Shown: positions 1 through 64,000 of the stretch, piece after piece
Numbering within the stretch: position 1 is the first letter of the stretch
Layout: each line of letters opens with the position of its first letter
DNA from: Rhodoferax mekongensis
GTDB taxonomy: Bacteria; Pseudomonadota; Gammaproteobacteria; Burkholderiales; Burkholderiaceae_C
Direction of reading: 5' to 3'
Length of the DNA: 64,000 nt
NCBI RefSeq assembly: GCF_032191775.1
Contig: NZ_CP132507.1
Location: 1,885,001-1,949,000, forward strand
Position numbers and translations under genes: made by a program
The notes under the pieces: model-generated
What the model was told of the DNA's origin: nothing
Databases searched by the model: none
Seen by the model: the letters and a program-made list of their open reading frames with translations, nothing else

Positions 1-379
1 CGATGATGGAAAAGCCCACCAACAAGGCCAGTTGTTGCGGCAGGGTGCTGCTGAATCGACCTTCGAACCATGCCAGCAAAGCCTGGTTCAGTGTGTGCAA
101 GCCGCCCAGCAGTGTCCAGCCGAGCAAGACAGCAGTGCCCCATGCCAGTTCCAGCAGCCCCAAGCGGGCCTGCGCGATGGTGTAGTCCGCTGCTTTCTGA
201 TGGTCTGCCAGTGCGATGTGATTGGCAAATGCCGCAGGCACCGCGTCTCGGTGGCGGGCTACATGGCGCACCTGTCTTGTGGCCAACCAGAATTTCAGCA
301 TCACGCTGGCGACCAGCGTGACAGCGAAAAAGAGGGTCATCCACAGGGATGGCGAAAATTCAAACGGGGTGTCTTGCAT
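1..379 (-). CDS. M48-family membrane metalloprotease, N-terminal part (runs off window start)
   Basis: Reading from an ATG at 379 on the minus strand gives 126 codons with no stop before the window edge. The product has a hydrophobic segment near residues 12-28, then a basic stretch (RQVRHVARHRDAVP), then hydrophobic segments around 65-90 and again at the edge (LLVGFSII). This resembles the membrane region that precedes the zinc-binding domain of Ste24/M48 CAAX-protease-like enzymes, and such a gene commonly lies divergently next to orn in Burkholderiales. The HExxH motif would lie outside the window, so the family call rests on the N-terminus and context only. Some forward frames overlap it but have no recognisable content. 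Confidence 0.7.
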   Translation of the reverse strand, partial: MQDTPFEFSPSLWMTLFFAVTLVASVMLKFWLATRQVRHVARHRDAVPAAFANHIALADHQKAADYTIAQARLGLLELAWGTAVLLGWTLLGGLHTLNQALLAWFEGRFSSTLPQQLALLVGFSII

Positions 380-415
380 GGCGGCAGAGTTTAGGTCATC
401 GGCGACAATGGCGGC

Positions 416-997
416 ATGGCTGAACAAAACTCCCCCATCGCGCCCGTGCTCATCAAATCTGACAAAAACTTGGTTTGGTTGGACTGTGAAATGACCGGTC
501 TGGAGCCCGAGGTCGACCGTCTGCTGGAAATCGCTGTCATCGTGACCGACCCGCACCTCGGTCAGCGGGTCGAGGGCCCGGTGTTCGTCATTCATCAGTC
601 CGATGCCCAGCTCGACAAAATGGATGCTTGGAACAAGGGCACCCACGGGAAGAGTGGTCTGATTGACAAGGTCAAGGCATCCACCGTCACGGAAGCCGAT
701 GCAGAGGCGGCGTTGATCGCGTTTCTGTCGCAATACGTGCCCGCAGGTGCTTCGCCCATGTGTGGCAACACCATCGGTCAGGACCGGCGCTTTCTGGTCA
801 AGTACATGCCGAAGTTGGAGGCCTTCTTCCATTACCGGAACCTGGATGTGAGCACCCTCAAAGAGCTGGCCAAGCGATGGAAGCCTGAGGTGGCGGACGC
901 GTTCAAAAAGCAACAAAAGCACACGGCTTTGGCCGACGTGAACGAGTCCATCGAAGAGCTATCACACTACCGTGAGCATTTTCTCAAAATAAATTAG
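416..997 (+). CDS. orn: oligoribonuclease (DEDDh 3'-5' exonuclease)
   Basis: 193 aa, normal length for Orn, which degrades 2-5-nt RNAs and pGpG to mononucleotides in the cytoplasm. The DEDDh residues are visible: D23 and E25 in [11 protein letters not shown]123 in [12 protein letters not shown], and H169/D174 in [10 protein letters not shown]. The gene starts 36 bp from the divergent M48-type gene, so the two promoters must share or overlap this short spacer. The start was chosen because homology begins within about 18 residues and no other ATG fits better. No strong Shine-Dalgarno is visible. Confidence 0.96.
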
Positions 998-1232
998 GTA
1001 AAAACCCGAATCCATGCCATAATCGAAAGCTTCGCAGGTAACGCCATGTTGGCGGCGTGCGAGATTTGTACATCTCCCTTCATTCACCGGGCACGCTTTT
1101 TAAGCGATATACGCCCCCAGCACTGAAACACACCCCTTTGCGGGTCAGAGCAGGTTCCGTTTGATGGTTGATGTTTTTTAACCATTGACGGAGCAGCCGC
1201 ACAACCTGCGGCGCTTTCGTGTGAGAAAAAAT
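998..1232 (+). promoter_or_regulatory. intergenic leader in front of the DEAD-box helicase gene
   Basis: This 235-bp stretch has no gene. It holds a CATAAT-type -10 candidate near 1017-1022 and several short inverted repeats: ACGCC/GGCGT around 1041-1060, TGGTT/AACCA around 1164-1184, and AGC.GCCGC/GCGGCGCT at 1192-1215, ending about 17 nt before the helicase start. A long structured 5' leader is known for several DEAD-box helicase genes, where it mediates cold or autogenous control. Whether that applies here is inference. Confidence 0.35.
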
Positions 1233-3143
1233 ATGACTGACGCTTTTGAAGTGACAGGCGAATTCGCGCCTGCCGAAAACCTTTCCGTTTCCGCAACTTC
1301 TGTGGAATCCAACGTGGCTGCCGAGACTGTGGAAGCTGCCGCTCCCGAAGCCCCCAACGGTTTCGTGGAACTGGGCCTGGCACCTGCTTTGGTGCAAGCC
1401 TGTAAAGACCTGGGCTACACCCAACCCACCACCGTGCAGCAAAAGGCCATTCCTTTGGCCATGGCTGGTGTAGGCTCCGAGAAGGCCGGCAAGTTTGTCG
1501 ACCTGATGGTGTCCAGCCAGACAGGTTCCGGCAAGACTGCCGCATTCTTGTTGCCTGTGTTGCACACCTTGTTGACCCAGCAAGCCGAAGCGGAAGCCGC
1601 TGAGCGCGCTGAGTACGAACAAGCCTGCGCTGATGCAGCCGCCAAGGGCGAGCCCGCTCCCAAGCGTGCGAAGCGCAAGGACCCCACCAATCCCCGCAAC
1701 TTCAAGGCGCCTACTCCTGGCGCCCTGATTGTGTGCCCCACACGCGAACTGGCCCAGCAAGTGGCGCACGACGCGATTGACCTGGTGCAGCACTGCCGTG
1801 GCCTGCGCGTCGCCAACATCGTGGGCGGCATGCCTTATCAGTTGCAAATCGCCAAGCTGCAAAACGCCAATCTCGTGGTGGCCACTCCCGGCCGTTTGCT
1901 GGATCTGCAACGTTCCATGCAAATCAAGCTGGACCAAGTTCAGTTCCTGGTGGTGGACGAAGCCGACCGCATGTTGGACCTGGGCTTTGCCGATGACCTG
2001 GCTGAAATCAACCAGCTCACCATCGATCGCAAGCAGACCATGATGTTCAGCGCCACCTTCGCACCCCGCATCCAGCAATTGGCTGCCCGTGTGATGCGCG
2101 AACCCCAGCGCGTGACGATCGATAGCCCCCAGGAAAAGCACGCCAACATCAAGCAAGTGCTGTTCTGGGCTGATAACGCACAGCACAAGCGCAAGCTGCT
2201 GGACCACTGGCTGCGTGACACCACCATCAACCAAGCGGTGGTGTTTGCCAGCACCCAGATCGAGTGCGATGGTTTGGCCAACGACTTGCAGCAAGACGGC
2301 TTCTCCGCGGTGGCCCTGCACGGTGCCTTGAGCCAAGGCCTGCGTAACCGCCGCCTGATGGCATTGCGCCAAGGTCAGGTGCAGATTCTGGTGGCTACCG
2401 ATGTGGCTGCTCGTGGTATCGACGTGCCCACCATCACCCACGTGTTCAACTTCGGTTTGCCCATGAAGGCGGAGGACTACACCCACCGTATCGGCCGCAC
2501 CGGTCGTGCAGGTCGTGATGGTCTGGCTGTGACATTCGCCGAGTTCCGCGACCGTCGCAAGATTTTTGACATCGAGGCTTACAGCCGCCAGCCCATCAAG
2601 CCAGAAACTATCCCCGGCCTGGAACCCCAGCAGCGCGCTCCCGAGTCCCGCCCCAGCTTCGGTGGCCGTGGCCGTGGTGGTGACTTCCAGCCCCGCGAAC
2701 GCAAGTTCGGCGGCCCGCGTGAAGGCGGCTTCGGTGGTGGACAGCGCGATGGCGCTCCCCGTGAAGGTTATGGCGCAGTGCGCGGTTTCGGCGGACGCCC
2801 TGAAGGCGGCGGTCGTGGTTTCGGTGAAAGCTCCCGTGACTTCGGTGGCGCTTCCCGCGAAGGCTTCAGCTACGAGCGCAAGGGCGGCTTCAACGACCGC
2901 TTTGCCGGCCAAGGCGCTCCCCGTGGCGATGCGCCCCGCGGTGATGCACGTCCTCCCCGTGGTGACTTCCAACCCCGTGGCGATTTCGGCGCCCCTCGCG
3001 GAGACTTCGGTGCACCGCGTGGTGACTTCGCAGCGCGCAAGCCGGCCTTCGGCAAGCCCGCTGGTTTTGCCAAGCCCGGTAACGGCGGCAAGGTCTTTGT
3101 CCCCCGTGATGCCAAGAAGCGTCCCGCACGCAACTTCGACTAA
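1233..3143 (+). CDS. DEAD-box ATP-dependent RNA helicase, RhlE-like, with RGG-rich tail
   Basis: 636 aa from ATG 1233; an in-frame TTG at 1185 would add 16 residues but has no support. Order: variable N-terminus (1-43), Q motif (F44 to Q69), Walker A SSQTGSGKT (94-102), an insertion of about 45 charged residues before the PTRELAQQ motif, VVDEADRMLD, FSATFAP, then the second RecA domain with HRIGRTGRAGRDG. From about residue 480 the tail is Gly/Arg/Phe-rich, with tandem PRGDF units encoded near 2920-3040. Such tails bind RNA and help recruit helicases to ribosome assembly or RNA decay. The exact paralogue cannot be settled without a tree. Confidence 0.93.
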   Translation: MTDAFEVTGEFAPAENLSVSATSVESNVAAETVEAAAPEAPNGFVELGLAPALVQACKDLGYTQPTTVQQKAIPLAMAGVGSEKAGKFVDLMVSSQTGSGKTAAFLLPVLHTLLTQQAEAEAAERAEYEQACADAAAKGEPAPKRAKRKDPTNPRNFKAPTPGALIVCPTRELAQQVAHDAIDLVQHCRGLRVANIVGGMPYQLQIAKLQNANLVVATPGRLLDLQRSMQIKLDQVQFLVVDEADRMLDLGFADDLAEINQLTIDRKQTMMFSATFAPRIQQLAARVMREPQRVTIDSPQEKHANIKQVLFWADNAQHKRKLLDHWLRDTTINQAVVFASTQIECDGLANDLQQDGFSAVALHGALSQGLRNRRLMALRQGQVQILVATDVAARGIDVPTITHVFNFGLPMKAEDYTHRIGRTGRAGRDGLAVTFAEFRDRRKIFDIEAYSRQPIKPETIPGLEPQQRAPESRPSFGGRGRGGDFQPRERKFGGPREGGFGGGQRDGAPREGYGAVRGFGGRPEGGGRGFGESSRDFGGASREGFSYERKGGFNDRFAGQGAPRGDAPRGDARPPRGDFQPRGDFGAPRGDFGAPRGDFAARKPAFGKPAGFAKPGNGGKVFVPRDAKKRPARNFD

Positions 3144-3162
3144 TCTGCCAAGCGGCAGATAA

Positions 3163-3199
3163 CAAAAAGCCCCGCGGCGCGAGCCGGCGGGGCTTTTTT
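3163..3199. terminator. bidirectional intrinsic terminator
   Basis: A GC-rich stem (AAAAAGCCCCGC / GGCGGGGCTTTTTT) flanked by an A-run and a T-run lies between the helicase gene and the convergent dehydrogenase gene, so it can end transcription from both sides. A smaller 7-bp hairpin (ATCTGCC/GGCAGAT) lies just before it, at the helicase stop codon. Confidence 0.9.
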
Positions 3200-3241
3200 A
3201 CGTCGGCACTTTGCGTTGTGCAGACCGGTGATGGTGCTGTG

Positions 3242-4111
3242 TCAGGACATACCGTTGCGGCTGGCCAGTTCCACAAACAGCCCCGCGTGGTCCAGGTCGG
3301 ACAGGCCGTGCTCGATGCCTTCGGAATACAGTTTTTCAAACAACGTAGTAATCGGCGCATCAAAGCCCACCTCAGAGGCCGTGGCCAAGGCGTTACGCAA
3401 GTCCTTGATTTGCACCGTCATGCGGGCGCGGGGTGCAAAGTCGCGATCTACCATGCGCTGGCCGTGGACCTGCAGGATGCGACTGTCTGCAAAGCCGCCG
3501 GTGATGGCTTCTTTCACCTTGCCCATATTCGCGCCGCCGCGTTCACAGAGCAGCAGGGCTTCTGCCACGATGCCGATGGTGGCGCCCACGATCATCTGGT
3601 TGGCCAGCTTGGTGAGTTGGCCGGAGCCGATGGGCCCCACATGGGTGGGGCGGCCGAAGATTTTGAGCACCGGCATGGCGCGCTCGAAGTTGGCGGCCTT
3701 TCCACCCGCCATGATGGCCAGCGTACCTTGCTCGGCCCCCAGCGTGCCGCCGGAGACAGGTGCATCCAGATAGTCCACACCGCGCTCGCTCAGGCGGGCG
3801 GCATGGTCGCGGGCTTCTACGGGTTTGATGGACGACATGTCCACCAGCAGCGTGCCCTGTTTTATGGCGTCTGCCGCGCCTAATTCAAACAGCACATGGC
3901 TGACGATGCCGCCGTGGTCCAGCATGGTGATGACCATGTCTGCCTCAGCGACGGCATGGGCGGCTGTGGGGTGAACGATGGCGCCGAAGGCGATGAGGCG
4001 TTCCGCTTTGGCGGGGGTGCGGTTCCAGACGTGGACGGTATGGCCGGCTTCACAAAGGCGGCGTCCCATGGGGAACCCCATGAGACCGATGCCGAGAAGT
4101 GCTATTTTCAT
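3242..4111 (-). CDS. NAD(P)-dependent beta-hydroxyacid dehydrogenase (3-hydroxyisobutyrate/tartronate semialdehyde reductase family)
   Basis: 289 aa from the ATG at 4111, directly before the Rossmann motif MKIALLGIGLMGFPMG; the longer frame upstream has no homology. It carries LDAPVSGGTLGAEQGTL, the family substrate-binding signature, and GSGQLTKLANQ with the likely catalytic Lys. Family members reduce or oxidise short beta-hydroxy acids such as 2-hydroxy-3-oxopropionate or 3-hydroxyisobutyrate; the substrate cannot be read from sequence. It lies 105 bp downstream of guaC in the same direction and shares the terminator at 3163-3199 with the helicase gene. Confidence 0.88.
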   Translation of the reverse strand: MKIALLGIGLMGFPMGRRLCEAGHTVHVWNRTPAKAERLIAFGAIVHPTAAHAVAEADMVITMLDHGGIVSHVLFELGAADAIKQGTLLVDMSSIKPVEARDHAARLSERGVDYLDAPVSGGTLGAEQGTLAIMAGGKAANFERAMPVLKIFGRPTHVGPIGSGQLTKLANQMIVGATIGIVAEALLLCERGGANMGKVKEAITGGFADSRILQVHGQRMVDRDFAPRARMTVQIKDLRNALATASEVGFDAPITTLFEKLYSEGIEHGLSDLDHAGLFVELASRNGMS

Positions 4112-4216
4112 GGTGTCAGTGTGCTCCTGCACCTGAGAATAGCGCCGCCCCGTGAGGGGGGAGAGGGTTTGTACCGTGAAGGCTGTCGAGGTGCTGACAG
4201 CCTTCACCGCAGGGGC

Positions 4217-5194
4217 TTACATCAGCAGGTGTTCGCCCGCGTTGTCGCCGCCCAGGGTCACATAGTTCACCTTGCGGATGTCCATGAGTTTCTTGCCACC
4301 GGCATAGCTGATGGAGCTTTGCACGTCCTGCTCCATTTCAATCAGCGTGTCGGCCAGCTTGCCTTTGATTGGCTCAAGGATGCGCTTGCCTTCGACGTGC
4401 TTGTATTCGCCCTTGTTGAAGTCGCTGGCCGAGCCGTAGTACTCCTTGAACATGGCACCATCGACCTCCACCGTTTTGCCGGGGGACTCTTCGTGGCCCG
4501 CAAACAGGGAACCGATCATGACCATGCTGGCGCCGAAGCGGATGCTCTTGGCAATGTCACCATGGCTGCGGATGCCGCCGTCGGCAATGATGGGCTTGGT
4601 GGCCACACGGGCACACCATTTGAGCGCGCTGAGCTGCCAGCCGCCGGTGCCAAAGCCCGTTTTGAGCTTGGTGATACACACTTTGCCGGGGCCCACACCG
4701 ACCTTGGTGGCATCCGCGCCCCAGTTTTCCAGGTCGATCACCGCCTCAGGTGTGGCCACGTTGCCGGCGATCACAAAGCTGCCGGGCAGGTGTTTCTTGA
4801 GGTAAATGATCATGTCGCGCACGCTGTCGGCATGGCCGTGGGCGATGTCGATAGTGATGTACTCGGGCGTCAGGCCCAGCGCCACCAGCTGGTCCACCGT
4901 GGCGTAGTCCGGCTTCTTCACGCCCAGCGAGATGGAGGCAAACAGGTCCTTGGCGTGCATCTCCTGGACGAACTTCACGTTGTCCAGATCAAAGCGGTGC
5001 ATCACGTAAAAGTAGCCATTGCGCGCCAGCCATTCGCAGATGGACTCGTCCACCACGGTTTTCATGTTGGCAGGCACGACCGGAAGGCGGAATTTGCGGC
5101 TGCCCAGCTCCACGCCGGCATCGCATTCAGAACGGCTCTCCACCCGGCATTTGCGGGGCAGCAAGAGGATGTTGTCGTAGTCAAAAATTTCCAT
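4217..5194 (-). CDS. guaC: GMP reductase
   Basis: 325 aa from ATG 5194, preceded by GGAG on the minus strand; longer upstream frames run through the leader and are not coding. GuaC makes IMP and ammonia from GMP with NADPH, recycling guanine to adenine nucleotides. It shows the IMPDH/GMPR barrel, the phosphate-loop region [10 protein letters not shown] with catalytic Cys173, and [17 protein letters not shown]. It has no CBS domain, which separates it from IMP dehydrogenase (GuaB). Its 5' leader holds hairpins that look like an attenuator (separate entry). Confidence 0.95.
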
Positions 5195-5247
5195 GGTTCC
5201 CAAGCTCCTATCCAAAGTTTCAAACCAAAACACTGAGCACTTGGACT

Positions 5248-5303
5248 GGCACCGGCCATAAAAAAACCGGGTGCCAATTGCTTGGGCCCGGTGCTTGATT
5301 GTA
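5248..5303 (-). promoter_or_regulatory. guaC leader: -10 box followed by terminator-like and competing hairpins
   Basis: On the minus strand a TACAAT box (5303-5298) is followed by GCACCGGG (5294-5287), GGCACCCGGT (5275-5266), a run of seven T (5266-5260) and CCGGTGCC (5255-5248). The first two pair to give a stem ending in the T-run, an intrinsic terminator shape. The second also pairs with the third, as GGCACC(c)GG with CCGGTGCC, and the first can pair with the third. Only one pairing can form at a time, which is how a transcription attenuator is built. It lies about 55 bp before guaC. What would select the fold is unknown. Confidence 0.55.
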
Positions 5304-5515
5304 GAAAGGTCGCGGCCGATGCGGTATATGAATTTGCTTATGGCTGCCAAAACGTGGCGCACACGGGAATCGTGTACGCCTCGGGCGCAGGTTTTGATGA
5401 CGCCGGAGCGAAGTGCCTGTGTATTTTGCTGCGTGTCCCCCGCCCGCTGCGCAGGCTCCTCCTTGACCTCCGCAAAACACACAGGCACTTTGCTCCTCCC
5501 AGCCTTTCTACAATC
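5297..5515. repeat. MITE-like inverted-repeat element between guaC and uvrD
   Basis: The spacer is bounded by perfect 13-bp inverted repeats, GATTGTAGAAAGG (5297-5309) and CCTTTCTACAATC (5503-5515). Each contains TACAAT pointing outward, one toward guaC and one toward uvrD. Inside is a longer stem, 5405-5429 against 5472-5496, 25 bp with two mismatches and a 42-nt loop. Reading frames cross it on both strands but look like translated repeat, with no known motif. It may be a degenerate mobile element or a structured two-way promoter region; copy number elsewhere in the genome would decide. Confidence 0.5.
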
Positions 5516-5520
5516 GGCGC

Positions 5521-5521
<1 letters not shown>
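5509..5521 (+). promoter_or_regulatory. candidate -10 box placing the transcription start at the uvrD ATG
   Basis: TACAAT at 5509-5514 is followed by six bases and then the ATG at 5521. A sigma70 transcript would start at or next to the A of the start codon, giving a leaderless mRNA, consistent with the missing ribosome-binding site. No good -35 is seen. Confidence 0.4.
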
Positions 5522-7980
<2,459 letters not shown>

Positions 7981-8007
7981 ACCTGCGTTGATTTTCTGGA
8001 GACCGCT

Positions 8008-8328
8008 ATGAGCCTGGACATTGCGAACACCCCACCGGCGCCGTACTACGCCGTCATCTTCACCAGCCTGCGCACCGCCGTCGATGAGGGCTATGGCGAG
8101 ATGGCCGAAAAGATGGTGGCACTCGCCGCGCAGCAGCCCGGTTTTCTGGGCGTAGAGTCCGCGCGCGACGGGCTGGGCATCACCGTGTCGTACTGGAAAG
8201 ACCTGGAGTCCATCCGTGCCTGGAAGGCGAATGCCGAGCACCAGGTCGCCCAGCAGCTGGGCCACGAAAAATGGTACGCGGCCTTCAAGACCCGCATTGC
8301 TAAAGTCGAGCGGGACTACGCGCTCTGA
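8008..8328 (+). CDS. antibiotic biosynthesis monooxygenase (ABM) domain protein
   Basis: 106 aa, starting after a clear GGAG (tctggagaccgct-ATG). The pattern YYAVIFTSLR ... MAEKMVALAAQQPGFLGVESARDGLGITVSYWKDLESIRAWK ... HQVAQQLG is that of small dimeric ferredoxin-like-fold ABM proteins. Some of these oxidise aromatics or haem without cofactors; many have no known substrate. It sits 27 bp after the uvrD stop and 28 bp before the kinase gene, so these three may be co-transcribed. Confidence 0.85.
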   Translation: MSLDIANTPPAPYYAVIFTSLRTAVDEGYGEMAEKMVALAAQQPGFLGVESARDGLGITVSYWKDLESIRAWKANAEHQVAQQLGHEKWYAAFKTRIAKVERDYAL

Positions 8329-8356
8329 GAGCGCTTGCCCACGCTGACCGAACCCC

Positions 8357-10333
<1,977 letters not shown>

Positions 10334-10364
10334 GTTCTTCCGGTATGAGGCGAAATATGCCTCT

Positions 10365-10406
10365 GGCGCCTGTGGAATGTGCGCGAGCAGCTATCAAAAA
10401 TATAGC
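10365..10406 (+). repeat. 42-bp interspersed repeat, copy 2
   Basis: GGCGCCTGTGGAATGTGCGC + GAGCAGCTATCAAAAATATAGC lies between the kinase gene and the convergent phoX gene. It keeps the full family core and the terminal CTAT-A5-ATAG mini-hairpin. Confidence 0.85.
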
Positions 10407-10429
10407 GGACTGCGTTGCCGCAGTCCGCT
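10404..10429. terminator. GC-rich hairpin between convergent genes
   Basis: AGCGGACTGCG / CGCAGTCCGCT is a perfect 11-bp stem with a TTGC loop, overlapping the end of repeat copy 2. There is no T-run after it, so it is a weak intrinsic-terminator candidate, or a 3'-end protecting hairpin. Confidence 0.45.
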
Positions 10430-10458
10430 AGCTCAGGCTCCCTTGGAACCGTTGACGA

Positions 10459-12387
10459 TCAGGTACCGATCACGCCGCCGTCCGCCTTGCGGATCACTAC
10501 GGTGGCAGAGCGTGGGCGTCCGTTGGCCTTTTTCTCGGGCCAGTTGGACACGGCGCGCGGGTTCTTGGGGTCGCTCACTTCGTTGGCTGGCTCACCGGGG
10601 TGCTGAATGTTGACGAACATGGTCTTGCCGTCTGGTGTGCCGGTCGCGCCGGTGATTTCGCAACCGGCAGGTCCCACCAGGAAGCGGCGGGCTTCGCCAG
10701 TGCGCACGTCGGCGGCCAGCATCATGTTGTTGCCGAAGTTCTTCAAGTCACCCTTGCCCATGGCGGAGGTGGACATATCGCACTGGATCCACAGCACGCC
10801 GCGGCCATCGACCCACAAGCCATCCGGGCAGGAGAACATGTCGCCCTTGATGTTGCCCTTGGCATCTGCGCGCTCCAAGGATGGGTTGCCTGCCATGATG
10901 AAGTGGTTCCAGGCGAAGGTGGTGCCGCTGTGGTCGCCGTCTTCCTTCCAGCGGATGATGTTGCCCTGGGTGTTATTCACGCGGGGGTTGGCAGCGTCCA
11001 CGCCGGGCTGTTTGTCAGCGCCGCGGTTGCTGTTGTTGGTCAGCGTGGTGTAGACCCAGCCCTGCTTGTCCACAGCGATCCACTCGGGGCGATCCATCTT
11101 GGTGGCGCCCAACAGGTCGCTGGCCTGGCGTGCCTTGATCAGCACTTCGCCCTGGTCGGCAAAGCCGTTGGCGGCTGTCAGCGGGCCTTGGCCATGGGTC
11201 AAAGCAATCCACTGGCCCCGTCCGTCTGCATTGAACTTGGCTACGTATAAGGTGCCGTGGTCGAGCAGGGTGGCGTTGGCAGCAGCGCCGCCGGGCTTGA
11301 TGGCGTCGCGGCTGACGAACTTGTAGATGTACTCAAAGCGGGAGTCTTCACCCATGTACACGACGGCTCGGTTGTCCTTGGTGACCGCCACGGTGGCGCC
11401 TTCGTGGGCTGCGCGGCCCATGGCCGTGCGCTTCATGGGGGTGGAGCTGGGGTTGTAGGGGTCGATTTCCACGATCCAGCCGAAGCGGTTGGGTTCGTTG
11501 GGGTTCTTGGTGGCATCGAAACGGGCGTCATGTTCGTGCCAGCGATAGCCCGCGCCGCCCTTCTTCAAACCCCAGCGCTTTTCGTGGTCGTTGGGTGTGT
11601 CGCCGCCGCTGAAGTAGTTGATGAAGTTTTCTTCAGAAGTGAGGTAGGTGCCCCAGGGCGTGATGCCGCTGGCGCAGTTGTTGACGGTACCCAGTACCAC
11701 ACGGCCGGAGGGGTCTGCCGCTGTCTTGAGCATGGCGTGACCGGCCGCGGGGCCGCTGAGTTCCATGCGGGTGTTGGCGGTGATGCGGCGTGCCCAGGGA
11801 GAGGGCTTGACCACTTCCCACTTGCCGCCTTTTTCTTCCACTTCAAAAATCGACACGCCATGGGCCGCTTGGGACTTGCGCACTTTCTCCAGGCTCCAGT
11901 TGTCGGTGCCGTCGGTGAACAGCAGGCCGTTGTCCACATATTCGTGGTTCATGGCCAGCAGGCCGCTCTTGGAGCCTTCCTGTGCGAAGTAGTGGATGCC
12001 GTCGTGGTGCATGCCGAACTGGGTTTCCTGCTGGGCAGCAGTGTTGCTGGCGTCGTCCTTGAACGCAGTGTTTTCGCCGGACAGGCCCACAGGGTCACCC
12101 CAAGGCGCAATCACTTGTACGGTGTAGCCTTCAGGAACGGAGACGGTGTCGGCGGTAGACACGGCCACGCTTTTGAAGCCCAGCAATGCGCCGCCGGCCA
12201 TGCCGGTGGTTGCGCAGCCGGTCAATGCTGCAGCACCGCCAATGGCGCTCAAGGGCGCGAAGAAGCTGCCTGCCAAAGCGCCCAAACCACCGCGCAAGAT
12301 GGTGCGGCGTGCGGGGTCAGACACGTCGTGAATGCTGGGGTTGGAAGAGCGGTTGCTGTCTTCCATCAAGGAAAAATCTTTTGCCAT
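10459..12387 (-). CDS. phoX: PhoX-family alkaline phosphatase (Tat-exported)
   Basis: 642 aa. PhoX enzymes hydrolyse phosphate monoesters in the periplasm with calcium and iron. The N-terminus has a twin-arginine motif (RRTILRGG, RR at 27-28) before a hydrophobic stretch ending in LTGC, so it may be Tat-exported and lipid-anchored. Family stretches include FGMHHDGIHYF, LLAMNHEYVD, NNCASGITPWGTYLTSEEN, GRAAHEGATVAV and MGEDSRFEYIYKFVS. A two-part Pho box lies upstream, fitting phosphate-starvation control. The start at 12387 is the only one giving the full Tat signal. Confidence 0.93.
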   Translation of the reverse strand: MAKDFSLMEDSNRSSNPSIHDVSDPARRTILRGGLGALAGSFFAPLSAIGGAAALTGCATTGMAGGALLGFKSVAVSTADTVSVPEGYTVQVIAPWGDPVGLSGENTAFKDDASNTAAQQETQFGMHHDGIHYFAQEGSKSGLLAMNHEYVDNGLLFTDGTDNWSLEKVRKSQAAHGVSIFEVEEKGGKWEVVKPSPWARRITANTRMELSGPAAGHAMLKTAADPSGRVVLGTVNNCASGITPWGTYLTSEENFINYFSGGDTPNDHEKRWGLKKGGAGYRWHEHDARFDATKNPNEPNRFGWIVEIDPYNPSSTPMKRTAMGRAAHEGATVAVTKDNRAVVYMGEDSRFEYIYKFVSRDAIKPGGAAANATLLDHGTLYVAKFNADGRGQWIALTHGQGPLTAANGFADQGEVLIKARQASDLLGATKMDRPEWIAVDKQGWVYTTLTNNSNRGADKQPGVDAANPRVNNTQGNIIRWKEDGDHSGTTFAWNHFIMAGNPSLERADAKGNIKGDMFSCPDGLWVDGRGVLWIQCDMSTSAMGKGDLKNFGNNMMLAADVRTGEARRFLVGPAGCEITGATGTPDGKTMFVNIQHPGEPANEVSDPKNPRAVSNWPEKKANGRPRSATVVIRKADGGVIGT

Positions 12388-12444
12388 GGTGCTTGCTCAG
12401 TAAATGGAGAAAACGGCTCTGCCGGGCGGCAGGTTGCAGGCAGG

Positions 12445-12480
12445 TTTGTATCTGTTGGATGTGACAGTAGGGTGACAATC
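12445..12480 (-). promoter_or_regulatory. PhoB-binding site (Pho box) and -10 of phoX
   Basis: On the minus strand TTGTCACCCTA is followed directly by CTGTCACATCC: two TGTCAC units 11 bp apart, the spacing of PhoB half-sites in the same helical phase. A TACAAA -10-like hexamer follows at 12450-12445. Known Pho boxes replace the -35 and sit about 10 bp before the -10, as here. The site is about 70-90 bp before the phoX ATG. Confidence 0.75.
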
Positions 12481-12541
12481 CCTTGACCGGCAACGTTGGC
12501 AGGAATCCGGTAATCTGCCTTCACTCTTGAAGGAGACCTTG

Positions 12542-13000
12542 ATGAAAACAGTCTTGTTGGTTCTGGCCCTGAGCCTTGCTGCCCCGTTGTATGCCGCCGA
12601 TACCCCGACCATCACGGCGCCCACCGTGAGCGAACGCATGGCCACGGCCCGGGAAGCCATTGCCCGCAAAGGCTGGAGCCGGGCTCAATATGACCTGAAG
12701 CTGGTGCTGCGCGATGAGCCTGGCAATGCCGATGCCCACAATCTGCTGGCATACACTTTCCGCAAGCAAGACAAGCCAGACCTTGCGCAAGCGTTTGAGC
12801 ACTACAAGACGGCACTCAAGCTCAATCCCCAGCACAAAGGGGCGCACGAATACATCGGTGAGGCGTATCTCATGGACCGCCAGCCCGAGCTGGCGGAGCA
12901 GCATCTGGCGAGTTTGGAAAAAATCTGCGGCAACCGCCAGTGCGAGGAATACCAGGACCTTGCCAAGGCCTTGGCCGCTTACCGCAAAGCCAACCCCTGA
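12542..13000 (+). CDS. secreted TPR-repeat protein
   Basis: 152 aa starting at ATG 12542, 6 nt after AAGGAG. A signal peptide (MKTVLLVLALSLAAPLYA, cut after A-D-A-type residues near 19) leads to two or three TPR-like helical pairs (YDLKLVLRDEPGNADAHNLLAY, then AFEHYKTALKLNPQHKGAHEYIGEAY) and a Cys pair in KICGNRQCEEY. It is probably a periplasmic scaffold protein. It is divergent from phoX but the Pho box points away from it. Specific role unknown. Confidence 0.8.
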   Translation: MKTVLLVLALSLAAPLYAADTPTITAPTVSERMATAREAIARKGWSRAQYDLKLVLRDEPGNADAHNLLAYTFRKQDKPDLAQAFEHYKTALKLNPQHKGAHEYIGEAYLMDRQPELAEQHLASLEKICGNRQCEEYQDLAKALAAYRKANP

Positions 13001-13022
13001 TCGGGCAGGCTGAAGGGCGCGC

Positions 13023-13784
13023 TCAGACCCCGGGGTTGACCGCGGCCGGATGCATCTGGCCGGACTTGTCGTCCATATAGCCCTTGCCGTCCTTCACGCC
13101 TTTTTTGCCCAGGCGCTGCCAGGCGGTTTGCTGGTCCACCAGTTTGGCAAGGTATTCCAGCTCTTCGTCGGTGTGGTTGATGGCTTTGGCGGGTGTGAGC
13201 AAACGTCCGTCTTTGGGCTGCACTTCGCCCCAGAAAGCCTGGTGGTAGTCCGAGCGGCTGACCAGCCGGTCCCGGCCCGCAGCCATGTCTACGGTGCCGT
13301 AGCAATTGCAAAAATAGCTTCGGTTGTCCTGGTCGGCAAACACTTCGGTGTACACGCCGGTGCCACGGATACCCGCAGTGACAGTAGGAGTCACGATGCT
13401 GCGCGCATTCCCTTTGCCCCACACGCTGATCACAGCACCCGTGAGCAGGCGCAACATGCCCACCGTACTCAAAGTGGCCCCGCGTTCCACGGTGAGTGTG
13501 CTGTTTTGGCGCACATGGAAGGAGGAGTTGCCGATAACAAAAATCAGGTTCGATGCGGGCCCGGTGGTGATCTGGTCACCACTCTGGATCGCTTGCTCCG
13601 GCCGCAGACGGCTGCCGTTCAGCAAGGCGTCGCCTACCAGTTGGACGATGTTGCTGCGGCTTTGCGCGTGGGCTGCCGCAGCGCCCCCCATGGCAGTCCA
13701 GGCGGCAGCGGCCTGCAAAAAGCTGCGGCGCTGGAACCAGGTGACTTCCGCATCACTGCGGCCTTGGAGGGTGTGCTGTGTCAT
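13023..13784 (-). CDS. FecR-domain protein, Tat signal
   Basis: 253 aa. Residues 19-45 form a twin-arginine export signal (RRSFLQAAAAWTAMGG...AHA). The body matches the FecR/DUF-type beta domain: NIVQLVGDALLNGSRLRPEQAIQSGDQITTG, FVIGNSSFHVRQNSTLTVERG and VTAGIRGTGVYTEV. Such periplasmic proteins often carry a FecR sensor fold outside iron-signalling systems. It is the last gene of a minus-strand group and overlaps the upstream membrane-protein gene by 4 bp (ATGA). Function unknown. Confidence 0.82.
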   Translation of the reverse strand: MTQHTLQGRSDAEVTWFQRRSFLQAAAAWTAMGGAAAAHAQSRSNIVQLVGDALLNGSRLRPEQAIQSGDQITTGPASNLIFVIGNSSFHVRQNSTLTVERGATLSTVGMLRLLTGAVISVWGKGNARSIVTPTVTAGIRGTGVYTEVFADQDNRSYFCNCYGTVDMAAGRDRLVSRSDYHQAFWGEVQPKDGRLLTPAKAINHTDEELEYLAKLVDQQTAWQRLGKKGVKDGKGYMDDKSGQMHPAAVNPGV

Positions 13785-14560
13785 GGTGTTTCCTCTGTGG
13801 GCGTGTCAAAACAGTCCCGGTAAGTGAAATAGAACGACGTGAAAAACATGGCGGCCATGGCCAGACCCAACGGGAAAAGGATGGCGTTGATCAACTCCAC
13901 ATTACCCAGCACACTGACCACAATGGCAACCCCGGTGGCTACGCCCAGGAAAGCGGCCATCCACACCATGCCAAACACGGTGAAGGCCCAGAAGTTGCGC
14001 AGGCAGGCCACCGCGCTGAAGAACAGGCTCTTGACCGGGCTGATGCCATGCCAGTGCACGAGTGCGGGGGCATGCCAGAACAGCAGTGAGAGCGGCAGGT
14101 AGAGCACCATGGCCACCAGTGCCGCGGTCTGGAAGTCACCTTGCAGCACCACTTCGGGCGACAGCTCGCCCCCCATCAAATACACGCGGGCAAACTGGCC
14201 GCCATCAATCGTGGCAGAGATGCCCATGAGCAAAATGAAGCCCACCGCATACAGCACACCGAGCACCACCATGGACTGCAGCCGTTCTTTGCCCGCGCGG
14301 AAACCCGCAATGAGCACTTGCGGCATGGGGAACTGGCCCTTGTCTGCAATCTCTGTCGCGGCCATCAGGCCCAGAGTGGCGGCCGGCAGCAGGGCCAGCG
14401 CAATCGGCGTGCCGATCACCGGCAGCAGGCTGAGCAGCGAAATGGCGGCCATGAACATGAAAAACAGGCCTGTGAATGCCAGTGGCTGTTTCATGAAGGT
14501 GCGCACACCTTGCTGAAACCACACAACACCCTGGCGGGCGGGAACGATCTGGAGTTTCAT
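13781..14560 (-). CDS. BPSS1780-family membrane protein
   Basis: 259 aa with about six hydrophobic segments (FTGLFFMFMAAISLLSLL, GTPIALALLPAATLGLMAA, LGVLYAVGFILLMG, TAALVAMVLYLPLSLLFW, FWAFTVFGMVWMAAFLGVA, INAILFPLGLAMAAMFFTSF). The N-terminal ARQGVVWFQQGVRTFMKQP is typical of the BPSS1780 family, conserved in Burkholderiales and of unknown role. It is translationally coupled at both ends by ATGA overlaps, to thrB upstream and the FecR-type gene downstream. Confidence 0.85.
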   Translation of the reverse strand: MKLQIVPARQGVVWFQQGVRTFMKQPLAFTGLFFMFMAAISLLSLLPVIGTPIALALLPAATLGLMAATEIADKGQFPMPQVLIAGFRAGKERLQSMVVLGVLYAVGFILLMGISATIDGGQFARVYLMGGELSPEVVLQGDFQTAALVAMVLYLPLSLLFWHAPALVHWHGISPVKSLFFSAVACLRNFWAFTVFGMVWMAAFLGVATGVAIVVSVLGNVELINAILFPLGLAMAAMFFTSFYFTYRDCFDTPTEETP

Positions 14561-15552
14561 GCGGTCTGGGTTTCCGGGTTCATCAGGGTGTCCAGTGTGA
14601 GCGGATGCGCGATGCGCTGCTGGAGCACCCGTTCAAAGTGCGTGGGATCGTGGGGTTTGAGCATGGAGGCTTCCCGCGGCAGGTACCAGTCCCACAAGCG
14701 GGAGAGCCAGAAACGCAAAGCTCCGGCCCGCAGCATGGCAGGCAACAGTTCCCGCTCTTGGGCCGTCAAAGGGCGCACACTCTCATACGCTTGCACGAAG
14801 GCGCGGCTGCGTTCCAGATCCGCGCGGCCGGTGGGCAGGTCTATGCACCAGTCGTTGAGGCAGACGGCCAAGTCAAACAACCACGTGTCGGTGCCGGCAA
14901 AGTAAAAGTCAAAGAAGCCGCTGAGGCGGGGTTCGCCGTCCAGGGTTTCAAACATGACGTTGTCGCGGAACAAATCTGCGTGGATGGCGCCGCGGGGCAG
15001 GGCGGCATATGCACTTTGAGCGGCGACATGGTTCTGGTAGGCCAGCTCGCTCTGGATGAGTGCAGCCTGAGGGGCCTCCAGGTGGGGGAGCACGACGGGC
15101 ACGGTTTCGTTCCACCAGGGGAGCGCCCGCAGGTTGGGCTGTTGCATGCCGAATTCCCGGCCGGCCAGGTGCATGCGCGCCAGCATGGCGCCGACTTGGC
15201 GACAGTGCTCCACGCCGGGGCTCAATTCGCTTTTGCCTTTCAGTCGGTTCACCACGGCGGCAGGCTTGCCGTTCAGGCTGTGCAACACATCGCCATCGCG
15301 GTTGGCGGCCGGGTCCGGCACGGGGATGCCATGGAACGCCAGGTGCTTCATCAGCCGCAGGTAAAACGGCAACTGCTGCGCTGTCAGCCGTTCGAACAGG
15401 GTCAGCACATAGGGCGCCTGGTCGGTGGTGACGAAATAGTTGGTGTTCTCAATGCCACCGGAGCAGCCCTCCATGGTTTGGAGAGTGCCCAATTGCAGGG
15501 AGGAAAGAAAAGTGCTGGCCTCGTCGAGCGAGACCTCTGTGTAAACCGCCAT
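14557..15552 (-). CDS. thrB: homoserine kinase (ThrB1/APH-type)
   Basis: 331 aa from ATG 15552 (MAVYTEVSLDEA); a longer frame upstream translates repeat DNA and is not coding. It belongs to the aminoglycoside-phosphotransferase-fold ThrB found in many proteobacteria, not the GHMP type. Signatures: ENTNYFVTT, HADLFRDNVMF (catalytic Asp) and FFDFYFAGTDTWLFDLAV (metal-binding Asp). It phosphorylates homoserine in threonine synthesis. The upstream region carries two copies of a GC-rich family repeat. Confidence 0.93.
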   Translation of the reverse strand: MAVYTEVSLDEASTFLSSLQLGTLQTMEGCSGGIENTNYFVTTDQAPYVLTLFERLTAQQLPFYLRLMKHLAFHGIPVPDPAANRDGDVLHSLNGKPAAVVNRLKGKSELSPGVEHCRQVGAMLARMHLAGREFGMQQPNLRALPWWNETVPVVLPHLEAPQAALIQSELAYQNHVAAQSAYAALPRGAIHADLFRDNVMFETLDGEPRLSGFFDFYFAGTDTWLFDLAVCLNDWCIDLPTGRADLERSRAFVQAYESVRPLTAQERELLPAMLRAGALRFWLSRLWDWYLPREASMLKPHDPTHFERVLQQRIAHPLTLDTLMNPETQTA

Positions 15553-15572
15553 GGAGTAATTGTAGGTGGGCC

Positions 15573-15692
15573 GCGACCCGCGAAGCGGTGGAGCGTGGGG
15601 GCACAACATCCGCCGCCGGGCCGCCCCAAGGCGGATGCGCCCCCTCGGGGGCAGCGACCCGCGAAGCGGCAGAGCGTGGGGGCACAATATCC
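15573..15692. repeat. duplicated GC-rich interspersed repeat between thrB and polA
   Basis: Two direct copies (15573-15612 and 15654-15692) of GCGACCCGCGAAGCGG + TGGAGCGTGGGGGCACAACATCC-like sequence flank a palindromic centre (CCGCCCCAAGGCGG and CCCCCTCGGGGG). GC-rich units of this kind recur between genes in Comamonadaceae genomes. The second copy ends 3 bp before the polA start, so the polA 5' region is made of repeat. Confidence 0.75.
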
Positions 15693-15695
15693 CAT

Positions 15696-18491
15696 ATGAC
15701 CGAATCTAAGAAAACCCTGCTACTGGTAGATGGCTCCAGCTATTTGTATCGCGCCTTTTTTGCCGGCGGGGACAACATGAGCGTGACGCTGCCGGACGGC
15801 ACCGTCCAGAAAACCGGTGCGGTGCGGATCATGATCAACATGATGAACAGCCTGCGCAAGGAATACCCGGCCGACTATGTGGCTTGCGTGTTTGATGCCA
15901 AAGGCCCGACCTTCCGCGACGAGATTTACCCTGAGTACAAAGCCCACCGCGACCCGATGCCCGACGATCTGCGCAGCCAGATCGCGCCCATCCACGAAAT
16001 CGTGCGCCTGCTGGGCTGGAAGGTGCTGGACGTGCCCGGTGTGGAAGCTGATGACGTGATTGGCACGCTGGCGGCCACCGCCGCCTCGCAAGGCATTGAG
16101 GTGATTGTGAGCAGCGGCAACAAGGATTTGGCGCAGCTGGTGAATGAGCACATCACCATCATTGACACCATGAACGGCAAGCGCCGTGATCTGGCCGGCG
16201 TCGAGGCCGAGTTCGGCGTGCCCGCCCGCCTGATGCTGGACTACCAGACCCTGGTGGGTGACACGGTGGACAACGTGCCCGGCGTGGCCAAGGTCGGCCC
16301 CAAAACAGCGGTGAAATGGCTGCAGCAGTACGGCTCGCTGCAAGGCGTGGTGGACAACGCCGCCAGCATCGGCGGTGTGGTGGGCGAGAACCTGCGCAAA
16401 GCGCTGGACTGGTTGCCCACCGGTCGCACGCTGCTGACCATCAAGACCGACTGCGACCTCACGGGTTGGGTTGATGGCTTGCCTGCTATGGATTCGATAG
16501 CTGCTGGCGCACAGGATACGGGCGCTCTGCGTGCTTTTTATGAGAAATACGGCTTCAAGGGACTGGCGAAGTCGGTAGGTGGCGCTGAAACTGCGGCTAC
16601 TGCTGCGGCGCCCTCTGCCCGCACATCCGAGCCGGGCTTGTTTGACGAGCCTGCCGGTGATGCAGCTGCGCCGGCATCGCGCGTGAGCACGGTGGAATAC
16701 GAAACCATCTTTTCTTTCGAGGCACTGGACGCCCTGATGGCGCGCATCCAGGCGGCTCCTCTCACGGCCTTGGATACCGAGACGACTTCGCTGGACGAAA
16801 TGCGTGCCGAGATTGTGGGCATCAGCTTCAGCACCGAGCCGGGCAAAGGCGCCTACATCCCGGTGGCGCACCGCTATCCCGGCGCGCCCGAGCAGTTGGA
16901 CCGCGACGCGGTGCTGGCCAAACTCAAGCCGTGGCTGGAGAGTTCCGACGCCAAGAAACTGGGCCAGCACATCAAGTACGACCGCCATGTGTTTGCCAAC
17001 CATGGCATTGAAGTGCAGGGTTACGTCCACGACACCATGCTGCAAAGCTATGTGCTCGAAGCCGACAAGCAGCACGGGCTGGCCAGCCTGGCTGAGCGCC
17101 ACTTGGGGCGCAGCGGCATCAGCTTTGAAGACCTGTGCGGCAAGGGTGCCAACCAAATCAGCTTTGACCAGGTGGACATTGTCAAAGCCGCCGAATACGC
17201 CTGCGAAGACTCGGACCAGACGCTGGATGTGCATCTGGCACTCTGGCCGCAGATCGAGGCCAACGACAAGCTGAAGTTCATTTACGAGCTGGAGATCGCC
17301 AGCAGCGAAGCGCTGTACCGCATCGAGCGCAACGGCGTGCTGATCGACGCGCCCACGCTGGCAGCGCAAAGCCATGAGCTGGGCCAGCGCATCCTGCAAC
17401 TGGAAACCGAGGCCTATGAAATTGCCGGCCAACCCTTTAACCTGAGTAGCCCCAAGCAGCTGGGCGAAATCTTCTTCGACAAGCTGGGCATGCCGGTGGT
17501 GAAGAAAACCGCCACCGGTGCGCGCAGTACCGATGAAGAAGTGCTGGAGAAACTGGCGGAGGACTATCCGCTACCCGCCAAACTGCTGGAGCACCGCAGC
17601 CTTGCCAAGCTCAAGGGCACCTACACCGACAAGCTGGCGCAGCTGGCCTTGCCCCGCACCGGCCGTGTGCACACGCACTACGCGCAAGCGGTGGCAGTGA
17701 CCGGGCGCTTGAGCAGCAACGACCCCAACCTGCAAAACATTCCGATCCGTACCGCTGAAGGCCGCCGCGTGCGCGAAGCCTTTGTGGCGGCTCCCGGCTG
17801 CGTGATTGCCAGTGCCGATTACAGCCAGATTGAACTGCGCATCATGGCGCACATCAGCGACGACCCGGCGCTTTTGCGCGCTTTTCACGACGGGCTGGAC
17901 GTGCACCGCGCCACGGCGGCAGAAGTGTTTGGTGTGCCGGTGGACCAGGTGAGCAGCGAGCAACGCCGCTATGCCAAAGTCATCAACTTCGGGCTGATCT
18001 ACGGCATGAGCGCCTTCGGCTTGGCGCGCAATTTGGGTATCGACAACACGGCCGCCAAGAACTACATCCAGCGCTACTTTGAGCGCTACCCCGGTGTAAA
18101 GGCCTACATGGAGTCCACCCGGGAACTGGCCAAGCGCCAAGGCTATGTGGAAACTGTGTTCGGCCGGCGGCTGCAATTGGCCGGTATCAAGAACGCCAAG
18201 GGCGCCCAATTGGCGGGGCTGGAGCGTGCGGCTATCAACGCACCCATGCAGGGCACCGCTGCAGATTTGATCAAGTTGAGCATGGTCAAAGTGCAGCAGG
18301 TGCTGGATGCGCAAAATAAGTCCACCAAGATGATCATGCAGGTGCATGATGAATTGGTGTTTGAGGTTCCCGACAACGAGGTGGATTGGCTCAAGGTGGA
18401 AATCCCCCGCTTGATGGCCGGTGTGGCAGAGCTCAAGGTGCCTTTGTTGGCCGAAGTAGGGGTAGGTCCCAATTGGGATAAAGCTCATTAA
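15696..18491 (+). CDS. polA: DNA polymerase I
   Basis: 931 aa from ATG 15696; the longer frame starts in repeat DNA. The 5'-3' exonuclease domain (about 1-290) has LLVDGSSYLYRAF, FDAKGPTFRDEIYPEYKAHR and DVPGVEADDVIG. The 3'-5' exonuclease (about 325-520) keeps its acidic residues (ALDTETTSLDEM, LGQHIKYDRHVF, YACEDSDQTLDV), so proofreading is likely active. The polymerase domain has SADYSQIELRIMAH and MQVHDELVFEVP. A copy of the 42-bp repeat family encodes residues about 264-277, at the end of the nuclease domain. Confidence 0.97.
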   Translation: MTESKKTLLLVDGSSYLYRAFFAGGDNMSVTLPDGTVQKTGAVRIMINMMNSLRKEYPADYVACVFDAKGPTFRDEIYPEYKAHRDPMPDDLRSQIAPIHEIVRLLGWKVLDVPGVEADDVIGTLAATAASQGIEVIVSSGNKDLAQLVNEHITIIDTMNGKRRDLAGVEAEFGVPARLMLDYQTLVGDTVDNVPGVAKVGPKTAVKWLQQYGSLQGVVDNAASIGGVVGENLRKALDWLPTGRTLLTIKTDCDLTGWVDGLPAMDSIAAGAQDTGALRAFYEKYGFKGLAKSVGGAETAATAAAPSARTSEPGLFDEPAGDAAAPASRVSTVEYETIFSFEALDALMARIQAAPLTALDTETTSLDEMRAEIVGISFSTEPGKGAYIPVAHRYPGAPEQLDRDAVLAKLKPWLESSDAKKLGQHIKYDRHVFANHGIEVQGYVHDTMLQSYVLEADKQHGLASLAERHLGRSGISFEDLCGKGANQISFDQVDIVKAAEYACEDSDQTLDVHLALWPQIEANDKLKFIYELEIASSEALYRIERNGVLIDAPTLAAQSHELGQRILQLETEAYEIAGQPFNLSSPKQLGEIFFDKLGMPVVKKTATGARSTDEEVLEKLAEDYPLPAKLLEHRSLAKLKGTYTDKLAQLALPRTGRVHTHYAQAVAVTGRLSSNDPNLQNIPIRTAEGRRVREAFVAAPGCVIASADYSQIELRIMAHISDDPALLRAFHDGLDVHRATAAEVFGVPVDQVSSEQRRYAKVINFGLIYGMSAFGLARNLGIDNTAAKNYIQRYFERYPGVKAYMESTRELAKRQGYVETVFGRRLQLAGIKNAKGAQLAGLERAAINAPMQGTAADLIKLSMVKVQQVLDAQNKSTKMIMQVHDELVFEVPDNEVDWLKVEIPRLMAGVAELKVPLLAEVGVGPNWDKAH
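16485..16526 (-). repeat. 42-bp interspersed repeat, copy 3 (inside polA)
   Basis: On the minus strand this reads AGCGCCCGTATCCTGTGCGC then CAGCAGCTATCGAATCCATAGC, matching the family layout (GCGCC, GTGCGC.AGCAGCTAT, terminal hairpin GCTAT..ATAGC). It is in frame, giving the residues AMDSIAAGAQDTGA in a region where the E. coli enzyme is shorter. Confidence 0.65.
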
Positions 18492-18531
18492 AGCCGACTA
18501 TGAATAAGCTCACACATTTACAAAATATTTG

Positions 18532-18559
18532 TTGAATATGTGAAATTTTTGTGGATAAT
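18532..18559 (+). promoter_or_regulatory. candidate sigma70 promoter of the chemoreceptor gene
   Basis: The polA/chemoreceptor spacer (18492-18589) is strikingly AT-rich. It holds TTGAAT (18532-18537) and GATAAT (18554-18559) separated by 16 bp, about 30 bp before the start codon. No clear FliA-type promoter was seen, although chemotaxis genes often use one. Confidence 0.4.
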
Positions 18560-18589
18560 TGAGCTAATTGTTTAAATGAAGGACGTCGT

Positions 18590-20392
18590 ATGGAACTCCG
18601 TGGAATGAAAATTGCGACCAAGTTGTGGTCCTTCATCATGCTGATCATTGTGGCCATTTGCATGGTCGCCGTGATCGGTCTTATGCGCAGCACTGCGATA
18701 TTGAACGAAGGCAACAAGAAACAAGACGTTGCACAGGAACTGGTGCAGATCGCCACCCAGTGGAATGGTTTGACCTCTACCAACTCCGCGCGTAACACGG
18801 CCATCCTGTTGAGCTCCGGGAACGCGGTGAACGACGCATTCAAGGACGTGGTCACGGCCACCTCCAACCAGATCACGGAGTTGCAGAGCAAGATTGAAGG
18901 CATGGCCCAGACCGAAGAGGACAAGGCCCAGCTCAAAAAGGTCGCAGACGCGCGCAAGCTGGTCTTGTCCTCACGCGGCAAAGCCCGTGATCTCAAAAAG
19001 GCGGGCCAGGACGCTGAGGCCATGCAGGTTTTTACCTCCGAGTATGAGCCTGCGTTGAAGGTCTATCTGGCCGAACAGATGCGTTTTGTAGAGCTGCAGA
19101 AAGAGCAGACCGCAAAGCTGCAGGCGGAGATGGAGGCCAAGCGAGCCACCAATACGACCGGCATTCTGGTGAGCCTTGCCGTGATCGTTGCAGCCATCTT
19201 CGCGGGCACGACCTGGCTGGTGCGTTCCATCCGCGAGCCACTGAATATGGCCAATGTCTTGGCTGCGCGCATCGCTGAGGGCGATCTGACGCATTCGGTG
19301 CATTCCGACCGCACTGACGAATTCGGTCAGCTGCTGCATTCGCTGGAAGCGATGAACATTTCCCTCGGACGCATGGTTTCCGAGATCCGTGGTGGTACCG
19401 ACAGCATTGCGATTGCCAGTGCTGAAATTGCCACCGGCAACAACGACCTGGCGCAGCGCACCGAACAAACCTCCGGCAACTTGCAGGCCACGGCCTCCAG
19501 CATGGACGGCATCACCCAGATGGTGCAGCACAGCACAGACAGCGCCCGTCAGGCCAGCGGCTTGGCGGCCAGTGCCTCCAGCGTGGCCCAGCGCGGTGGC
19601 GAGGTGGTGAGCCAGGTGGTGCATACCATGCAAGAGATTGATGCCAGCAGCAAGAAGATCTCCGACATCATCAGCGTGATTGACGGCATTGCCTTCCAGA
19701 CCAACATCCTGGCGCTGAACGCCGCAGTGGAAGCGGCCCGCGCGGGTGAGCAAGGCCGCGGCTTCGCGGTGGTGGCCTCTGAAGTGCGCTCCCTGGCAGG
19801 CCGCAGCGCTGAAGCTGCAAAAGAAATCAAGGCCTTGATTAACACCTCAGTGGAAAAAGTGGAGTCCGGCACCCAGCTCGTGACGGACGCTGGCTCCACC
19901 ATGGAAGAGATCGTGCAGTCCGTTCGCCGCGTAGCGGATGTGATCGGTGAAATCACCTCGGCCGCCAACGAGCAGAGCAGTGGTATCGCCGGCGTGAACC
20001 AGGCCATTGGCAATCTTGACCAAATGACCCAGCAGAATGCTGCGCTGGTGGAAGAAAGTGCGGCGGCTGCGGAAAGCCTGCGCGAACAAGCAGACCGCAT
20101 GAAGCAGGCCGTGGCTGTTTTCAAGGTTTCCGCGAACCAGGATGGCACCCCTCTGGCATCCGTGCCCGTGCGTTCCGGCAAGCCCAGCCCGAACTTCAAG
20201 GGGCCGGAACGCCGCAGTGGTCAGGCTGCCGGCCCGCAGGCACGCGCCTCGACTGCGAAAGCATCCGCAGCACCCAAGCCATCGGCACCCAAGCCAGCCC
20301 CGACACCCGCTCCAAGCTTGCAAAAACCTGTCGCCACAGCCTCCAGCCGCCCAGTTCCGGCCGGTGGAGACGACGATTGGGAAACGTTCTAA
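18590..20392 (+). CDS. methyl-accepting chemotaxis protein with CheR-tether tail
   Basis: 600 aa. TM1 (about 12-32), a periplasmic four-helix-bundle-like sensor (about 35-185), TM2 (about 190-210, [21 protein letters not shown]), HAMP, then the signalling helix with the conserved tip [49 protein letters not shown], split here only by description. An Ala/Pro/Lys-rich linker ends in DDDWETF, a pentapeptide of the NWETF type that binds CheR/CheB. It should be a high-abundance Tar/Tsr-type receptor; the ligand cannot be read. AAGGA precedes the start. Confidence 0.94.
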
Positions 20393-20481
20393 TAGTGGGC
20401 GCCGGTAATTTCCTGTAGTCTGCGTGTTGCCTCGCAAGTGCCTACACTTGCGATTGGTTTTCTTAAAACATGGAGACACGC

Positions 20482-21390
20482 ATGCTGGAAAATTTAAAGA
20501 ATGAATTGGATTCCCTGCGCCCCGGTCGCAGCACGGAAGCGGGTGCCACACGCCGCACCGCCTTGAAGGCCGCACTCGGCGTGGGCTACGCAGCCACTGC
20601 GATGCCCATCATGGCGCAGACCGCAATCAAGACATCCGCCGATGGCCTCATCTCCGGCGAGCAGATTTATGACGTGGACGGCTACACCGTTCCTTTCTAC
20701 TACGCAGCACCCGCTGGCGGCACTGATCTGCCCGTGATCCTGGTGGTTCAGGAAATCTTCGGCGTGCACGAGTACATCGCTGACACTTGCCGCCGTTTTG
20801 CAAAAGCCGGTTACCTGGCCATTGCTCCTGACTTGTATTCCCGCCAAGGTGATGCCTCCAAGTACACCGACATCGGCAAGTTGCTGGCAGAAGTCGTCTC
20901 CAAGGTGCCGGATGAGCAGGTCATGGCTGATCTGGATGGCGCCTTGGTGTGGGCCGCCGACAACGGTGGCGACCTCAAGAAGCTGGCGATCACAGGCTTC
21001 TGCTGGGGGGGACGTATCACCTGGCTCTACGCTGCGCACAATAAAGACGTGAAGGCCGGAGTGGCATGGTACGGACGTTTGGTGGGCACCCCCTCCGAGC
21101 TCACCCCCAAGAACCCTGTCGATATTGCCGGCTCTTTGAACGCGCCAGTGTTGGGTTTGTATGGCGGCAAAGACAACGGCATTCCCTTGGACACCGTGAA
21201 CGAAATGAAGAAGGCCTTGGCTGCAGCCGGCAAAAAAGGCAACAAGGCTGCCAAGGCGTCGCAGTTCGTGGTGTACCCCGATGCAGGCCACGCCTTCCAT
21301 GCGGACTACCGCCCCAGCTATCGCGAAAAAGAGGCCGCTGACGGCTTCAAGCGCGCATTGGCCTGGTTCAAAGCAAAGGGAGTTGTTTGA
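20482..21390 (+). CDS. dienelactone hydrolase family protein, probable Tat export
   Basis: 302 aa from ATG 20482, chosen because GGAG lies 6 nt before it; an in-frame ATG at 20470 is possible. Residues 24-45 (TRRTALKAALGVGYAATAMPIMAQ) look like a Tat signal. The alpha/beta-hydrolase body has the DLH nucleophile motif GFCWGGR (Cys), LGLYGGKDNGIP (Asp) and YPDAGHAFH (His). DLH enzymes open lactone rings in chlorocatechol degradation, but most such paralogues have unknown substrates. Its stop overlaps the start of the ZIP gene. Confidence 0.88.
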   Translation: MLENLKNELDSLRPGRSTEAGATRRTALKAALGVGYAATAMPIMAQTAIKTSADGLISGEQIYDVDGYTVPFYYAAPAGGTDLPVILVVQEIFGVHEYIADTCRRFAKAGYLAIAPDLYSRQGDASKYTDIGKLLAEVVSKVPDEQVMADLDGALVWAADNGGDLKKLAITGFCWGGRITWLYAAHNKDVKAGVAWYGRLVGTPSELTPKNPVDIAGSLNAPVLGLYGGKDNGIPLDTVNEMKKALAAAGKKGNKAAKASQFVVYPDAGHAFHADYRPSYREKEAADGFKRALAWFKAKGVV

Positions 21391-22211
21391 TTCTTCTGGC
21401 GATAGTGGCCGGCACACTCGTGGCCGGCATAGGGAGCGTGTGGCTGGCTGCGGCACTGAGTTTCGGTGCTTTGGCCCGCTACACCCAGCACATGTTGAGT
21501 CTGGCGGCGGGAGCCTTGTTGGCCACTGCCTTCATGCATTTGCTGCCCGAAGCGTTTGAAAGCCAGGCTGGCGCCCATGATTTGTTTCTGGTGCTGCTGG
21601 TCGGGCTGGTTTTTTTCTTTCTGCTGGACAAAGCTGAGCTCTGGCACCACGGCCACGAGCACCACCACGGCCCTGCGGCGCACGGGCACGAGGCGCATGA
21701 CGATCACGGACACGCTCACCATGGCCACCATCACGGGCACAGCCATGGCGCGGACAAGCCTGCGGGCAGTTGGGCGGTGCTTACCGGCGACAGCGTGCAT
21801 TGCTTCGGAGACGGTGTGTTGATTGCCTCGGCCTTTGTGGCGGATTTGCGCTTGGGCGCTATTGCCGCATTGGCGGTGCTGGCCCACGAAGTGCCGCACC
21901 ACATGGGCGACCTGATGGTCCTGCGTGCAGGCTCGAGTAACAAGCGGGCAGCCTTGGTCAAGGTCACGCTGGCAGGTGCAGTGACCGCTTTGGGCGGTAT
22001 CACCGGATACTGGCTGGTCGACCAGCTGCAAGACTATCTTCCGTATTTCCTGGCGGTGGCCTCCAGCAGCTTCATTTATGTCGCGCTGGCGGACTTGATT
22101 CCCCAGCTCCAAAAACGGCTCACCGCACGGGAAACTGCGGCACAAATTGCTTGGTTGGGTGTGGGCATCGGAATGGTCGCGCTCGTCAGCAGCATCGGGC
22201 ACGCTCACTAG
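21387..22211 (+). CDS. ZIP-family metal transporter
   Basis: 274 aa starting with TTG at 21387, overlapping the previous stop and preceded by GGGAG. About eight membrane segments. The cytoplasmic loop (about 88-125) is very His-rich (HGHEHHHGPAAHGHEAHDDHG...HHGHHHGHSHG). Metal-site motifs in TM4/TM5 are present: GDSVHCFGDGVLIASA and LAHEVPHHMGDLMVL. ZIP proteins take up zinc or other divalent metals into the cytoplasm. The TTG start suggests low or coupled translation. Confidence 0.93.
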   Translation: MILLAIVAGTLVAGIGSVWLAAALSFGALARYTQHMLSLAAGALLATAFMHLLPEAFESQAGAHDLFLVLLVGLVFFFLLDKAELWHHGHEHHHGPAAHGHEAHDDHGHAHHGHHHGHSHGADKPAGSWAVLTGDSVHCFGDGVLIASAFVADLRLGAIAALAVLAHEVPHHMGDLMVLRAGSSNKRAALVKVTLAGAVTALGGITGYWLVDQLQDYLPYFLAVASSSFIYVALADLIPQLQKRLTARETAAQIAWLGVGIGMVALVSSIGHAH

Positions 22212-22225
22212 GCTTGTCCGGACCC

Positions 22226-22624
22226 ATGGACGTTCAGGCTGCGTTGGAGATGGAGTTTGCGGATTCCGAAATCCGCCAAACCCTGTGGCGCGGTGACGAT
22301 CTTCATGTGATCTTTTCAGCCGTTGCTGCAGCCCGACACGCACCCGGTGAGGCGCCGGTTCGCGGTTTTTTGCAGGGCGTGGAGCTGGTGCTCCAGCGCT
22401 GCATGCCTGCCGCAACCAGCACCTTGTTCGGGCGCGTGCGGGCTGGCAGTTTGCGCGTGCAGGGTCAATCGCCACAACTTCGAATGTCTGTGCCGTCCCG
22501 GCGGGAGATGCCACTTTCCCTGGAGCTTGAGCCCGCGCAATCCGGTGTGGTGGTGTTGCAGGCGCAAGCGATCGAATGCCATTTGCAGACAGGGGGCGTT
22601 TTCCGCGAGTCCTTGTTTTGTTGA
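22226..22624 (+). CDS. hypothetical protein
   Basis: 132 aa from ATG 22226, 14 bp after the ZIP stop. No signal peptide or membrane segment. The sequence has an alternating beta-rich pattern (DDLHVIFSAVAAARH, GFLQGVELVLQRC, GSLRVQGQSPQLRMSVPSRREMPLSLELE). GC-rich codon use resembles its neighbours, which supports real coding. I do not recognise a family; position suggests co-expression with the transporter. Confidence 0.6.
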   Translation: MDVQAALEMEFADSEIRQTLWRGDDLHVIFSAVAAARHAPGEAPVRGFLQGVELVLQRCMPAATSTLFGRVRAGSLRVQGQSPQLRMSVPSRREMPLSLELEPAQSGVVVLQAQAIECHLQTGGVFRESLFC

Positions 22625-22653
22625 GCTGAAAACCCTGCTTGTCATCGTACTTT

Positions 22654-22669
22654 AATCAAACGTTTGATT
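22654..22669. promoter_or_regulatory. palindromic operator of the TetR/CecR-like regulator
   Basis: AATCAAACGTTTGATT is a perfect 16-bp palindrome, 23 bp before the regulator's ATG. A TAGAAT -10 candidate follows at 22677-22682, so a bound repressor would cover the -35 region. TetR-family proteins typically repress their own operon through such a site. The downstream efflux genes are tightly packed and would be under the same control. Confidence 0.75.
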
Positions 22670-22691
22670 TATATGCGTAGAATCGGCCCCC

Positions 22692-23420
22692 ATGCCGATT
22701 CCTTTGCCTGAGACAGTTTCCGCCGTCAAACCCATGCGAAGCGATGGGGTCGAGGCGCGCAACCGCCTACTGGATGCGGCCTTGCAGCTGTTTGCGGAGC
22801 AGGGTTTTGCCAAGACCTCCATCCGCGAAATTGCCCTGGCTGCGCAGGCCAATGTGGCGTCCATCAGCTACTACTTCGGTGACAAGGCCGGTCTGTACCG
22901 CGCCGTATTTTCTGACCCGCGCACCAACCCGCCCTTGCCCCCCGAGGCACTGGAGGGCACCGACGTCACGCTGGAGCAGGCGATCCGCGGCTTGCTGTCC
23001 AGCTTTTTGGAGCCGCTCAAGAATGGCCATGTCACCCAGCAGCAGTACATGAAGCTCTGCTTCCGCGAAATGCTGGAGCCTACCGGCGCCTGGCAGCACG
23101 AGATTGACACCAATATTGCCCCCGCCCACATGGCCCTGACCCGCGGGCTCTGCCGCCATGTCGGGCTCGCTGAAGCGGATGACGATATCCATAGGCTCGC
23201 CTTCACCATCAGTGGCTTGGGCGTCATGCTCCATGTGGGCAATGACCTGTACACCCAGATCCGCCCCGGCCTGGTCAATACCCCGCAGGCGCTGGATGCC
23301 TATTTGGACCGTCTGGTGTCCTATGCCCTGGTGCTGGTGGACGCCGAAGCGCTGCGACGCCGCGCCCAAGCTCCGGCTCCCGCCCATTCCCCTGAATTCA
23401 TCTCACTTCAAGCCCCATGA
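22692..23420 (+). CDS. TetR/AcrR-family transcriptional regulator, CecR-like
   Basis: 242 aa. The N-terminal HTH (about 17-65: RNRLLDAALQLFAEQGFAKTSIREIALAAQANVASISYYFGDKAGLYRAVF) is followed by a ligand domain with QQYMKLCFREMLEPTGAW, the pattern of the CecR/YbiH group. ATG 22692 lies about 10 bp after the candidate -10, so translation may be leaderless; ATG 22734 is an alternative. Its stop overlaps the start of the outer-membrane gene (ATGA). It probably represses the efflux operon; the inducer is unknown. Confidence 0.92.
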   Translation: MPIPLPETVSAVKPMRSDGVEARNRLLDAALQLFAEQGFAKTSIREIALAAQANVASISYYFGDKAGLYRAVFSDPRTNPPLPPEALEGTDVTLEQAIRGLLSSFLEPLKNGHVTQQQYMKLCFREMLEPTGAWQHEIDTNIAPAHMALTRGLCRHVGLAEADDDIHRLAFTISGLGVMLHVGNDLYTQIRPGLVNTPQALDAYLDRLVSYALVLVDAEALRRRAQAPAPAHSPEFISLQAP

Positions 23421-24856
23421 ACCCCATGCATTTACGAACCTTCACTGCCGTATCAGTGGCACTGGCACTCAGCGGATGTGCCATCGTCATGCCGCCCGCC
23501 AAAGTCGATGCTGCTCCTGCCTTGCAATGGCAGGCGCCTTTGCCCCACCAAGGGGCGGTAGGCTCGCTGGCCCAGTGGTGGCAGAAGCAGGGCGATGCGC
23601 TGTTGGTGGAACTGATTGATGCCGCACAAGCCGTCAGCCCCAATGTGGCCCAGGCACTGGCGAGGGTGGAGTCCGCCCGCGCGCAGCGCACCACTGCCAA
23701 CGCCGCTTTGCTGCCCAAGCTGGATGCGAGCGTCAGCGCCAGCCGTGGCGTGAGCCAGCCCGATGTCCCGGTGGCCACCACCCAATCGGTAGGTCTGCAA
23801 GCCAGCTGGGAGCTCGACCTGGTGGGTGCCAACCGCGCCGTCAGCAAAGCGGCAGACGCGCAGTTTCAGGGCACCCAGGCCCAGTGGCACGACGCGCGTG
23901 TGTCAGTAGCGGCCGAAGTAGCCACCACCTACTACAGCTACGCCACCTGCATCCAGTTGCTTGGTGTAGCGCGCAAAGACGCAGCCTCCCGCCAGGAAAC
24001 CGCACGCCTGACCGAGCTCAATGCCAAAGCCGGCTTTGCGGCACCTTCGGTAGCCGCCTTGGCCCGTGCCAGCGCTGCCGATGGCAGCAGCCGCGTGACC
24101 CAACAACAGGCTGCCTGCGACTTGGATGTGAAAGCCCTGGTGGCCCTGACGGGCTTGCCTGAACAGGATCTCCGACAAAAACTGGCTGCAGCGCCCATGG
24201 AGCGTGCGCAAGCAGCTCCTGTTTCCATAGCAAGCGTGCCCGCACAAACCCTGACCCAACGTCCCGATGTGTTTGCAGCTGAGCGCGACGTGATCGTCGC
24301 CAGCGCCCAAGTGGGCAGTGCCAAAGCCCAGCGATACCCGCGCCTGACCCTGAGCGGTTCGGTGGGTGCCCTGCGCTACAGCAGCATGGGGCGCGAGACG
24401 AATCTGGATACCTGGTCCTTTGGCCCCTTGGCGGTCACGCTGCCCTTGTTTGACGGTGGTCAGCGCAAAGCCAATGTGGTGTCTGCCGAAGCGGCCTATG
24501 CGCAAAGCGTCTCGGTCTACCGCGGCAAGGTGCGCCAGGCCGTGCGCGAAGTGGAAGAGGCACTGGTCAACCTGCAAAGCACCGATGCCCGCAAGCAGGA
24601 TGCCGCTGTGGCGACAGCCGGCTACGCTGAGTCACTCGCAGCCACCCAGGCCCGCTACGGCCAGGGCTTGGCCAGCTTGGTGGAGCTGGAAGACGCACGC
24701 CGCAATGCGCTGGCAGCGGAATCGGCCCAGCTCTCGCTAGGGCTTGAGCGCAACCGCGCCTGGGTGTCGCTCTACCGCGCGCTGGGTGGCGGCTTCGAGC
24801 CGGACCGCCTCAACGCGGACGCCACCTCAAGCGCCGCCGATCAGTCACGCCCTTAA
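23417..24856 (+). CDS. RND efflux outer-membrane lipoprotein, NodT family
   Basis: 479 aa with a lipoprotein signal (lipobox LSGC near residue 20) and the two repeated OEP domains of TolC-like channels (SWELDLVGANRAVSKAADAQ, then FGPLAVTLPLFDGGQRKANV). It forms the outer-membrane exit duct of the tripartite pump encoded with the next two genes. A copy of the 42-bp repeat family encodes residues about 258-273 (APMERAQAAPVSIAS), between the two halves. Translation is coupled to the regulator. Confidence 0.93.
   Translation: MNPMHLRTFTAVSVALALSGCAIVMPPAKVDAAPALQWQAPLPHQGAVGSLAQWWQKQGDALLVELIDAAQAVSPNVAQALARVESARAQRTTANAALLPKLDASVSASRGVSQPDVPVATTQSVGLQASWELDLVGANRAVSKAADAQFQGTQAQWHDARVSVAAEVATTYYSYATCIQLLGVARKDAASRQETARLTELNAKAGFAAPSVAALARASAADGSSRVTQQQAACDLDVKALVALTGLPEQDLRQKLAAAPMERAQAAPVSIASVPAQTLTQRPDVFAAERDVIVASAQVGSAKAQRYPRLTLSGSVGALRYSSMGRETNLDTWSFGPLAVTLPLFDGGQRKANVVSAEAAYAQSVSVYRGKVRQAVREVEEALVNLQSTDARKQDAAVATAGYAESLAATQARYGQGLASLVELEDARRNALAAESAQLSLGLERNRAWVSLYRALGGGFEPDRLNADATSSAADQSRP
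24190..24234 (+). repeat. 42-bp interspersed repeat, copy 4 (inside nodT-type gene)
   Basis: AGCGCCCATGGAGCGTGCGC + AAGCAGCTCCTGTTTCCATAGC matches the family core at most positions and is in frame in the outer-membrane protein gene. Confidence 0.65.
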
Positions 24857-24929
24857 GTCGCGCACAACTCCCGCATAACTCGCGCACAACTCCCCGATTT
24901 TTTGTTGTCACCTCTTTGAGAGCAAAGCC

Positions 24930-26123
24930 ATGAACCAACTTCCATTCAAACCCCTGACCCTGGGTCTCCTGACCGCCAGTGTGCTGACCCTTGCCGGCCT
25001 TGGCCTCTTTGCCACCCGCACGCAGGCGGCTGATGCCCCCAAGGCCGCTGCGGCGCCCAAAGCCGCGCTGACCGTATCCACCGTGCAGGCCAAGAGCAGC
25101 CAGCTGCCCGTCAAGCTTTCTGCCAACGGCGGTGTCGCCGCTTGGCAAGAAGCCAGTGTGGGCTCAGAGGCCAGCGGCCTGCGTGTGGCCGAGCTGCATG
25201 CGGGTGTGGGCGACAGCGTGAAGCGCGGCCAAGTGCTGGCGACCTTTGCCTCTGAAAGCGTGCAAGCCGATGTAGCACTGGCACGCGCCAGCCTCAACGA
25301 AGCGCAGGCCAATGCAGCCGAAGCGTTGGCCAACGGCGACCGCGCGCGCGCCGTGCAGGGCACCGGCGCCATCAGCGCCCAGCAGATCAACCAGTACCTC
25401 ACGCAAGAGGCCACCGCCAAGGCGCGTGTGGCGTCTGCCCAGGCTCAGCTGGACGCCCAGCTGCTGCGCCTGAAGCAAACCCAATTGCTCGCGCCCGACA
25501 GCGGCATCATCTCGGCCCGCAGCGCCAGTGTGGGTGCGGTGGTGGGGGCTGGCACCGAGATGTTCAAGCTCATCCGCCAAGGGCGGCTGGAGTGGCGGGG
25601 TGAAGTGACCTCGGCAGAGTTTGCCCGCATCAAGCCCGGCATGACGGTGCTGGTCACCTCTCCCGGTGGCGTGCAGGCCAAAGGCAAGGTGCGCATGCTG
25701 GCGCCTACCGTGGATGCTGCCACCCGCAATGGCTTGGTCTATGTGGACTTGTTGGCTGCATCGACGGCCGGCCAGTCGCTGGGTGGCGCATTCAAGCCCG
25801 GCATGTATGCCCGTGGTGAGTTTGAGCTGGGCAGCACCGGCGCATTGACGGTGCCGCAAACCGCAGTCGTCGTTCGCGACGGTTTCAGTTACGTGTACCG
25901 CGTGGGCAGCGACAACCGGGTGAGCCAACTCAAGGTGCAGACCGGCCGCGTGGTGGGTGATCAGATCGAAATCCAAAGCGGCGTGAAGCCCGAAGACAAG
26001 CTGGTGGCCAGCGGCGGCAGTTTCCTGAGTGAAGGCGACACCGTGAAGGTGGTGGACGCTACAGATTCCAAGCCAAAAGCGGCTGTAGCGCCCGTAGCAC
26101 CTGCGCAAGCAGCTACGAAATAA
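24930..26123 (+). CDS. RND efflux periplasmic adaptor (membrane fusion protein)
   Basis: 397 aa. A signal or anchor segment covers about 9-33. It then follows adaptor order: lipoyl half (ASGLRVAELHAGVGDSVKRGQVLATF), a coiled-coil hairpin (about 95-165), the second lipoyl half (TQLLAPDSGIISARSASVGAVV), a beta-barrel (RLEWRGEVTSAEFARIKPG) and the membrane-proximal domain. It links the inner-membrane pump to the channel. The last residues and the TAA stop lie in a copy of the 42-bp repeat. A 15-bp direct repeat (TCGCGCACAACTCCC) lies just before the gene. Confidence 0.93.
   Translation: MNQLPFKPLTLGLLTASVLTLAGLGLFATRTQAADAPKAAAAPKAALTVSTVQAKSSQLPVKLSANGGVAAWQEASVGSEASGLRVAELHAGVGDSVKRGQVLATFASESVQADVALARASLNEAQANAAEALANGDRARAVQGTGAISAQQINQYLTQEATAKARVASAQAQLDAQLLRLKQTQLLAPDSGIISARSASVGAVVGAGTEMFKLIRQGRLEWRGEVTSAEFARIKPGMTVLVTSPGGVQAKGKVRMLAPTVDAATRNGLVYVDLLAASTAGQSLGGAFKPGMYARGEFELGSTGALTVPQTAVVVRDGFSYVYRVGSDNRVSQLKVQTGRVVGDQIEIQSGVKPEDKLVASGGSFLSEGDTVKVVDATDSKPKAAVAPVAPAQAATK
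26089..26123 (+). repeat. 42-bp interspersed repeat, copy 5 (3' end of adaptor gene)
   Basis: GCGCCCGTAGCACCTGCGC + AAGCAGCTACGAAATAAG matches the family and supplies the last coding residues (APVAPAQAATK) and the stop codon. An additional CTACAG/CTGTAG inverted repeat lies just upstream (26060-26087). Confidence 0.55.
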
Positions 26124-26149
26124 GGAGCAAAACATATGAGCCCCCACAT

Positions 26150-26212
26150 TCACATGCGTTCATTGCCCCCCGAGGGGGCGCCCGCCTCCTTTGAGGCGGC
26201 TCGGCAGGAGGC
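26150..26212. repeat. GC-rich palindromic repeat between adaptor and pump genes
   Basis: TTGCCCCCCGAGGGGGCGCC and CGCCTCCTTTGAGGCGG form adjacent hairpins in the 92-bp gap inside the efflux operon. It resembles the inverted form of the GC-rich repeat at 15573-15692. The hairpins could slow polymerase or stop 3' decay between the two genes. The pump's AGGAGG ribosome-binding site lies at its right end. Confidence 0.6.
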
Positions 26213-26215
26213 GGT

Positions 26216-29200
26216 ATGAACGTCTCCTCGTGGTCGATCAAAAACCCCATACCGGCGGTCATGCTCTTTGTGATGCTGACCTTCGCAGGCATGCTGGCTT
26301 TCAACAGCATGAAGGTGCAGCAGTTCCCTGACCTGGAGCTGCCCAACATCACCATCTCGGCCAGCCTGCCCGGTGCGGCGCCGGCCCAGCTGGAAACCGA
26401 AGTGGCCCGCAAGCTGGAAAACGCGATTGCGTCCATCCAGGGCCTGAAAAATATCTACACCAAGGTGCAAGACGGTGGTGTTTCCATCACCGCCGAATTC
26501 CGCTTGGAGAAGCCCACCCAAGAAGCGCTGGACGAAGTGCGTAGCGCCGTGCAGGGCGTGCGCAGTGAGCTCCCGAGCGATGTGCGCGATCCGGTGATCA
26601 ACAAGGTGAACCTGTCGGGCGCGCCCATTTTGGCGCTCACCATCCGCTCGTCCAAGATGGATGACGAAGCGCTGAGCTGGTTTGTGGACAACACCGTTTC
26701 ACGCCGCCTGTTGGGCGTGAAGGGCGTGGGCTCAGTGGTGCGCGTGGGCGGGGTGACCCGCGAGGTGGAGGTCGCCCTCGACCCCATGAAGCTGCAAGGC
26801 CTGGGCGCTACCGCTGCGGACATTTCTCGCCAGCTCAAACAGGTGCAAACCGAGAGCGCAGGTGGCCGCGCCGACCTGGGTGGTAGCGAGCAGCCCATGC
26901 GTACCTTGGCCACTGTCAAAACCGCCGAAGAGCTGGCCAATCTGGAGCTCACCCTGTCCAACGGACAGCGCGTGCGCCTCGACCAAGTAGCCACCGTCAA
27001 AGACACGATTGCCGAGCCCCGCGCAGCCGCGCTGCTTAACGGCGTGCCGGTGGTGGGATTTGAGATCACCCGCAGCAAAGGTGCCAGCGAGGTGGAAGTC
27101 GGAGCCGCAGTGAATGCAGCTTTGGACGAACTCAAGGCCCAGCACCCCGACATCGAGCTGACCCAGGCCTTTGACTTTGTGAAGCCCGTGGCCGAAGAGT
27201 TTGACGCCTCCATGACCATGCTCTACGAAGGCGCCTTGCTGGCGGTGATTGTGGTGTGGTTGTTCCTGCGCAACTGGCGTGCGACTTTTGTGTCTGCGGT
27301 GGCTTTGCCCTTGTCCGCGATTCCTGCCTTTATCGGCATGGCGTATCTGGGCTTCACCATCAATACCGTGACGCTGCTCGCGCTCTCATTGGTGATCGGC
27401 GTGCTGGTCGACGATGCGATTGTGGAGGTCGAGAACATCGAACGCCACCTGAACATGGGCAAGACGCCTTACCAGGCGGCCATGGAAGCGGCTGACGAGA
27501 TCGGCCTTGCCGTGGTGGCGACGACCTTCACCCTGATTGCGGTGTTTCTACCCACCGCGTTCATGAGCGGCATTCCCGGGAAGTTCTTCAAGCAATTCGG
27601 TTGGACGGCGGCACTGGCGGTGTTTGCATCGTTGGTAGTTGCCCGGGTGCTGACGCCCATGATGGCCGCCTACATCATGAAGCGCAGCCCGCGCGAACAC
27701 AAAGACCCGTTCTGGATGGGCGCCTACATGCGCGCCAGCAAATGGGCACTGAGCCACCGCTGGATCACCATGGGTGCCGCAGCGGCTTTCTTTGTGGGCT
27801 CCATCATGCTGATTCCCCTGTTGCCCACCGGCTTCATCCCGCCGGATGACAACTCGCAGACGCAGGTCTATATCGAGTTGCCACCGGGCTCCACCTTGAA
27901 GCAAACGCGCGATGCGGCGGAGCATGCCCGTCAGTTGCTGGGCAAGGTCGATCACATCCAGAGCATTTACACCACCATCGGTGGTGGTGCAGCAGGCTCC
28001 GACCCGTTCGCGCCTCCGGGAACCACCGAGGTCCGCAAGGCCACGCTCACGGTGTTGCTGACAGAGCGTGGCAAGCGCCCCCGCAAGCAAGGCATTGAAA
28101 ACGCCATCCGCGCGGCCATGGCCGAAGTGCCCGGCATCCGCAGCAAGGTGGGCTTGGGCGGCAGTGGCGAGAAGTACCAACTGGTGCTGACCGGCGAAGA
28201 CCCCTTGGCCTTGGCCAGTGCTGCCGCTGCGGTGGAGCGCGATTTGCGCACCATTCCCGGCTTGGGCAGCATCACCTCCAGCGCGAGTTTGATCCGCTCT
28301 GAAATTGCAGTGCGCCCCGACTTCGCGAAGGCGGCTGACTTGGGTGTCACCAGTGCCTCTATTGGCGAGACCTTACGCATTGCGACGGTGGGTGACTACG
28401 ACACATCACTGGCCAAGCTCAACCTCAGCCAGCGGCAAGTACCGATTGTGGTGAAGCTGGATGACTCCGCGCGACAGGACCTGGACTTGCTGGGCCGACT
28501 CGCGGTGCCCGGCGTCAAAGGCCCTGTCATGCTGAGTCAGGTGGCGACGCTCGAAGTGGCCGGTGGCCCGGCGGTGATCGACCGCCTGAACCGCTCACGC
28601 AACATCACCTTTGAAGTCGAGCTCTCCGGCGCGCCGCTGGGCGATGTGACAGAGGCCGTGCAAAAGCTGCCCTCGATCACCAACCTGCCGCCCGGCGTGA
28701 AGCAGTTGGCGTTGGGTGACGCTGAAGTCATGGGCGAGCTGTTTGCCAGCTTCGGCCTGGCCATGCTGACCGGGGTGCTGTGCATCTACATCGTGCTGGT
28801 GCTGTTGTTCAAGGACTTCTTGCAGCCCTTCACTATTCTGGCGGCGCTGCCACTGTCCTTGGGTGGCGCGTTTGTGGGCTTGCTGGTGGTGAACCAGAGC
28901 TTCTCCATGCCGTCCCTTATCGGGCTCATCATGCTCATGGGCATTGCGACCAAGAATTCCATCTTGTTGGTGGAGTACGCGATCCTGGCGCGCCGGGGTA
29001 GCGATGGCAGTGATGGTCACCCCGTTGCGGCGCCCATGAGCCGGTTTGACGCGCTCATTGACGCCTGCCACAAGCGTGCGCGGCCGATTGTGATGACCAC
29101 TATCGCCATGGGAGCGGGCATGGTGCCGCTGGCCGTGGGCTGGGGTGCTGCAGACAGCAGCTTCCGCAGTCCGATGGCGGTCGCGGTCATCGGCGGGCTG

Positions 29201-29338
29201 ATCACGTCCACCGTGCTCAGCCTCTTGGTGATCCCATCGGTGTTCACGGTAGTGGACGATCTGGAGCATCTGTTGGGCCGCTTGAAGCGCTGGGTGTTGC
29301 GCGAGAAACCCGCCGCGGAGACGAAGCCGGTACAATAG
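26216..29338 (+). CDS. RND efflux pump, inner-membrane permease (HAE1 type)
   Basis: 1040 aa, full length, starting 5 nt after AGGAGG. Twelve membrane segments with two large periplasmic loops. TM4 carries the acidic proton-relay pair in GVLVDDAIVEVEN, and the family stretch KFFKQFGWTAALAVFASLVVARVLTPMMAAY follows. TM10-11 has LIMLMGIATKNSILLVEYA. It exports hydrophobic compounds with proton import. A NodT-type channel and HAE1-type pump under a CecR-like repressor fits drug or solvent efflux; the substrate is unknown. Confidence 0.95.
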   Translation: MNVSSWSIKNPIPAVMLFVMLTFAGMLAFNSMKVQQFPDLELPNITISASLPGAAPAQLETEVARKLENAIASIQGLKNIYTKVQDGGVSITAEFRLEKPTQEALDEVRSAVQGVRSELPSDVRDPVINKVNLSGAPILALTIRSSKMDDEALSWFVDNTVSRRLLGVKGVGSVVRVGGVTREVEVALDPMKLQGLGATAADISRQLKQVQTESAGGRADLGGSEQPMRTLATVKTAEELANLELTLSNGQRVRLDQVATVKDTIAEPRAAALLNGVPVVGFEITRSKGASEVEVGAAVNAALDELKAQHPDIELTQAFDFVKPVAEEFDASMTMLYEGALLAVIVVWLFLRNWRATFVSAVALPLSAIPAFIGMAYLGFTINTVTLLALSLVIGVLVDDAIVEVENIERHLNMGKTPYQAAMEAADEIGLAVVATTFTLIAVFLPTAFMSGIPGKFFKQFGWTAALAVFASLVVARVLTPMMAAYIMKRSPREHKDPFWMGAYMRASKWALSHRWITMGAAAAFFVGSIMLIPLLPTGFIPPDDNSQTQVYIELPPGSTLKQTRDAAEHARQLLGKVDHIQSIYTTIGGGAAGSDPFAPPGTTEVRKATLTVLLTERGKRPRKQGIENAIRAAMAEVPGIRSKVGLGGSGEKYQLVLTGEDPLALASAAAAVERDLRTIPGLGSITSSASLIRSEIAVRPDFAKAADLGVTSASIGETLRIATVGDYDTSLAKLNLSQRQVPIVVKLDDSARQDLDLLGRLAVPGVKGPVMLSQVATLEVAGGPAVIDRLNRSRNITFEVELSGAPLGDVTEAVQKLPSITNLPPGVKQLALGDAEVMGELFASFGLAMLTGVLCIYIVLVLLFKDFLQPFTILAALPLSLGGAFVGLLVVNQSFSMPSLIGLIMLMGIATKNSILLVEYAILARRGSDGSDGHPVAAPMSRFDALIDACHKRARPIVMTTIAMGAGMVPLAVGWGAADSSFRSPMAVAVIGGLITSTVLSLLVIPSVFTVVDDLEHLLGRLKRWVLREKPAAETKPVQ
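29331..29336 (+). promoter_or_regulatory. candidate -10 of the riboswitch transcript
   Basis: TACAAT at the very end of the pump gene lies about 12 bp before the conserved riboswitch start, so the riboswitch transcript could begin near 29343. No convincing -35 was found. Confidence 0.4.
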
Positions 29339-29345
29339 GGGTTCT

Positions 29346-29505
29346 GTCATTGGGGAGTAGCCTCTCTTGCGTTGCAAGAGGCTTGCGTCAACACACTGGG
29401 TCCGCAGACCCTGGCGCCAGCAGTTCAGTCTTGGCAAGACCTTTGACCACCGCACATCCGCCTTGGCCGGTGATGTGCCGTGGTCATTTGTCTTCTACCG
29501 GCCTT
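29346..29505 (+). promoter_or_regulatory. yybP-ykoY manganese riboswitch
   Basis: The leader begins with TTGGGGAGTAGCC, the conserved L1 segment of this class, followed by a CTCTTGC/GCAAGAG hairpin. It continues with CGTCAACACACTGGGTCCGCAGACCC and GACCTTTGACCACCGCACATCCGCCTTGGCC, and ends with a complementary GGCCGGTGATGTG and GTGGTCA. This matches the betaproteobacterial yybP-ykoY pattern as I remember it, and the gene behind it is of the Mn-exporter type these RNAs control. Known members bind Mn2+ between two loops. Here the ribosome-binding site is weak and close to the last helix, which would suit translational control. Confidence 0.88.
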
Positions 29506-29518
29506 GGAACTCGCGCTC

Positions 29519-30097
29519 ATGGAATCCCTTCTCGTCTCTACCGGTGTGGTCGCTCTGGCCGAAATCGGTGACAAAACCCAACTCCTTGCTTTCATCCTCG
29601 CGGCCCGTTTCAAAAAGCCATTGCCTATCGTGCTGGGCATTCTGGCAGCCACCATCGTGAACCATGGGTTGGCCGGAGCTTTGGGGGCCTGGATCACCTC
29701 CGCCATCAGCCCCGGCGTGCTGCGCTGGGTGCTTGGTGCGTCCTTTCTGGGCATGGCCATCTGGACGCTGATCCCCGACAAGATTGAAGACGAAGAAACC
29801 CGGATTGCCGGACGCTTCGGAGTGTTCGGTGCCACGCTGATTACGTTCTTCCTGGCCGAGATGGGTGACAAGACACAGATCGCTACCGTGGCCATGGCCG
29901 CCCACTACGCGACACCGGTGATGGTGGTCATCGGCACCACCCTGGGTATGTTGATTGCCGACGTGCCAGCAGTGTTTGCCGGAGACAAGCTCGCCAACAA
30001 GATCCCGATGAAGCTGGTGCACTCGATTGCGGCAGCCATTTTTGCCGTCTTGGGTATCGCCACCTTGCTGGGGGCCGGCTCAGGTTTCGGCTTTTAA
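29519..30097 (+). CDS. TMEM165/GDT1-family (UPF0016) manganese exporter
   Basis: 192 aa from ATG 29519; an earlier in-frame ATG at 29480 falls within the riboswitch. About six membrane segments in two repeats, each with the family signature E-x-G-D-K-T (ALAEIGDKTQ at about 11-20 and LAEMGDKTQ at about 115-123). Relatives in bacteria (MneA/MntX type) remove excess Mn2+ from the cytoplasm. The riboswitch in front supports this role. Confidence 0.93.
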   Translation: MESLLVSTGVVALAEIGDKTQLLAFILAARFKKPLPIVLGILAATIVNHGLAGALGAWITSAISPGVLRWVLGASFLGMAIWTLIPDKIEDEETRIAGRFGVFGATLITFFLAEMGDKTQIATVAMAAHYATPVMVVIGTTLGMLIADVPAVFAGDKLANKIPMKLVHSIAAAIFAVLGIATLLGAGSGFGF

Positions 30098-30119
30098 GGA
30101 AAGAGCGGAGTGGGGCGCC

Positions 30120-32303
30120 TCAGGCGCCTTCCTCTTCCTGCCGGGGTTCGGGTGCGCTGCGCGGCAGCGTGATGGTGACGGTGGTGCCGTGGCCCAACGT
30201 GGACAGCACTTCCAGGGTGCCGCCCAGGGTTGCTTTCACCAGGTTTTCGACGATGGACATACCCAGCCCAGTGCCGCCGCGGCCGATGCGGGTACTGAAG
30301 AAGGGCTGGAACATTTTTTCCAAGGTGTCCGGGGCAATGCCGCGGCCGTTATCGGTGCAAACGAGGGTGACTTGGGTTTCATCGGCAGTGGCACTGATGC
30401 GGACTTCGCCGTGCTCCATGCCTTCGAAGGCATGCAGGTAAGCGTTGTTGATGAGGTTGATGAGGACCTGGCCCAGCGGACCGGGGTAGCTGTCCATGCG
30501 GATACCCTCGGGCGCGTCCAGCATGACACGGTGGCTTTGGCGTTTGAGGCTGGGCGCCAGCGTGTCCAAAATCTCGCGCAAGCCCTGTTGCAGGTCGAAG
30601 GTGCGGCGTTGCTCGCTGGCCTGGTCGGCTGCTACCTGGCGGAAATTCTTGAGTAGTTCCACTGCGCGCTCGAGGTTGCGCAGCAGCAGTTCATTACCGC
30701 TTTGCACTTGGCCGACAAACTGCGCCAATTCCGAGCGCTTCAAGGTGCCCGCCACCATTTGCTGCTCAAACTGGTTGGCCTGGGCCACCAGGGTGCTGGC
30801 CGTCATCATGCTGTTGCCCATGGGTGTCGCCATTTCGTGCGACACACTGGCAATCAGGGTGCCCAGCGTGGCGCGTGCTTCACTGCGCGCCATGGCTTCC
30901 TGCATCTGGGCCTCGAGGCTGGCGTTGAGGGCGTGGATGCGGATCTCTGCTTCTTTTTGCTGGGTAACCTCCAGGTTGATGCCGGCAACTTTGATCGGTT
31001 GGCCATTCCCATCCCGCGCCACGATGTGGGCCAGGGATTGGACCCACATCCATTGGCCGTCTTTCTGGCGCATACGGTATTCGTATTCAAAGCGGTCGCC
31101 CTGGTGGTTCGCGAGGTTCGCGAAAGTTGCACTGATGCGGGGTTGATCCTCGGGGTGAACCATGGACAACCAGCTCGCAAGCACGTTGTCACCCAGTTCC
31201 TCGCGGCTGTAGCCGCTGACTACGTGCCAGCGCTCACTGACGCTGAGGAAGCGATGGACCAGGTCGTATTCCCAGATGGCAACGCCGGTGCTTTCCACCA
31301 CCTCTTTCAGGCGGTATTGCTCTGCCAGCAATTCATCCCGCAAGGCCTGTTCGTGCGCGATGGCGGTTTCAGATCGTCTGCGGTTGATTTGGCTTCGTGT
31401 CAACAAAATGGTGAGCAGGGCGGTGACCAGCAAGCCCAGCACCATTGCGAAGGTGGCCTGATGTACCCAGCCTGAACTCAGCAATTCGGGTTTGGGGTGC
31501 AGCATCAGTTCCCAATTGCGGGAACCGAAGTTCAACTCCAGGGCGTAATCGGCGCTTTCCCGGTGGGCGCCGTCTTTGTCATGCCCCGGCGTATGTGCCG
31601 CGGCTCCCATCGAGGTGAACAAGGGGGCATCACCCTCAGTCTCTCTGTCGCGGACGATCAACTCATTGCCTGCGGCCTCTGCCTGATAGGCCGCGTTCCG
31701 GGCCAGCGTACCGACATCCACCAGCGCATTGATGAAGCCGATATGGCGGCTGATGCTGTCCGTATCCGCATTGCGCTGGTACACCGGGACGGTGATGATC
31801 ACGGCAGGCTTGGCGCCTTCTGCCAAAGGTGTGACGGCAGCAAATGCACCGGTGGCAATGGGTGTGCCTACGACCCGCGCGTCTTTCTGGGCCTCATCCA
31901 ACAGGGGGCGGGCCTGGTGCGTCCACTCTTTCAGGTTCGTCGGGAAAACAAAGCCCTCCAAAGCTTCCATTTTTTGCCACTCAAGGGCTGCTACGGTGGG
32001 ATGCGCCACTTTGAGGCGGTTGGCGTACAGGTCGAACTGGGCCCGGGTCATGGCAGGCTGCATTTCGGCCATGAGGGCGGCACCGCGCACGGCTTCGATG
32101 GTGCTGGTCGAATCGTGGTCCAAGGCGCCGAGTACAGTTTCGGCCAGTGCGCTGCGCTGCTCGTAAATCCGCAGGGCCTCTGCTTCCCGCAAGTTGCTGT
32201 AGACCGCAGCCGTACTCAACAGCCCTGCTGCCACCACGCCCAGCACCACCATCAGGTCGGCGGCCAGGCGCTTGGCGGGAAGGCTGAGGCTCGGCAGGAT
32301 CAT
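30120..32303 (-). CDS. membrane sensor histidine kinase (CHASE-PAS-HisKA-HATPase)
   Basis: 727 aa from ATG 32303; a start at 32366 would overlap the sulfurtransferase end. Two membrane segments (about 14-35 and 305-325) frame a CHASE-type extracytoplasmic sensor (LGALDHDSTSTIEAVRGAALM, GFINALVDVGTLARNA). Then come a coiled coil, a PAS/PAC domain (GVAIWEYDLVHRFLSVSERW to WVQSLAHIVARDGNGQPIKVAGINLEVT), HisKA with SVSHEMATPMGN, and HATPase (LINLINNAYLHAFEGME, DNGRGIAPDTLEKMFQPFF, GGTGLGMSIVENLV). No response regulator lies nearby, so it is an orphan kinase here. Confidence 0.93.
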   Translation of the reverse strand: MILPSLSLPAKRLAADLMVVLGVVAAGLLSTAAVYSNLREAEALRIYEQRSALAETVLGALDHDSTSTIEAVRGAALMAEMQPAMTRAQFDLYANRLKVAHPTVAALEWQKMEALEGFVFPTNLKEWTHQARPLLDEAQKDARVVGTPIATGAFAAVTPLAEGAKPAVIITVPVYQRNADTDSISRHIGFINALVDVGTLARNAAYQAEAAGNELIVRDRETEGDAPLFTSMGAAAHTPGHDKDGAHRESADYALELNFGSRNWELMLHPKPELLSSGWVHQATFAMVLGLLVTALLTILLTRSQINRRRSETAIAHEQALRDELLAEQYRLKEVVESTGVAIWEYDLVHRFLSVSERWHVVSGYSREELGDNVLASWLSMVHPEDQPRISATFANLANHQGDRFEYEYRMRQKDGQWMWVQSLAHIVARDGNGQPIKVAGINLEVTQQKEAEIRIHALNASLEAQMQEAMARSEARATLGTLIASVSHEMATPMGNSMMTASTLVAQANQFEQQMVAGTLKRSELAQFVGQVQSGNELLLRNLERAVELLKNFRQVAADQASEQRRTFDLQQGLREILDTLAPSLKRQSHRVMLDAPEGIRMDSYPGPLGQVLINLINNAYLHAFEGMEHGEVRISATADETQVTLVCTDNGRGIAPDTLEKMFQPFFSTRIGRGGTGLGMSIVENLVKATLGGTLEVLSTLGHGTTVTITLPRSAPEPRQEEEGA

Positions 32304-32326
32304 GAGGCCGCAGTGTAAGCGGGCGC

Positions 32327-33196
32327 TCAGCCTTGCGCTACCGGGAAGCCCGGCCGGTTGCACCACTCGCTCCAGCTGCCGGCAAACAAGGCGCTGCCTT
32401 GCAAGCCGGCAATCTCCATGGCGAGGATGTTGGGCACCGCACTCACGCCACTGCCGCAGTGGTGCACCACGTCCTCAGGCTGGCGCTGGCCCAGCAAGGC
32501 TTCAAATTCAGCACGCAGCACAGCCGCCGGCTTGAAGAAGCCATCGGCGCCCAAGTTGTTGCTGAACACCCGGTTCAAGGCGCCAGGGATGTGGCCGGCG
32601 ACCGGGTCAATCGGCTCCACTTCACCGCGGAAGCGGGGCGCTCCACGGGCGTCCAATACATGCTGGGTGGGCTTGCCCAGATGGGCCAGCACATGGTCGC
32701 TGCTGCGCAATACGACCAGCGCGTCGGAGACCGCAAAGGTGCTTGGTGCGCGCGCTGGCTCCTCGCCGCTGGCCACCGCACCACCTGCGGCCTGCCAGGC
32801 CTGAAAGCCGCCGTCCAGCACGGCCACATTCGCGTGGCCCAACCACTTGAGCATCCACCACAGACGGCCGCAGTAGTTGGCGCCTTGGCGGTCATACACC
32901 ACCACCTGGTCAGTGTTCTTGAGGCCCACGCTGCCCAGCCATTGGGCGAACGTTTCGCGGGATGGGAGGGGGTGACGCCCGCCCGACTGTGCGCCCGTGA
33001 TAGCTGGGTCGCCCTTGGCGCTCAGGTTGTTGTCCAAGTGGGCGTAGAGGGCGCCGGCAATATGGCTCTCGGCATATTGGGCAGGGCCCTTTTCGGGCTG
33101 CATCAGGTCGCAGCTGCAGTCGAAAACGACGGCAGGCGTAGCGCTGGCCTGCAGGGATTGCAGCTGGGCGACGGAGATCAGGGTGGTATAGGGCAT
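32327..33196 (-). CDS. sulfurtransferase with two rhodanese domains
   Basis: 289 aa from ATG 33196 (MPYTTLISVAQLQ). Two rhodanese domains: the first (about 8-130) is catalytically empty, the second (about 155-285) has the active-site loop HHCGSGVSAVPN. A CG(S/T)GV loop is typical of 3-mercaptopyruvate sulfurtransferases such as SseA, whereas thiosulfate sulfurtransferases favour CRxGx(R/T). The gene lies just upstream of the histidine kinase in the same direction, with no evidence of a shared role. Confidence 0.9.
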   Translation of the reverse strand: MPYTTLISVAQLQSLQASATPAVVFDCSCDLMQPEKGPAQYAESHIAGALYAHLDNNLSAKGDPAITGAQSGGRHPLPSRETFAQWLGSVGLKNTDQVVVYDRQGANYCGRLWWMLKWLGHANVAVLDGGFQAWQAAGGAVASGEEPARAPSTFAVSDALVVLRSSDHVLAHLGKPTQHVLDARGAPRFRGEVEPIDPVAGHIPGALNRVFSNNLGADGFFKPAAVLRAEFEALLGQRQPEDVVHHCGSGVSAVPNILAMEIAGLQGSALFAGSWSEWCNRPGFPVAQG

Positions 33197-33513
33197 GGTG
33201 TTGCGATTATCTATTTGCGTCACCCTGAAGATTGCTTGCAGGGTTTGCGGGATTTTTATATCTAGCGATAACAGGGCTGCTTTCAAAAGACCAAGTGGAA
33301 TCAACGCTTTAAGTCCGCGTCCGCGAACTTGTTCATCAGTCAGCGGCTTTGTTCATAAGCAGGTTGGCAGGGTTTGGCGGGTTTTTCGTTGGTGGGCATT
33401 CGCTGCCAACCTCCCAAAGTCAGTTATAAATCAAGCACTTAAACAAAACGCTGGGAGGCGGTCATGATCAGTCGCAACGTTGTTCATAAGACCTGTTTGA
33501 CGTCCATAACACG
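33197..33513. other. low-GC gene-free stretch with three direct repeats, left of the integron cassette
   Basis: This 317-bp stretch holds no supported gene and is clearly lower in GC than its surroundings. TTGTTCAT(C/A)AG occurs three times in direct orientation, at 33329-33339, 33349-33359 and 33480-33490, the last ending 23 bp before the cassette boundary. It could be the remains of an attI or attC recombination region, but no complete second site can be recognised. Confidence 0.45.
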
Positions 33514-33966
33514 TTGGGCATACATGTGAACCCTCATTACCTCCTTGGTGCGATGACCTCGGCTCTGATACTTGGGGCAGCAACATGCGTTGCGTCACCC
33601 CTTCGAGATGACACAATACGGTTTAGGGGCGATGGCAGTTGCACGGTCTCAATGACTTCGGTATTCGCTAATCGTTCAACCGTTGTGTTCTCCTACTCTG
33701 GATTTCAGCCCAACGAGACCGTTCGTTTTCATTCAGTCTCTGAAAATGAAAGGGGCGCAGGAAACCTGCAGGTTGATGCGCTAGGCAACGCACAGGCACT
33801 CGTAATGCCACACGTTAAAGGCACACGGAGCGGCAATGCTGAGGTAACGGCTATCGGCAGCAAGTGCTCAATATCCGTGGGTTTCAAATGGTGGTCAGAC
33901 GGTTCGGATGCCCAACCCACCGCTCCAGGGGACGCGCCGCAAGCGGTGCGTCCCTGAGCTTCGACG
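33514..33966 (+). mobile_element. single integron gene cassette (no integrase in window)
   Basis: A 453-bp unit starts in GTTGGGC (33513-33519), a GTTRRRY core site, and ends inside GTTAAAT (33966-33972), the core of an attC-like site. It holds one forward reading frame that starts just after the left boundary and stops inside the attC arm, the usual cassette layout. GC content is lower than in the flanking genes. No intI is within the window, so it would be a solitary (SALIN-type) cassette or one inserted at a secondary site. Confidence 0.7.
33526..33957 (+). CDS. cassette-encoded exported hypothetical protein
   Basis: 143 aa from GTG 33526; ATG 33553 and TTG 33514 are in the same frame, and no ribosome-binding site settles the choice. 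The N-terminus (LLGAMTSALILGAATCVASP) looks like a signal peptide. The rest is a small beta-rich domain with two Cys (GDGSCTVS and GSKCSIS) that could form a disulfide, and stretches such as STVVFSYSGFQPNETVRF. The last dozen residues are translated attC. No family recognised. Confidence 0.65.
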   Translation: MNPHYLLGAMTSALILGAATCVASPLRDDTIRFRGDGSCTVSMTSVFANRSTVVFSYSGFQPNETVRFHSVSENERGAGNLQVDALGNAQALVMPHVKGTRSGNAEVTAIGSKCSISVGFKWWSDGSDAQPTAPGDAPQAVRP

Positions 33967-33972
33967 TTAAAT
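33910..33972 (+). other. attC-like recombination site
   Basis: The site runs from GCCCAAC (RYYYAAC core, 33910-33916) to GTTAAAT (GTTRRRY core, 33966-33972), 63 bp. The arms pair as an imperfect stem: CGCTCCAGGGGACGC against GCGTCCCTGAGC, leaving unpaired extra bases on one arm only, and the tip is GCCGCAAGCGGT. Core motifs at both ends, an imperfect palindrome and extrahelical bases are the features the integrase reads on the folded bottom strand. Confidence 0.72.
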
Positions 33973-33999
33973 CAGCTCAGTCCGCGTCAATCTCACCTC

Positions 34000-34887
34000 T
34001 CAGTGCTCCTCAGCCGGCGTATGCGGCAGCAATCGTGTGCGCAGCACGGTCGCCAGCACACCGCTGGCCACGATGACCGCAATGCCGATCCAGCCGATCA
34101 TGGGGATCTGGTCGCCGAACAAGGCTAGGCTGAACACGGCGCCGAACACAATGCCCGAATACTGCATGCTGGCCACCACTAGCGTGGCGCCTTTGCGGTA
34201 GGCGCGGGTCATGCACCATTGACCCAAGGACGCCAGCACGCCGATGGGAATGACCCAGACGGCATCCCGCCAATCCACCTCGCTCCATGGGGTGAAGCCC
34301 GTGAAGGCAATGCCCACAGCGCCGACCACCGCGCTGCCTACCGAGAAGTAAAACACGGTGCGCTCTTCAGGCTCGCCGGCCTTGCCGAGCGCCGTTACCT
34401 GCATGTAGGCCAAGGCCGCACCCAAGCCGGAGAGTAGGCCGATCAAGCCGGCAAACAGCTGGTTCTGGTCGATGGTGGGGCGCAGGGTCATGACCACGCC
34501 CACAAAGCCCATCAGCACCGTGCCCAGGAGCGCGCCCTGTGGTTGCTCTTTGCCGTAGAGCAGGGCACCGCCCACCACAAAGGCAGCCACCCACACGCCG
34601 CTCATGTAGTTCAGTGTCATGGCTGTGGCCAGTGGCAGGTGGGCAATGGCGTAAAACCAGCTGCCCAGAGACACCACACCGATGGTGCTGCGCCACACGT
34701 GCATCAGCGGCACCGGGGTGCGCAGGGTGGAGCCACTCGCCCGCACCACGATGCCCATGAACACAATGCTCACCAGGCCCCGGTAGAACACCAGCTCAAA
34801 AGTGCCGAAGCTGTTGGACGCGTACTTGATGCCCACCGCCATCAGCGCGAACCAGAACGAGGCCAGGACCATCCACAGAGCTTGCAT
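34000..34887 (-). CDS. EamA/DMT-family membrane transporter
   Basis: 295 aa with ten predicted membrane segments in two EamA halves (WMVLASFWFALMAVGIKYAS ... and LIGLLSGLGAALAYMQV...). The second half ends with YSGIVFGAVFSLALFGDQIPMIGWIGIAVIVASGVLAT, typical of the drug/metabolite transporter superfamily. Substrate unknown. The spacer to the upstream Rieske gene contains copy 6 of the 42-bp repeat. Confidence 0.9.
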   Translation of the reverse strand: MQALWMVLASFWFALMAVGIKYASNSFGTFELVFYRGLVSIVFMGIVVRASGSTLRTPVPLMHVWRSTIGVVSLGSWFYAIAHLPLATAMTLNYMSGVWVAAFVVGGALLYGKEQPQGALLGTVLMGFVGVVMTLRPTIDQNQLFAGLIGLLSGLGAALAYMQVTALGKAGEPEERTVFYFSVGSAVVGAVGIAFTGFTPWSEVDWRDAVWVIPIGVLASLGQWCMTRAYRKGATLVVASMQYSGIVFGAVFSLALFGDQIPMIGWIGIAVIVASGVLATVLRTRLLPHTPAEEH

Positions 34888-34914
34888 AGGTGTTTAGTAA
34901 TAAAAAGAGCTGCT

Positions 34915-34955
34915 GGCGCCCATGGAGTGTGCGCGAGCAGCTATGTTTTTGATAG
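34915..34955 (+). repeat. 42-bp interspersed repeat, copy 6
   Basis: GGCGCCCATGGAGTGTGCGC + GAGCAGCTATGTTTTTGATAG lies between the Rieske oxygenase gene and the DMT gene. The terminal CTAT-GTTTTTG-ATAG hairpin is intact. Confidence 0.85.
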
Positions 34956-34962
34956 TAAGTGT

Positions 34963-36135
34963 TCAGCCGCCGACGGCGCTGCCCAGCTTGCGCCGGTACC
35001 ACTCGTGGAAGTGCTGCATGCCGTCTTCCATGGGGCTTTGGTAGGGGCCGACTTCGTTGTCGCCGCGGTCAAACAGGGCGCGGCGGCCGGCGTCCATGCG
35101 CTCGCCGATTTCGTCGTCTTCGATACAGGTTTCCATGTAGGCGGCCTGCTGGGCCTCCACAAACTCGCGCTCGAAGGCGGCAATTTCTTCGGGGTAATAG
35201 AACTCCACCATATTCATGGTTTTGTTCACGCCCATGGGGAACAGGGTGGACACGGTCAGCACATGCGGGTACCACTCCACCATGATGTGGGGGTAGTAGG
35301 TCAGCCAGATGGCGCCGTACTGCGGGGGAACGTTGTTGCGGTAGCCCAGCAGGGCCTTGTGCCAGCGCTCGTAGGTGGGGCTGCCGGCCTTGCCCAGACG
35401 GTTGGCCACGCCCACGGTTTGCACCGAGTAGTTGTCCTTGAACTCCCAGCGCAGGTCGTCACAGGTCACAAACTGGCCTAGCCCTGGGTGGAAGGGGCCT
35501 ACGTGGTAGTCCTCCAGATATACCTCAATAAAGGTCTTCCAGTTGTAGTTGCACTCGTGCATCTCTACCTTGTCGAGCACATAGCCCTCAAAGCTCAAGT
35601 CGGCACGCGGGCCCATGTTCGCCAGTTGGGCTGCCACGTCCACACCACCTTGGGCACGTGCGTCTTCAAACAGCAGGCCGTTCCATTCCTGCAGCTTGTA
35701 GTTGTTGAGGTTCAGGCAGGGGTCGTGGGCGAAGTGGGGCGCGCCGATCAGCGTTCCGCTCTGGCTGCCGTTCTGCCCGGCGTGGGCGCCGCTGTAGGTC
35801 CAGCGGTGTAGCGGGCAGACGATGTTGCCGCTTTGCACCTGGCTGCCGCTGTGCGTGAGCGAGCCACGCCCTTTGAGCATGATGGCCTGGCGGTGGCGGC
35901 AGACGTTGGAGATGAGTTCAATGCCACCGGCATTGCGCACCAGCGCGCGGCCCCCGTTTTCCTGGGGCAAGGCGTAGTAATCCCCGACGTGGGGGACGCT
36001 CAAAGAGTGCCCCACATAGCGGGGCCCTTGCTGAAAGATACTTTGCATTTCAAGCGCGTAGAGCGCCGGGTCAAAGTAGCTCGAAACTGGTAGTTGGCTG
36101 TTCGCCTGCTGCAGTTGAAGACTTAAATCAGACAT
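34963..36135 (-). CDS. Rieske-type aromatic ring-hydroxylating oxygenase, alpha subunit
   Basis: 390 aa. An N-terminal Rieske [2Fe-2S] domain has NVCRHRQAIML and CPLHRWTYSG (C-x-H ... C-x2-H). The catalytic domain holds the mononuclear iron motif VYLEDYHVGPFHPG. This is the family of carnitine, glycine-betaine, choline and aromatic oxygenases. No reductase or ferredoxin gene lies nearby, so the electron partner must be encoded elsewhere. The substrate cannot be decided from sequence. Confidence 0.9.
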   Translation of the reverse strand: MSDLSLQLQQANSQLPVSSYFDPALYALEMQSIFQQGPRYVGHSLSVPHVGDYYALPQENGGRALVRNAGGIELISNVCRHRQAIMLKGRGSLTHSGSQVQSGNIVCPLHRWTYSGAHAGQNGSQSGTLIGAPHFAHDPCLNLNNYKLQEWNGLLFEDARAQGGVDVAAQLANMGPRADLSFEGYVLDKVEMHECNYNWKTFIEVYLEDYHVGPFHPGLGQFVTCDDLRWEFKDNYSVQTVGVANRLGKAGSPTYERWHKALLGYRNNVPPQYGAIWLTYYPHIMVEWYPHVLTVSTLFPMGVNKTMNMVEFYYPEEIAAFEREFVEAQQAAYMETCIEDDEIGERMDAGRRALFDRGDNEVGPYQSPMEDGMQHFHEWYRRKLGSAVGG

Positions 36136-36333
36136 GGGTGACCTGACCTAAAGACTCCCCACAGGGGGATGCACCAAAGTGCGCGGTGAATGGGAGCCGG
36201 CCAGCCCAGAGGCGGGTGGCCGGAAGCGGGACGGGCGATTGTACCCGCACCCCGTGAAGGCCGGTCGTCTTTAGAGACAGTGACCCATGCGCTATGCGCC
36301 TAAAATCGCGGTTTGCTTCACTCCGCTCCACCC
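36136..36333. promoter_or_regulatory. divergent spacer between Rieske oxygenase gene and xseB
   Basis: About 200 bp without a gene. It contains GC-rich inverted repeats (GCCGGCCAGCCC / GGGTGGCCGG near 36188-36220) but no promoter I can support with confidence. Both neighbouring genes must be transcribed outward from here. Confidence 0.3.
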
Positions 36334-36579
36334 ATGCCCAAGGCCAGCCCCTCTCACCCCGACGCCACCGCGCTCCCCGCCACCTATGAAGCGGCCATGG
36401 CCGAACTGGAAGGGCTGGTTGCGCGCCTGGAGTCCGGCGACCTGCCCTTGGACCAGCTGCTCACCAACTACCAGCGCGGTGCCGCGCTGTTGCAGCACTG
36501 CCGCGACAAGCTGCAGGCGGTGGAAGAACAGATCAAGGTGCTGGACGACGGTGTGTTGAAACCTTGGAAAGCCCAATGA
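36334..36579 (+). CDS. xseB: exodeoxyribonuclease VII small subunit
   Basis: 81 aa from ATG 36334, the usual size. The helical-hairpin pattern [44 protein letters not shown] is characteristic. It caps the coiled coil of XseA, which degrades single-stranded DNA. The large subunit is not in the window. The stop overlaps the ispA start (ATGA), a common pairing of xseB-ispA-dxs. Confidence 0.95.
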
Positions 36580-37523
36580 GCCAGGCTGCAGACATGACAG
36601 TTGATTTTGATCTGGATAGCTGGATGCGCGTGCGCCTGGACCGCGTGGAGCGCGCCTTGGAAGCCTGGATCACCGCCGATGCGCCGCAGGGTGTGGACCA
36701 TGGAGCGCCTGCCGCTTTGGTAGAAGCCATGCGCTACGCCGTGCTCGACGGTGGTAAGCGCTTGCGGCCCTTGCTGGTGCTGGCCGCCCACGAAGCGGTC
36801 GCTGAATTGGGCCATGGCTGTGATGCCGCGGCTTTGCGGGCTGCCTGCGCGGTTGAACTGATTCACGCCTACTCGCTGGTGCATGACGACATGCCCTGTA
36901 TGGACAACGATGTGTTGCGCCGTGGCAAACCCACCGTGCATGTGCAGTTCGGCGAAGCCAGTGCCTTGCTGGCCGGTGACGCTTTGCAGGCGCTGGCCTT
37001 TGAATTTTTGACGCCCTTGGATGGCTCCGTATCTTGTGAGGTGCAGGCTCGTTTGTGTGGTTTGTTGGCCCGTGCGGCCGGCAGTTCCGGCATGGCCGGT
37101 GGCCAAGCGATCGACCTGGCCAGCGTGGGCCTGCCACTCACGGAAAATCAGTTGCGCGAAATGCACCAGCTCAAAACCGGTGCCTTGCTGCAAGGCAGTG
37201 TGGTGATGGGGGCCGAATGTGCCCAACCCACCGCCAAAGTGCTGTCTGCGCTGGAGGCTTATGGCGCCGCGATTGGTCTGGCGTTCCAGGTGGTGGACGA
37301 CATTCTGGACGTGACAGCAGATTCTGCGACGCTGGGCAAGACCGCCGGCAAGGATGCCGACAACGACAAACCCACCTATGTGTCCCTGATGGGCCTGCAA
37401 GCCAGCCGCGACTACGCGCTCAGCCTGTACACCCAAGCGCTGGACGCGCTCGATGCCAGCGGTCTGCCCGATACCGCTGCCCTGCGGGCGCTGGCCGGCA
37501 TGGTGGTGCACCGCGCCCATTGA
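36576..37523 (+). CDS. ispA: farnesyl/geranyl diphosphate synthase
   Basis: 315 aa from ATG 36576. Both Asp-rich motifs of trans-prenyltransferases are present: [12 protein letters not shown] and [20 protein letters not shown] and a [13 protein letters not shown] stretch also fit IspA, which condenses DMAPP with IPP to farnesyl diphosphate for ubiquinone and undecaprenyl synthesis. Lies between xseB and dxs, a conserved group. Confidence 0.95.
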
Positions 37524-37561
37524 AAGACAGGCGAGCAATTATTTATATGAAATCGGTCTCT

Positions 37562-37603
37562 GGCGCTCATGGAATGTGCGCGAGTAGCTACTAAAAGAAT
37601 AGC
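37562..37603 (+). repeat. 42-bp interspersed repeat, copy 7
   Basis: GGCGCTCATGGAATGTGCGC + GAGTAGCTACTAAAAGAATAGC lies between ispA and dxs and ends 2 bp before the dxs ATG, so the repeat takes the place of a normal ribosome-binding region. Confidence 0.82.
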
Positions 37604-37605
37604 AA

Positions 37606-39501
37606 ATGTCATCCAGCAATCCCTCCGCAACGCCCTTGTTGGCCACCATCGACGATCCGGCCGCCTTGCGGCAGTTGCAGCGTCCGCAATTGCGGACGCT
37701 TGCGGACGAGTTGCGCAACTACCTGTTGCACAGCGTGGCCCGCACGGGTGGGCACCTGAGCTCCAACCTCGGCACTGTGGAGCTGACGGTGGCATTGCAT
37801 TACGTGTTCAATACGCCGGATGACCGCATCGTTTGGGACGTGGGTCACCAGACCTACCCGCACAAAATTCTGACCGGCCGTCGCGACCGCATGGACAGCC
37901 TGCGCCAGTTCGGCGGCTTGTCCGGCTTTCCCCGCCGTGATGAGAGCGAGTACGACACCTTTGGCACTGCCCACTCCAGCACCTCGATTTCTGCCGCACT
38001 GGGTATGGCGCTGGCCTCCCGCATCAAGGGCGAAGACCGCTATTCGGTCGCAGTGATCGGCGACGGCGCCATGACTGCCGGCATGGCTTTTGAGGCCCTG
38101 AACAACGCAGGTGTCGAGGACTGCCGCTTGCTGGTGATCCTGAATGACAACGACATGAGCATCAGCCCGCCCGTAGGCGCGCTGAACCGCTACCTGGCCC
38201 AGTTGATGAGTGGTCAGTTTTATGCGGCTGCCAAAAGCGTGGGCAAGAGCGTGCTCAAGGGCGCGCCGCCCTTGTTTGAGCTGGCCAAGCGCCTCGAAGA
38301 ACAGGCCAAGGGCATGGTGGTGCCGGCCACGCTGTTTGAAAAATTCGGCTTTAACTACATAGGCCCCATCGACGGGCATGACCTCGACTCGCTCATCCCG
38401 ACGCTGGAGAACATCAAGCAGCTCAAAGGCCCGCAGTTCCTGCACGTGGTGACCAAAAAAGGCCAGGGCTACAAGCTGGCTGAGGCGGACCCGGTGGCCT
38501 ACCACGGCCCGGGCAAGTTTGACCCCGCCGTGGGGCTGGTGAAATCCGCCACGCCTGCCAAAACTACGTTTACCCAGGTATTCGGCCAGTGGTTGTGCGA
38601 CATGGCGGCCGCTGACGAGCGCTTGGTAGGCATTACTCCCGCCATGCGCGAGGGCTCAGGCATGGTGGAGTTTGAAAAGCGTTTCCCCCAGCGTTACTTT
38701 GATGTGGGCATTGCTGAGCAGCACGCTGTGACCTTTGCAGGTGGACTGGCCACCGAGGGTCTCAAGCCGGTGGTGGCGATTTATTCCACCTTCCTTCAGC
38801 GTGCCTACGACCAGTTGATTCATGACGTGGCGCTGCAAAACCTGCCAGTCGTGTTTGCGCTGGACCGTGCAGGCTTGGTAGGTGCTGACGGAGCCACCCA
38901 CGCCGGTGCCTATGACATTCCTTTCCTGCGCTGCATTCCCAACATGAGCGTTGCCTGCCCCGCGGATGAAAACGAATGCCGTCAGTTGCTCAGTACTGCA
39001 TATGCGCAAAACCATCCGGTGGCCGTGCGTTATCCGCGTGGCAGTGGCGCCGGTGTGGCAGTCAGCAGTTCTTTGGAAGGTTTGCCTTTTGCTAAAGGTG
39101 AGATCCGCAAGCAGGGTGGCAACATCGCCATTCTGGCGTTCGGTACTTTGCTGTATCCGGCGCTTGTGGCTGCCGAAGCATTGGGCGCCACGGTGGTGAA
39201 TATGCGCTGGGCCAAGCCTTTGGACACCGAGTTGCTGCTGCAAGTGGCGGCCACGCACAGTGCATTGGTGACGGTGGAAGAGGGCGCCACCATGGGAGGC
39301 GCAGGCAGCGCAGTTCTTGAAGCTCTGCAGGCAGCCAAGCTGTCCATCCCAGTCCTTCAGCTGGGCCTGGCGGATGAGTTTATTGAGCATGGTGACCCTG
39401 CATATCTGCTGCAAATGCAGGGGCTGGATGCCGCCGGCATCCAAGCGTCTGTGCGCCAACGATTCGGCAATTTGCTGACGCACCTCGTGCGCGTTGTGTA
39501 A
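37606..39501 (+). CDS. dxs: 1-deoxy-D-xylulose-5-phosphate synthase
   Basis: 631 aa, full length. It joins pyruvate and glyceraldehyde 3-phosphate with thiamine diphosphate, the first step of the MEP isoprenoid route. Visible motifs: [34 protein letters not shown], the ThDP motif [18 protein letters not shown]...NDNDMS, and the transketolase-like [17 protein letters not shown]. The start directly follows a 42-bp repeat copy and no Shine-Dalgarno is visible. Confidence 0.97.
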
Positions 39502-39587
39502 GACTGATGTCAGTCAAGCCCGCAGCTTGCGAGGCTTGGCTTGCAGGAAGCTGAATGCCTGTTGAAAAGAGCCTGTTGCCGAGGGAA

Positions 39588-39672
39588 AACCCCCACGAGT
39601 AGGGTTATTCGCATTCCTACAATCGCGCTTGACTTACACAGTCCTTGATGCGCGGAAGATCTGCGCATCAAG
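39588..39672 (+). promoter_or_regulatory. TRAP binding-protein promoter region with two inverted repeats
   Basis: AACCCCCACGAGTAGGGTT (39588-39606) is an inverted repeat that sits where a -35 or activator site would be. It is followed by a TACAAT -10 candidate (39618-39623). Downstream, CTTGATGCGC ... GCGCATCAAG (39644-39672) is a perfect 10-bp inverted repeat with a 9-nt centre, either an operator or a leader hairpin. The gene starts at 39705 after CCGGAG. Confidence 0.5.
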
Positions 39673-39704
39673 CTGGTTACAACACAATTACCGGAGAAAA
39701 GCGA

Positions 39705-40784
39705 ATGGATCGTCGTTCAATTATCAAAAACGCAGGTATTGCCGGCGTATTGGCTGCCGGTGCAGCTCCCGCAGTTCATGCTCAGGCCGCAGTGCGCTGG
39801 CGTCTGGCGTCCAGCTTCCCCAAGGCGCTGGATACGATTTTTGGTGCTGCTGAAATCTTTGCGAAACACGTGAAGGAAATGTCCGGCGGCAAGTTCGAAA
39901 TTTCCGTCCACGCAGCCGGCGAGATCGCGCCTGCATTCGGCGTGGTGGATGCTGTGCAGCAAGGCTCCCTGGAGTGCGCGCACACAGCGCCTTACTACTT
40001 CTTCGGCAAGAACGAAGCATTTGCTTTGGGTTGCGCTATTCCTTTCGGCCTGAACTCCCGCCAGATGACTGCCTGGATGTACCAAGGTAACGGTTTGAAG
40101 TTGATGCGCGAGTTCTACGCCAAGTACAACATGATCAACTTCCCCATGGGTAACACCGGTGCCCAGATGGGTGGTTGGTACCGCAAGGAAATCAAGTCCG
40201 TGGCTGATCTGAAGGGCTTGAAGTTCCGTACCGGTGGTTTCCCCGGACGCGTGATGGAGAAAATGGGCGTGGTGCCGCAAAACATTCCTGGCGGTGAAAT
40301 CTACACCGCTCTGGAAAAAGGCACGATTGACGCGGCAGAGTGGATTGGACCTTACGATGACCAGAAGCTGGGCTTCAACAAGGTTGCCCCCTTCTACTAC
40401 TACCCCGGCTGGTGGGAAGGCGGTCCCCAATTGGATCTGTTCATCAACCAGAAGGCATACGAAGCGTTGTCTCCAGAGAACAAAGCTATCGTCAACAACG
40501 CCGCTGCTTACGCGCACGTGGACATGCAAGCCAAGTACGACGCACGCAACCCCGGCGCTCTGAAGCAATTGGTGGGCGGTGGTACCAAGCTGCGTCCGTT
40601 CCCCAACGACGTGCTGGTTGCTGCGTTCAAGGCTGCAGAAGAGACTTATGCCGAATTGAACGAGAAGAACGAAGACTGGAAGAAGATTTACGCGGACTAC
40701 TCCAAGTTCCGCGCAGAATCCAACCTCTGGTTCCGCTTTACCGAAGCCAAGTTCGACTCCTTCATGCAAGCTCAGAAGCTGTAA
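39705..40784 (+). CDS. TRAP transporter solute-binding protein, TakP-like
   Basis: 359 aa from ATG 39705. Twin-arginine-like start MDRRSIIKNAGIAGVLAAGAAPAVHAQ, then a DctP-type binding protein. The stretches KGLKFRTGGFPGRVMEKMG, IDAAEWIGPYDDQKLGF and FYYYPGWWEGGPQLDLF resemble TakP-type receptors for 2-keto acids and related carboxylates. The periplasmic receptor feeds the DctQ/DctM membrane pair, encoded here on the opposite strand 0.65 kb away. Ends in a strong terminator. Confidence 0.93.
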   Translation: MDRRSIIKNAGIAGVLAAGAAPAVHAQAAVRWRLASSFPKALDTIFGAAEIFAKHVKEMSGGKFEISVHAAGEIAPAFGVVDAVQQGSLECAHTAPYYFFGKNEAFALGCAIPFGLNSRQMTAWMYQGNGLKLMREFYAKYNMINFPMGNTGAQMGGWYRKEIKSVADLKGLKFRTGGFPGRVMEKMGVVPQNIPGGEIYTALEKGTIDAAEWIGPYDDQKLGFNKVAPFYYYPGWWEGGPQLDLFINQKAYEALSPENKAIVNNAAAYAHVDMQAKYDARNPGALKQLVGGGTKLRPFPNDVLVAAFKAAEETYAELNEKNEDWKKIYADYSKFRAESNLWFRFTEAKFDSFMQAQKL

Positions 40785-40802
40785 ACAGCTTTTTCTGCAA
40801 GC

Positions 40803-40832
40803 AAAAAACCGCGCCACGGCGCGGTTTTTTTT
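40803..40832. terminator. bidirectional intrinsic terminator
   Basis: AAAAAACCGCGCC / GGCGCGGTTTTTTTT, stem of about 10 bp with A- and T-runs, between the binding-protein gene and the convergent small membrane-protein gene. Confidence 0.92.
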
Positions 40833-40853
40833 GGTCAGTATTTTTACAGGGTA

Positions 40854-41351
40854 TCAGCGTGGATCGCGCACCGCAGCCAGAGCCAATTCCAGGCGTTTGA
40901 ATTCGTCCAGCATGGCAGGGTCAGCCGCATAGAAGATGAAAAGTTTGCCACCGAAGTTCTTGGTGTAGAAGCGCGGTGCAATCAGCCATTCGAAGCCGCG
41001 GATGCGGATCACCTTGGCATAGGCGAGGTTGTCCAGCTCAAGGCGTTTGGACCACATCCAGGATTGCTCTATCGATGTGCCGGTCAGGCGCGTCGTACCG
41101 GTCACCACAAACCATGCGGTGTAGGCCATGAGTCCCCAAGGCAGCCATAACCAACTCACCACCGTGGCGCTGGCGAGCCCTTGTTGGGCCAGTTGGTGCA
41201 TTTGAATTGCCCAGAGTCCGGCCACACTGAGTAATGCAATGGCAATGCACTTGAAGACGATGCTGTAGGCCGCTGCCTCCATAGGTCCTCCGAGGGGGCT
41301 GAACTCCAGCTTGGTGGGGCCGCTGGGTTGAGCAGTATCTGTTTCATTCAT
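40854..41351 (-). CDS. small membrane protein of unknown function
   Basis: 165 aa from ATG 41351 with AGGAAA upstream. Two membrane segments (about 30-50, AYSIVFKCIAIALLSVAGLW, and 65-90, VVSWLWLPWGLMAYTAWFVV), then a soluble C-terminal domain (SMWSKRLELDNLAYAKVIRIRGFEWLIAPRFYTKNFGGKLFIFYA) with a beta-rich pattern reminiscent of bacterial PH domains. It lies between the two halves of the TRAP system but after a terminator, so it is probably separate. No function assigned. Confidence 0.75.
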   Translation of the reverse strand: MNETDTAQPSGPTKLEFSPLGGPMEAAAYSIVFKCIAIALLSVAGLWAIQMHQLAQQGLASATVVSWLWLPWGLMAYTAWFVVTGTTRLTGTSIEQSWMWSKRLELDNLAYAKVIRIRGFEWLIAPRFYTKNFGGKLFIFYAADPAMLDEFKRLELALAAVRDPR

Positions 41352-41367
41352 AGAGTTTTCCTGCAAA

Positions 41368-41395
41368 TAAAAACCCCGACTCGAGAGTCGGGGTC
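41368..41395 (-). terminator. intrinsic terminator after dctM
   Basis: On the minus strand ACCCCGACTC TCGAGTCGGGGT is followed by TTTTATTT: a near-perfect self-complementary stem and T-run, 40 bp after the dctM-type stop codon. Confidence 0.88.
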
Positions 41396-41434
41396 AGATC
41401 CCCGATAAAGGGGGCGGGTGCCGTTGATGAACGC

Positions 41435-42982
41435 TTATTTCTTGAACAGCTCGTCGAGCTTTTTCTGCTCGTCTTCTTCGGCCTTGGCAGCAGCTTTTGC
41501 TGCATCTTCAGACCCCGGAGCCGGTGCAGCTTCACCAGCCTTCAATTCGGCATTCGGCATGGGCTCTTCCACCGGCATTTCGATTACGACTTTATCGATA
41601 TCGATTTCCACTTTTTCGTCCAGGAACATCGTGACCGACTGGGGCACGAAAATCACCACCACCACCAGAATGATCTGCATGATCACCCAGGGGATGGATC
41701 CCAAGTAGATGTCGTTGGAAAGAACCGGTTTCGGGATCCGCTTGTCTTTGAACAAACTGTCTGCGATTCCTCGTAAATAGAAGAGCGCAAATCCGAAGGG
41801 GGGATGCATAAAGCTGGTCTGCAGGTTCACGCACAGCAGCACGCCGAACCAGATCAGGTCGATACCCATCTTGTCAGCCACTGGGGCCAGCATGGGCACG
41901 ATGATGAACGCGATTTCAAAGAAGTCCAGGAAGAACGCCAGGAAAAACACGAAGACGTTGACCACAATCAGGAAGCCAACCTGGCCACCTGGCAAACCGG
42001 CCAACAAATGCTCTACCCACTTGTGGCCATCCACACCTTGGAACACCTGGCTGAATACCCGGGAACCGATCAGAATGAACACAACCATGGCTGTCAGGCG
42101 CATGGTGCCGGCCATGGCTTCCCAGATCAGGGCAGGTGTCAGACGCTTGGACATGGCGGCCAGAATCAGGGCGCCCACGACGCCCATGGCGCCGGCTTCA
42201 GTTGGAGTTGCAATCGCGGTGTCCTGGAAGGGCAGGCCGCCCATGGAACCCAACACAGCAAAAATCAGCAAAGCAGACGGAACGATGCCACGCAAGCATT
42301 TGGACCAGAGTGCCCATCCATCGAGAGTGCGTTCAGTGCGGGGGATGCCCGGCAGATAGGAAGGCTTGATACGGGACAGCGCAAAGGTGTAGGCTGCAAA
42401 CATCAGCACTTGCAGGATGGAGGGGCCCCAAGCGCCCTTGTACATATCACCTACGGGCTTGCCCAACTGGTCGGCCAGCACCACCAATACCAAAGAGGGT
42501 GGCACCAACTGCGTGATGGTGCCGGAGGCAGCCAATACGCCGGTGGCATAGCGCATGTTGTAGTTGTACTTCATCATCACCGGCAACGAGATCAGCGCCA
42601 TGGCGATCACCTGGCCTGCAACGGTGCCGGTAATGGCACCGAGGATGAAGCCCACGATGATGACCGAGTAACCCACGCCGCCGCGCACGGGGCCGAAGAG
42701 CTGGCCCATGGAGTCGAGCATGTCTTCAGCAAGACCGCATTTCTCCAGGATAGTGCCCATGAAGGTGAAGAACGGGATCGCCAGCAAAAGCTCGTTGCTC
42801 AGAATAGAAAACAGCGAGATCGGCAAGGTTCCCATGAAGGCGGCCGGGAACCAGCCCATTTCAATGGCGTAAAAGCCGCTGGCCAAGCCCAAAGCGGCGA
42901 GCGAGAAGGCGACCGGGAAGCCGATCAACATAATCACTACAAGGCCCGCAAACATCAGCGGGGGAAAGTGTTCCATTTGCAT
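41435..42982 (-). CDS. dctM: TRAP transporter large permease (DctM)
   Basis: 515 aa with about twelve membrane segments, including LAIPFFTFMGTILEKCGLAEDML and TGVLAASGTITQLVPPSLVLVVLA, typical of DctM. It drives sodium-coupled substrate import delivered by the binding protein. Unusual is a C-terminal tail of about 50 charged, Ala/Glu/Lys-rich residues (EMPVEEPMPNAELKAGEAAP...) absent from most DctM. Long tails are seen in the subgroup paired with TakP-like receptors. Confidence 0.93.
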   Translation of the reverse strand: MQMEHFPPLMFAGLVVIMLIGFPVAFSLAALGLASGFYAIEMGWFPAAFMGTLPISLFSILSNELLLAIPFFTFMGTILEKCGLAEDMLDSMGQLFGPVRGGVGYSVIIVGFILGAITGTVAGQVIAMALISLPVMMKYNYNMRYATGVLAASGTITQLVPPSLVLVVLADQLGKPVGDMYKGAWGPSILQVLMFAAYTFALSRIKPSYLPGIPRTERTLDGWALWSKCLRGIVPSALLIFAVLGSMGGLPFQDTAIATPTEAGAMGVVGALILAAMSKRLTPALIWEAMAGTMRLTAMVVFILIGSRVFSQVFQGVDGHKWVEHLLAGLPGGQVGFLIVVNVFVFFLAFFLDFFEIAFIIVPMLAPVADKMGIDLIWFGVLLCVNLQTSFMHPPFGFALFYLRGIADSLFKDKRIPKPVLSNDIYLGSIPWVIMQIILVVVVIFVPQSVTMFLDEKVEIDIDKVVIEMPVEEPMPNAELKAGEAAPAPGSEDAAKAAAKAEEDEQKKLDELFKK

Positions 42983-43038
42983 AAGTGAATCCAGTATGTC
43001 TTGTGGGGTGCGAAGTGCTTAAGGCGCTTGGATGCGGC

Positions 43039-43578
43039 TTATTGCAAAGGTTTTTCGTAATGTGTGTCCATGGCAAATTTGCCCTGGAGGTAGCCCACAC
43101 GTTTGATGATTTCAGACAAGCCCTGCAGCCACACCATGGCAAAGCCGATAGGCATGGCGAGTACCGCAGGCCAACGGATCAGACCACCTGCGTTCTGCGA
43201 CATTTCGCCCGACACGTAGATGCCCCAGAAGTACTGGGAGGTCAGGTAAGCCAAAAGGCCAATCACGGGCAGCAGAAAGAACACCAGCCCGAAAATGTCG
43301 ACATAGACTGGACGATTGCCCTTGAGCTTGCCGTAAATCAGGTCGACGCGAACGTGCTCATTGACCTTCAACACGAACGGTGCACCCACCATCACGGTGT
43401 AGGCAAACAGGTACCACTGGATTTCAATCCATCCGTTCGAGGTAATGCCGAAGCCGTATCGGATGAAGGCATTTCCCGCGCTGATCAGCGCAGCAAACAG
43501 TACAGTCCAAGAGGCAAAAAGGCCCAGCTTTTGGCTGATCCAATCCATGCCTTTGGCAAATTTCAATAGAGCATTCAC
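43039..43578 (-). CDS. dctQ: TRAP transporter small permease (DctQ)
   Basis: 179 aa. I chose the GTG at 43578 because GGAG lies 7 nt upstream; a frame start at 43644 adds 22 unlikely residues. Four membrane segments (LFASWTVLFAALISAGNAFIRY, YLFAYTVMVGAPFVL, FGLVFFLLPVIGLLAYL, AVLAMPIGFAMVWLQG) fit DctQ. It lies 56 bp upstream of dctM and is presumably co-transcribed with it. Confidence 0.9.
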   Translation of the reverse strand: MNALLKFAKGMDWISQKLGLFASWTVLFAALISAGNAFIRYGFGITSNGWIEIQWYLFAYTVMVGAPFVLKVNEHVRVDLIYGKLKGNRPVYVDIFGLVFFLLPVIGLLAYLTSQYFWGIYVSGEMSQNAGGLIRWPAVLAMPIGFAMVWLQGLSEIIKRVGYLQGKFAMDTHYEKPLQ

Positions 43579-43729
43579 AAGCAGTCTCCAGTTGGTCTTG
43601 TTCGAGCGGAGATGCGGACAGGTATCCGCATTCAACTCCGGCATAGTGCCTGAAAACCCCTGTAAAAAGCCTGACGTAATTCCTTGGTGTTTACCCTTAA
43701 GCTTTGAAGGGTGGAGCGCGTGCCCTCAG

Positions 43730-45013
43730 TCAGAAGCCCGCATGGTGCATGGCGATGTAGGCCGCCGCACCGGCCAGGTAGCCGCACAAGGCCAGCCCGC
43801 TGATGCGTTTGAGGTACCAGAGAAAGTCAATCTTCTCCAGCCCCATGGCTGCCACGCCGGCCGCAGAGCCGATGATCAGGATGGAGCCCCCGGTGCCCGC
43901 GCAATAGGCCATGAATTCCCAAAGAAAGCTGTCGGTGGGGTACTGCGCCAACCCGTACATGCCCATGGACGCTGCTACCAACGGCACGTTGTCCACGACC
44001 GCGCTTACCAGTCCGATCAGCACCACGATCACATCCAATCGACCCACGGTGGCATCCAGCCAGTGCGCCACTGCCTCGAGAATATGGGTGTGCTCCAGCA
44101 CAGCGACAGAGAGCAGAATGCCCACAAAAAAGACGATGGAACCCATGTCAATCCGCGTCAGCGCGCGGGCCAGTGTCAGGCGCTGCTTGCGCAGGTCTTC
44201 TTCCTGGCGGTGCACCAAGTCACCCACCAGCCAGACCACTCCCAGTCCGAACAGAATGCCCATGAACGGAGGCAAGTGCGTCACGGCCTTGAACACAGGC
44301 ACCAACACCAGCGTAGACAGGCCCAGATAGAACATCAGGTTGCGCTCGAATGCGCTGGTCTCGAAGCTTTCTTCATCGGGGTTGCGCTCCGGAGCCACCA
44401 CCGGCCGATGACCCAGCACGCGGGCGGTGATGGTCAGGGGCACCAGCAAATTGAGCGCAGAAGGAATGAACACACCCTTCATGATTTCCAGCGCAGTGAT
44501 TTGCCCGCCAATCCATAGCATGGTGGTGGTGACGTCACCTATGGGAGTCCAGGCGCCGCCCGCATTTGCGGCGATCACGATGATGCCGGCGAAGAACAGG
44601 CGGTCGTCACGCCGACCCAGCAGCTTTTTCATGAAGGACACCATCACGATCGTGGTCGTCAGGTTGTCAAGAATCGCACTCAGGAAAAAGGTGACTATGC
44701 CCACCATCCACATCAGGGATGAGAGCCGGGTTGTTTTGATGCGGGACGTCAGCACTTCGAAGCCGTTGTGCGCATCCACCACTTCCACGATGGTCATCGC
44801 GCCCAACAGAAAAAACACAATCTGGGCCGTACCCATCAAGGATTCGCCCAGCTGCGACTCCAGTGCCGGTACCGCCACGCCCGACATGGCGTACACCGTC
44901 CACATCAGGCCCGCGCCCAAGAGGGCCGATGCTGATTTGTTGACCTTCAGCGGATGCTCGAGGGCGATGGCGGCATAGGTCGCGATGAAGATGGCAATCA
45001 GCAGGAAAGACAT
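43730..45013 (-). CDS. nhaD: NhaD-family Na+/H+ antiporter
   Basis: 427 aa from ATG 45013. About twelve membrane segments of the ion-transporter superfamily. Characteristic stretches: FLLGAMTIVEVVDAHNGFEVL, FFLSAILDNLTTTIVMVSF, AANAGGAWTPIGDVTTTMLW and LVSAVVDNVPLVAASMGMY, the paired discontinuous helices with Asp-Asn residues. It exports Na+ or Li+ for protons, helping salt and pH balance. It is the last gene of the long minus-strand run. Confidence 0.94.
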   Translation of the reverse strand: MSFLLIAIFIATYAAIALEHPLKVNKSASALLGAGLMWTVYAMSGVAVPALESQLGESLMGTAQIVFFLLGAMTIVEVVDAHNGFEVLTSRIKTTRLSSLMWMVGIVTFFLSAILDNLTTTIVMVSFMKKLLGRRDDRLFFAGIIVIAANAGGAWTPIGDVTTTMLWIGGQITALEIMKGVFIPSALNLLVPLTITARVLGHRPVVAPERNPDEESFETSAFERNLMFYLGLSTLVLVPVFKAVTHLPPFMGILFGLGVVWLVGDLVHRQEEDLRKQRLTLARALTRIDMGSIVFFVGILLSVAVLEHTHILEAVAHWLDATVGRLDVIVVLIGLVSAVVDNVPLVAASMGMYGLAQYPTDSFLWEFMAYCAGTGGSILIIGSAAGVAAMGLEKIDFLWYLKRISGLALCGYLAGAAAYIAMHHAGF

Positions 45014-45062
45014 GGGTGCATCCAATGGTGTGCAGGGCTGCTGGTCAGCCAAATCGGCAGTT

Positions 45063-45104
45063 GGCGCCTATAGACTATGCGCGAGCAGCTATGAAAAATG
45101 TAGC
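45063..45104 (+). repeat. 42-bp interspersed repeat, copy 8 (3' end of crcB)
   Basis: GGCGCCTATAGACTATGCGC + GAGCAGCTATGAAAAATGTAGC. Read on the minus strand, it encodes the last residues of CrcB (SATFFIAARA) and the stop codon. Confidence 0.8.
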
Positions 45105-45473
45105 AGAGCGCATGCCGGCGATCGTCAGCGCCAAAGAGCCCAGCAGGTGCACGCCGGCGGTGCCCAGTGCCAACGCATACCGTTGCTGCCCCAGCATGGC
45201 GACGACTTCGGCCGAGAAGCTCGAGAAAGTAGTGAGTGCGCCCAGAAAGCCAGTGACTAGCGCAAGGCGCCAGGCCGGGTCCAGCTGCGGCATGGCCTGG
45301 AACACGGCTACGCACACTCCGATCAGGTAACCACCAATCAGGTTGGCTGCCAGCGTGCCCCAGGGCAGCACAGTACCGGCGGTGGCGACCGGGTTGAGCC
45401 ACAAGCCCAGTTGCCAGCGCGCAAGGGCACCGGCGCAAGCGCCCATACAAATGGCAATCACGGGATGCATCAT
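45075..45473 (-). CDS. crcB: fluoride ion channel CrcB/Fluc
   Basis: 132 aa with four membrane segments. The Fluc signatures are present: GACAGALARWQLG, WGTLAANLIGGYLIG and FLGALTTFSSFSAEV. It forms a dual-topology dimer that lets fluoride out of the cell. It is coupled to the upstream ComEA-like gene by an ATGA overlap. The last ten residues are encoded by a 42-bp repeat, replacing whatever the original C-terminus was. No fluoride riboswitch was found in front. Confidence 0.93.
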   Translation of the reverse strand: MMHPVIAICMGACAGALARWQLGLWLNPVATAGTVLPWGTLAANLIGGYLIGVCVAVFQAMPQLDPAWRLALVTGFLGALTTFSSFSAEVVAMLGQQRYALALGTAGVHLLGSLALTIAGMRSATFFIAARA

Positions 45474-45778
45474 TTGGACTCCGGTGTGTAGGTCGCACCC
45501 TGGACCGTCAGCCCTTGCGCAGAGAACTTGGTGGCCGTAGCAGGCTTGATGCCTTTGACGCGTGTCATGAAGTCCGCCCAGCTTTTGAATGGACCCGCCT
45601 CGCGGGCCTGCAGTATCCGTGCGGTGCTGCTGGGGCCCAGGCCGCGCAAGCCGTCGAGTTGGGCCTCGGTGGCCTCATTGAGTTCGAGTGCCTGGCTTGC
45701 CCCGCATGCCAGCAGCGCGGCACCACAGAGGAGGCGACGGATCAACGCGCGGATTGTGGGTGCGTGGGCCTGCGACAT
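45470..45778 (-). CDS. ComEA-like helix-hairpin-helix DNA-binding protein
   Basis: 102 aa from ATG 45778; the longer frame overlaps hldD. A signal peptide (RRLLCGAALLACGASQA) precedes a ComEA-type HhH pair: LNEATEAQLDGLRGLGPSSTARILQAREAGPFKSWADFM and VKGIKPATATKF. Short exported ComEA proteins bind DNA in the periplasm during uptake. It sits 19 bp after hldD and overlaps crcB by 4 bp. Confidence 0.9.
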   Translation of the reverse strand: MSQAHAPTIRALIRRLLCGAALLACGASQALELNEATEAQLDGLRGLGPSSTARILQAREAGPFKSWADFMTRVKGIKPATATKFSAQGLTVQGATYTPESK

Positions 45779-45797
45779 CGGTCGGGTCGTTAGGTTG

Positions 45798-46820
45798 TCA
45801 GGCCTTACGGCTGGCCAACCAGTCCACATAGCGGCTGACGCCGGTTTGCACATCCGCAAACTGGTGGTCGCAGCCGGTGGCGCGCAGGGCGCTCAGGTCG
45901 GCCTGGGTATAGCACTGGTATTTGCCGCGCAATGCATCGGGGAAAGGCACGTATTCCACCAGCCCCTGCTGGGCGATGTCATCCAAGGCCAACGCGGATT
46001 CTCCGCGCAGGCGCCGCATGGCGTTGACCACAGAGCTTGCCACATCATTGAACGGCTGTGCGCGGCCGGAACCCAGGTTGAAGATGCCGCTTTGGGCGGG
46101 ATTGTCAAAGAACCAGAGGTTGACCGCCACGACGTCATCGATGAACACGAAGTCGCGCATCTGGCCGCCTTGCGCGTAGCCACCGTATTCACCAAAGAGC
46201 TTCACCTTGCCCTCGGCATTGAACTGGTTGAACTGGTGAAAAGCGACGCTGGCCATGCGACCTTTGTGTTGCTCACGCGGGCCGTACACGTTGAAATAGC
46301 GAAAGCCCACGACCTGGTGCGTACGGCCTGCCTTGGTGCGTTCAAAGTTCACACCACACTCGCGGCGCATGCGCTGGTCGAACAGCAGCTTGGAGTAGCC
46401 GTAGACATTGAGCGGACCTTCAAAGGCAGGGTCTTCACGGAAGGTGTCAGAGCCGCCATAGGTGGCTGCGCTGGAGGCGTACAAGAGCCGTGCGCCACGC
46501 TTCTGGCAAGCCTGGAACAAGTGCCAGGAGAGCGTGTAGTTGTTGGCCATCATGTACTTGCCGTCCTGCTCCATCGTGTCGCTGCAGGCGCCTTCATGGA
46601 ACACGGCTTCGACCTGGCCGTAGTGGCCGCCGGCGAACTCGTCATAGAAGGTATCCATGTCGACATAGTCGGCAATCTTCAGGTCCACCAGGTTGCGGAA
46701 TTTGTCACCTTGCTTCAGGTCGTCCACCGCAATGATGTCGGTCATGCCGCGGGCGTTCAGCCCGGCAATGATGTTGCTGCCAATGAAACCGGCCGCGCCG
46801 GTAACCACGATGCGTGTCAT
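45798..46820 (-). CDS. hldD: ADP-L-glycero-D-manno-heptose 6-epimerase
   Basis: 340 aa of the extended SDR family: [16 protein letters not shown] at the N-terminus (NADP site), [19 protein letters not shown] (Tyr/Lys pair) and [18 protein letters not shown]. It makes the heptose donor for the lipopolysaccharide inner core. Overlaps hldE by 4 bp, so both steps of heptose supply are coupled. Confidence 0.96.
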
Positions 46821-47746
46821 GCAAAAAGCTCCTCGTAAGACACCGTGGCGGTGCCGAATTTTCCGACCACAATGCCGCCGGCGCGATTGGCCAGGGGCAC
46901 AGCTTCGCGCAGGGTCATGCCTGCGCCTACCAAGCTGGCCATGGTGGCAATCACCGTGTCGCCGGCGCCGGTGACGTCAAACACCTCGCGCGCTTGTGCG
47001 CTGACGTGCAAATGTCCGTCTGCATCAAACAGGGTCATGCCTTCTTCACTGCGGGTCAACAGCACTGCATCCAATTGGAGTTGTTTGCGTAGTGCGTGAA
47101 CTTTGGCGTGCAGATCGTCTTCACTGGTCCATGCGCCAATGACTTGTTGCAGTTCGGCGCGGTTGGGGGTGATAACGGTCGCTTGCTGGTAGCGCGAATA
47201 GTCGCTGCCCTTGGGGTCAATGAAGATGGGCTTGTCGGCCGCACGGGCACCGGCAATCATGTCGCTCACGTGAGCCAGACCACCCTTGCCGTAGTCGGAA
47301 AACAGGATCGCATCGTGCTCGGCCAACAGACGGGTGAAGGAGGCGGTTTGGGTCGCCAGCACTTCGCTCTTGGGCGTGTTTTCAAAGTCGAGTCGGATCA
47401 GCTGTTGTTGCCGCCCGATCACCCGCAACTTCACCGTGGTCTTGAGGTCTGCATCACGCCCGAAGTGGGTGCGTATGCCGGTCTTGGCGACCAAGGCTTC
47501 CAGCTTATGGCTGGCTTCGTCATCGCCCACTACGGTCAGCAGCGAGGCTTGTGCGCCCAGGGTTGCAGCATTGAATGCTACGTTGGCCGCTCCGCCACAG
47601 CGCTCTTCCTCGTGGGTGATGCGTACGACCGGCACGGGGGCTTCCGGAGAAATCCTGTCCACCGCGCCATACCAGTAGCGGTCCAGCATGACATCGCCGA
47701 CCACGAGAACGCGCGATGCCGAGAGTTTGTTTTTGGTCATGCTCAT
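46817..47746 (-). CDS. hldE: D-glycero-beta-D-manno-heptose-7-phosphate kinase (HldE kinase domain only)
   Basis: 309 aa from ATG 47746; ATG 47740 is equally possible. A PfkB-fold kinase with [31 protein letters not shown] and the C-terminal [19 protein letters not shown] motif. The E. coli protein has a second, nucleotidyltransferase domain; here it ends after the kinase, so the partner (RfaE2/HldC type) must be encoded elsewhere, as is normal in betaproteobacteria. GAGGAG lies upstream. Confidence 0.95.
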
Positions 47747-47753
47747 AATGGGT

Positions 47754-48911
47754 TCAAAGCTCCTCGACCCGCCGCGCGGGGTAGCTGTCCCAGGCTTGGC
47801 AACCGGGGCACTGCCAGAAATGGACTTTGGCTTCAAAGCCGCAGGCTGCGCAGCGGTAGCGGGTCAGGGGTTTGACGGCATGGTCCAGCGCACGCTGGAC
47901 CTGAGGATGAAAGGCTTCGCGTTCCAGCTTCTCGCCGGCAATCCATTTGGTGGCTGCGACCAGGGAGGGTTCTTTTTCGAGATGGCGGGCATACCAGTCG
48001 CGAGCAGTAGGGGTGAGTGCCGTTGTACTGGCCTCCAGGCTCACGATGGCGTCCAGCACATCCAGCGAGGGCACCTCCTGGTAGGTGGCCTTCAGCAGTT
48101 CCAATGTCTCAGCGACTTGGCCGGATGCAATGGCGCTCTGGGCCAGCAAGGGGGCAATGAGCGGAATGGCGGCAGGCGAGGCATGCAGTGCGTCCGTCAA
48201 GACCCGGCAGCTCTGGGCGGCTTGCCCGGACTTCGTTAAGAGTGCGGCCATGTCCATGCGGGGGCGCGGAACCTGAGGTGCGCTGTCTATGGCCTGTTGC
48301 AGCAGGGACTGGGCACCTGCAGAGTCTGCTTTGGCTAGCAGTGTGGCAGCTTGCTCGCAGAGATAGTGTGCAAGGCGGCCTTTGAAGCTGCCTTGACCGG
48401 AGGCCTCGAGCTTGCGTGCGATGCCTGCGGCATGCTCCCAATCGCGTGAGCGTTCATAGTTGGCCAAGAGCGCCAAACGGGCCTGCGCTTCAAATCGGGT
48501 GCCTTCGAGCTTCAGCAGTGCTTCTTCGGCTCGGTCCAGCAGGCCTGCCTTGAGGTAGTCCAAGGCGAGCGCATGTTGGGCCCGGTGCTGGTCGTCCTGG
48601 CTGAGATCGCCGCGCGACAGCAGGTGCTGGTGCACGCGCACAGCGCGCTCGTATTCGCCACGGCGACGGAAGAGGTTGCCCAGAGCAAAGTGCAGCTCTG
48701 AGGTGTCGGGGTCGCTTTGTACGGCTTCGATGAAAGCGTCGATCGCCTGGTCTTGCTGTTCATTCAGCAGAAAATTCAAGCCCTTGAAATAGGCCTTAGG
48801 TGCCTGGCGGTTTTCGATGCGGAGTTGTCGCAAGTCGAGACGCGACGCCAGCCAGCCCAGCACAAAGGCCAGCAGCAGGCTGATCAGCAAAAGGGAAATA
48901 TCAAAGTCCAT
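47754..48911 (-). CDS. lapB: LapB (YciM) TPR protein controlling LpxC turnover
   Basis: 385 aa. An N-terminal anchor (ISLLLISLLLAFVLGWLASRL), TPR repeats (about 45-340, for example FIEAVQSDPDTSELHFALGNLFRRRGEYERAVRVHQHLL), and a C-terminal rubredoxin-like zinc ribbon (YRCAACGFEAKVHFWQCPGCQAWD, four Cys). LapB links the protease FtsH to LpxC to set lipid A synthesis. Overlaps lapA by 11 bp. Confidence 0.95.
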   Translation of the reverse strand: MDFDISLLLISLLLAFVLGWLASRLDLRQLRIENRQAPKAYFKGLNFLLNEQQDQAIDAFIEAVQSDPDTSELHFALGNLFRRRGEYERAVRVHQHLLSRGDLSQDDQHRAQHALALDYLKAGLLDRAEEALLKLEGTRFEAQARLALLANYERSRDWEHAAGIARKLEASGQGSFKGRLAHYLCEQAATLLAKADSAGAQSLLQQAIDSAPQVPRPRMDMAALLTKSGQAAQSCRVLTDALHASPAAIPLIAPLLAQSAIASGQVAETLELLKATYQEVPSLDVLDAIVSLEASTTALTPTARDWYARHLEKEPSLVAATKWIAGEKLEREAFHPQVQRALDHAVKPLTRYRCAACGFEAKVHFWQCPGCQAWDSYPARRVEEL

Positions 48912-49215
48912 GCGGGGGCGCTATCGGGGAAGCGTTGGTTTCAGCGGCCAGCGTGGCACGTGCGGAGTCGGCATCAGATCGGGCGCGGCGTGCGGCTTTG
49001 CGGTGTCGCCACCAGCGGGGCACCATGCCTAGCACTCCAATCAGCAGGCCTGCAGCAAATGCGCTCAGGACCACCAGCACCATGGGCGCCGTCCATCGGG
49101 TGCCGAAGAAAAAGTGCACCGTGACGTCGCCCTGGTTGTTCAGGGCGAAGGCGAACAGGGTAAAAAAAATGGCCGCTTTAAGTAGCCACTTAAAGAGCCA
49201 TGCGATCTGTTTCAT
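48901..49215 (-). CDS. lapA: LapA-domain membrane protein (DUF1049)
   Basis: 104 aa with two membrane segments (LLKAAIFFTLFAFALNNQ and APMVLVVLSAFAAGLLIGVLGM) and a basic C-terminus, the usual LapA/YciS layout. It partners LapB in LPS assembly control. It lies between ihfB and lapB, as in most Burkholderiales. Confidence 0.92.
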   Translation of the reverse strand: MKQIAWLFKWLLKAAIFFTLFAFALNNQGDVTVHFFFGTRWTAPMVLVVLSAFAAGLLIGVLGMVPRWWRHRKAARRARSDADSARATLAAETNASPIAPPHGL

Positions 49216-49243
49216 TCATCTCCTCGTTGTCGAGGGATTCTAC

Positions 49244-49555
49244 TCAGGGTTTTGCCTTGGATTCCAGCTCCGCAGTGCGTGTGTCCACCGCTTCACGTAA
49301 AGCTTTTCCGGGCTTGAAGTGAGGCACCCGCTTTTCGGGAATGGCCACGCTTTCGCCGCTGCGGGGATTGCGTCCCATGCGGGGAGGGCGACGGTTGATG
49401 GAGAAGCTGCCGAAACCGCGGATTTCGATACGGTGGCCACGGACCAGTGCGTCATTCATGGCATCCAGAATGGCTTTCACGGCGAACTCGGCGTCGCGGT
49501 GGGTCAGCTGGCTGAAACGGTTGGCCAGTTCTTCAACGAGGTCGGAGCGGGTCAT
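49244..49555 (-). CDS. ihfB: integration host factor, beta subunit
   Basis: 103 aa from ATG 49555 ([10 protein letters not shown]); the longer frame crosses the rpsA terminator. Histone-like fold with the DNA-bending arm [42 protein letters not shown] (described in parts: arm tip RNPRSGE, C-terminal PHFKPGK). With IhfA it bends DNA for recombination and regulation. Because a terminator lies before it, it probably has its own promoter or depends on read-through. Confidence 0.96.
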
Positions 49556-49580
49556 GGCAAGGAGCAATGGTTGGGGTAAG

Positions 49581-49615
49581 AAAAAACGACCGGTGCAGTC
49601 AAGCAACCGGTCGTT
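49581..49615 (-). terminator. rpsA terminator
   Basis: On the minus strand AACGACCGGT ... ACCGGTCGTTTTTTC forms a 9-10-bp stem with a T-run, 23 bp after the rpsA stop. Confidence 0.9.
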
Positions 49616-49637
49616 CAATCAGGTCAGCAACAACAGA

Positions 49638-51314
49638 TTAGTTGTTGTTGTCCAGCTTGGCACGCAACAAAGCGCCCAGGCTGGTAGTACCGGCGGAGCC
49701 AGTGTTCTGGTTCAGGGATTGCATGGCTTCGTTTTGGTCAGCCATGTCCTTGGCCTTGATGGACAACTGGATGTTGCGGGTCTTGCGATCCACGTTCACC
49801 ACCACAGCAGTCACTTCGTCGCCTTCTTTCAGCACGTTGCGAGCGTCTTCAACGCGGTCGCGGCTGATTTCGGAAGCGCGCAGGTAGCCCAGGATGTCGT
49901 CGCCCAGATCGATTTCAGCGCCCTTGGCGTCCACGGTCTTGACCTTACCGGTAACGGTCTGGCCCTTGTCGTTCACGGACACGAAAGTGGTGAAAGGATC
50001 GGAATCCAACTGCTTGATACCCAAGGAGATGCGCTCGCGGTCTACGTCCACGGCCAACACGATGGCTTCAACTTCCTGGCCCTTCTTGAATTCGCGCACG
50101 GCGGTTTCGCCGGATTCGTTCCAAGACAGGTCAGACAGGTGTACCAGACCGTCGATACCGGCAGCCAGACCCACGAACACGCCGAAGTCGGTGATCGACT
50201 TGATCGGGCCCTTCACGCGGTCGCCGCGCTTGGTGTTTTGTGCAAACTCTTGCCATGGGTTAGCTTTGCATTGCTTCATGCCCAAGGAGATGCGACGCTT
50301 GTCTTCGTCGATTTCCAGAACCATGACTTCGACTTCGTCACCCAGGGCAACGATCTTCGAAGGAGCAACGTTCTTGTTGGTCCAGTCCATTTCGGACACG
50401 TGCACCAAACCTTCGATTCCGGGTTCGAGTTCCACAAACGCGCCGTAGTCGGCGATGTTGGTGATCTTGCCGAACATGCGGGTACCTTGGGGGTAGCGGC
50501 GGTTCACGCCCATCCAGGGGTCGTCGCCCATTTGCTTCAGACCCAGAGACACGCGGTTCTTTTCGGTGTCGAACTTCAGGATCTTGGCTGTGATTTCCTG
50601 ACCGGCTGTCACCACTTCGGAGGGGTGACGGACGCGGCGCCATGCCATGTCAGTGATGTGCAACAGGCCGTCGATACCGCCCAGGTCCACGAACGCACCG
50701 TATTCGGTGATGTTCTTGACCACGCCTTGCACCACAGAACCTTCTTTCAGGGTATGCATCAGCTTGGCGCGCTCTTCGCCCATGGAAGCTTCCACGACAG
50801 CGCGGCGGCTCAGCACCACGTTGTTGCGCTTGCGGTCCAACTTGATAACCTTGAATTCCAAGGTCTTGTTTTCGTACGGAGACAGGTCCTTGGTAGGACG
50901 TGTGTCGACCAAAGAACCAGGCAGGAATGCGCGGATGCCGTTGACCAGAACGGTCAGACCGCCCTTGACCTTGCCGGAAGTGGTACCGGTCACGAATTCG
51001 CCGGATTCCAGGGCCTTTTCCAGGCTCATCCAGGAAGCCAGACGCTTGGCCTTGTCACGGGACAGGATGGTGTCGCCGTAGCCGTTTTCGACGGAGTCGA
51101 TAGCCACAGACACGAAGTCGCCTACTTGGACTTCGATTTCGCCCTTGTCGCTCTTGAATTCTTCGATTGGCACGTAGGCTTCAGACTTGAGGCCGGCGTT
51201 GACAACGACGAAGCTGTGCTCGATGCGGACGACTTCAGCGGTGATCACTTCACCGGTGCGCATTTCCGAGCGTTGTAGCGATTCTTCAAATAGGGCTGCG
51301 AAAGATTCAGACAT
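49638..51314 (-). CDS. rpsA: 30S ribosomal protein S1
   Basis: 558 aa from ATG 51314 ([13 protein letters not shown]). Six S1 RNA-binding repeats are visible (for example [32 protein letters not shown] and [33 protein letters not shown]). It brings mRNA to the 30S subunit. The cmk-rpsA-ihfB order is widely conserved. Codon use is highly biased, as expected for a ribosomal protein. Confidence 0.97.
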
Positions 51315-51430
51315 GAGTTTTGCGGTTGGTACCGCGGGGTTAAGTTGTTGAACCCCACAGCTTCTGGTGTGAACCGGTGCGCTGACGCGCGAGGGAAGCA
51401 ATGGGGGCCAGGTTGCTTTTCAGGCCGGGG

Positions 51431-53428
51431 CTAGAAAGGCTGTTTGCTCTGCCACCAGTCCAGCACGGTTTGAACAGACGCTTCGACTGTCAAATCCGAG
51501 TTATCAAGCAACAAGGCATCTTGCGCAGGCTTCAGGGGGGCAACAGTCCGGGAGGAGTCCCGGGCGTCGCGCGCCTCCAAGTCGGCACGAAGATCGTCGA
51601 GTGTAGCGGGAATTCCCTTTGAAATCAACTGCTTATGGCGACGCTCCGCACGGCAGGCCGCGCTGGCCGTCAAATAGACCTTCAAAGGGGCTTCCGGGAA
51701 GATGACCGTGCCCATGTCGCGGCCATCGGCAACCAGGCCCGGAAGTTTGCGGAAATTGCGCTGCAAATCAATCAAAGCGGCACGAACGGCCGGGAACGCA
51801 GACACTTTGGAGGCGTTCATGCCCGCTTCTTCGGTGCGAATCGCGTCGCTCACATCTTCGTCGGCCAGCCAGATGTGGCTGCCTTCAAAGTGAATGGGCA
51901 GGCTTTGCAGCAGAGCCACGATAGCCGCTTCATTGGCCGCTTCCAATGCTATGTCCGCACGGCTGGCCGCCAGGCCGGTAATGCGGTAGAGCGAGCCGGA
52001 GTCCAGAAAGTGGTAACCCAATTTTTCTGCCAGAACCGCAGCCAAGGTACCTTTGCCGGAGGCCGTGGGGCCATCGACGCAGATCACCGGAATGTTCCGT
52101 GTATCTGCCGTGGCCACAGAAAAGAGAGCTTCAAAGTAATCCGGGAATGTTTTGGCTACGCACTTGGGGTCTTCAATCCGCACCGGCACTTGGGCGGGGT
52201 TGAAAGCAGCCAATGAGAAGCACATGGCTACGCGGTGGTCGTCATAGGTATGGATGCTCGCAGCTTTCCAGCCGGCCATACCGGCCGGAGGCGTGACTTG
52301 GATGTAGTCCTGACCTTCGACGACGGTGGCGCCCAACTTGCGCAGCTCGGTGGCCATTGCGGCAATCCGGTCAGTTTCCTTCACGCGCCAGCTGGCAATG
52401 TTGCGCAGATTGGTGGTGCCATCGGCATACAGTGCCATGACCGCCAACGTCATGGCTGCGTCGGGGATGTGGTTGCAATCCAGGTCGATCGCTTTGAGTG
52501 GCCACGCCCCCCGCTGAATGTGCAGCCAGTTCGGGCCGCTTTCGATCTTTGCACCCATGGCCTGTGCGGCTTCCATGAAGCGGATGTCGCCCTGGATGGA
52601 GTCGGCGCCTACACCTTGAATTTTGATGCCATTGTGGCCATTGGCGCCCGTAGATAGTGCGCCAAGCGCTATGAAATAGCTAGCACTGGAAGCATCGGCT
52701 TCCACATGAATGTCACCTGGTGAACGCAACTTGGCACCCGCTGGAATGGTGAACCGCTCCCAGTCATCACGCCGGACCTGCACGCCAAAGCGTGCCAAGA
52801 GATTCAGGGTGATTTCAATATAGGGGCGGGAAATCAGTTCGCCCACCACCTCAATCACGATGTCTTTGGTGGCCACCAGCGGCAGCGCCATCAGCAGGGC
52901 TGTCAGGAATTGGCTGGAGACATCGCCACGGACCTTGATGGGTGCGTCGAGCTGCAAGGCTGGCGCGCCCAGCTTCAATGGCGGGTAACCCTCGTTGCCC
53001 AAATAGTCAATGGCGCACCCCAGCTGGCGCAAAGCGTCCACCAGGTCGCCAATGGGCCGCTCGTGCATACGCGGTACGCCGCTGAGTTCAAAGTCGCCGC
53101 CGACCACCGCGAGTGCGGCGGTCAATGGGCGCATGGCAGTACCTGCATTGCCCAAAAACAGTTTGGCGGAGTCGTTGGGCAACTTCCCGCCCAAACCGGT
53201 GATCTTGACGATGGCGCCCGACTGCTCCACAGCACAGCCCAAGGTACGCAGTGCGATCAGCATCACGCGGGTGTCGTCGGAGTCCAGCAGGTCGTGGATG
53301 GTCGTAGTGCCCTCGCTCATGGCGGCGAGCAGCAGCACGCGGTTGGAAATGCTTTTGGAGCCGGGAAGCGTGACCGCGCCAGCAGCGTGGGCCAAGGGTG
53401 GCAGGTCGAGGAATGCGGTGGAAAACAT
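51431..53428 (-). CDS. aroA-cmk: fused 3-phosphoshikimate 1-carboxyvinyltransferase / cytidylate kinase
   Basis: 665 aa, two enzymes in one chain. Residues 1-435 are EPSP synthase (PGSKSISNR at 22-30, [10 protein letters not shown] at 92-101, [26 protein letters not shown]), making EPSP from shikimate 3-phosphate and PEP. Residues about 445-665 are CMP kinase ([45 protein letters not shown]). The fusion is known in Burkholderiales. The start overlaps the tyrA stop (TAATG). A 42-bp repeat copy encodes about residues 250-262. Confidence 0.96.
52643..52680 (+). repeat. 42-bp interspersed repeat, copy 9 (inside aroA-cmk)
   Basis: GGCGCCCGTAGATAGTGCGC + CAAGCGCTATGAAATAGC keeps GGCGCC, TGCGC, GCTATGAAATAGC and their order. 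On the minus strand it encodes [13 protein letters not shown] in the EPSP synthase domain, in a segment slightly longer than in the E. coli enzyme. Part of the match may come from the conserved ASSASYF motif. Confidence 0.55.
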
Positions 53429-54303
53429 TATTTGTTGAGCTTGGTCGCCATGGTCCAGTTGGCGCGTGTGTTGCTAGCCTGTTCGATCAGGCCCTCCAGC
53501 GCGTCGCCGTTGCCACTGGAAATCATCAGCTCCATGGCTTGCAGGGTGCGTTGGAAAACTTTGCTTTGCGCCAACAGTTCTTCGCGGTTGGAGATCATGA
53601 TGTCGCGCCAGATTTTGGGATCGCCTGCAGCGATGCGTGTGAAGTCCCGGAAACCCGGTCCGGCCAGCGACAGGTAGTCTTGGCCCTGCGGCTGGCTGGT
53701 GATGCCGTTCATGAGCGCAAAGGCAATCAAATGGGGCAAGTGGCTTACCGCCGCAAAAGCGGCATCGTGCTGCTCGGGCGACATTTTCAGCACCCGGCAG
53801 CCGAGTGCGGTCCAGACATCGACGGCCTTTTGCAGCTGCACGGTAAACGTGCGTTCAATCGGGGTCAGGATGATCTGCTTGCCGGCGTACAGGTCAGGGT
53901 CGGCATGTTCCACACCTGAGAGTTCTTTGCCGGCAATAGGGTGTGCCGGCACGAAGGAGCCAATATGCTCACGCAGGCCGCGGCGGCCTGCGTCGATCAC
54001 GTCGCGCTTGGTGGAGCCCACATCCATGATCAGCATGCTGGGGGTGACCAAATGCTTGATGGCTTTGAAAGTAGCTTCAGTGGCAGACACGGGCACCGCG
54101 ATCAGCACGATATCGGCGCCAGACACCGCCAACAGCGCAGAGGGGGCTTCGATGTCGATCACGCCCATCTGCCGGGCACGCTCGGTGGTGGAGGGCGATT
54201 TGCTGTAGCCGACGACGCGCTTTACCAGCCCTGCGCGCTTGAGCGCCAGGGCGAAGGAGCCGCCCATCAAGCCGCAACCAATCAGACCGAGTTGTTCAAA
54301 CAT
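53428..54303 (-). CDS. tyrA: prephenate dehydrogenase
   Basis: 291 aa without a chorismate mutase domain. The NAD-binding start is [20 protein letters not shown], followed by [29 protein letters not shown] and [14 protein letters not shown] with the catalytic His. It converts prephenate to 4-hydroxyphenylpyruvate for tyrosine. Its stop overlaps the aroA start and it follows pheA by 21 bp. Confidence 0.95.
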
Positions 54304-54324
54304 AGTGGGTGTCCTGCAGTCCGC

Positions 54325-55407
54325 TCAGTCTGCCAAAGGGTAGGTGCCCAGCACCTTGTAGAAGGCACACAGACCGGCAAGATCCTTCAGCGCAGCGGCC
54401 ACATGGGGCTGCGAAGGGTGACCCTGCAAATCGATGTAGAAGTAGTACTCCCACTGGCCACTGCGGGCCGGGCGGGATTCAAAGCGTGTCATGGACACGC
54501 CGTGTTGTTTGAGGGGCACCAGCATGTCGTGGACCGCGCCCGGCTTGTTGGGCACCGAAACCACCAGGCTGGTGCAGTCCTTGCCTGACGCTTGCGGCGC
54601 CGGCAGCACGCTGGGTAGGCACACCACGACAAAACGGGTGCGGTTGAAGGCCTCGTCTTGGATGGCATGTGCCGCTGTATGCAGGCCGAACTCGGACCCC
54701 GCACGTTCACTCGCAATGCCCGCCCAAGCAGGGTTGGAGGCCGCCAAGCGTGCGCCCTCTGCGTTGCTGGAGACGGCGCGCCGCTCGGCATGGGGCAAGT
54801 GGGTGCTGAGCCATTGCTGGCATTGCGCCAAAGCTTGCGGGTGCGCGAGCACCACTTCAATGCCTTCCAACGAGGCGGTAGTGCGCAGCAAATGGTGGCG
54901 CACCAGCAGGCTGATTTCGCCCACGATGTGCAGCGGGGAGTTCAGCAGCAGATCAAGCGAGCGCGTGACGACGCCCTCGGTGCTGTTTTCTACCGGAACT
55001 ACGCCAAACTCGGCAGAGCCTGCGGTCGCGGCGTGGAACACCTCGTCAAAGTTGGCGCAGGGCACATGGGTGATGCTGGAGCCGAAGAAGCGCAGTGCAG
55101 CTTCTTCACTGAACGTGCCTTTGGGGCCGAGATAGGCCACGCGTTGCGGTGCTTCCAGCGCCCGGCAAGCAGACATGATTTCGCGCCAGATCACGGCGAC
55201 GCTGCTGTTCTTGAGCGCGCCATCGTTGGCAGACTGCAGCGTCTGGATGACCTGTGCTTCACGCTCGGGGCGGAAGACTGCCGAGCCTTCCACTTTTTTG
55301 ATTTCGCCCACTTCGTGCGCCAAGGCAGCACGGCGGTTCAGCAGGTTGAGGAGCTCGATGTCCAGTGCGTCAATCAGGACGCGGAGTTCGGGGAGTGTTC
55401 GTGCCAT
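54325..55407 (-). CDS. pheA: bifunctional chorismate mutase / prephenate dehydratase (P-protein)
   Basis: 360 aa: chorismate mutase (about 1-90, LRVLIDALDIELLNLLNRRAALAHEVGEIK), prephenate dehydratase (about 95-270, YLGPKGTFSEEAALRFFG, NSTEGVVTRSLDLL, NRTRFVVV) and a C-terminal ACT domain (SLVVSVPNKPGAVHDML, SMTRFESRP) for phenylalanine feedback. It makes phenylpyruvate. It sits 8 bp after serC, with no hisC between pheA and tyrA as seen in some relatives. Confidence 0.96.
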   Translation of the reverse strand: MARTLPELRVLIDALDIELLNLLNRRAALAHEVGEIKKVEGSAVFRPEREAQVIQTLQSANDGALKNSSVAVIWREIMSACRALEAPQRVAYLGPKGTFSEEAALRFFGSSITHVPCANFDEVFHAATAGSAEFGVVPVENSTEGVVTRSLDLLLNSPLHIVGEISLLVRHHLLRTTASLEGIEVVLAHPQALAQCQQWLSTHLPHAERRAVSSNAEGARLAASNPAWAGIASERAGSEFGLHTAAHAIQDEAFNRTRFVVVCLPSVLPAPQASGKDCTSLVVSVPNKPGAVHDMLVPLKQHGVSMTRFESRPARSGQWEYYFYIDLQGHPSQPHVAAALKDLAGLCAFYKVLGTYPLAD

Positions 55408-55415
55408 GGTGTGCC

Positions 55416-56555
55416 TCAGCCGTGGGTTCGCTCGAACTCGCGCATGTACGCCACCAGCGCCTGCACGCCTTCCAGCGGGATGGCGTTGTAAATGCTGGCG
55501 CGCATACCGCCGACCGACTTGTGACCTTTGAGCTGCAGCAAACCCGCTTCTTTGGCGCCGGTCAGGAACGCATCGTTCAGGCTTTCATTGCGCAGGAAGA
55601 AGGGCACATTCATGCGGGAGCGGGCATTGCGTGCCACGCCGTTGATGTAGAAGCCGGATGCGTCAATGGTCTCGTACAGCAACTCGGCCTTGGCGATGTT
55701 GCGTGCCTCCATGGCCGCGATCCCTGTCAGCCCATTCTCACCCTGGCGCTTGAGCCACTTGAACACCAGCCCTGCCATGTAAATGGAGTACGTGGGTGGG
55801 GTGTTGTACATGGAGCCGTTGTCAGCCACGGTTTTGTAGTCAAACGCGCTGGGGCAAACGCTCTGGGCATGGCCCAGCAGGTCTTCGCGCACTACCACCA
55901 GGGTCAGGCCCGCGGGACCCAGGTTCTTTTGTGCGCCGCCAAAAGCCAAGCCCACGCGACTCCAGTCCACCGGACGGGATGCGACGTGGGAGGAGAAGTC
56001 AATCACCAGCTCGGCTTTAGACCCCAGCGCCTTCAGGTCGGGCAGGCTCTGGAACTCGATGCCGTTGATGGTTTCGTTGCTGCAGATGTGCACATAGCTG
56101 GCCTCATCGCGCAGCTCCCAGCTGGCCGCAGGAGGAATAGCGGTAAAGCCATCGGCTTTGCCCGTAGCGGCCAAGTGGGCGCTGCAGTATTTGCCTGCTT
56201 CCTTGAGCGACTTTTCACTCCAGGTTCCGGTGACCACGAAGTCCGCGGCACCATTGCCACTGGTGGCACGCAGGCGGCTCAGGTTCAAGGGCACAATGGC
56301 ATTTTCAGCCAGCCCCCCGCCCTGCATGAACAGGATCTTGAAGTTCGCAGGCACCGCCAGCAACTCACGCAAGTCAGCCTCTGCAGCTTCATAGATGCTC
56401 AGGAACTCTTTGCCACGGTGGCTCATTTCCATCACGCCCATGCCGCTGAGACGGCCGTTGGCATCGGGCCAGTTCAGCATTTCAGCAGCGGCTTGTTCCA
56501 ACACTTCGGCTGGCATGGCGGCCGGTCCGGCCGAGAAGTTGTAGGGGCGTTGCAT
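55416..56555 (-). CDS. serC: phosphoserine aminotransferase
   Basis: 379 aa from ATG 56555 ([15 protein letters not shown]); the longer frame crosses a repeat. PLP-dependent fold-type I enzyme with [25 protein letters not shown] and the PLP-lysine region [14 protein letters not shown]. It makes phosphoserine, and in some bacteria acts in pyridoxal synthesis. Follows gyrA, a conserved pairing. Confidence 0.96.
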
Positions 56556-56584
56556 CAGTGGTTTTTTGGATGAAATCGGGCTCT

Positions 56585-56626
56585 GGCGCCTATGGAATGT
56601 GCGGGAGTAGCTATCAAAATGATAGT
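56585..56626 (+). repeat. 42-bp interspersed repeat, copy 10
   Basis: GGCGCCTATGGAATGTGCGG + GAGTAGCTATCAAAATGATAG lies between the gyrA stop and the serC start, touching the last base of the gyrA stop codon. The terminal CTATCAAAATGATAG hairpin is complete. Confidence 0.85.
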
Positions 56627-59279
56627 TATTCAGCGGTAGGCGCATCTCCTTCGGTACCGGCGGCTGTGTCGTCGCCTTCACCTGCATCGGTCGGATTGGC
56701 GTCGTTTTCCACGATGCGCTGCAGACCGCTCAGCTTGGAGCCTTCGTCCAAGCCGATCAGCGTCACGCCCTGGGTCGCACGACCCATTTCACGGATCTCA
56801 CTCACACGGGTGCGCACCAACACGCCCTTGTCGGTGATCAGCATGATTTCGTCTTCGGCGTGCACCAAGGTTGCGGCCACGACCTTGCCGTTGCGCTCGG
56901 ATTGCTGGATGGCAATCATGCCCTTGGTACCGCGGCCATGGCGGGTGTATTCGGTGATATTGGTGCGCTTGCCGTAGCCGTTTTCGGTGGCGGTCAACAC
57001 GCTTTGATGCTCGTCTTCAGCGACCAGCATGGCGATCACGCTCTGGCCTTCATCGAGCATCATGCCGCGCACGCCACGTGCATTGCGGCCCATGGGGCGC
57101 ACATCGTTTTCGTCAAAGCGCACGGCCTTGCCGCCGTCGCTGAACAACATCACGTCGTGCTTGCCGTCGGTCAGTGCCGCACCGATCAGGAAGTCGCCTT
57201 CGTCAAGGTCCACGGCAATGATGCCGGCCTTGCGCGGGTTACTGAATTCGTCGAGCGCCGTCTTCTTGACCGTGCCCATGCTGGTGGACATGAACACATA
57301 CTGGTCGGCAGGGAAGCTGCGCTTCTCGCCGGTGAGCGCCAGCACCACCGTGATTTTTTCGCCCTCTTGCAAGGGGAACATGTTCACGATGGGGCGGCCG
57401 CGGGAACCGCGTGAACCTTGCGGCACCTCCCAGACCTTGAGCCAGTACAAGCGGCCGCGGTTAGAGAAGCACAGGATGTAGTCGTGGGTATTGGCTACAA
57501 AGAGCTGGTCCACCCAATCGTCTTCTTTGGTGGCAGTGGCTTGCTTGCCCCGGCCGCCGCGCTTCTGGGCACGGTACTCATGCAGGGGCTGGCTCTTGAT
57601 GTAACCGCTGTGGCTCATCGTGACCACCATGTCGGTGGGAGTGATCAGGTCTTCGGTAGACAGGTCGAACGAGGAGTGCTCGACCAGGCTGCGGCGCGCG
57701 CCGATCTTGGTCTGGCCGAATTCCTGTTTCACATGGCCCAGTTCTTCGCCAATGATCACCGCCACGCGTGCGGGCTTGGCCAGGATATCCAGCAGGTCTT
57801 CGATCTCTGCCATCACGTCTTTGTACTCGGCGACGATCTTGTCTTGCTCCAGGCCGGTAAGGCGTTGCAGGCGCATTTGCAGAATCTCCTGCGCCTGCGT
57901 TTCTGACAGGCGGTACAGGCCGTCGTTGCCCATGCCGAATTCTTTTTCCAGGCCTTCGGGACGGTAGTCATCCGCATTCACTACTCCACCGTCGGCACGG
58001 GTGCGGGTCAACATTTCGCGTACCAGCTTGCTGTCCCAAGGGCGGTTCATCAGTTCGGTTTTTGCTACCGGCGGGGTGGGCGATTCACGGATGATGCGGA
58101 TAAAGTCGTCGATGTTGGCCAGCGCCACCGCCAAGCCTTCCAGTACATGGCCACGCTCGCGGGCTTTGCGCAGGTTGAACACGGTGCGGCGTGTCACCAC
58201 CTCACGGCGGTGGTTCAGGAAGACCTCGATCAGGTCCTTCAGGTTGCACAGCTTGGGCTGGCCGTTCACCAATGCCACCATATTGATGCCGAAGGTGTCC
58301 TGCAGCTGGGTTTGCTTGTACAGGTTGTTGAGCACCACTTCAGGCACTTCACCGCGCTTGAGTTCGATGACCAGGCGCATGCCGGACTTGTCGGACTCAT
58401 CCTGGATGTGGCTGATGCCTTCGATCTTCTTTTCGTGCACCAGCTCTGCCATGCGCTCTTGCAAGGTCTTTTTGTTGACCTGGTAGGGCAGCTCGTCCAC
58501 GATGATGGCCTGACGCTGGCCTTTGTCGATGTCTTCAAAGTGGCAACGTGCGCGCATGACCACCCGGCCGCGGCCCGTGCGGTAGCCGTCCTTCACACCC
58601 TGAATGCCATAGATGATGCCGGCGGTAGGGAAGTCAGGAGCCGGAATGATGTCCATCAGCTCGTCGATAGAGGCTTCCGGGTTCTTCAGCAAGTGCAGGC
58701 ATGCATCCACGACCTCATTGAGGTTGTGGGGGGGATGTTGGTGGCCATACCCACGGCAATGCCGCCCGAACCGTTGACCAACAGGTTGGGAATGCGGGTG
58801 GGCATGACCAAGGGCTCTGATTCGGAACCGTCATAGTTGGGGCCGAAATCCACGGTTTCCTTGTCCAGATCGGCCAGCAATTCGTGGGCAATTTTTGCCA
58901 AGCGAATCTCGGTGTAACGCATAGCCGCGGCACTGTCGCCATCCACAGATCCGAAATTGCCCTGACCGTCCACCAGCATGTGACGCATAGAAAAGTCCTG
59001 CGCCATACGAACGATGGTGTCGTACACCGACTGGTCGCCGTGCGGGTGGTACTTACCGATCACATCGCCCACGATACGTGCAGACTTCTTGTAAGCACGG
59101 TTCCAGTCGTTGTTGAGCTCATGCATCGCATAGAGCACACGTCGGTGCACGGGCTTTAAGCCGTCCCGTGCATCGGGCAGCGCCCGGCCTACGATCACGC
59201 TCATGGCGTAGTCGAGGTAGCTGCGGCGCATTTCCTCTTCAAGACTGATGGGCAGTGTTTCTTTGGCGAACTGGGTCAT
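56626..59279 (-). CDS. gyrA: DNA gyrase subunit A, reading frame broken by one base
   Basis: Two frames together give a normal GyrA of about 880 residues. The first (start ATG 59279) runs through [38 protein letters not shown] and the catalytic Tyr in [11 protein letters not shown] to GMATNIPP. The second continues as [20 protein letters not shown] and holds the rest, including the GyrA-box region. The switch is at a run of seven C (minus strand, 58728-58734); eight would restore [16 protein letters not shown]. gyrA is essential, so this is most likely a sequencing or assembly error. Confidence 0.93.
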
Positions 59280-59516
59280 GTTGGGTATCTGTCTATCAAT
59301 GTCGAGGACAACCTTGGATTCTACGGCCGCAGGCATGTCGCTTCATTGCAACAAATTTGCCATGTGTGGCCCTCGTTACTCCGGGGTTACCAACGAGCTT
59401 CAAATCGGTGCGCACGCTATGGCACAATGGCGAGAACGTCTTTGGTGCATCAGCCTTGGGGCGTCACAAAATTAATCGCAGCTTGCTGCAGTCTTTGCCG
59501 TAACTAGGAAGGTCTC
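59280..59516. promoter_or_regulatory. divergent spacer between gyrA and the OmpA-family gene
   Basis: 237 bp with no gene. AGGAAGG just before 59517 is a strong ribosome-binding site for the OmpA-family gene. Promoters for both directions must lie here, but I see no hexamer pair good enough to name. Confidence 0.4.
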
Positions 59517-60170
59517 ATGAAACAATTGAACAAAGTAGCAGCCTTGATCGCTACCGCCGTATTGGCATCTGCCGCTGGCGCTCAAGAAATCCACAACTGG
59601 CGTAGCGCTTCCGGCGACGTGTGGAAAAACGTTGACGGCCAATGCTGGCGCGATGCCAGCTGGACTCCAGCTACTGCTGCTGCTGGTTGCGACGGCGCGA
59701 TCGTGGCTCCTAAGGCTGCCGCTCCTGCACCCGCAGCAGCTCCCGCACCTGCCGCAGCTCCTGCACCTGCTGCCGCTCCTGCACCCGCAGCAGCGCCTGC
59801 TGCCGCAGCCGCCGCAAGCAAGGTAACTTACGCTGCTGACGCTTTCTTTGACTTTGACAAATCTGTGTTGAAGGCTGAAGGCAAAGCCAAGTTGGACGAC
59901 CTGGTTTCCAAGGTCAAGGCCATCAATCTGGAAGTCATCATTGCTGTGGGTCACACCGACGCTACTGGCGACGACTCCTACAACCAGAAGCTGTCTGTTG
60001 CACGTTCCGAAGCTGTGAAGGCTTACTTGGTGTCCAAGGGCATCGAAAAGAACCGCGTTTACACAGAAGGCAAGGGCGAGAAGCAACCTGTTGCTGACAA
60101 CAAGACCAAAGAAGGCCGCGCTAAGAACCGTCGCGTGGAAATCGAAGTGGTTGGCACACGCTCCAAGTAA
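59517..60170 (+). CDS. OmpA-family outer-membrane / peptidoglycan-binding protein
   Basis: 217 aa: signal peptide (1-22, cut after AGA), a short N-terminal segment with two Cys (DGQCWRDASW ... AAGCDGA), an Ala-Pro linker made of tandem APAPAA units (about 65-98; DNA repeat near 59715-59810), and a C-terminal OmpA domain with FDFDKSVLKAEGKAKLDDL, VGHTDATGDDSYNQKLSVARSEAVKAYL (in part) and GRAKNRRVEIEV, the peptidoglycan-binding signature. It has no beta-barrel. Strong Shine-Dalgarno and optimal codons suggest high expression. Confidence 0.94.
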   Translation: MKQLNKVAALIATAVLASAAGAQEIHNWRSASGDVWKNVDGQCWRDASWTPATAAAGCDGAIVAPKAAAPAPAAAPAPAAAPAPAAAPAPAAAPAAAAAASKVTYAADAFFDFDKSVLKAEGKAKLDDLVSKVKAINLEVIIAVGHTDATGDDSYNQKLSVARSEAVKAYLVSKGIEKNRVYTEGKGEKQPVADNKTKEGRAKNRRVEIEVVGTRSK

Positions 60171-60191
60171 TCTGTTCTCTTGAACGATTCG

Positions 60192-60217
60192 AAAAAACCC
60201 GCTCCGGCGGGTTTTTT
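60192..60217. terminator. intrinsic terminator after the OmpA-family gene
   Basis: AAAAAACCCGC TCC GGCGGGTTTTTT: a short GC stem with A- and T-runs, 21 bp after the stop codon and just before ubiG. Confidence 0.9.
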
Positions 60218-60239
60218 CTTGCCCCTACATAATCAAGCC

Positions 60240-60953
60240 ATGCAAACCACACTCAACGCCGATCCTGCTGAACTTGCCAAATTTTCTGAGCTCGCCCATC
60301 GTTGGTGGGACACGGAAAGTGAGTTCAAGCCTTTGCATCAGATCAACCCCCTGCGGTTGGCGTGGATTCAAACTTTAGTGCCCCTGGCAGGCAAGACCAT
60401 GGTGGATGTCGGGTGCGGTGGCGGGATTTTGGCCGACTCAGCAGCCCGGCAAGGTGCCAAAGTGCTGGGTATTGATCTGTCCACCAAGGCATTGAAGGTC
60501 GCCCAGCTTCATGCTTTGGAAGCTGAAACCCCTAATGTCACCTACCGTGAAGTCAGCGCAGAAGCGCTGGCCGCTGAAGCGCCTGGAAGCATGGATGTGG
60601 TTACTTGCATGGAAATGCTGGAGCATGTGCCCAACCCGGCTTCTGTGGTTGAAGCCTGCGCCCGCATGGTCAAACCGGGAGGGTGGGTGTTCTTTTCGAC
60701 ATTGAATCGCAACCCCATGTCGTTCATTCAGGCCATCGTCGGGGCTGAATACGTGTTGAATTTGCTGCCCAAAGGCACGCACGAGTACGCAAAGATGATC
60801 CGCCCGAGTGAGCTGGCGCACTATTGCCGCGAGGCTGGCCTGGAGATTCAAGCGACCAAGGGGCTCAGCTACAACCCCTTGACCCGTCGTTATTCCATGA
60901 ATAACAACACGCAAGTGAATTATTTGTTTGCTACCCGGAAACCTGCGGCATGA
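60240..60953 (+). CDS. ubiG: ubiquinone biosynthesis O-methyltransferase
   Basis: 237 aa from ATG 60240; the longer frame crosses the terminator. SAM-binding motif [38 protein letters not shown] at the N-terminus, and [11 protein letters not shown] fit UbiG, which carries out both O-methylations in ubiquinone synthesis. ATGA overlap with gph. Confidence 0.96.
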
Positions 60954-61630
60954 GCTTGAAAACACCGGTGGGTGAAGTAAAAGCGGTACTTTTCGACTTG
61001 GACGGTACCTTGATCGACAGTGCGCCGGACTTGGGGGCGGCTGCCGACAAAATGCGAACTGACCGCGGTTTGCCCTCCTTGCCAGATGCTGCTTACCGAC
61101 CCATGGCAGGTGCGGGTGCGCGAGGAATGTTGAGCGTAGCGTTTGGAATGACCCCTGACTCCCCCGGGTTCGAGGCGATGCGTGAAGAGTTTTTTGTGAA
61201 CTATGAACGCTGCATGACCGAACGCACTTATGTGTTCGAGGGTGTTGAGGACATGTTGAGCCAGTTGGAAACCTGCGGAGTATTGTGGGGTGTAGTCACC
61301 AACAAATCAAAGCGGTTCACCGAGCCCTTGGCCGCTCAAATGCCATTGTTCACGAATGCCTCGGTTGTCATCAGCGGAGATACAACGCCCCATGCGAAGC
61401 CGCATCCCGAGCCTCTATTGGAGGCCGCACGCCGCCTGCAGCTTGATCCGTCCCAATGTGTCTATGTCGGCGACGATGAACGTGACATCTTGGCCGCGCG
61501 TGCAGCCGGCATGTATTCTGTGGCCGCATGCTACGGATACCTGGGTGCCAAGGCGGACACGGCGGAGTGGGGTGCTGACCTGGAAATTAAATCTCCTACC
61601 CTGCTCTTGCAAAGTCTGACGAGCGCCTAA
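60950..61630 (+). CDS. gph: HAD-family phosphatase, phosphoglycolate phosphatase type
   Basis: 226 aa. HAD motifs: [11 protein letters not shown] (nucleophile Asp), [20 protein letters not shown] and [16 protein letters not shown]. The ubiG-gph pair is conserved in betaproteobacteria. Gph removes 2-phosphoglycolate, made during DNA repair; some relatives (MupP) instead act on MurNAc-6-phosphate, so the substrate is not certain. Its last codons overlap the promoter of the tmRNA region. Confidence 0.9.
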
Positions 61631-61633
61631 AAT
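61607..61633 (+). promoter_or_regulatory. promoter in front of the tmRNA region
   Basis: TTGCAA (61607-61612) and TAAAAT (61628-61633) are 15 bp apart and overlap the end of gph. The -10 box is about 10 bp before GGGGCTG at 61643, so the transcript would begin at the truncated tmRNA-like copy and not at the complete ssrA. I see no comparable -10 before the complete copy. Confidence 0.55.
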
Positions 61634-61642
61634 AGGGATTGA

Positions 61643-61870
61643 GGGGCTGCACTGGTTTCGACGTGGATTGGAATCGCTGTGGTGCATGTCGAGCTGAATG
61701 TGCTCGTAAAACAGATTCAAACAAACTAACTGCAAACGGTCAACGCCCATAAATATCCATAGTTTGGATGGTGAGTGAGTGACTTCCTCTGAAAAAGAGT
61801 AAAATTCAAAGTATGGAGACTTCCATAAGTCTCCATACTTTGGGTAAGCAAAATGTTTGCAACCCAACAC
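61643..61870 (+). ncRNA. truncated tmRNA-like module (5' half only) upstream of ssrA
   Basis: It begins GGGGCTGCACTGGTTTCGACG, the tmRNA 5' end, and has CAAACAAACTAACTGCAAACG, identical in its core to the resume region of the complete ssrA. The frame from the resume GCA (61732) reads A-N-G-Q-R-P-stop, unlike the ten-residue tag of the full copy. After the tag it has a small ATCCA/TGGAT hairpin and then unrelated sequence ending in a perfect 16-bp hairpin. It has no 3' tRNA-like half, so it cannot act as a normal tmRNA alone. It may be a relic, or a regulatory RNA. Confidence 0.75.
61807..61842. repeat. perfect 16-bp hairpin at the junction of the two tmRNA copies
   Basis: CAAAGTATGGAGACTT, loop CCAT, AAGTCTCCATACTTTG. 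It is very stable but lacks a T-run, so it is not a classic terminator. It is followed by GGGTAAGCAAA ATG TTTGCAACCC, a second imperfect palindrome, ending just before the complete tmRNA. Possible roles: processing site for the tmRNA precursor, or end of a mobile element. Confidence 0.7.
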
Positions 61871-62252
61871 GGGGCTGACCTTGGTTTCGACGGGGGTGCT
61901 GAGTCAAGTGGAGCATGCCGAGCAATTTCAGAACGCTCGTTAATCTATCTGGAAACAAACTAACTGCAAACGACTCGTCGTACGCACTCGCTGCTTAATT
62001 GCACGCGAGCCTCACAACAGTAAGCCGATAGGCTGGGCAAAGGTGGCGTAAGCCACCCTAGCTGTGGGGTAATTTAATTCGGCTGGGCCTGTCTTGGGTA
62101 ACTTAGGATGGGTCGAGAAAATAGGTTGCTGGCGTCTTGTAAAGCGTGCCACTGCGCGTTACTAGAAGCGAGAATTAAATCAGACGGCTACGCATGTAGA
62201 ACTATTTGGTGATGGCTTTCGGACGGGGGTTCGACTCCCCCCAGCTCCACCA
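61871..62252 (+). ncRNA. ssrA: transfer-messenger RNA (complete)
   Basis: 382 nt, normal length. The 5' GGGGCTG pairs with 3' CAGCTCC before ACCA. TTTCGACGGGGG at the 5' side and GGGGGTTCGACTCCCCC at the 3' side (T-arm) complete the tRNA-like domain. The resume codon GCA at 61966 starts the tag ANDSSYALAA, followed by TAA (61996-61998). The tag ends in ALAA, the degradation signal. tmRNA rescues stalled ribosomes with SmpB. The 3' end is a common integration site for islands. Confidence 0.96.
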
Positions 62253-62572
62253 TATACCTTTGAAGCCCGCCTTGTGCGGGCTTCATTTTTTGCAAATACG
62301 TGCCAGTTGCTTCCTCTGGCTATCTCATAGTTGCAGCCTGCTACGCAAACTGCCATGCAGTAGACTGCATTTTGGCTCGCTCAGCTCAATAGCTAACGTG
62401 CGTCTCGTTCGAAATGTTGTAGCGCACGGCCTGATGGACAAACCAGCCCTCCGGTGCACATATGGACAACTTTCCAAGTTGCCCACATGCACACCCAACG
62501 GCGCTGGCTTGACCACAGGAGTTATACCTACGGCCTGACGCGCTTCGCTTGCCAAGAATTAAAAATAGAAAT
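62253..62572. other. gene-free stretch after ssrA (island edge)
   Basis: 320 bp with no supported gene; open frames here either start inside the tmRNA or lack motifs. GCCCGCC TTGT GGGCGGG-like sequence just after the tmRNA (62266-62282, AAGCCCGCCTTGTGCGGGCTT + CATTTTTT) is a probable ssrA terminator. ATATGGACAACTT / AAGTTGCCCACAT (62459-62487) is an imperfect inverted repeat that could be a recombinase arm site. Confidence 0.5.
62263..62290 (+). terminator. ssrA terminator
   Basis: GAAGCCCGCC TTGT GCGGGCTTC followed by ATTTTTTGC: an 8-9-bp stem and T-run starting 11 nt after the tmRNA CCA. Confidence 0.88.
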
Positions 62573-62773
62573 TCAAGGTTTTGGGAGCTGAACTCGAAGC
62601 AAACGCATAGTCAGGGTTACTGGCTTTGGCTCGGACGACTGCCCCCAATAATCGGTTTTCCAGTTACATCTGGCGCAAAAGTATCGATACATTAAGTGTG
62701 CCCAGTAGTCGTCCCCTACAGCTTCTATTTGAGGCTGATGCAACCCAATTCGGCATCTAATATCTTTCCCCAT
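62573..62773 (-). CDS. small hypothetical protein with a Cys pair
   Basis: 66 aa. I chose ATG 62773 because GGAGGA lies 6 nt before it; an ATG at 62788 precedes that site. MGKDIRCRIGLH ... YRYFCARCNWKTDYWG contains a C-x2-C pair and an early Cys, resembling small zinc-ribbon-like proteins of phages and islands. Low GC and position after ssrA fit an integrated element. No function assigned. Confidence 0.6.
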   Translation of the reverse strand: MGKDIRCRIGLHQPQIEAVGDDYWAHLMYRYFCARCNWKTDYWGQSSEPKPVTLTMRLLRVQLPKP

Positions 62774-62852
62774 CTGGTCTCCTCCCATCGGAAGTCTAGA
62801 CCGGAAAAAGAGATTCCTATGTGCTACCCATCATATTTAATGAACAGCTGAG

Positions 62853-63359
62853 TCAGCTAGTTGGCCAGACAGCTTTTAGGGGGACGGTGCGGGCAAATTT
62901 TGCTCTGGATACACCGTATCCGAAAAGTAGTCCACCAACCCAAGCGTATGCCGTCCACCAGAGGGCTACACCCGCTATTAGGGCTACGGCAGCAGTGCAC
63001 AAGGAACGTTTGAAAAGCTTGCGTAGCCCCTCAGGAATACATTGAATTCGCTCACCATTTGGGAGCTCAATACCAAGCACAACCCAGTCGGGCCCTCCGG
63101 AAATGGACTGTGATATCTCGGTATTGAAGCCGTTCTTAGAGGGTAGAAGCTCCAAGTGGAGGCCCTTCACTTCACCGTTGAGAAACGCATCTTGTAAAGG
63201 CTTTGGAATATGCACGGACGCATACCGCTGGGGAGAGGTGTCGTCATAGTACTGGAGGTACAAAGCGAAGTTATCGACGCCGCGGACGTCAGAAGAGGAG
63301 CTTCGAATACGAGCGACTTGAATCTTGTGAGGTTGCCGGTACGGAACGTGGTGAGGCAT
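62853..63359 (-). CDS. hypothetical membrane-anchored protein of the island
   Basis: 168 aa, starting after AGGA 7 nt upstream. A soluble N-terminal domain of about 115 residues (FALYLQYYDDTSPQRYASVHIPKPLQDAF, GLHLELLPSKNGF, GPDWVVLGIELPNGERI) is followed by two hydrophobic segments in the C-terminal third (CTAAVALIAGVALWW and AYAWVGGLLFGYGV). It is 78 bp downstream of the GmtX-like gene on the same strand. Low GC. Not recognised; could be cargo of the island. Confidence 0.6.
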   Translation of the reverse strand: MPHHVPYRQPHKIQVARIRSSSSDVRGVDNFALYLQYYDDTSPQRYASVHIPKPLQDAFLNGEVKGLHLELLPSKNGFNTEISQSISGGPDWVVLGIELPNGERIQCIPEGLRKLFKRSLCTAAVALIAGVALWWTAYAWVGGLLFGYGVSRAKFARTVPLKAVWPTS

Positions 63360-63437
63360 AGCAAATCCTGGTGGTTTTGCCTCCGTATAGTCAGCAGCTG
63401 ATTCGTTCTTCCCCAGCTTTAAGTCGGCGGCCTAAGC

Positions 63438-64000
63438 CTACTTCAGAGAGAGAATGGTCTTCACAGCAGTGACGAATCCGGGCTTGAAGATTGTTCGAGT
63501 TCGACCTTCACCCAGTGACTTAACAACGCGACCATTTTTCTCTTCCTGCCAGCTCTCTGAGCTCCAAAGCTCAGAAGAGATGGAGTGCTCCAAAGCCTCG
63601 CGCTCCAGCGTAGACAACTTGGGCCCTGTAGACACTTCAAGCGTCATACCGTCATTGGAGGTGGATGATGTATTGTTCCTAACGGCAAGAGGTCGTTTAT
63701 TGATAACTACCTGTGACTGCGACTTGAGAATATTTACCTCTGCCAGCAAAGCGTTTCGCTCTCGTACAAGCTTTTCCACCACAATGCGCATGGCAGGGTC
63801 TGTAATGGAGCGCGTCAGATTGTCAGCGGCGCCGACTTTGGCTGTCTCACGCAGCTTGGGCCCACCTGCATACGCCTGCCATGCCTCAATAAGCTTTCGA
63901 TAGTCAGCAGACTGAACATTCCACAGAGCTTTAACTTTGAGGCCCCCTCGGGACTCTACGGTCTCGCCAACAGTTTTGAGCGAGAAATCTTTGCTTCCCT
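63438..64000 (-). CDS. GmtX-like protein of a mobile island (partial, N-terminus beyond window)
   Basis: The frame stays open to the window edge; 186 residues are visible. It starts GSKDFSLKTVGETVESRGGLKV-type sequence (shown in part), then SADYRKLIEAWQAYAGGPK, SITDPAMRIVVEKLVRERNALLAEVNILKSQ (a coiled coil) and a C-terminal region of about 80 residues. The KDFSL..VG / YR.LI.AW / ITDPA.R pattern matches, from memory, GmtX of the gamma-mobile-trio islands, where GmtY (tyrosine recombinase) and GmtZ lie upstream. Those genes would be to the right of this window. The internal ATG at 63791 is not the true start. Confidence 0.55.
   Translation of the reverse strand, partial: GSKDFSLKTVGETVESRGGLKVKALWNVQSADYRKLIEAWQAYAGGPKLRETAKVGAADNLTRSITDPAMRIVVEKLVRERNALLAEVNILKSQSQVVINKRPLAVRNNTSSTSNDGMTLEVSTGPKLSTLEREALEHSISSELWSSESWQEEKNGRVVKSLGEGRTRTIFKPGFVTAVKTILSLK

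Follow-up and report, generated by a model that had tools for sequence, protein, structure and literature searches.

A gamma-mobile-trio element in the split ssrA gene of Rhodoferax mekongensis carries a complete spare ssrA with recoded tag codons

Introduction

tmRNA, the RNA that frees stuck ribosomes, is almost universal. In the Islander account (PMC4383910) it is the most enriched integration target, and the islands are described as carrying a piece of the target in attP, rebuilding the gene at one junction and leaving one fragment, which was 3′ in 3,760 and 5′ in 159 of 3,919 islands. The group I introns described in tmRNA, as given in PMC11915505, sit in the T-loop. In tRNA-dependent lysogeny, as set out for actinobacteriophages (Guerrero-Bustamante and Hatfull 2024, PMC10865867), the split tRNA gene is not rebuilt and the phage supplies a whole gene. 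Gamma-mobile-trio (GMT) elements, for which a passage in PMC12715929 cites Mahata et al. (2024, Nat Microbiol), are known here from NCBIfam models. Among the literature matches listed, titles and the openings of abstracts held no tmRNA version of this break-and-spare arrangement, which is no proof of novelty.

Here we describe such an arrangement in Rhodoferax mekongensis. The stretch analysed, hereafter the window, comprises 64,000 nt (NZ_CP132507.1, 1,885,001-1,949,000), its end being genome position 1949000. We consider it very probable that a GMT element split the host ssrA site-specifically after the resume codon and brought a complete, recoded spare that maintains trans-translation.

Results

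A complete ssrA preceded by the front half of another

ARAGORN called one complete tmRNA in the window (61871-62252, tag ANDSSYALAA). It scores 190.3 bits with Rfam RF00023 (cut-off 47), passing the covariance gathering score, its tag frame ends in LAA and its 3′ end carries CCA (...CTCCACCA). Starting 228 bp before it, a 5′-only copy at 61643-61738 gave, with flank, a sub-threshold 29.9 bits, at an E value (1.8e-9) that places it well above chance. The initial annotation had placed the two 5′ ends and a repeated resume region correctly: the 20-bp block AAACAAACTAACTGCAAACG occurs unchanged at 61719-61738 and, 234 bp further on, at 61953-61972; a second copy of TGGTTTCGACGTGG (61653-61666), with a single mismatch, lies at 61882-61895. 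The two 5′ ends are only 71% identical, and the shorter copy has no complete tRNA-like domain and no 3′ half before 61870.

The features on the host side of the junction are as follows.

60950-61630, + strand: host gene 5′ of the native ssrA, an ORF for a HAD-type hydrolase; this host flank can be aligned to loci of relatives whose ssrA is unbroken
61643-61738, + strand: 5′ half of the native host ssrA, cut directly after the resume codon (congener ssrA 5′ ends; end of the flank against relatives)
61733-61738, + strand: CAAACG, the 6-bp core found at both element ends (flank overlap on empty sites)

The hydrolase gene is presumably gph. Further upstream, a hairpin with a T run (60192-60217) follows an ORF that we take to be OmpA-like; it gave weak sub-threshold matches to several sRNA families and is probably only a terminator.

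When 61630-61870 was compared by BLAST with 41 whole genomes, 19 of 24 congeners matched, always up to query base 109, which is window position 61738. The 5′ half is 86-96% identical to congener ssrA in 14 loci and 79-80% in six others, and past 61738 all 20 congener loci (L002-L021) continue into the native tag GACGAACG.... ARAGORN found a complete tmRNA in 11 of these 20, always with the tag ANDERFALAA, the other nine ending with their contigs. A tmRNA scan of the host's one-contig genome found the native 3′ half downstream, and BLAST positioned it at 10818-11103 of the host locus (L031; genome 1956317-1956602, outside the window), again with the tag ANDERFALAA. The native halves are thus in normal order, 9,578 bp apart. 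Given how congeners continue at 61738 and that a native 3′ half lies downstream, the alignments assign 61643-61738 to the host's own ssrA, as its front half, and identify the complete gene at 61871-62252 as the newcomer.

Several earlier claims change accordingly in meaning. What had been described as a second copy beside the complete ssrA matches congener ssrA and is the host gene's front half, for which "relic" was an apt word. It does lack a 3′ half before 61870, yet that half lies 9,578 bp downstream. The frame does read ANGQRP-stop after the resume codon; the sequence past 61738, however, is element end and not tmRNA, so the supposed different tag frame is a read-through. It is not conserved, the native 5′ halves of the two other insertions described below reading ANGAAP-stop and ANGLPPKLSIFAVK-stop, likewise by read-through into the element. 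The 5′ half is conserved in close relatives, there as part of an uninterrupted gene, and a tmRNA covariance search recognises it below the cut-off only, with the score given above. A promoter said to be the only good one, in front of the first copy, was not recovered: a consensus scan found no sigma-70-type site in L031 950-1900. A TAAAAT box is present at 61628-61633, nine bases before the 5′ end, and by eye in 19/20 congener loci.

Junctions on empty sites

When both host flanks are aligned with uninterrupted ssrA genes of relatives, the two matches share 6 nt in 34/34 of the comparisons in which each flank extends to the junction (L012 1605-1610 is one such overlap). These comparisons set three hosts against 21 loci, with 13, 13 and 8 full rows per host; four more rows stop before the junction. 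The insertion point directly follows the resume codon, each junction carries CAAACG, and the boundaries are those defined by comparison with uninterrupted relatives. In Paralcaligenes ureilyticus the core repeat is imperfect, since the left junction reads CTAACG against CCAACG at the right junction and in most fetched relatives. A short common core, the 6-bp overlap, and a target that is not rebuilt both hold for this insertion.

The element between the native halves

61739-64000, no strand: window part of the 9,578-bp GMT element, which continues to genome position 1956316 (junctions and gene content)
61746-61766, + strand: terminal motif of the left end, CCCATAAATATCCATAGTTTG, to which the right end (CCCATAAAAAACTTCCATACTTT) is an imperfect inverted match; similar in two related elements
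61807-61842, no strand: perfect 16-bp inverted repeat, TCCATACTTT on both strands
61871-62252, + strand: complete replacement (spare) ssrA carried by the element (ARAGORN; RF00023, 190.3 bits)
61966-61998, + strand: tag frame of the spare, ANDSSYALAA-stop; codon 4 (61975-61977) is TCG against congener GAA
62261-62285, + strand: terminator-like hairpin with a T run after the spare (L031 1762-1786)
62853-63359, − strand: 168-aa ORF (ORF list)
63438-64000, − strand: gmtX, running past the window (L031 2939-3625; NCBIfam NF040692, 1.1e-53)
beyond the window after gmtX, − strand: gmtZ (NCBIfam NF047926, 4.9e-275)
beyond the window after gmtZ, − strand: gmtY (NCBIfam NF040693, 6.9e-129)
beyond the window after gmtY, − strand: RecD2-like helicase gene, then a VPA1267-type gene

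From the left, the element thus holds 132 bp of end sequence, the complete ssrA, the 168-aa ORF (which matches no family in Pfam or NCBIfam up to an E value of 1), GmtX, GmtZ, GmtY and the RecD2-like and VPA1267-type proteins. GmtX (181.9 bits, cut-off 40), GmtY (430.9, cut-off 340) and GmtZ (914.4, cut-off 600) all exceed the curated NCBIfam cut-offs, and the VPA1267-type protein, at 86.4 bits, falls just below its model cut-off of 90. Having GmtX, GmtY and GmtZ together, the element is by gene content a GMT. In GmtY, R246, H415, R418, H441 and Y450, which we take to be the catalytic residues, are invariant in 6/6 aligned proteins. The ends, GTCAACG-CCCATAAATATCCATAGTTT on the left and, read inward, TTCCTCA-CCCATAAAAAACTTCCATACTTT on the right, are imperfect inverted repeats. 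The perfect repeat at 61807-61842 is a probable recombinase-binding site; as it holds copies of the element's terminal motif, we infer a DNA site rather than a regulatory RNA.

Directly 3′ of the native 3′ half lies a phage-type integrase gene (L031 11309-12550; genome 1956808-1958049) with Arm-DNA-bind_3 and Phage_integrase domains, presumably P4-type. Because of its position, the usual ssrA 3′-end site may also be occupied in this host. DNA similar to the region 3′ of the native gene also follows ssrA in some relatives (L008, L012 and L239).

Two related elements sit at the same ssrA nucleotide

The closest elements found, in a genome of the same family (G444; GmtZ 67% identical) and then in P. 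ureilyticus (G810; GmtZ 57%), are both in ssrA. Their target nucleotide is identical to that of the R. mekongensis element, their end motif is similar, and a complete ssrA adjoins the 5′ half. A split native gene with boundaries given by comparison, GMT genes and a complete spare therefore recur together in three genomes; these three are all the ssrA-type insertions found. The elements measure 66,292 bp (G444), 62,936 bp (P. ureilyticus) and 9,578 bp (R. mekongensis); junction and spare are separated by 132 bp in R. mekongensis and by 168 and 189 bp in the other two. In G444, C6:2761-3046 holds the native 3′ half and C6:68796-69170 the complete ssrA; in P. ureilyticus they are at C7:62027-62300 and C7:124679-125047; in both, the 5′ half precedes the complete gene. 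The P. ureilyticus native halves belong together, as their acceptor strands (GGGGTCG and CGACTCC) match each other and those of the spare differ (GGGGCCG and CGGCTCC). Beyond the base corresponding to 61738, little is common to the three insertions by eye apart from the end motifs.

Among 20 larger proteins scanned in the two long elements (L167, L182-L184, L192-L195), several are metal-handling cargo: RND efflux, heavy-metal P-type ATPases and a multicopper oxidase. Two SMODS-domain genes lie near the spare ssrA of G444.

GMT elements elsewhere

A GmtZ-alignment scan of genome contigs gave 83 relatives, of which 80 were kept. GMT genes occurred in 6/399 genomes of the order, 11/399 of the family and 2/293 of the class, in 2/103 genomes of the R. 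mekongensis genus, and in 4/250 of the P. ureilyticus family; these counts include the query genome and come from overlapping draws. Pieces of ssrA were present in 2/89 GMT loci searched, namely the G444 and P. ureilyticus elements (L045 and L167), and were not found in the other 87 by pattern search with flanks of up to 10 kb. The patterns are imperfect: in the positive controls they did not pick up the 5′ half in P. ureilyticus or, in R. mekongensis, the 5′ end of the spare. Some elements are represented by two loci, and divergent tmRNAs could have escaped detection. Eighteen further GMT loci held no ssrA pieces; several repeat elements already tested, and one of them (L156), a short G444 locus, misses its own ssrA half, so that short loci are weak evidence of absence. 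ARAGORN called a complete tmRNA in 0/80 of the loci kept from the GmtZ scan. The ssrA-type end motif lies near or upstream of gmtY in L045 and L167 among the 80 listed loci, apart from chance-like hits in L082 and L119. One congener (G539) has a different GMT (GmtZ 53%) with no ssrA pieces nearby.

The right ends of twelve distant GMT loci begin, by eye, with TTATTCCCCCCAAC...ATACATAGTT or close to it, in unrelated flanks, and those of the three ssrA-type elements resemble them, again by eye. RecD2-like and VPA1267-type genes also lie near many other GMT loci. With ends that look alike by eye, on the one hand, and distant GMTs in unrelated flanks, on the other, the ssrA group looks like a GMT subgroup with a changed target. 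Seven of the twelve distant right ends (L046, L048, L049, L054, L056, L063 and L099; gmtY ends, by eye) border on an A-run and then a GC-rich arm, as would be seen if the loops of intrinsic terminators were the insertion sites of ordinary GMTs.

A BLAST comparison of 61630-61870 with phages gave no match, and with plasmids one weak match, in Legionella adelaidensis (75.6% identity over 36% of the query). The alignment scan found no GmtZ relatives in viral contigs. Plasmid records matched GmtZ in 149 cases, with identity below 60% among the 30 matches listed, and GmtY in 148, with identity below 60% among the 8 matches listed.

The spare ssrA: quality, tag recoding and history

The three spares score 190.3, 195.5 and 206.2 bits, within the range of 178.7-206.4 bits spanned by six native genes. 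For the comparison of tags, ARAGORN calls of permuted genes with odd tags were set aside and genes were re-extracted by pattern from the fetched loci instead, giving 90 distinct ssrA genes: the three spares and 87 background genes, which were fetched by similarity to the host and related loci and are not a random sample.

Tag residue 4 is Glu in 80/87 non-element genes against 0/3 spares; seven of the 87 are also without Glu there. The spares of R. mekongensis and P. ureilyticus have nearest genes with 82% and 84% identity and in both cases differ from them at residue 4; native pairs 80-85% identical outside the tag do so in 6/333. The G444 spare, 75.5% identical to its nearest gene, also differs, native pairs at 75-80% differing in 17/394; among the genes with which it groups, some have Ser or Thr at this position. 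A harsher control was weaker, with 6/33 native genes whose nearest gene is less than 87% identical differing from that gene at residue 4. In the R. mekongensis spare, codons 4-6, which adjoin the target core on its right, are changed from GAACGTTTC to TCGTCGTAC, and the codons on either side are identical to those of the nearest gene. At the altered site the P. ureilyticus and R. mekongensis spares have GCAAACGACTCG in common, and two uninterrupted native genes carry GCAAACGACTCT.

Because the changed codons lie beside the insertion point, the spare is possibly immune to insertion; on counts that are not independent, from a sample that is not random, the recoding probably keeps the spare from becoming a target of its own element. 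In the same family, uninterrupted ssrA genes with the tags ANDSTFALAA, ANDTSYALAA or ANDSTYALAA occur in L227, L228, L230 and L237. Should insertion depend on codon 4, resistance to the element would be expected in these lineages.

In a tree of 3′ halves, whose bootstrap has not settled, a very long branch (L222) attaches to the P. ureilyticus spare, which falls with genes fetched from relatives of its host, including the native P. ureilyticus gene; the R. mekongensis and G444 spares fall with genes of the window's family. With the tag and L222 left out, a single clade of the three spares was rejected (AU p 8.5e-5), and one of the R. mekongensis and G444 spares was not (AU p 0.305). Since the elements group by GmtZ and the spares are not one clade, we infer that the history of the GMT group includes at least one replacement of the spare, with different host lineages as sources.

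A consensus scan found no promoter around any of the three spares, so that the spare is perhaps expressed by transcription that starts at the native promoter and reads through.

Discussion

The arrangement would follow from a simple sequence of events. The tyrosine recombinases of the element (GmtY/GmtZ) would recombine at the core CAAACG in the host ssrA, as members of a small GMT group apparently specific for the resume-codon site. Insertion would leave a 5′ half at 61643-61738 and a 3′ half 9.6 kb away, the native gene being presumably dead. The spare, lying some 130-190 bp in from the element end next to the host 5′ half and oriented like the host gene, would be transcribed from its own or the host promoter, replace the native gene and keep trans-translation going, and its altered tag codons beside the insertion point would prevent insertion into the spare itself.

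Such a course has to be weighed against readings in which the 5′ copy still has a function. It could make an RNA that acts as an SmpB decoy or as a control element for the complete ssrA, as the initial annotation had proposed: it has a strong predicted fold (z -5.58), lies directly upstream on the same strand, and its acceptor strand GGGGCTG could pair with the spare's CAGCTCC. However, that fold score includes the perfect DNA dyad at 61807-61842, a strong hairpin holding copies of the element's terminal motif; the three insertions share little past 61738 except end motifs; and the copy looks as half a native gene should, all of which makes a functional RNA very unlikely. A working two-piece tmRNA formed in trans by the native halves is an idea to which we give almost no credence. 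Two-piece tmRNAs do exist in other lineages (PMC11915505), and the native acceptor strands of P. ureilyticus still match each other, but the natural two-piece genes described in that source are circular permutations cut from one transcript, whereas these halves stand 9.6-66 kb apart in normal, not reversed, order with the tag frame cut right after the resume codon.

Chance is a further candidate, a GMT with loose target choice having hit ssrA while carrying a foreign ssrA as ordinary cargo. The twelve other GMT ends compared do sit in unrelated flanks, and some genomes are described as having a second or third ssrA (PMC4131195). Against this, the three closest elements share the target nucleotide, the end motif and a spare at the same end, while the pattern search found no ssrA pieces in the other 87 of 89 GMT loci and the end motif near gmtY is confined to L045, L167 and two chance-like hits in 80; we regard coincidence as highly improbable. 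As had been noted earlier, the layout departs from the usual pattern, in which the ssrA 3′ end is rebuilt, for both native halves are displaced and the spare is complete. The integrase gene directly 3′ of the native 3′ half (L031 11309-12550) might speak for 3′-end integration, yet the break is at the start of the tag and the native halves survive on opposite sides of the GMT element; a tandem duplication with partial loss of one copy would have to accommodate two 5′ ends with only 71% identity. The empty-site comparison contradicts both, leaving them a very small probability.

Beyond the GMT insertion with its complete spare, which we prefer, a broader proposal is offered tentatively, at slightly less than even chances: that of a "break and rescue" element, which would destroy a near-universal rescue gene at a conserved spot and supply a target-recoded spare, the altered site being regained or kept across spare replacements. 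As the target, the resume codon and tag start, is highly conserved, possible hosts would be many. If true, the spare-gene principle would extend from phage tRNAs to tmRNA and GMT islands, a genome holding ssrA pieces and two tag types would be explained, and target recoding for self-immunity would have a natural case. Ser/Thr tags in uninterrupted genes could then mark resistance to such elements, and carrier cells would tag all stalled proteins with the invader's peptide. Annotators should note that, where ssrA halves flank a complete ssrA, the complete gene may be foreign to its host.

The element resembles other GMT elements in its GmtX, GmtY and GmtZ, its RecD2-like and VPA1267-type genes and, as far as comparison by eye shows, its ends (NCBIfam models; the passage in PMC12715929), and differs from them in having one ssrA nucleotide as target rather than unrelated flanks and in carrying a complete ssrA. 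With Islander islands, as characterised in PMC4383910, it shares the ssrA target, a tyrosine recombinase and target fragments at the island ends; unlike them, it leaves both native halves, adds a whole gene and rebuilds no end from attP. Like the dusA islands of PMC4482086 it would compensate damage to a conserved target gene; those islands, by that account, provide the old gene with a fused replacement for its 5′ end, and the ssrA element provides a whole spare. In contrast to Islander islands and, as far as PMC11915505 describes them, T-loop introns, it would give up target rebuilding and bring a whole recoded gene instead. The nearest parallel in kind is tRNA-dependent lysogeny, with which it has in common a tyrosine recombinase, a short common core, a split RNA gene left unrebuilt and a complete gene of the same kind supplied. 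In the account of PMC10865867 the actors are phages, tRNA genes and lambda-like integrases, and the need for the spare was shown with mutants; here they are a tmRNA and a GMT island, the spare is fixed beside the 5′ half, the target tag codons are changed and function is read from the arrangement. The ssrA element may accordingly be said to work like tRNA-dependent lysogeny, not to be a case of it, phage nature being judged here from scanned gene families only.
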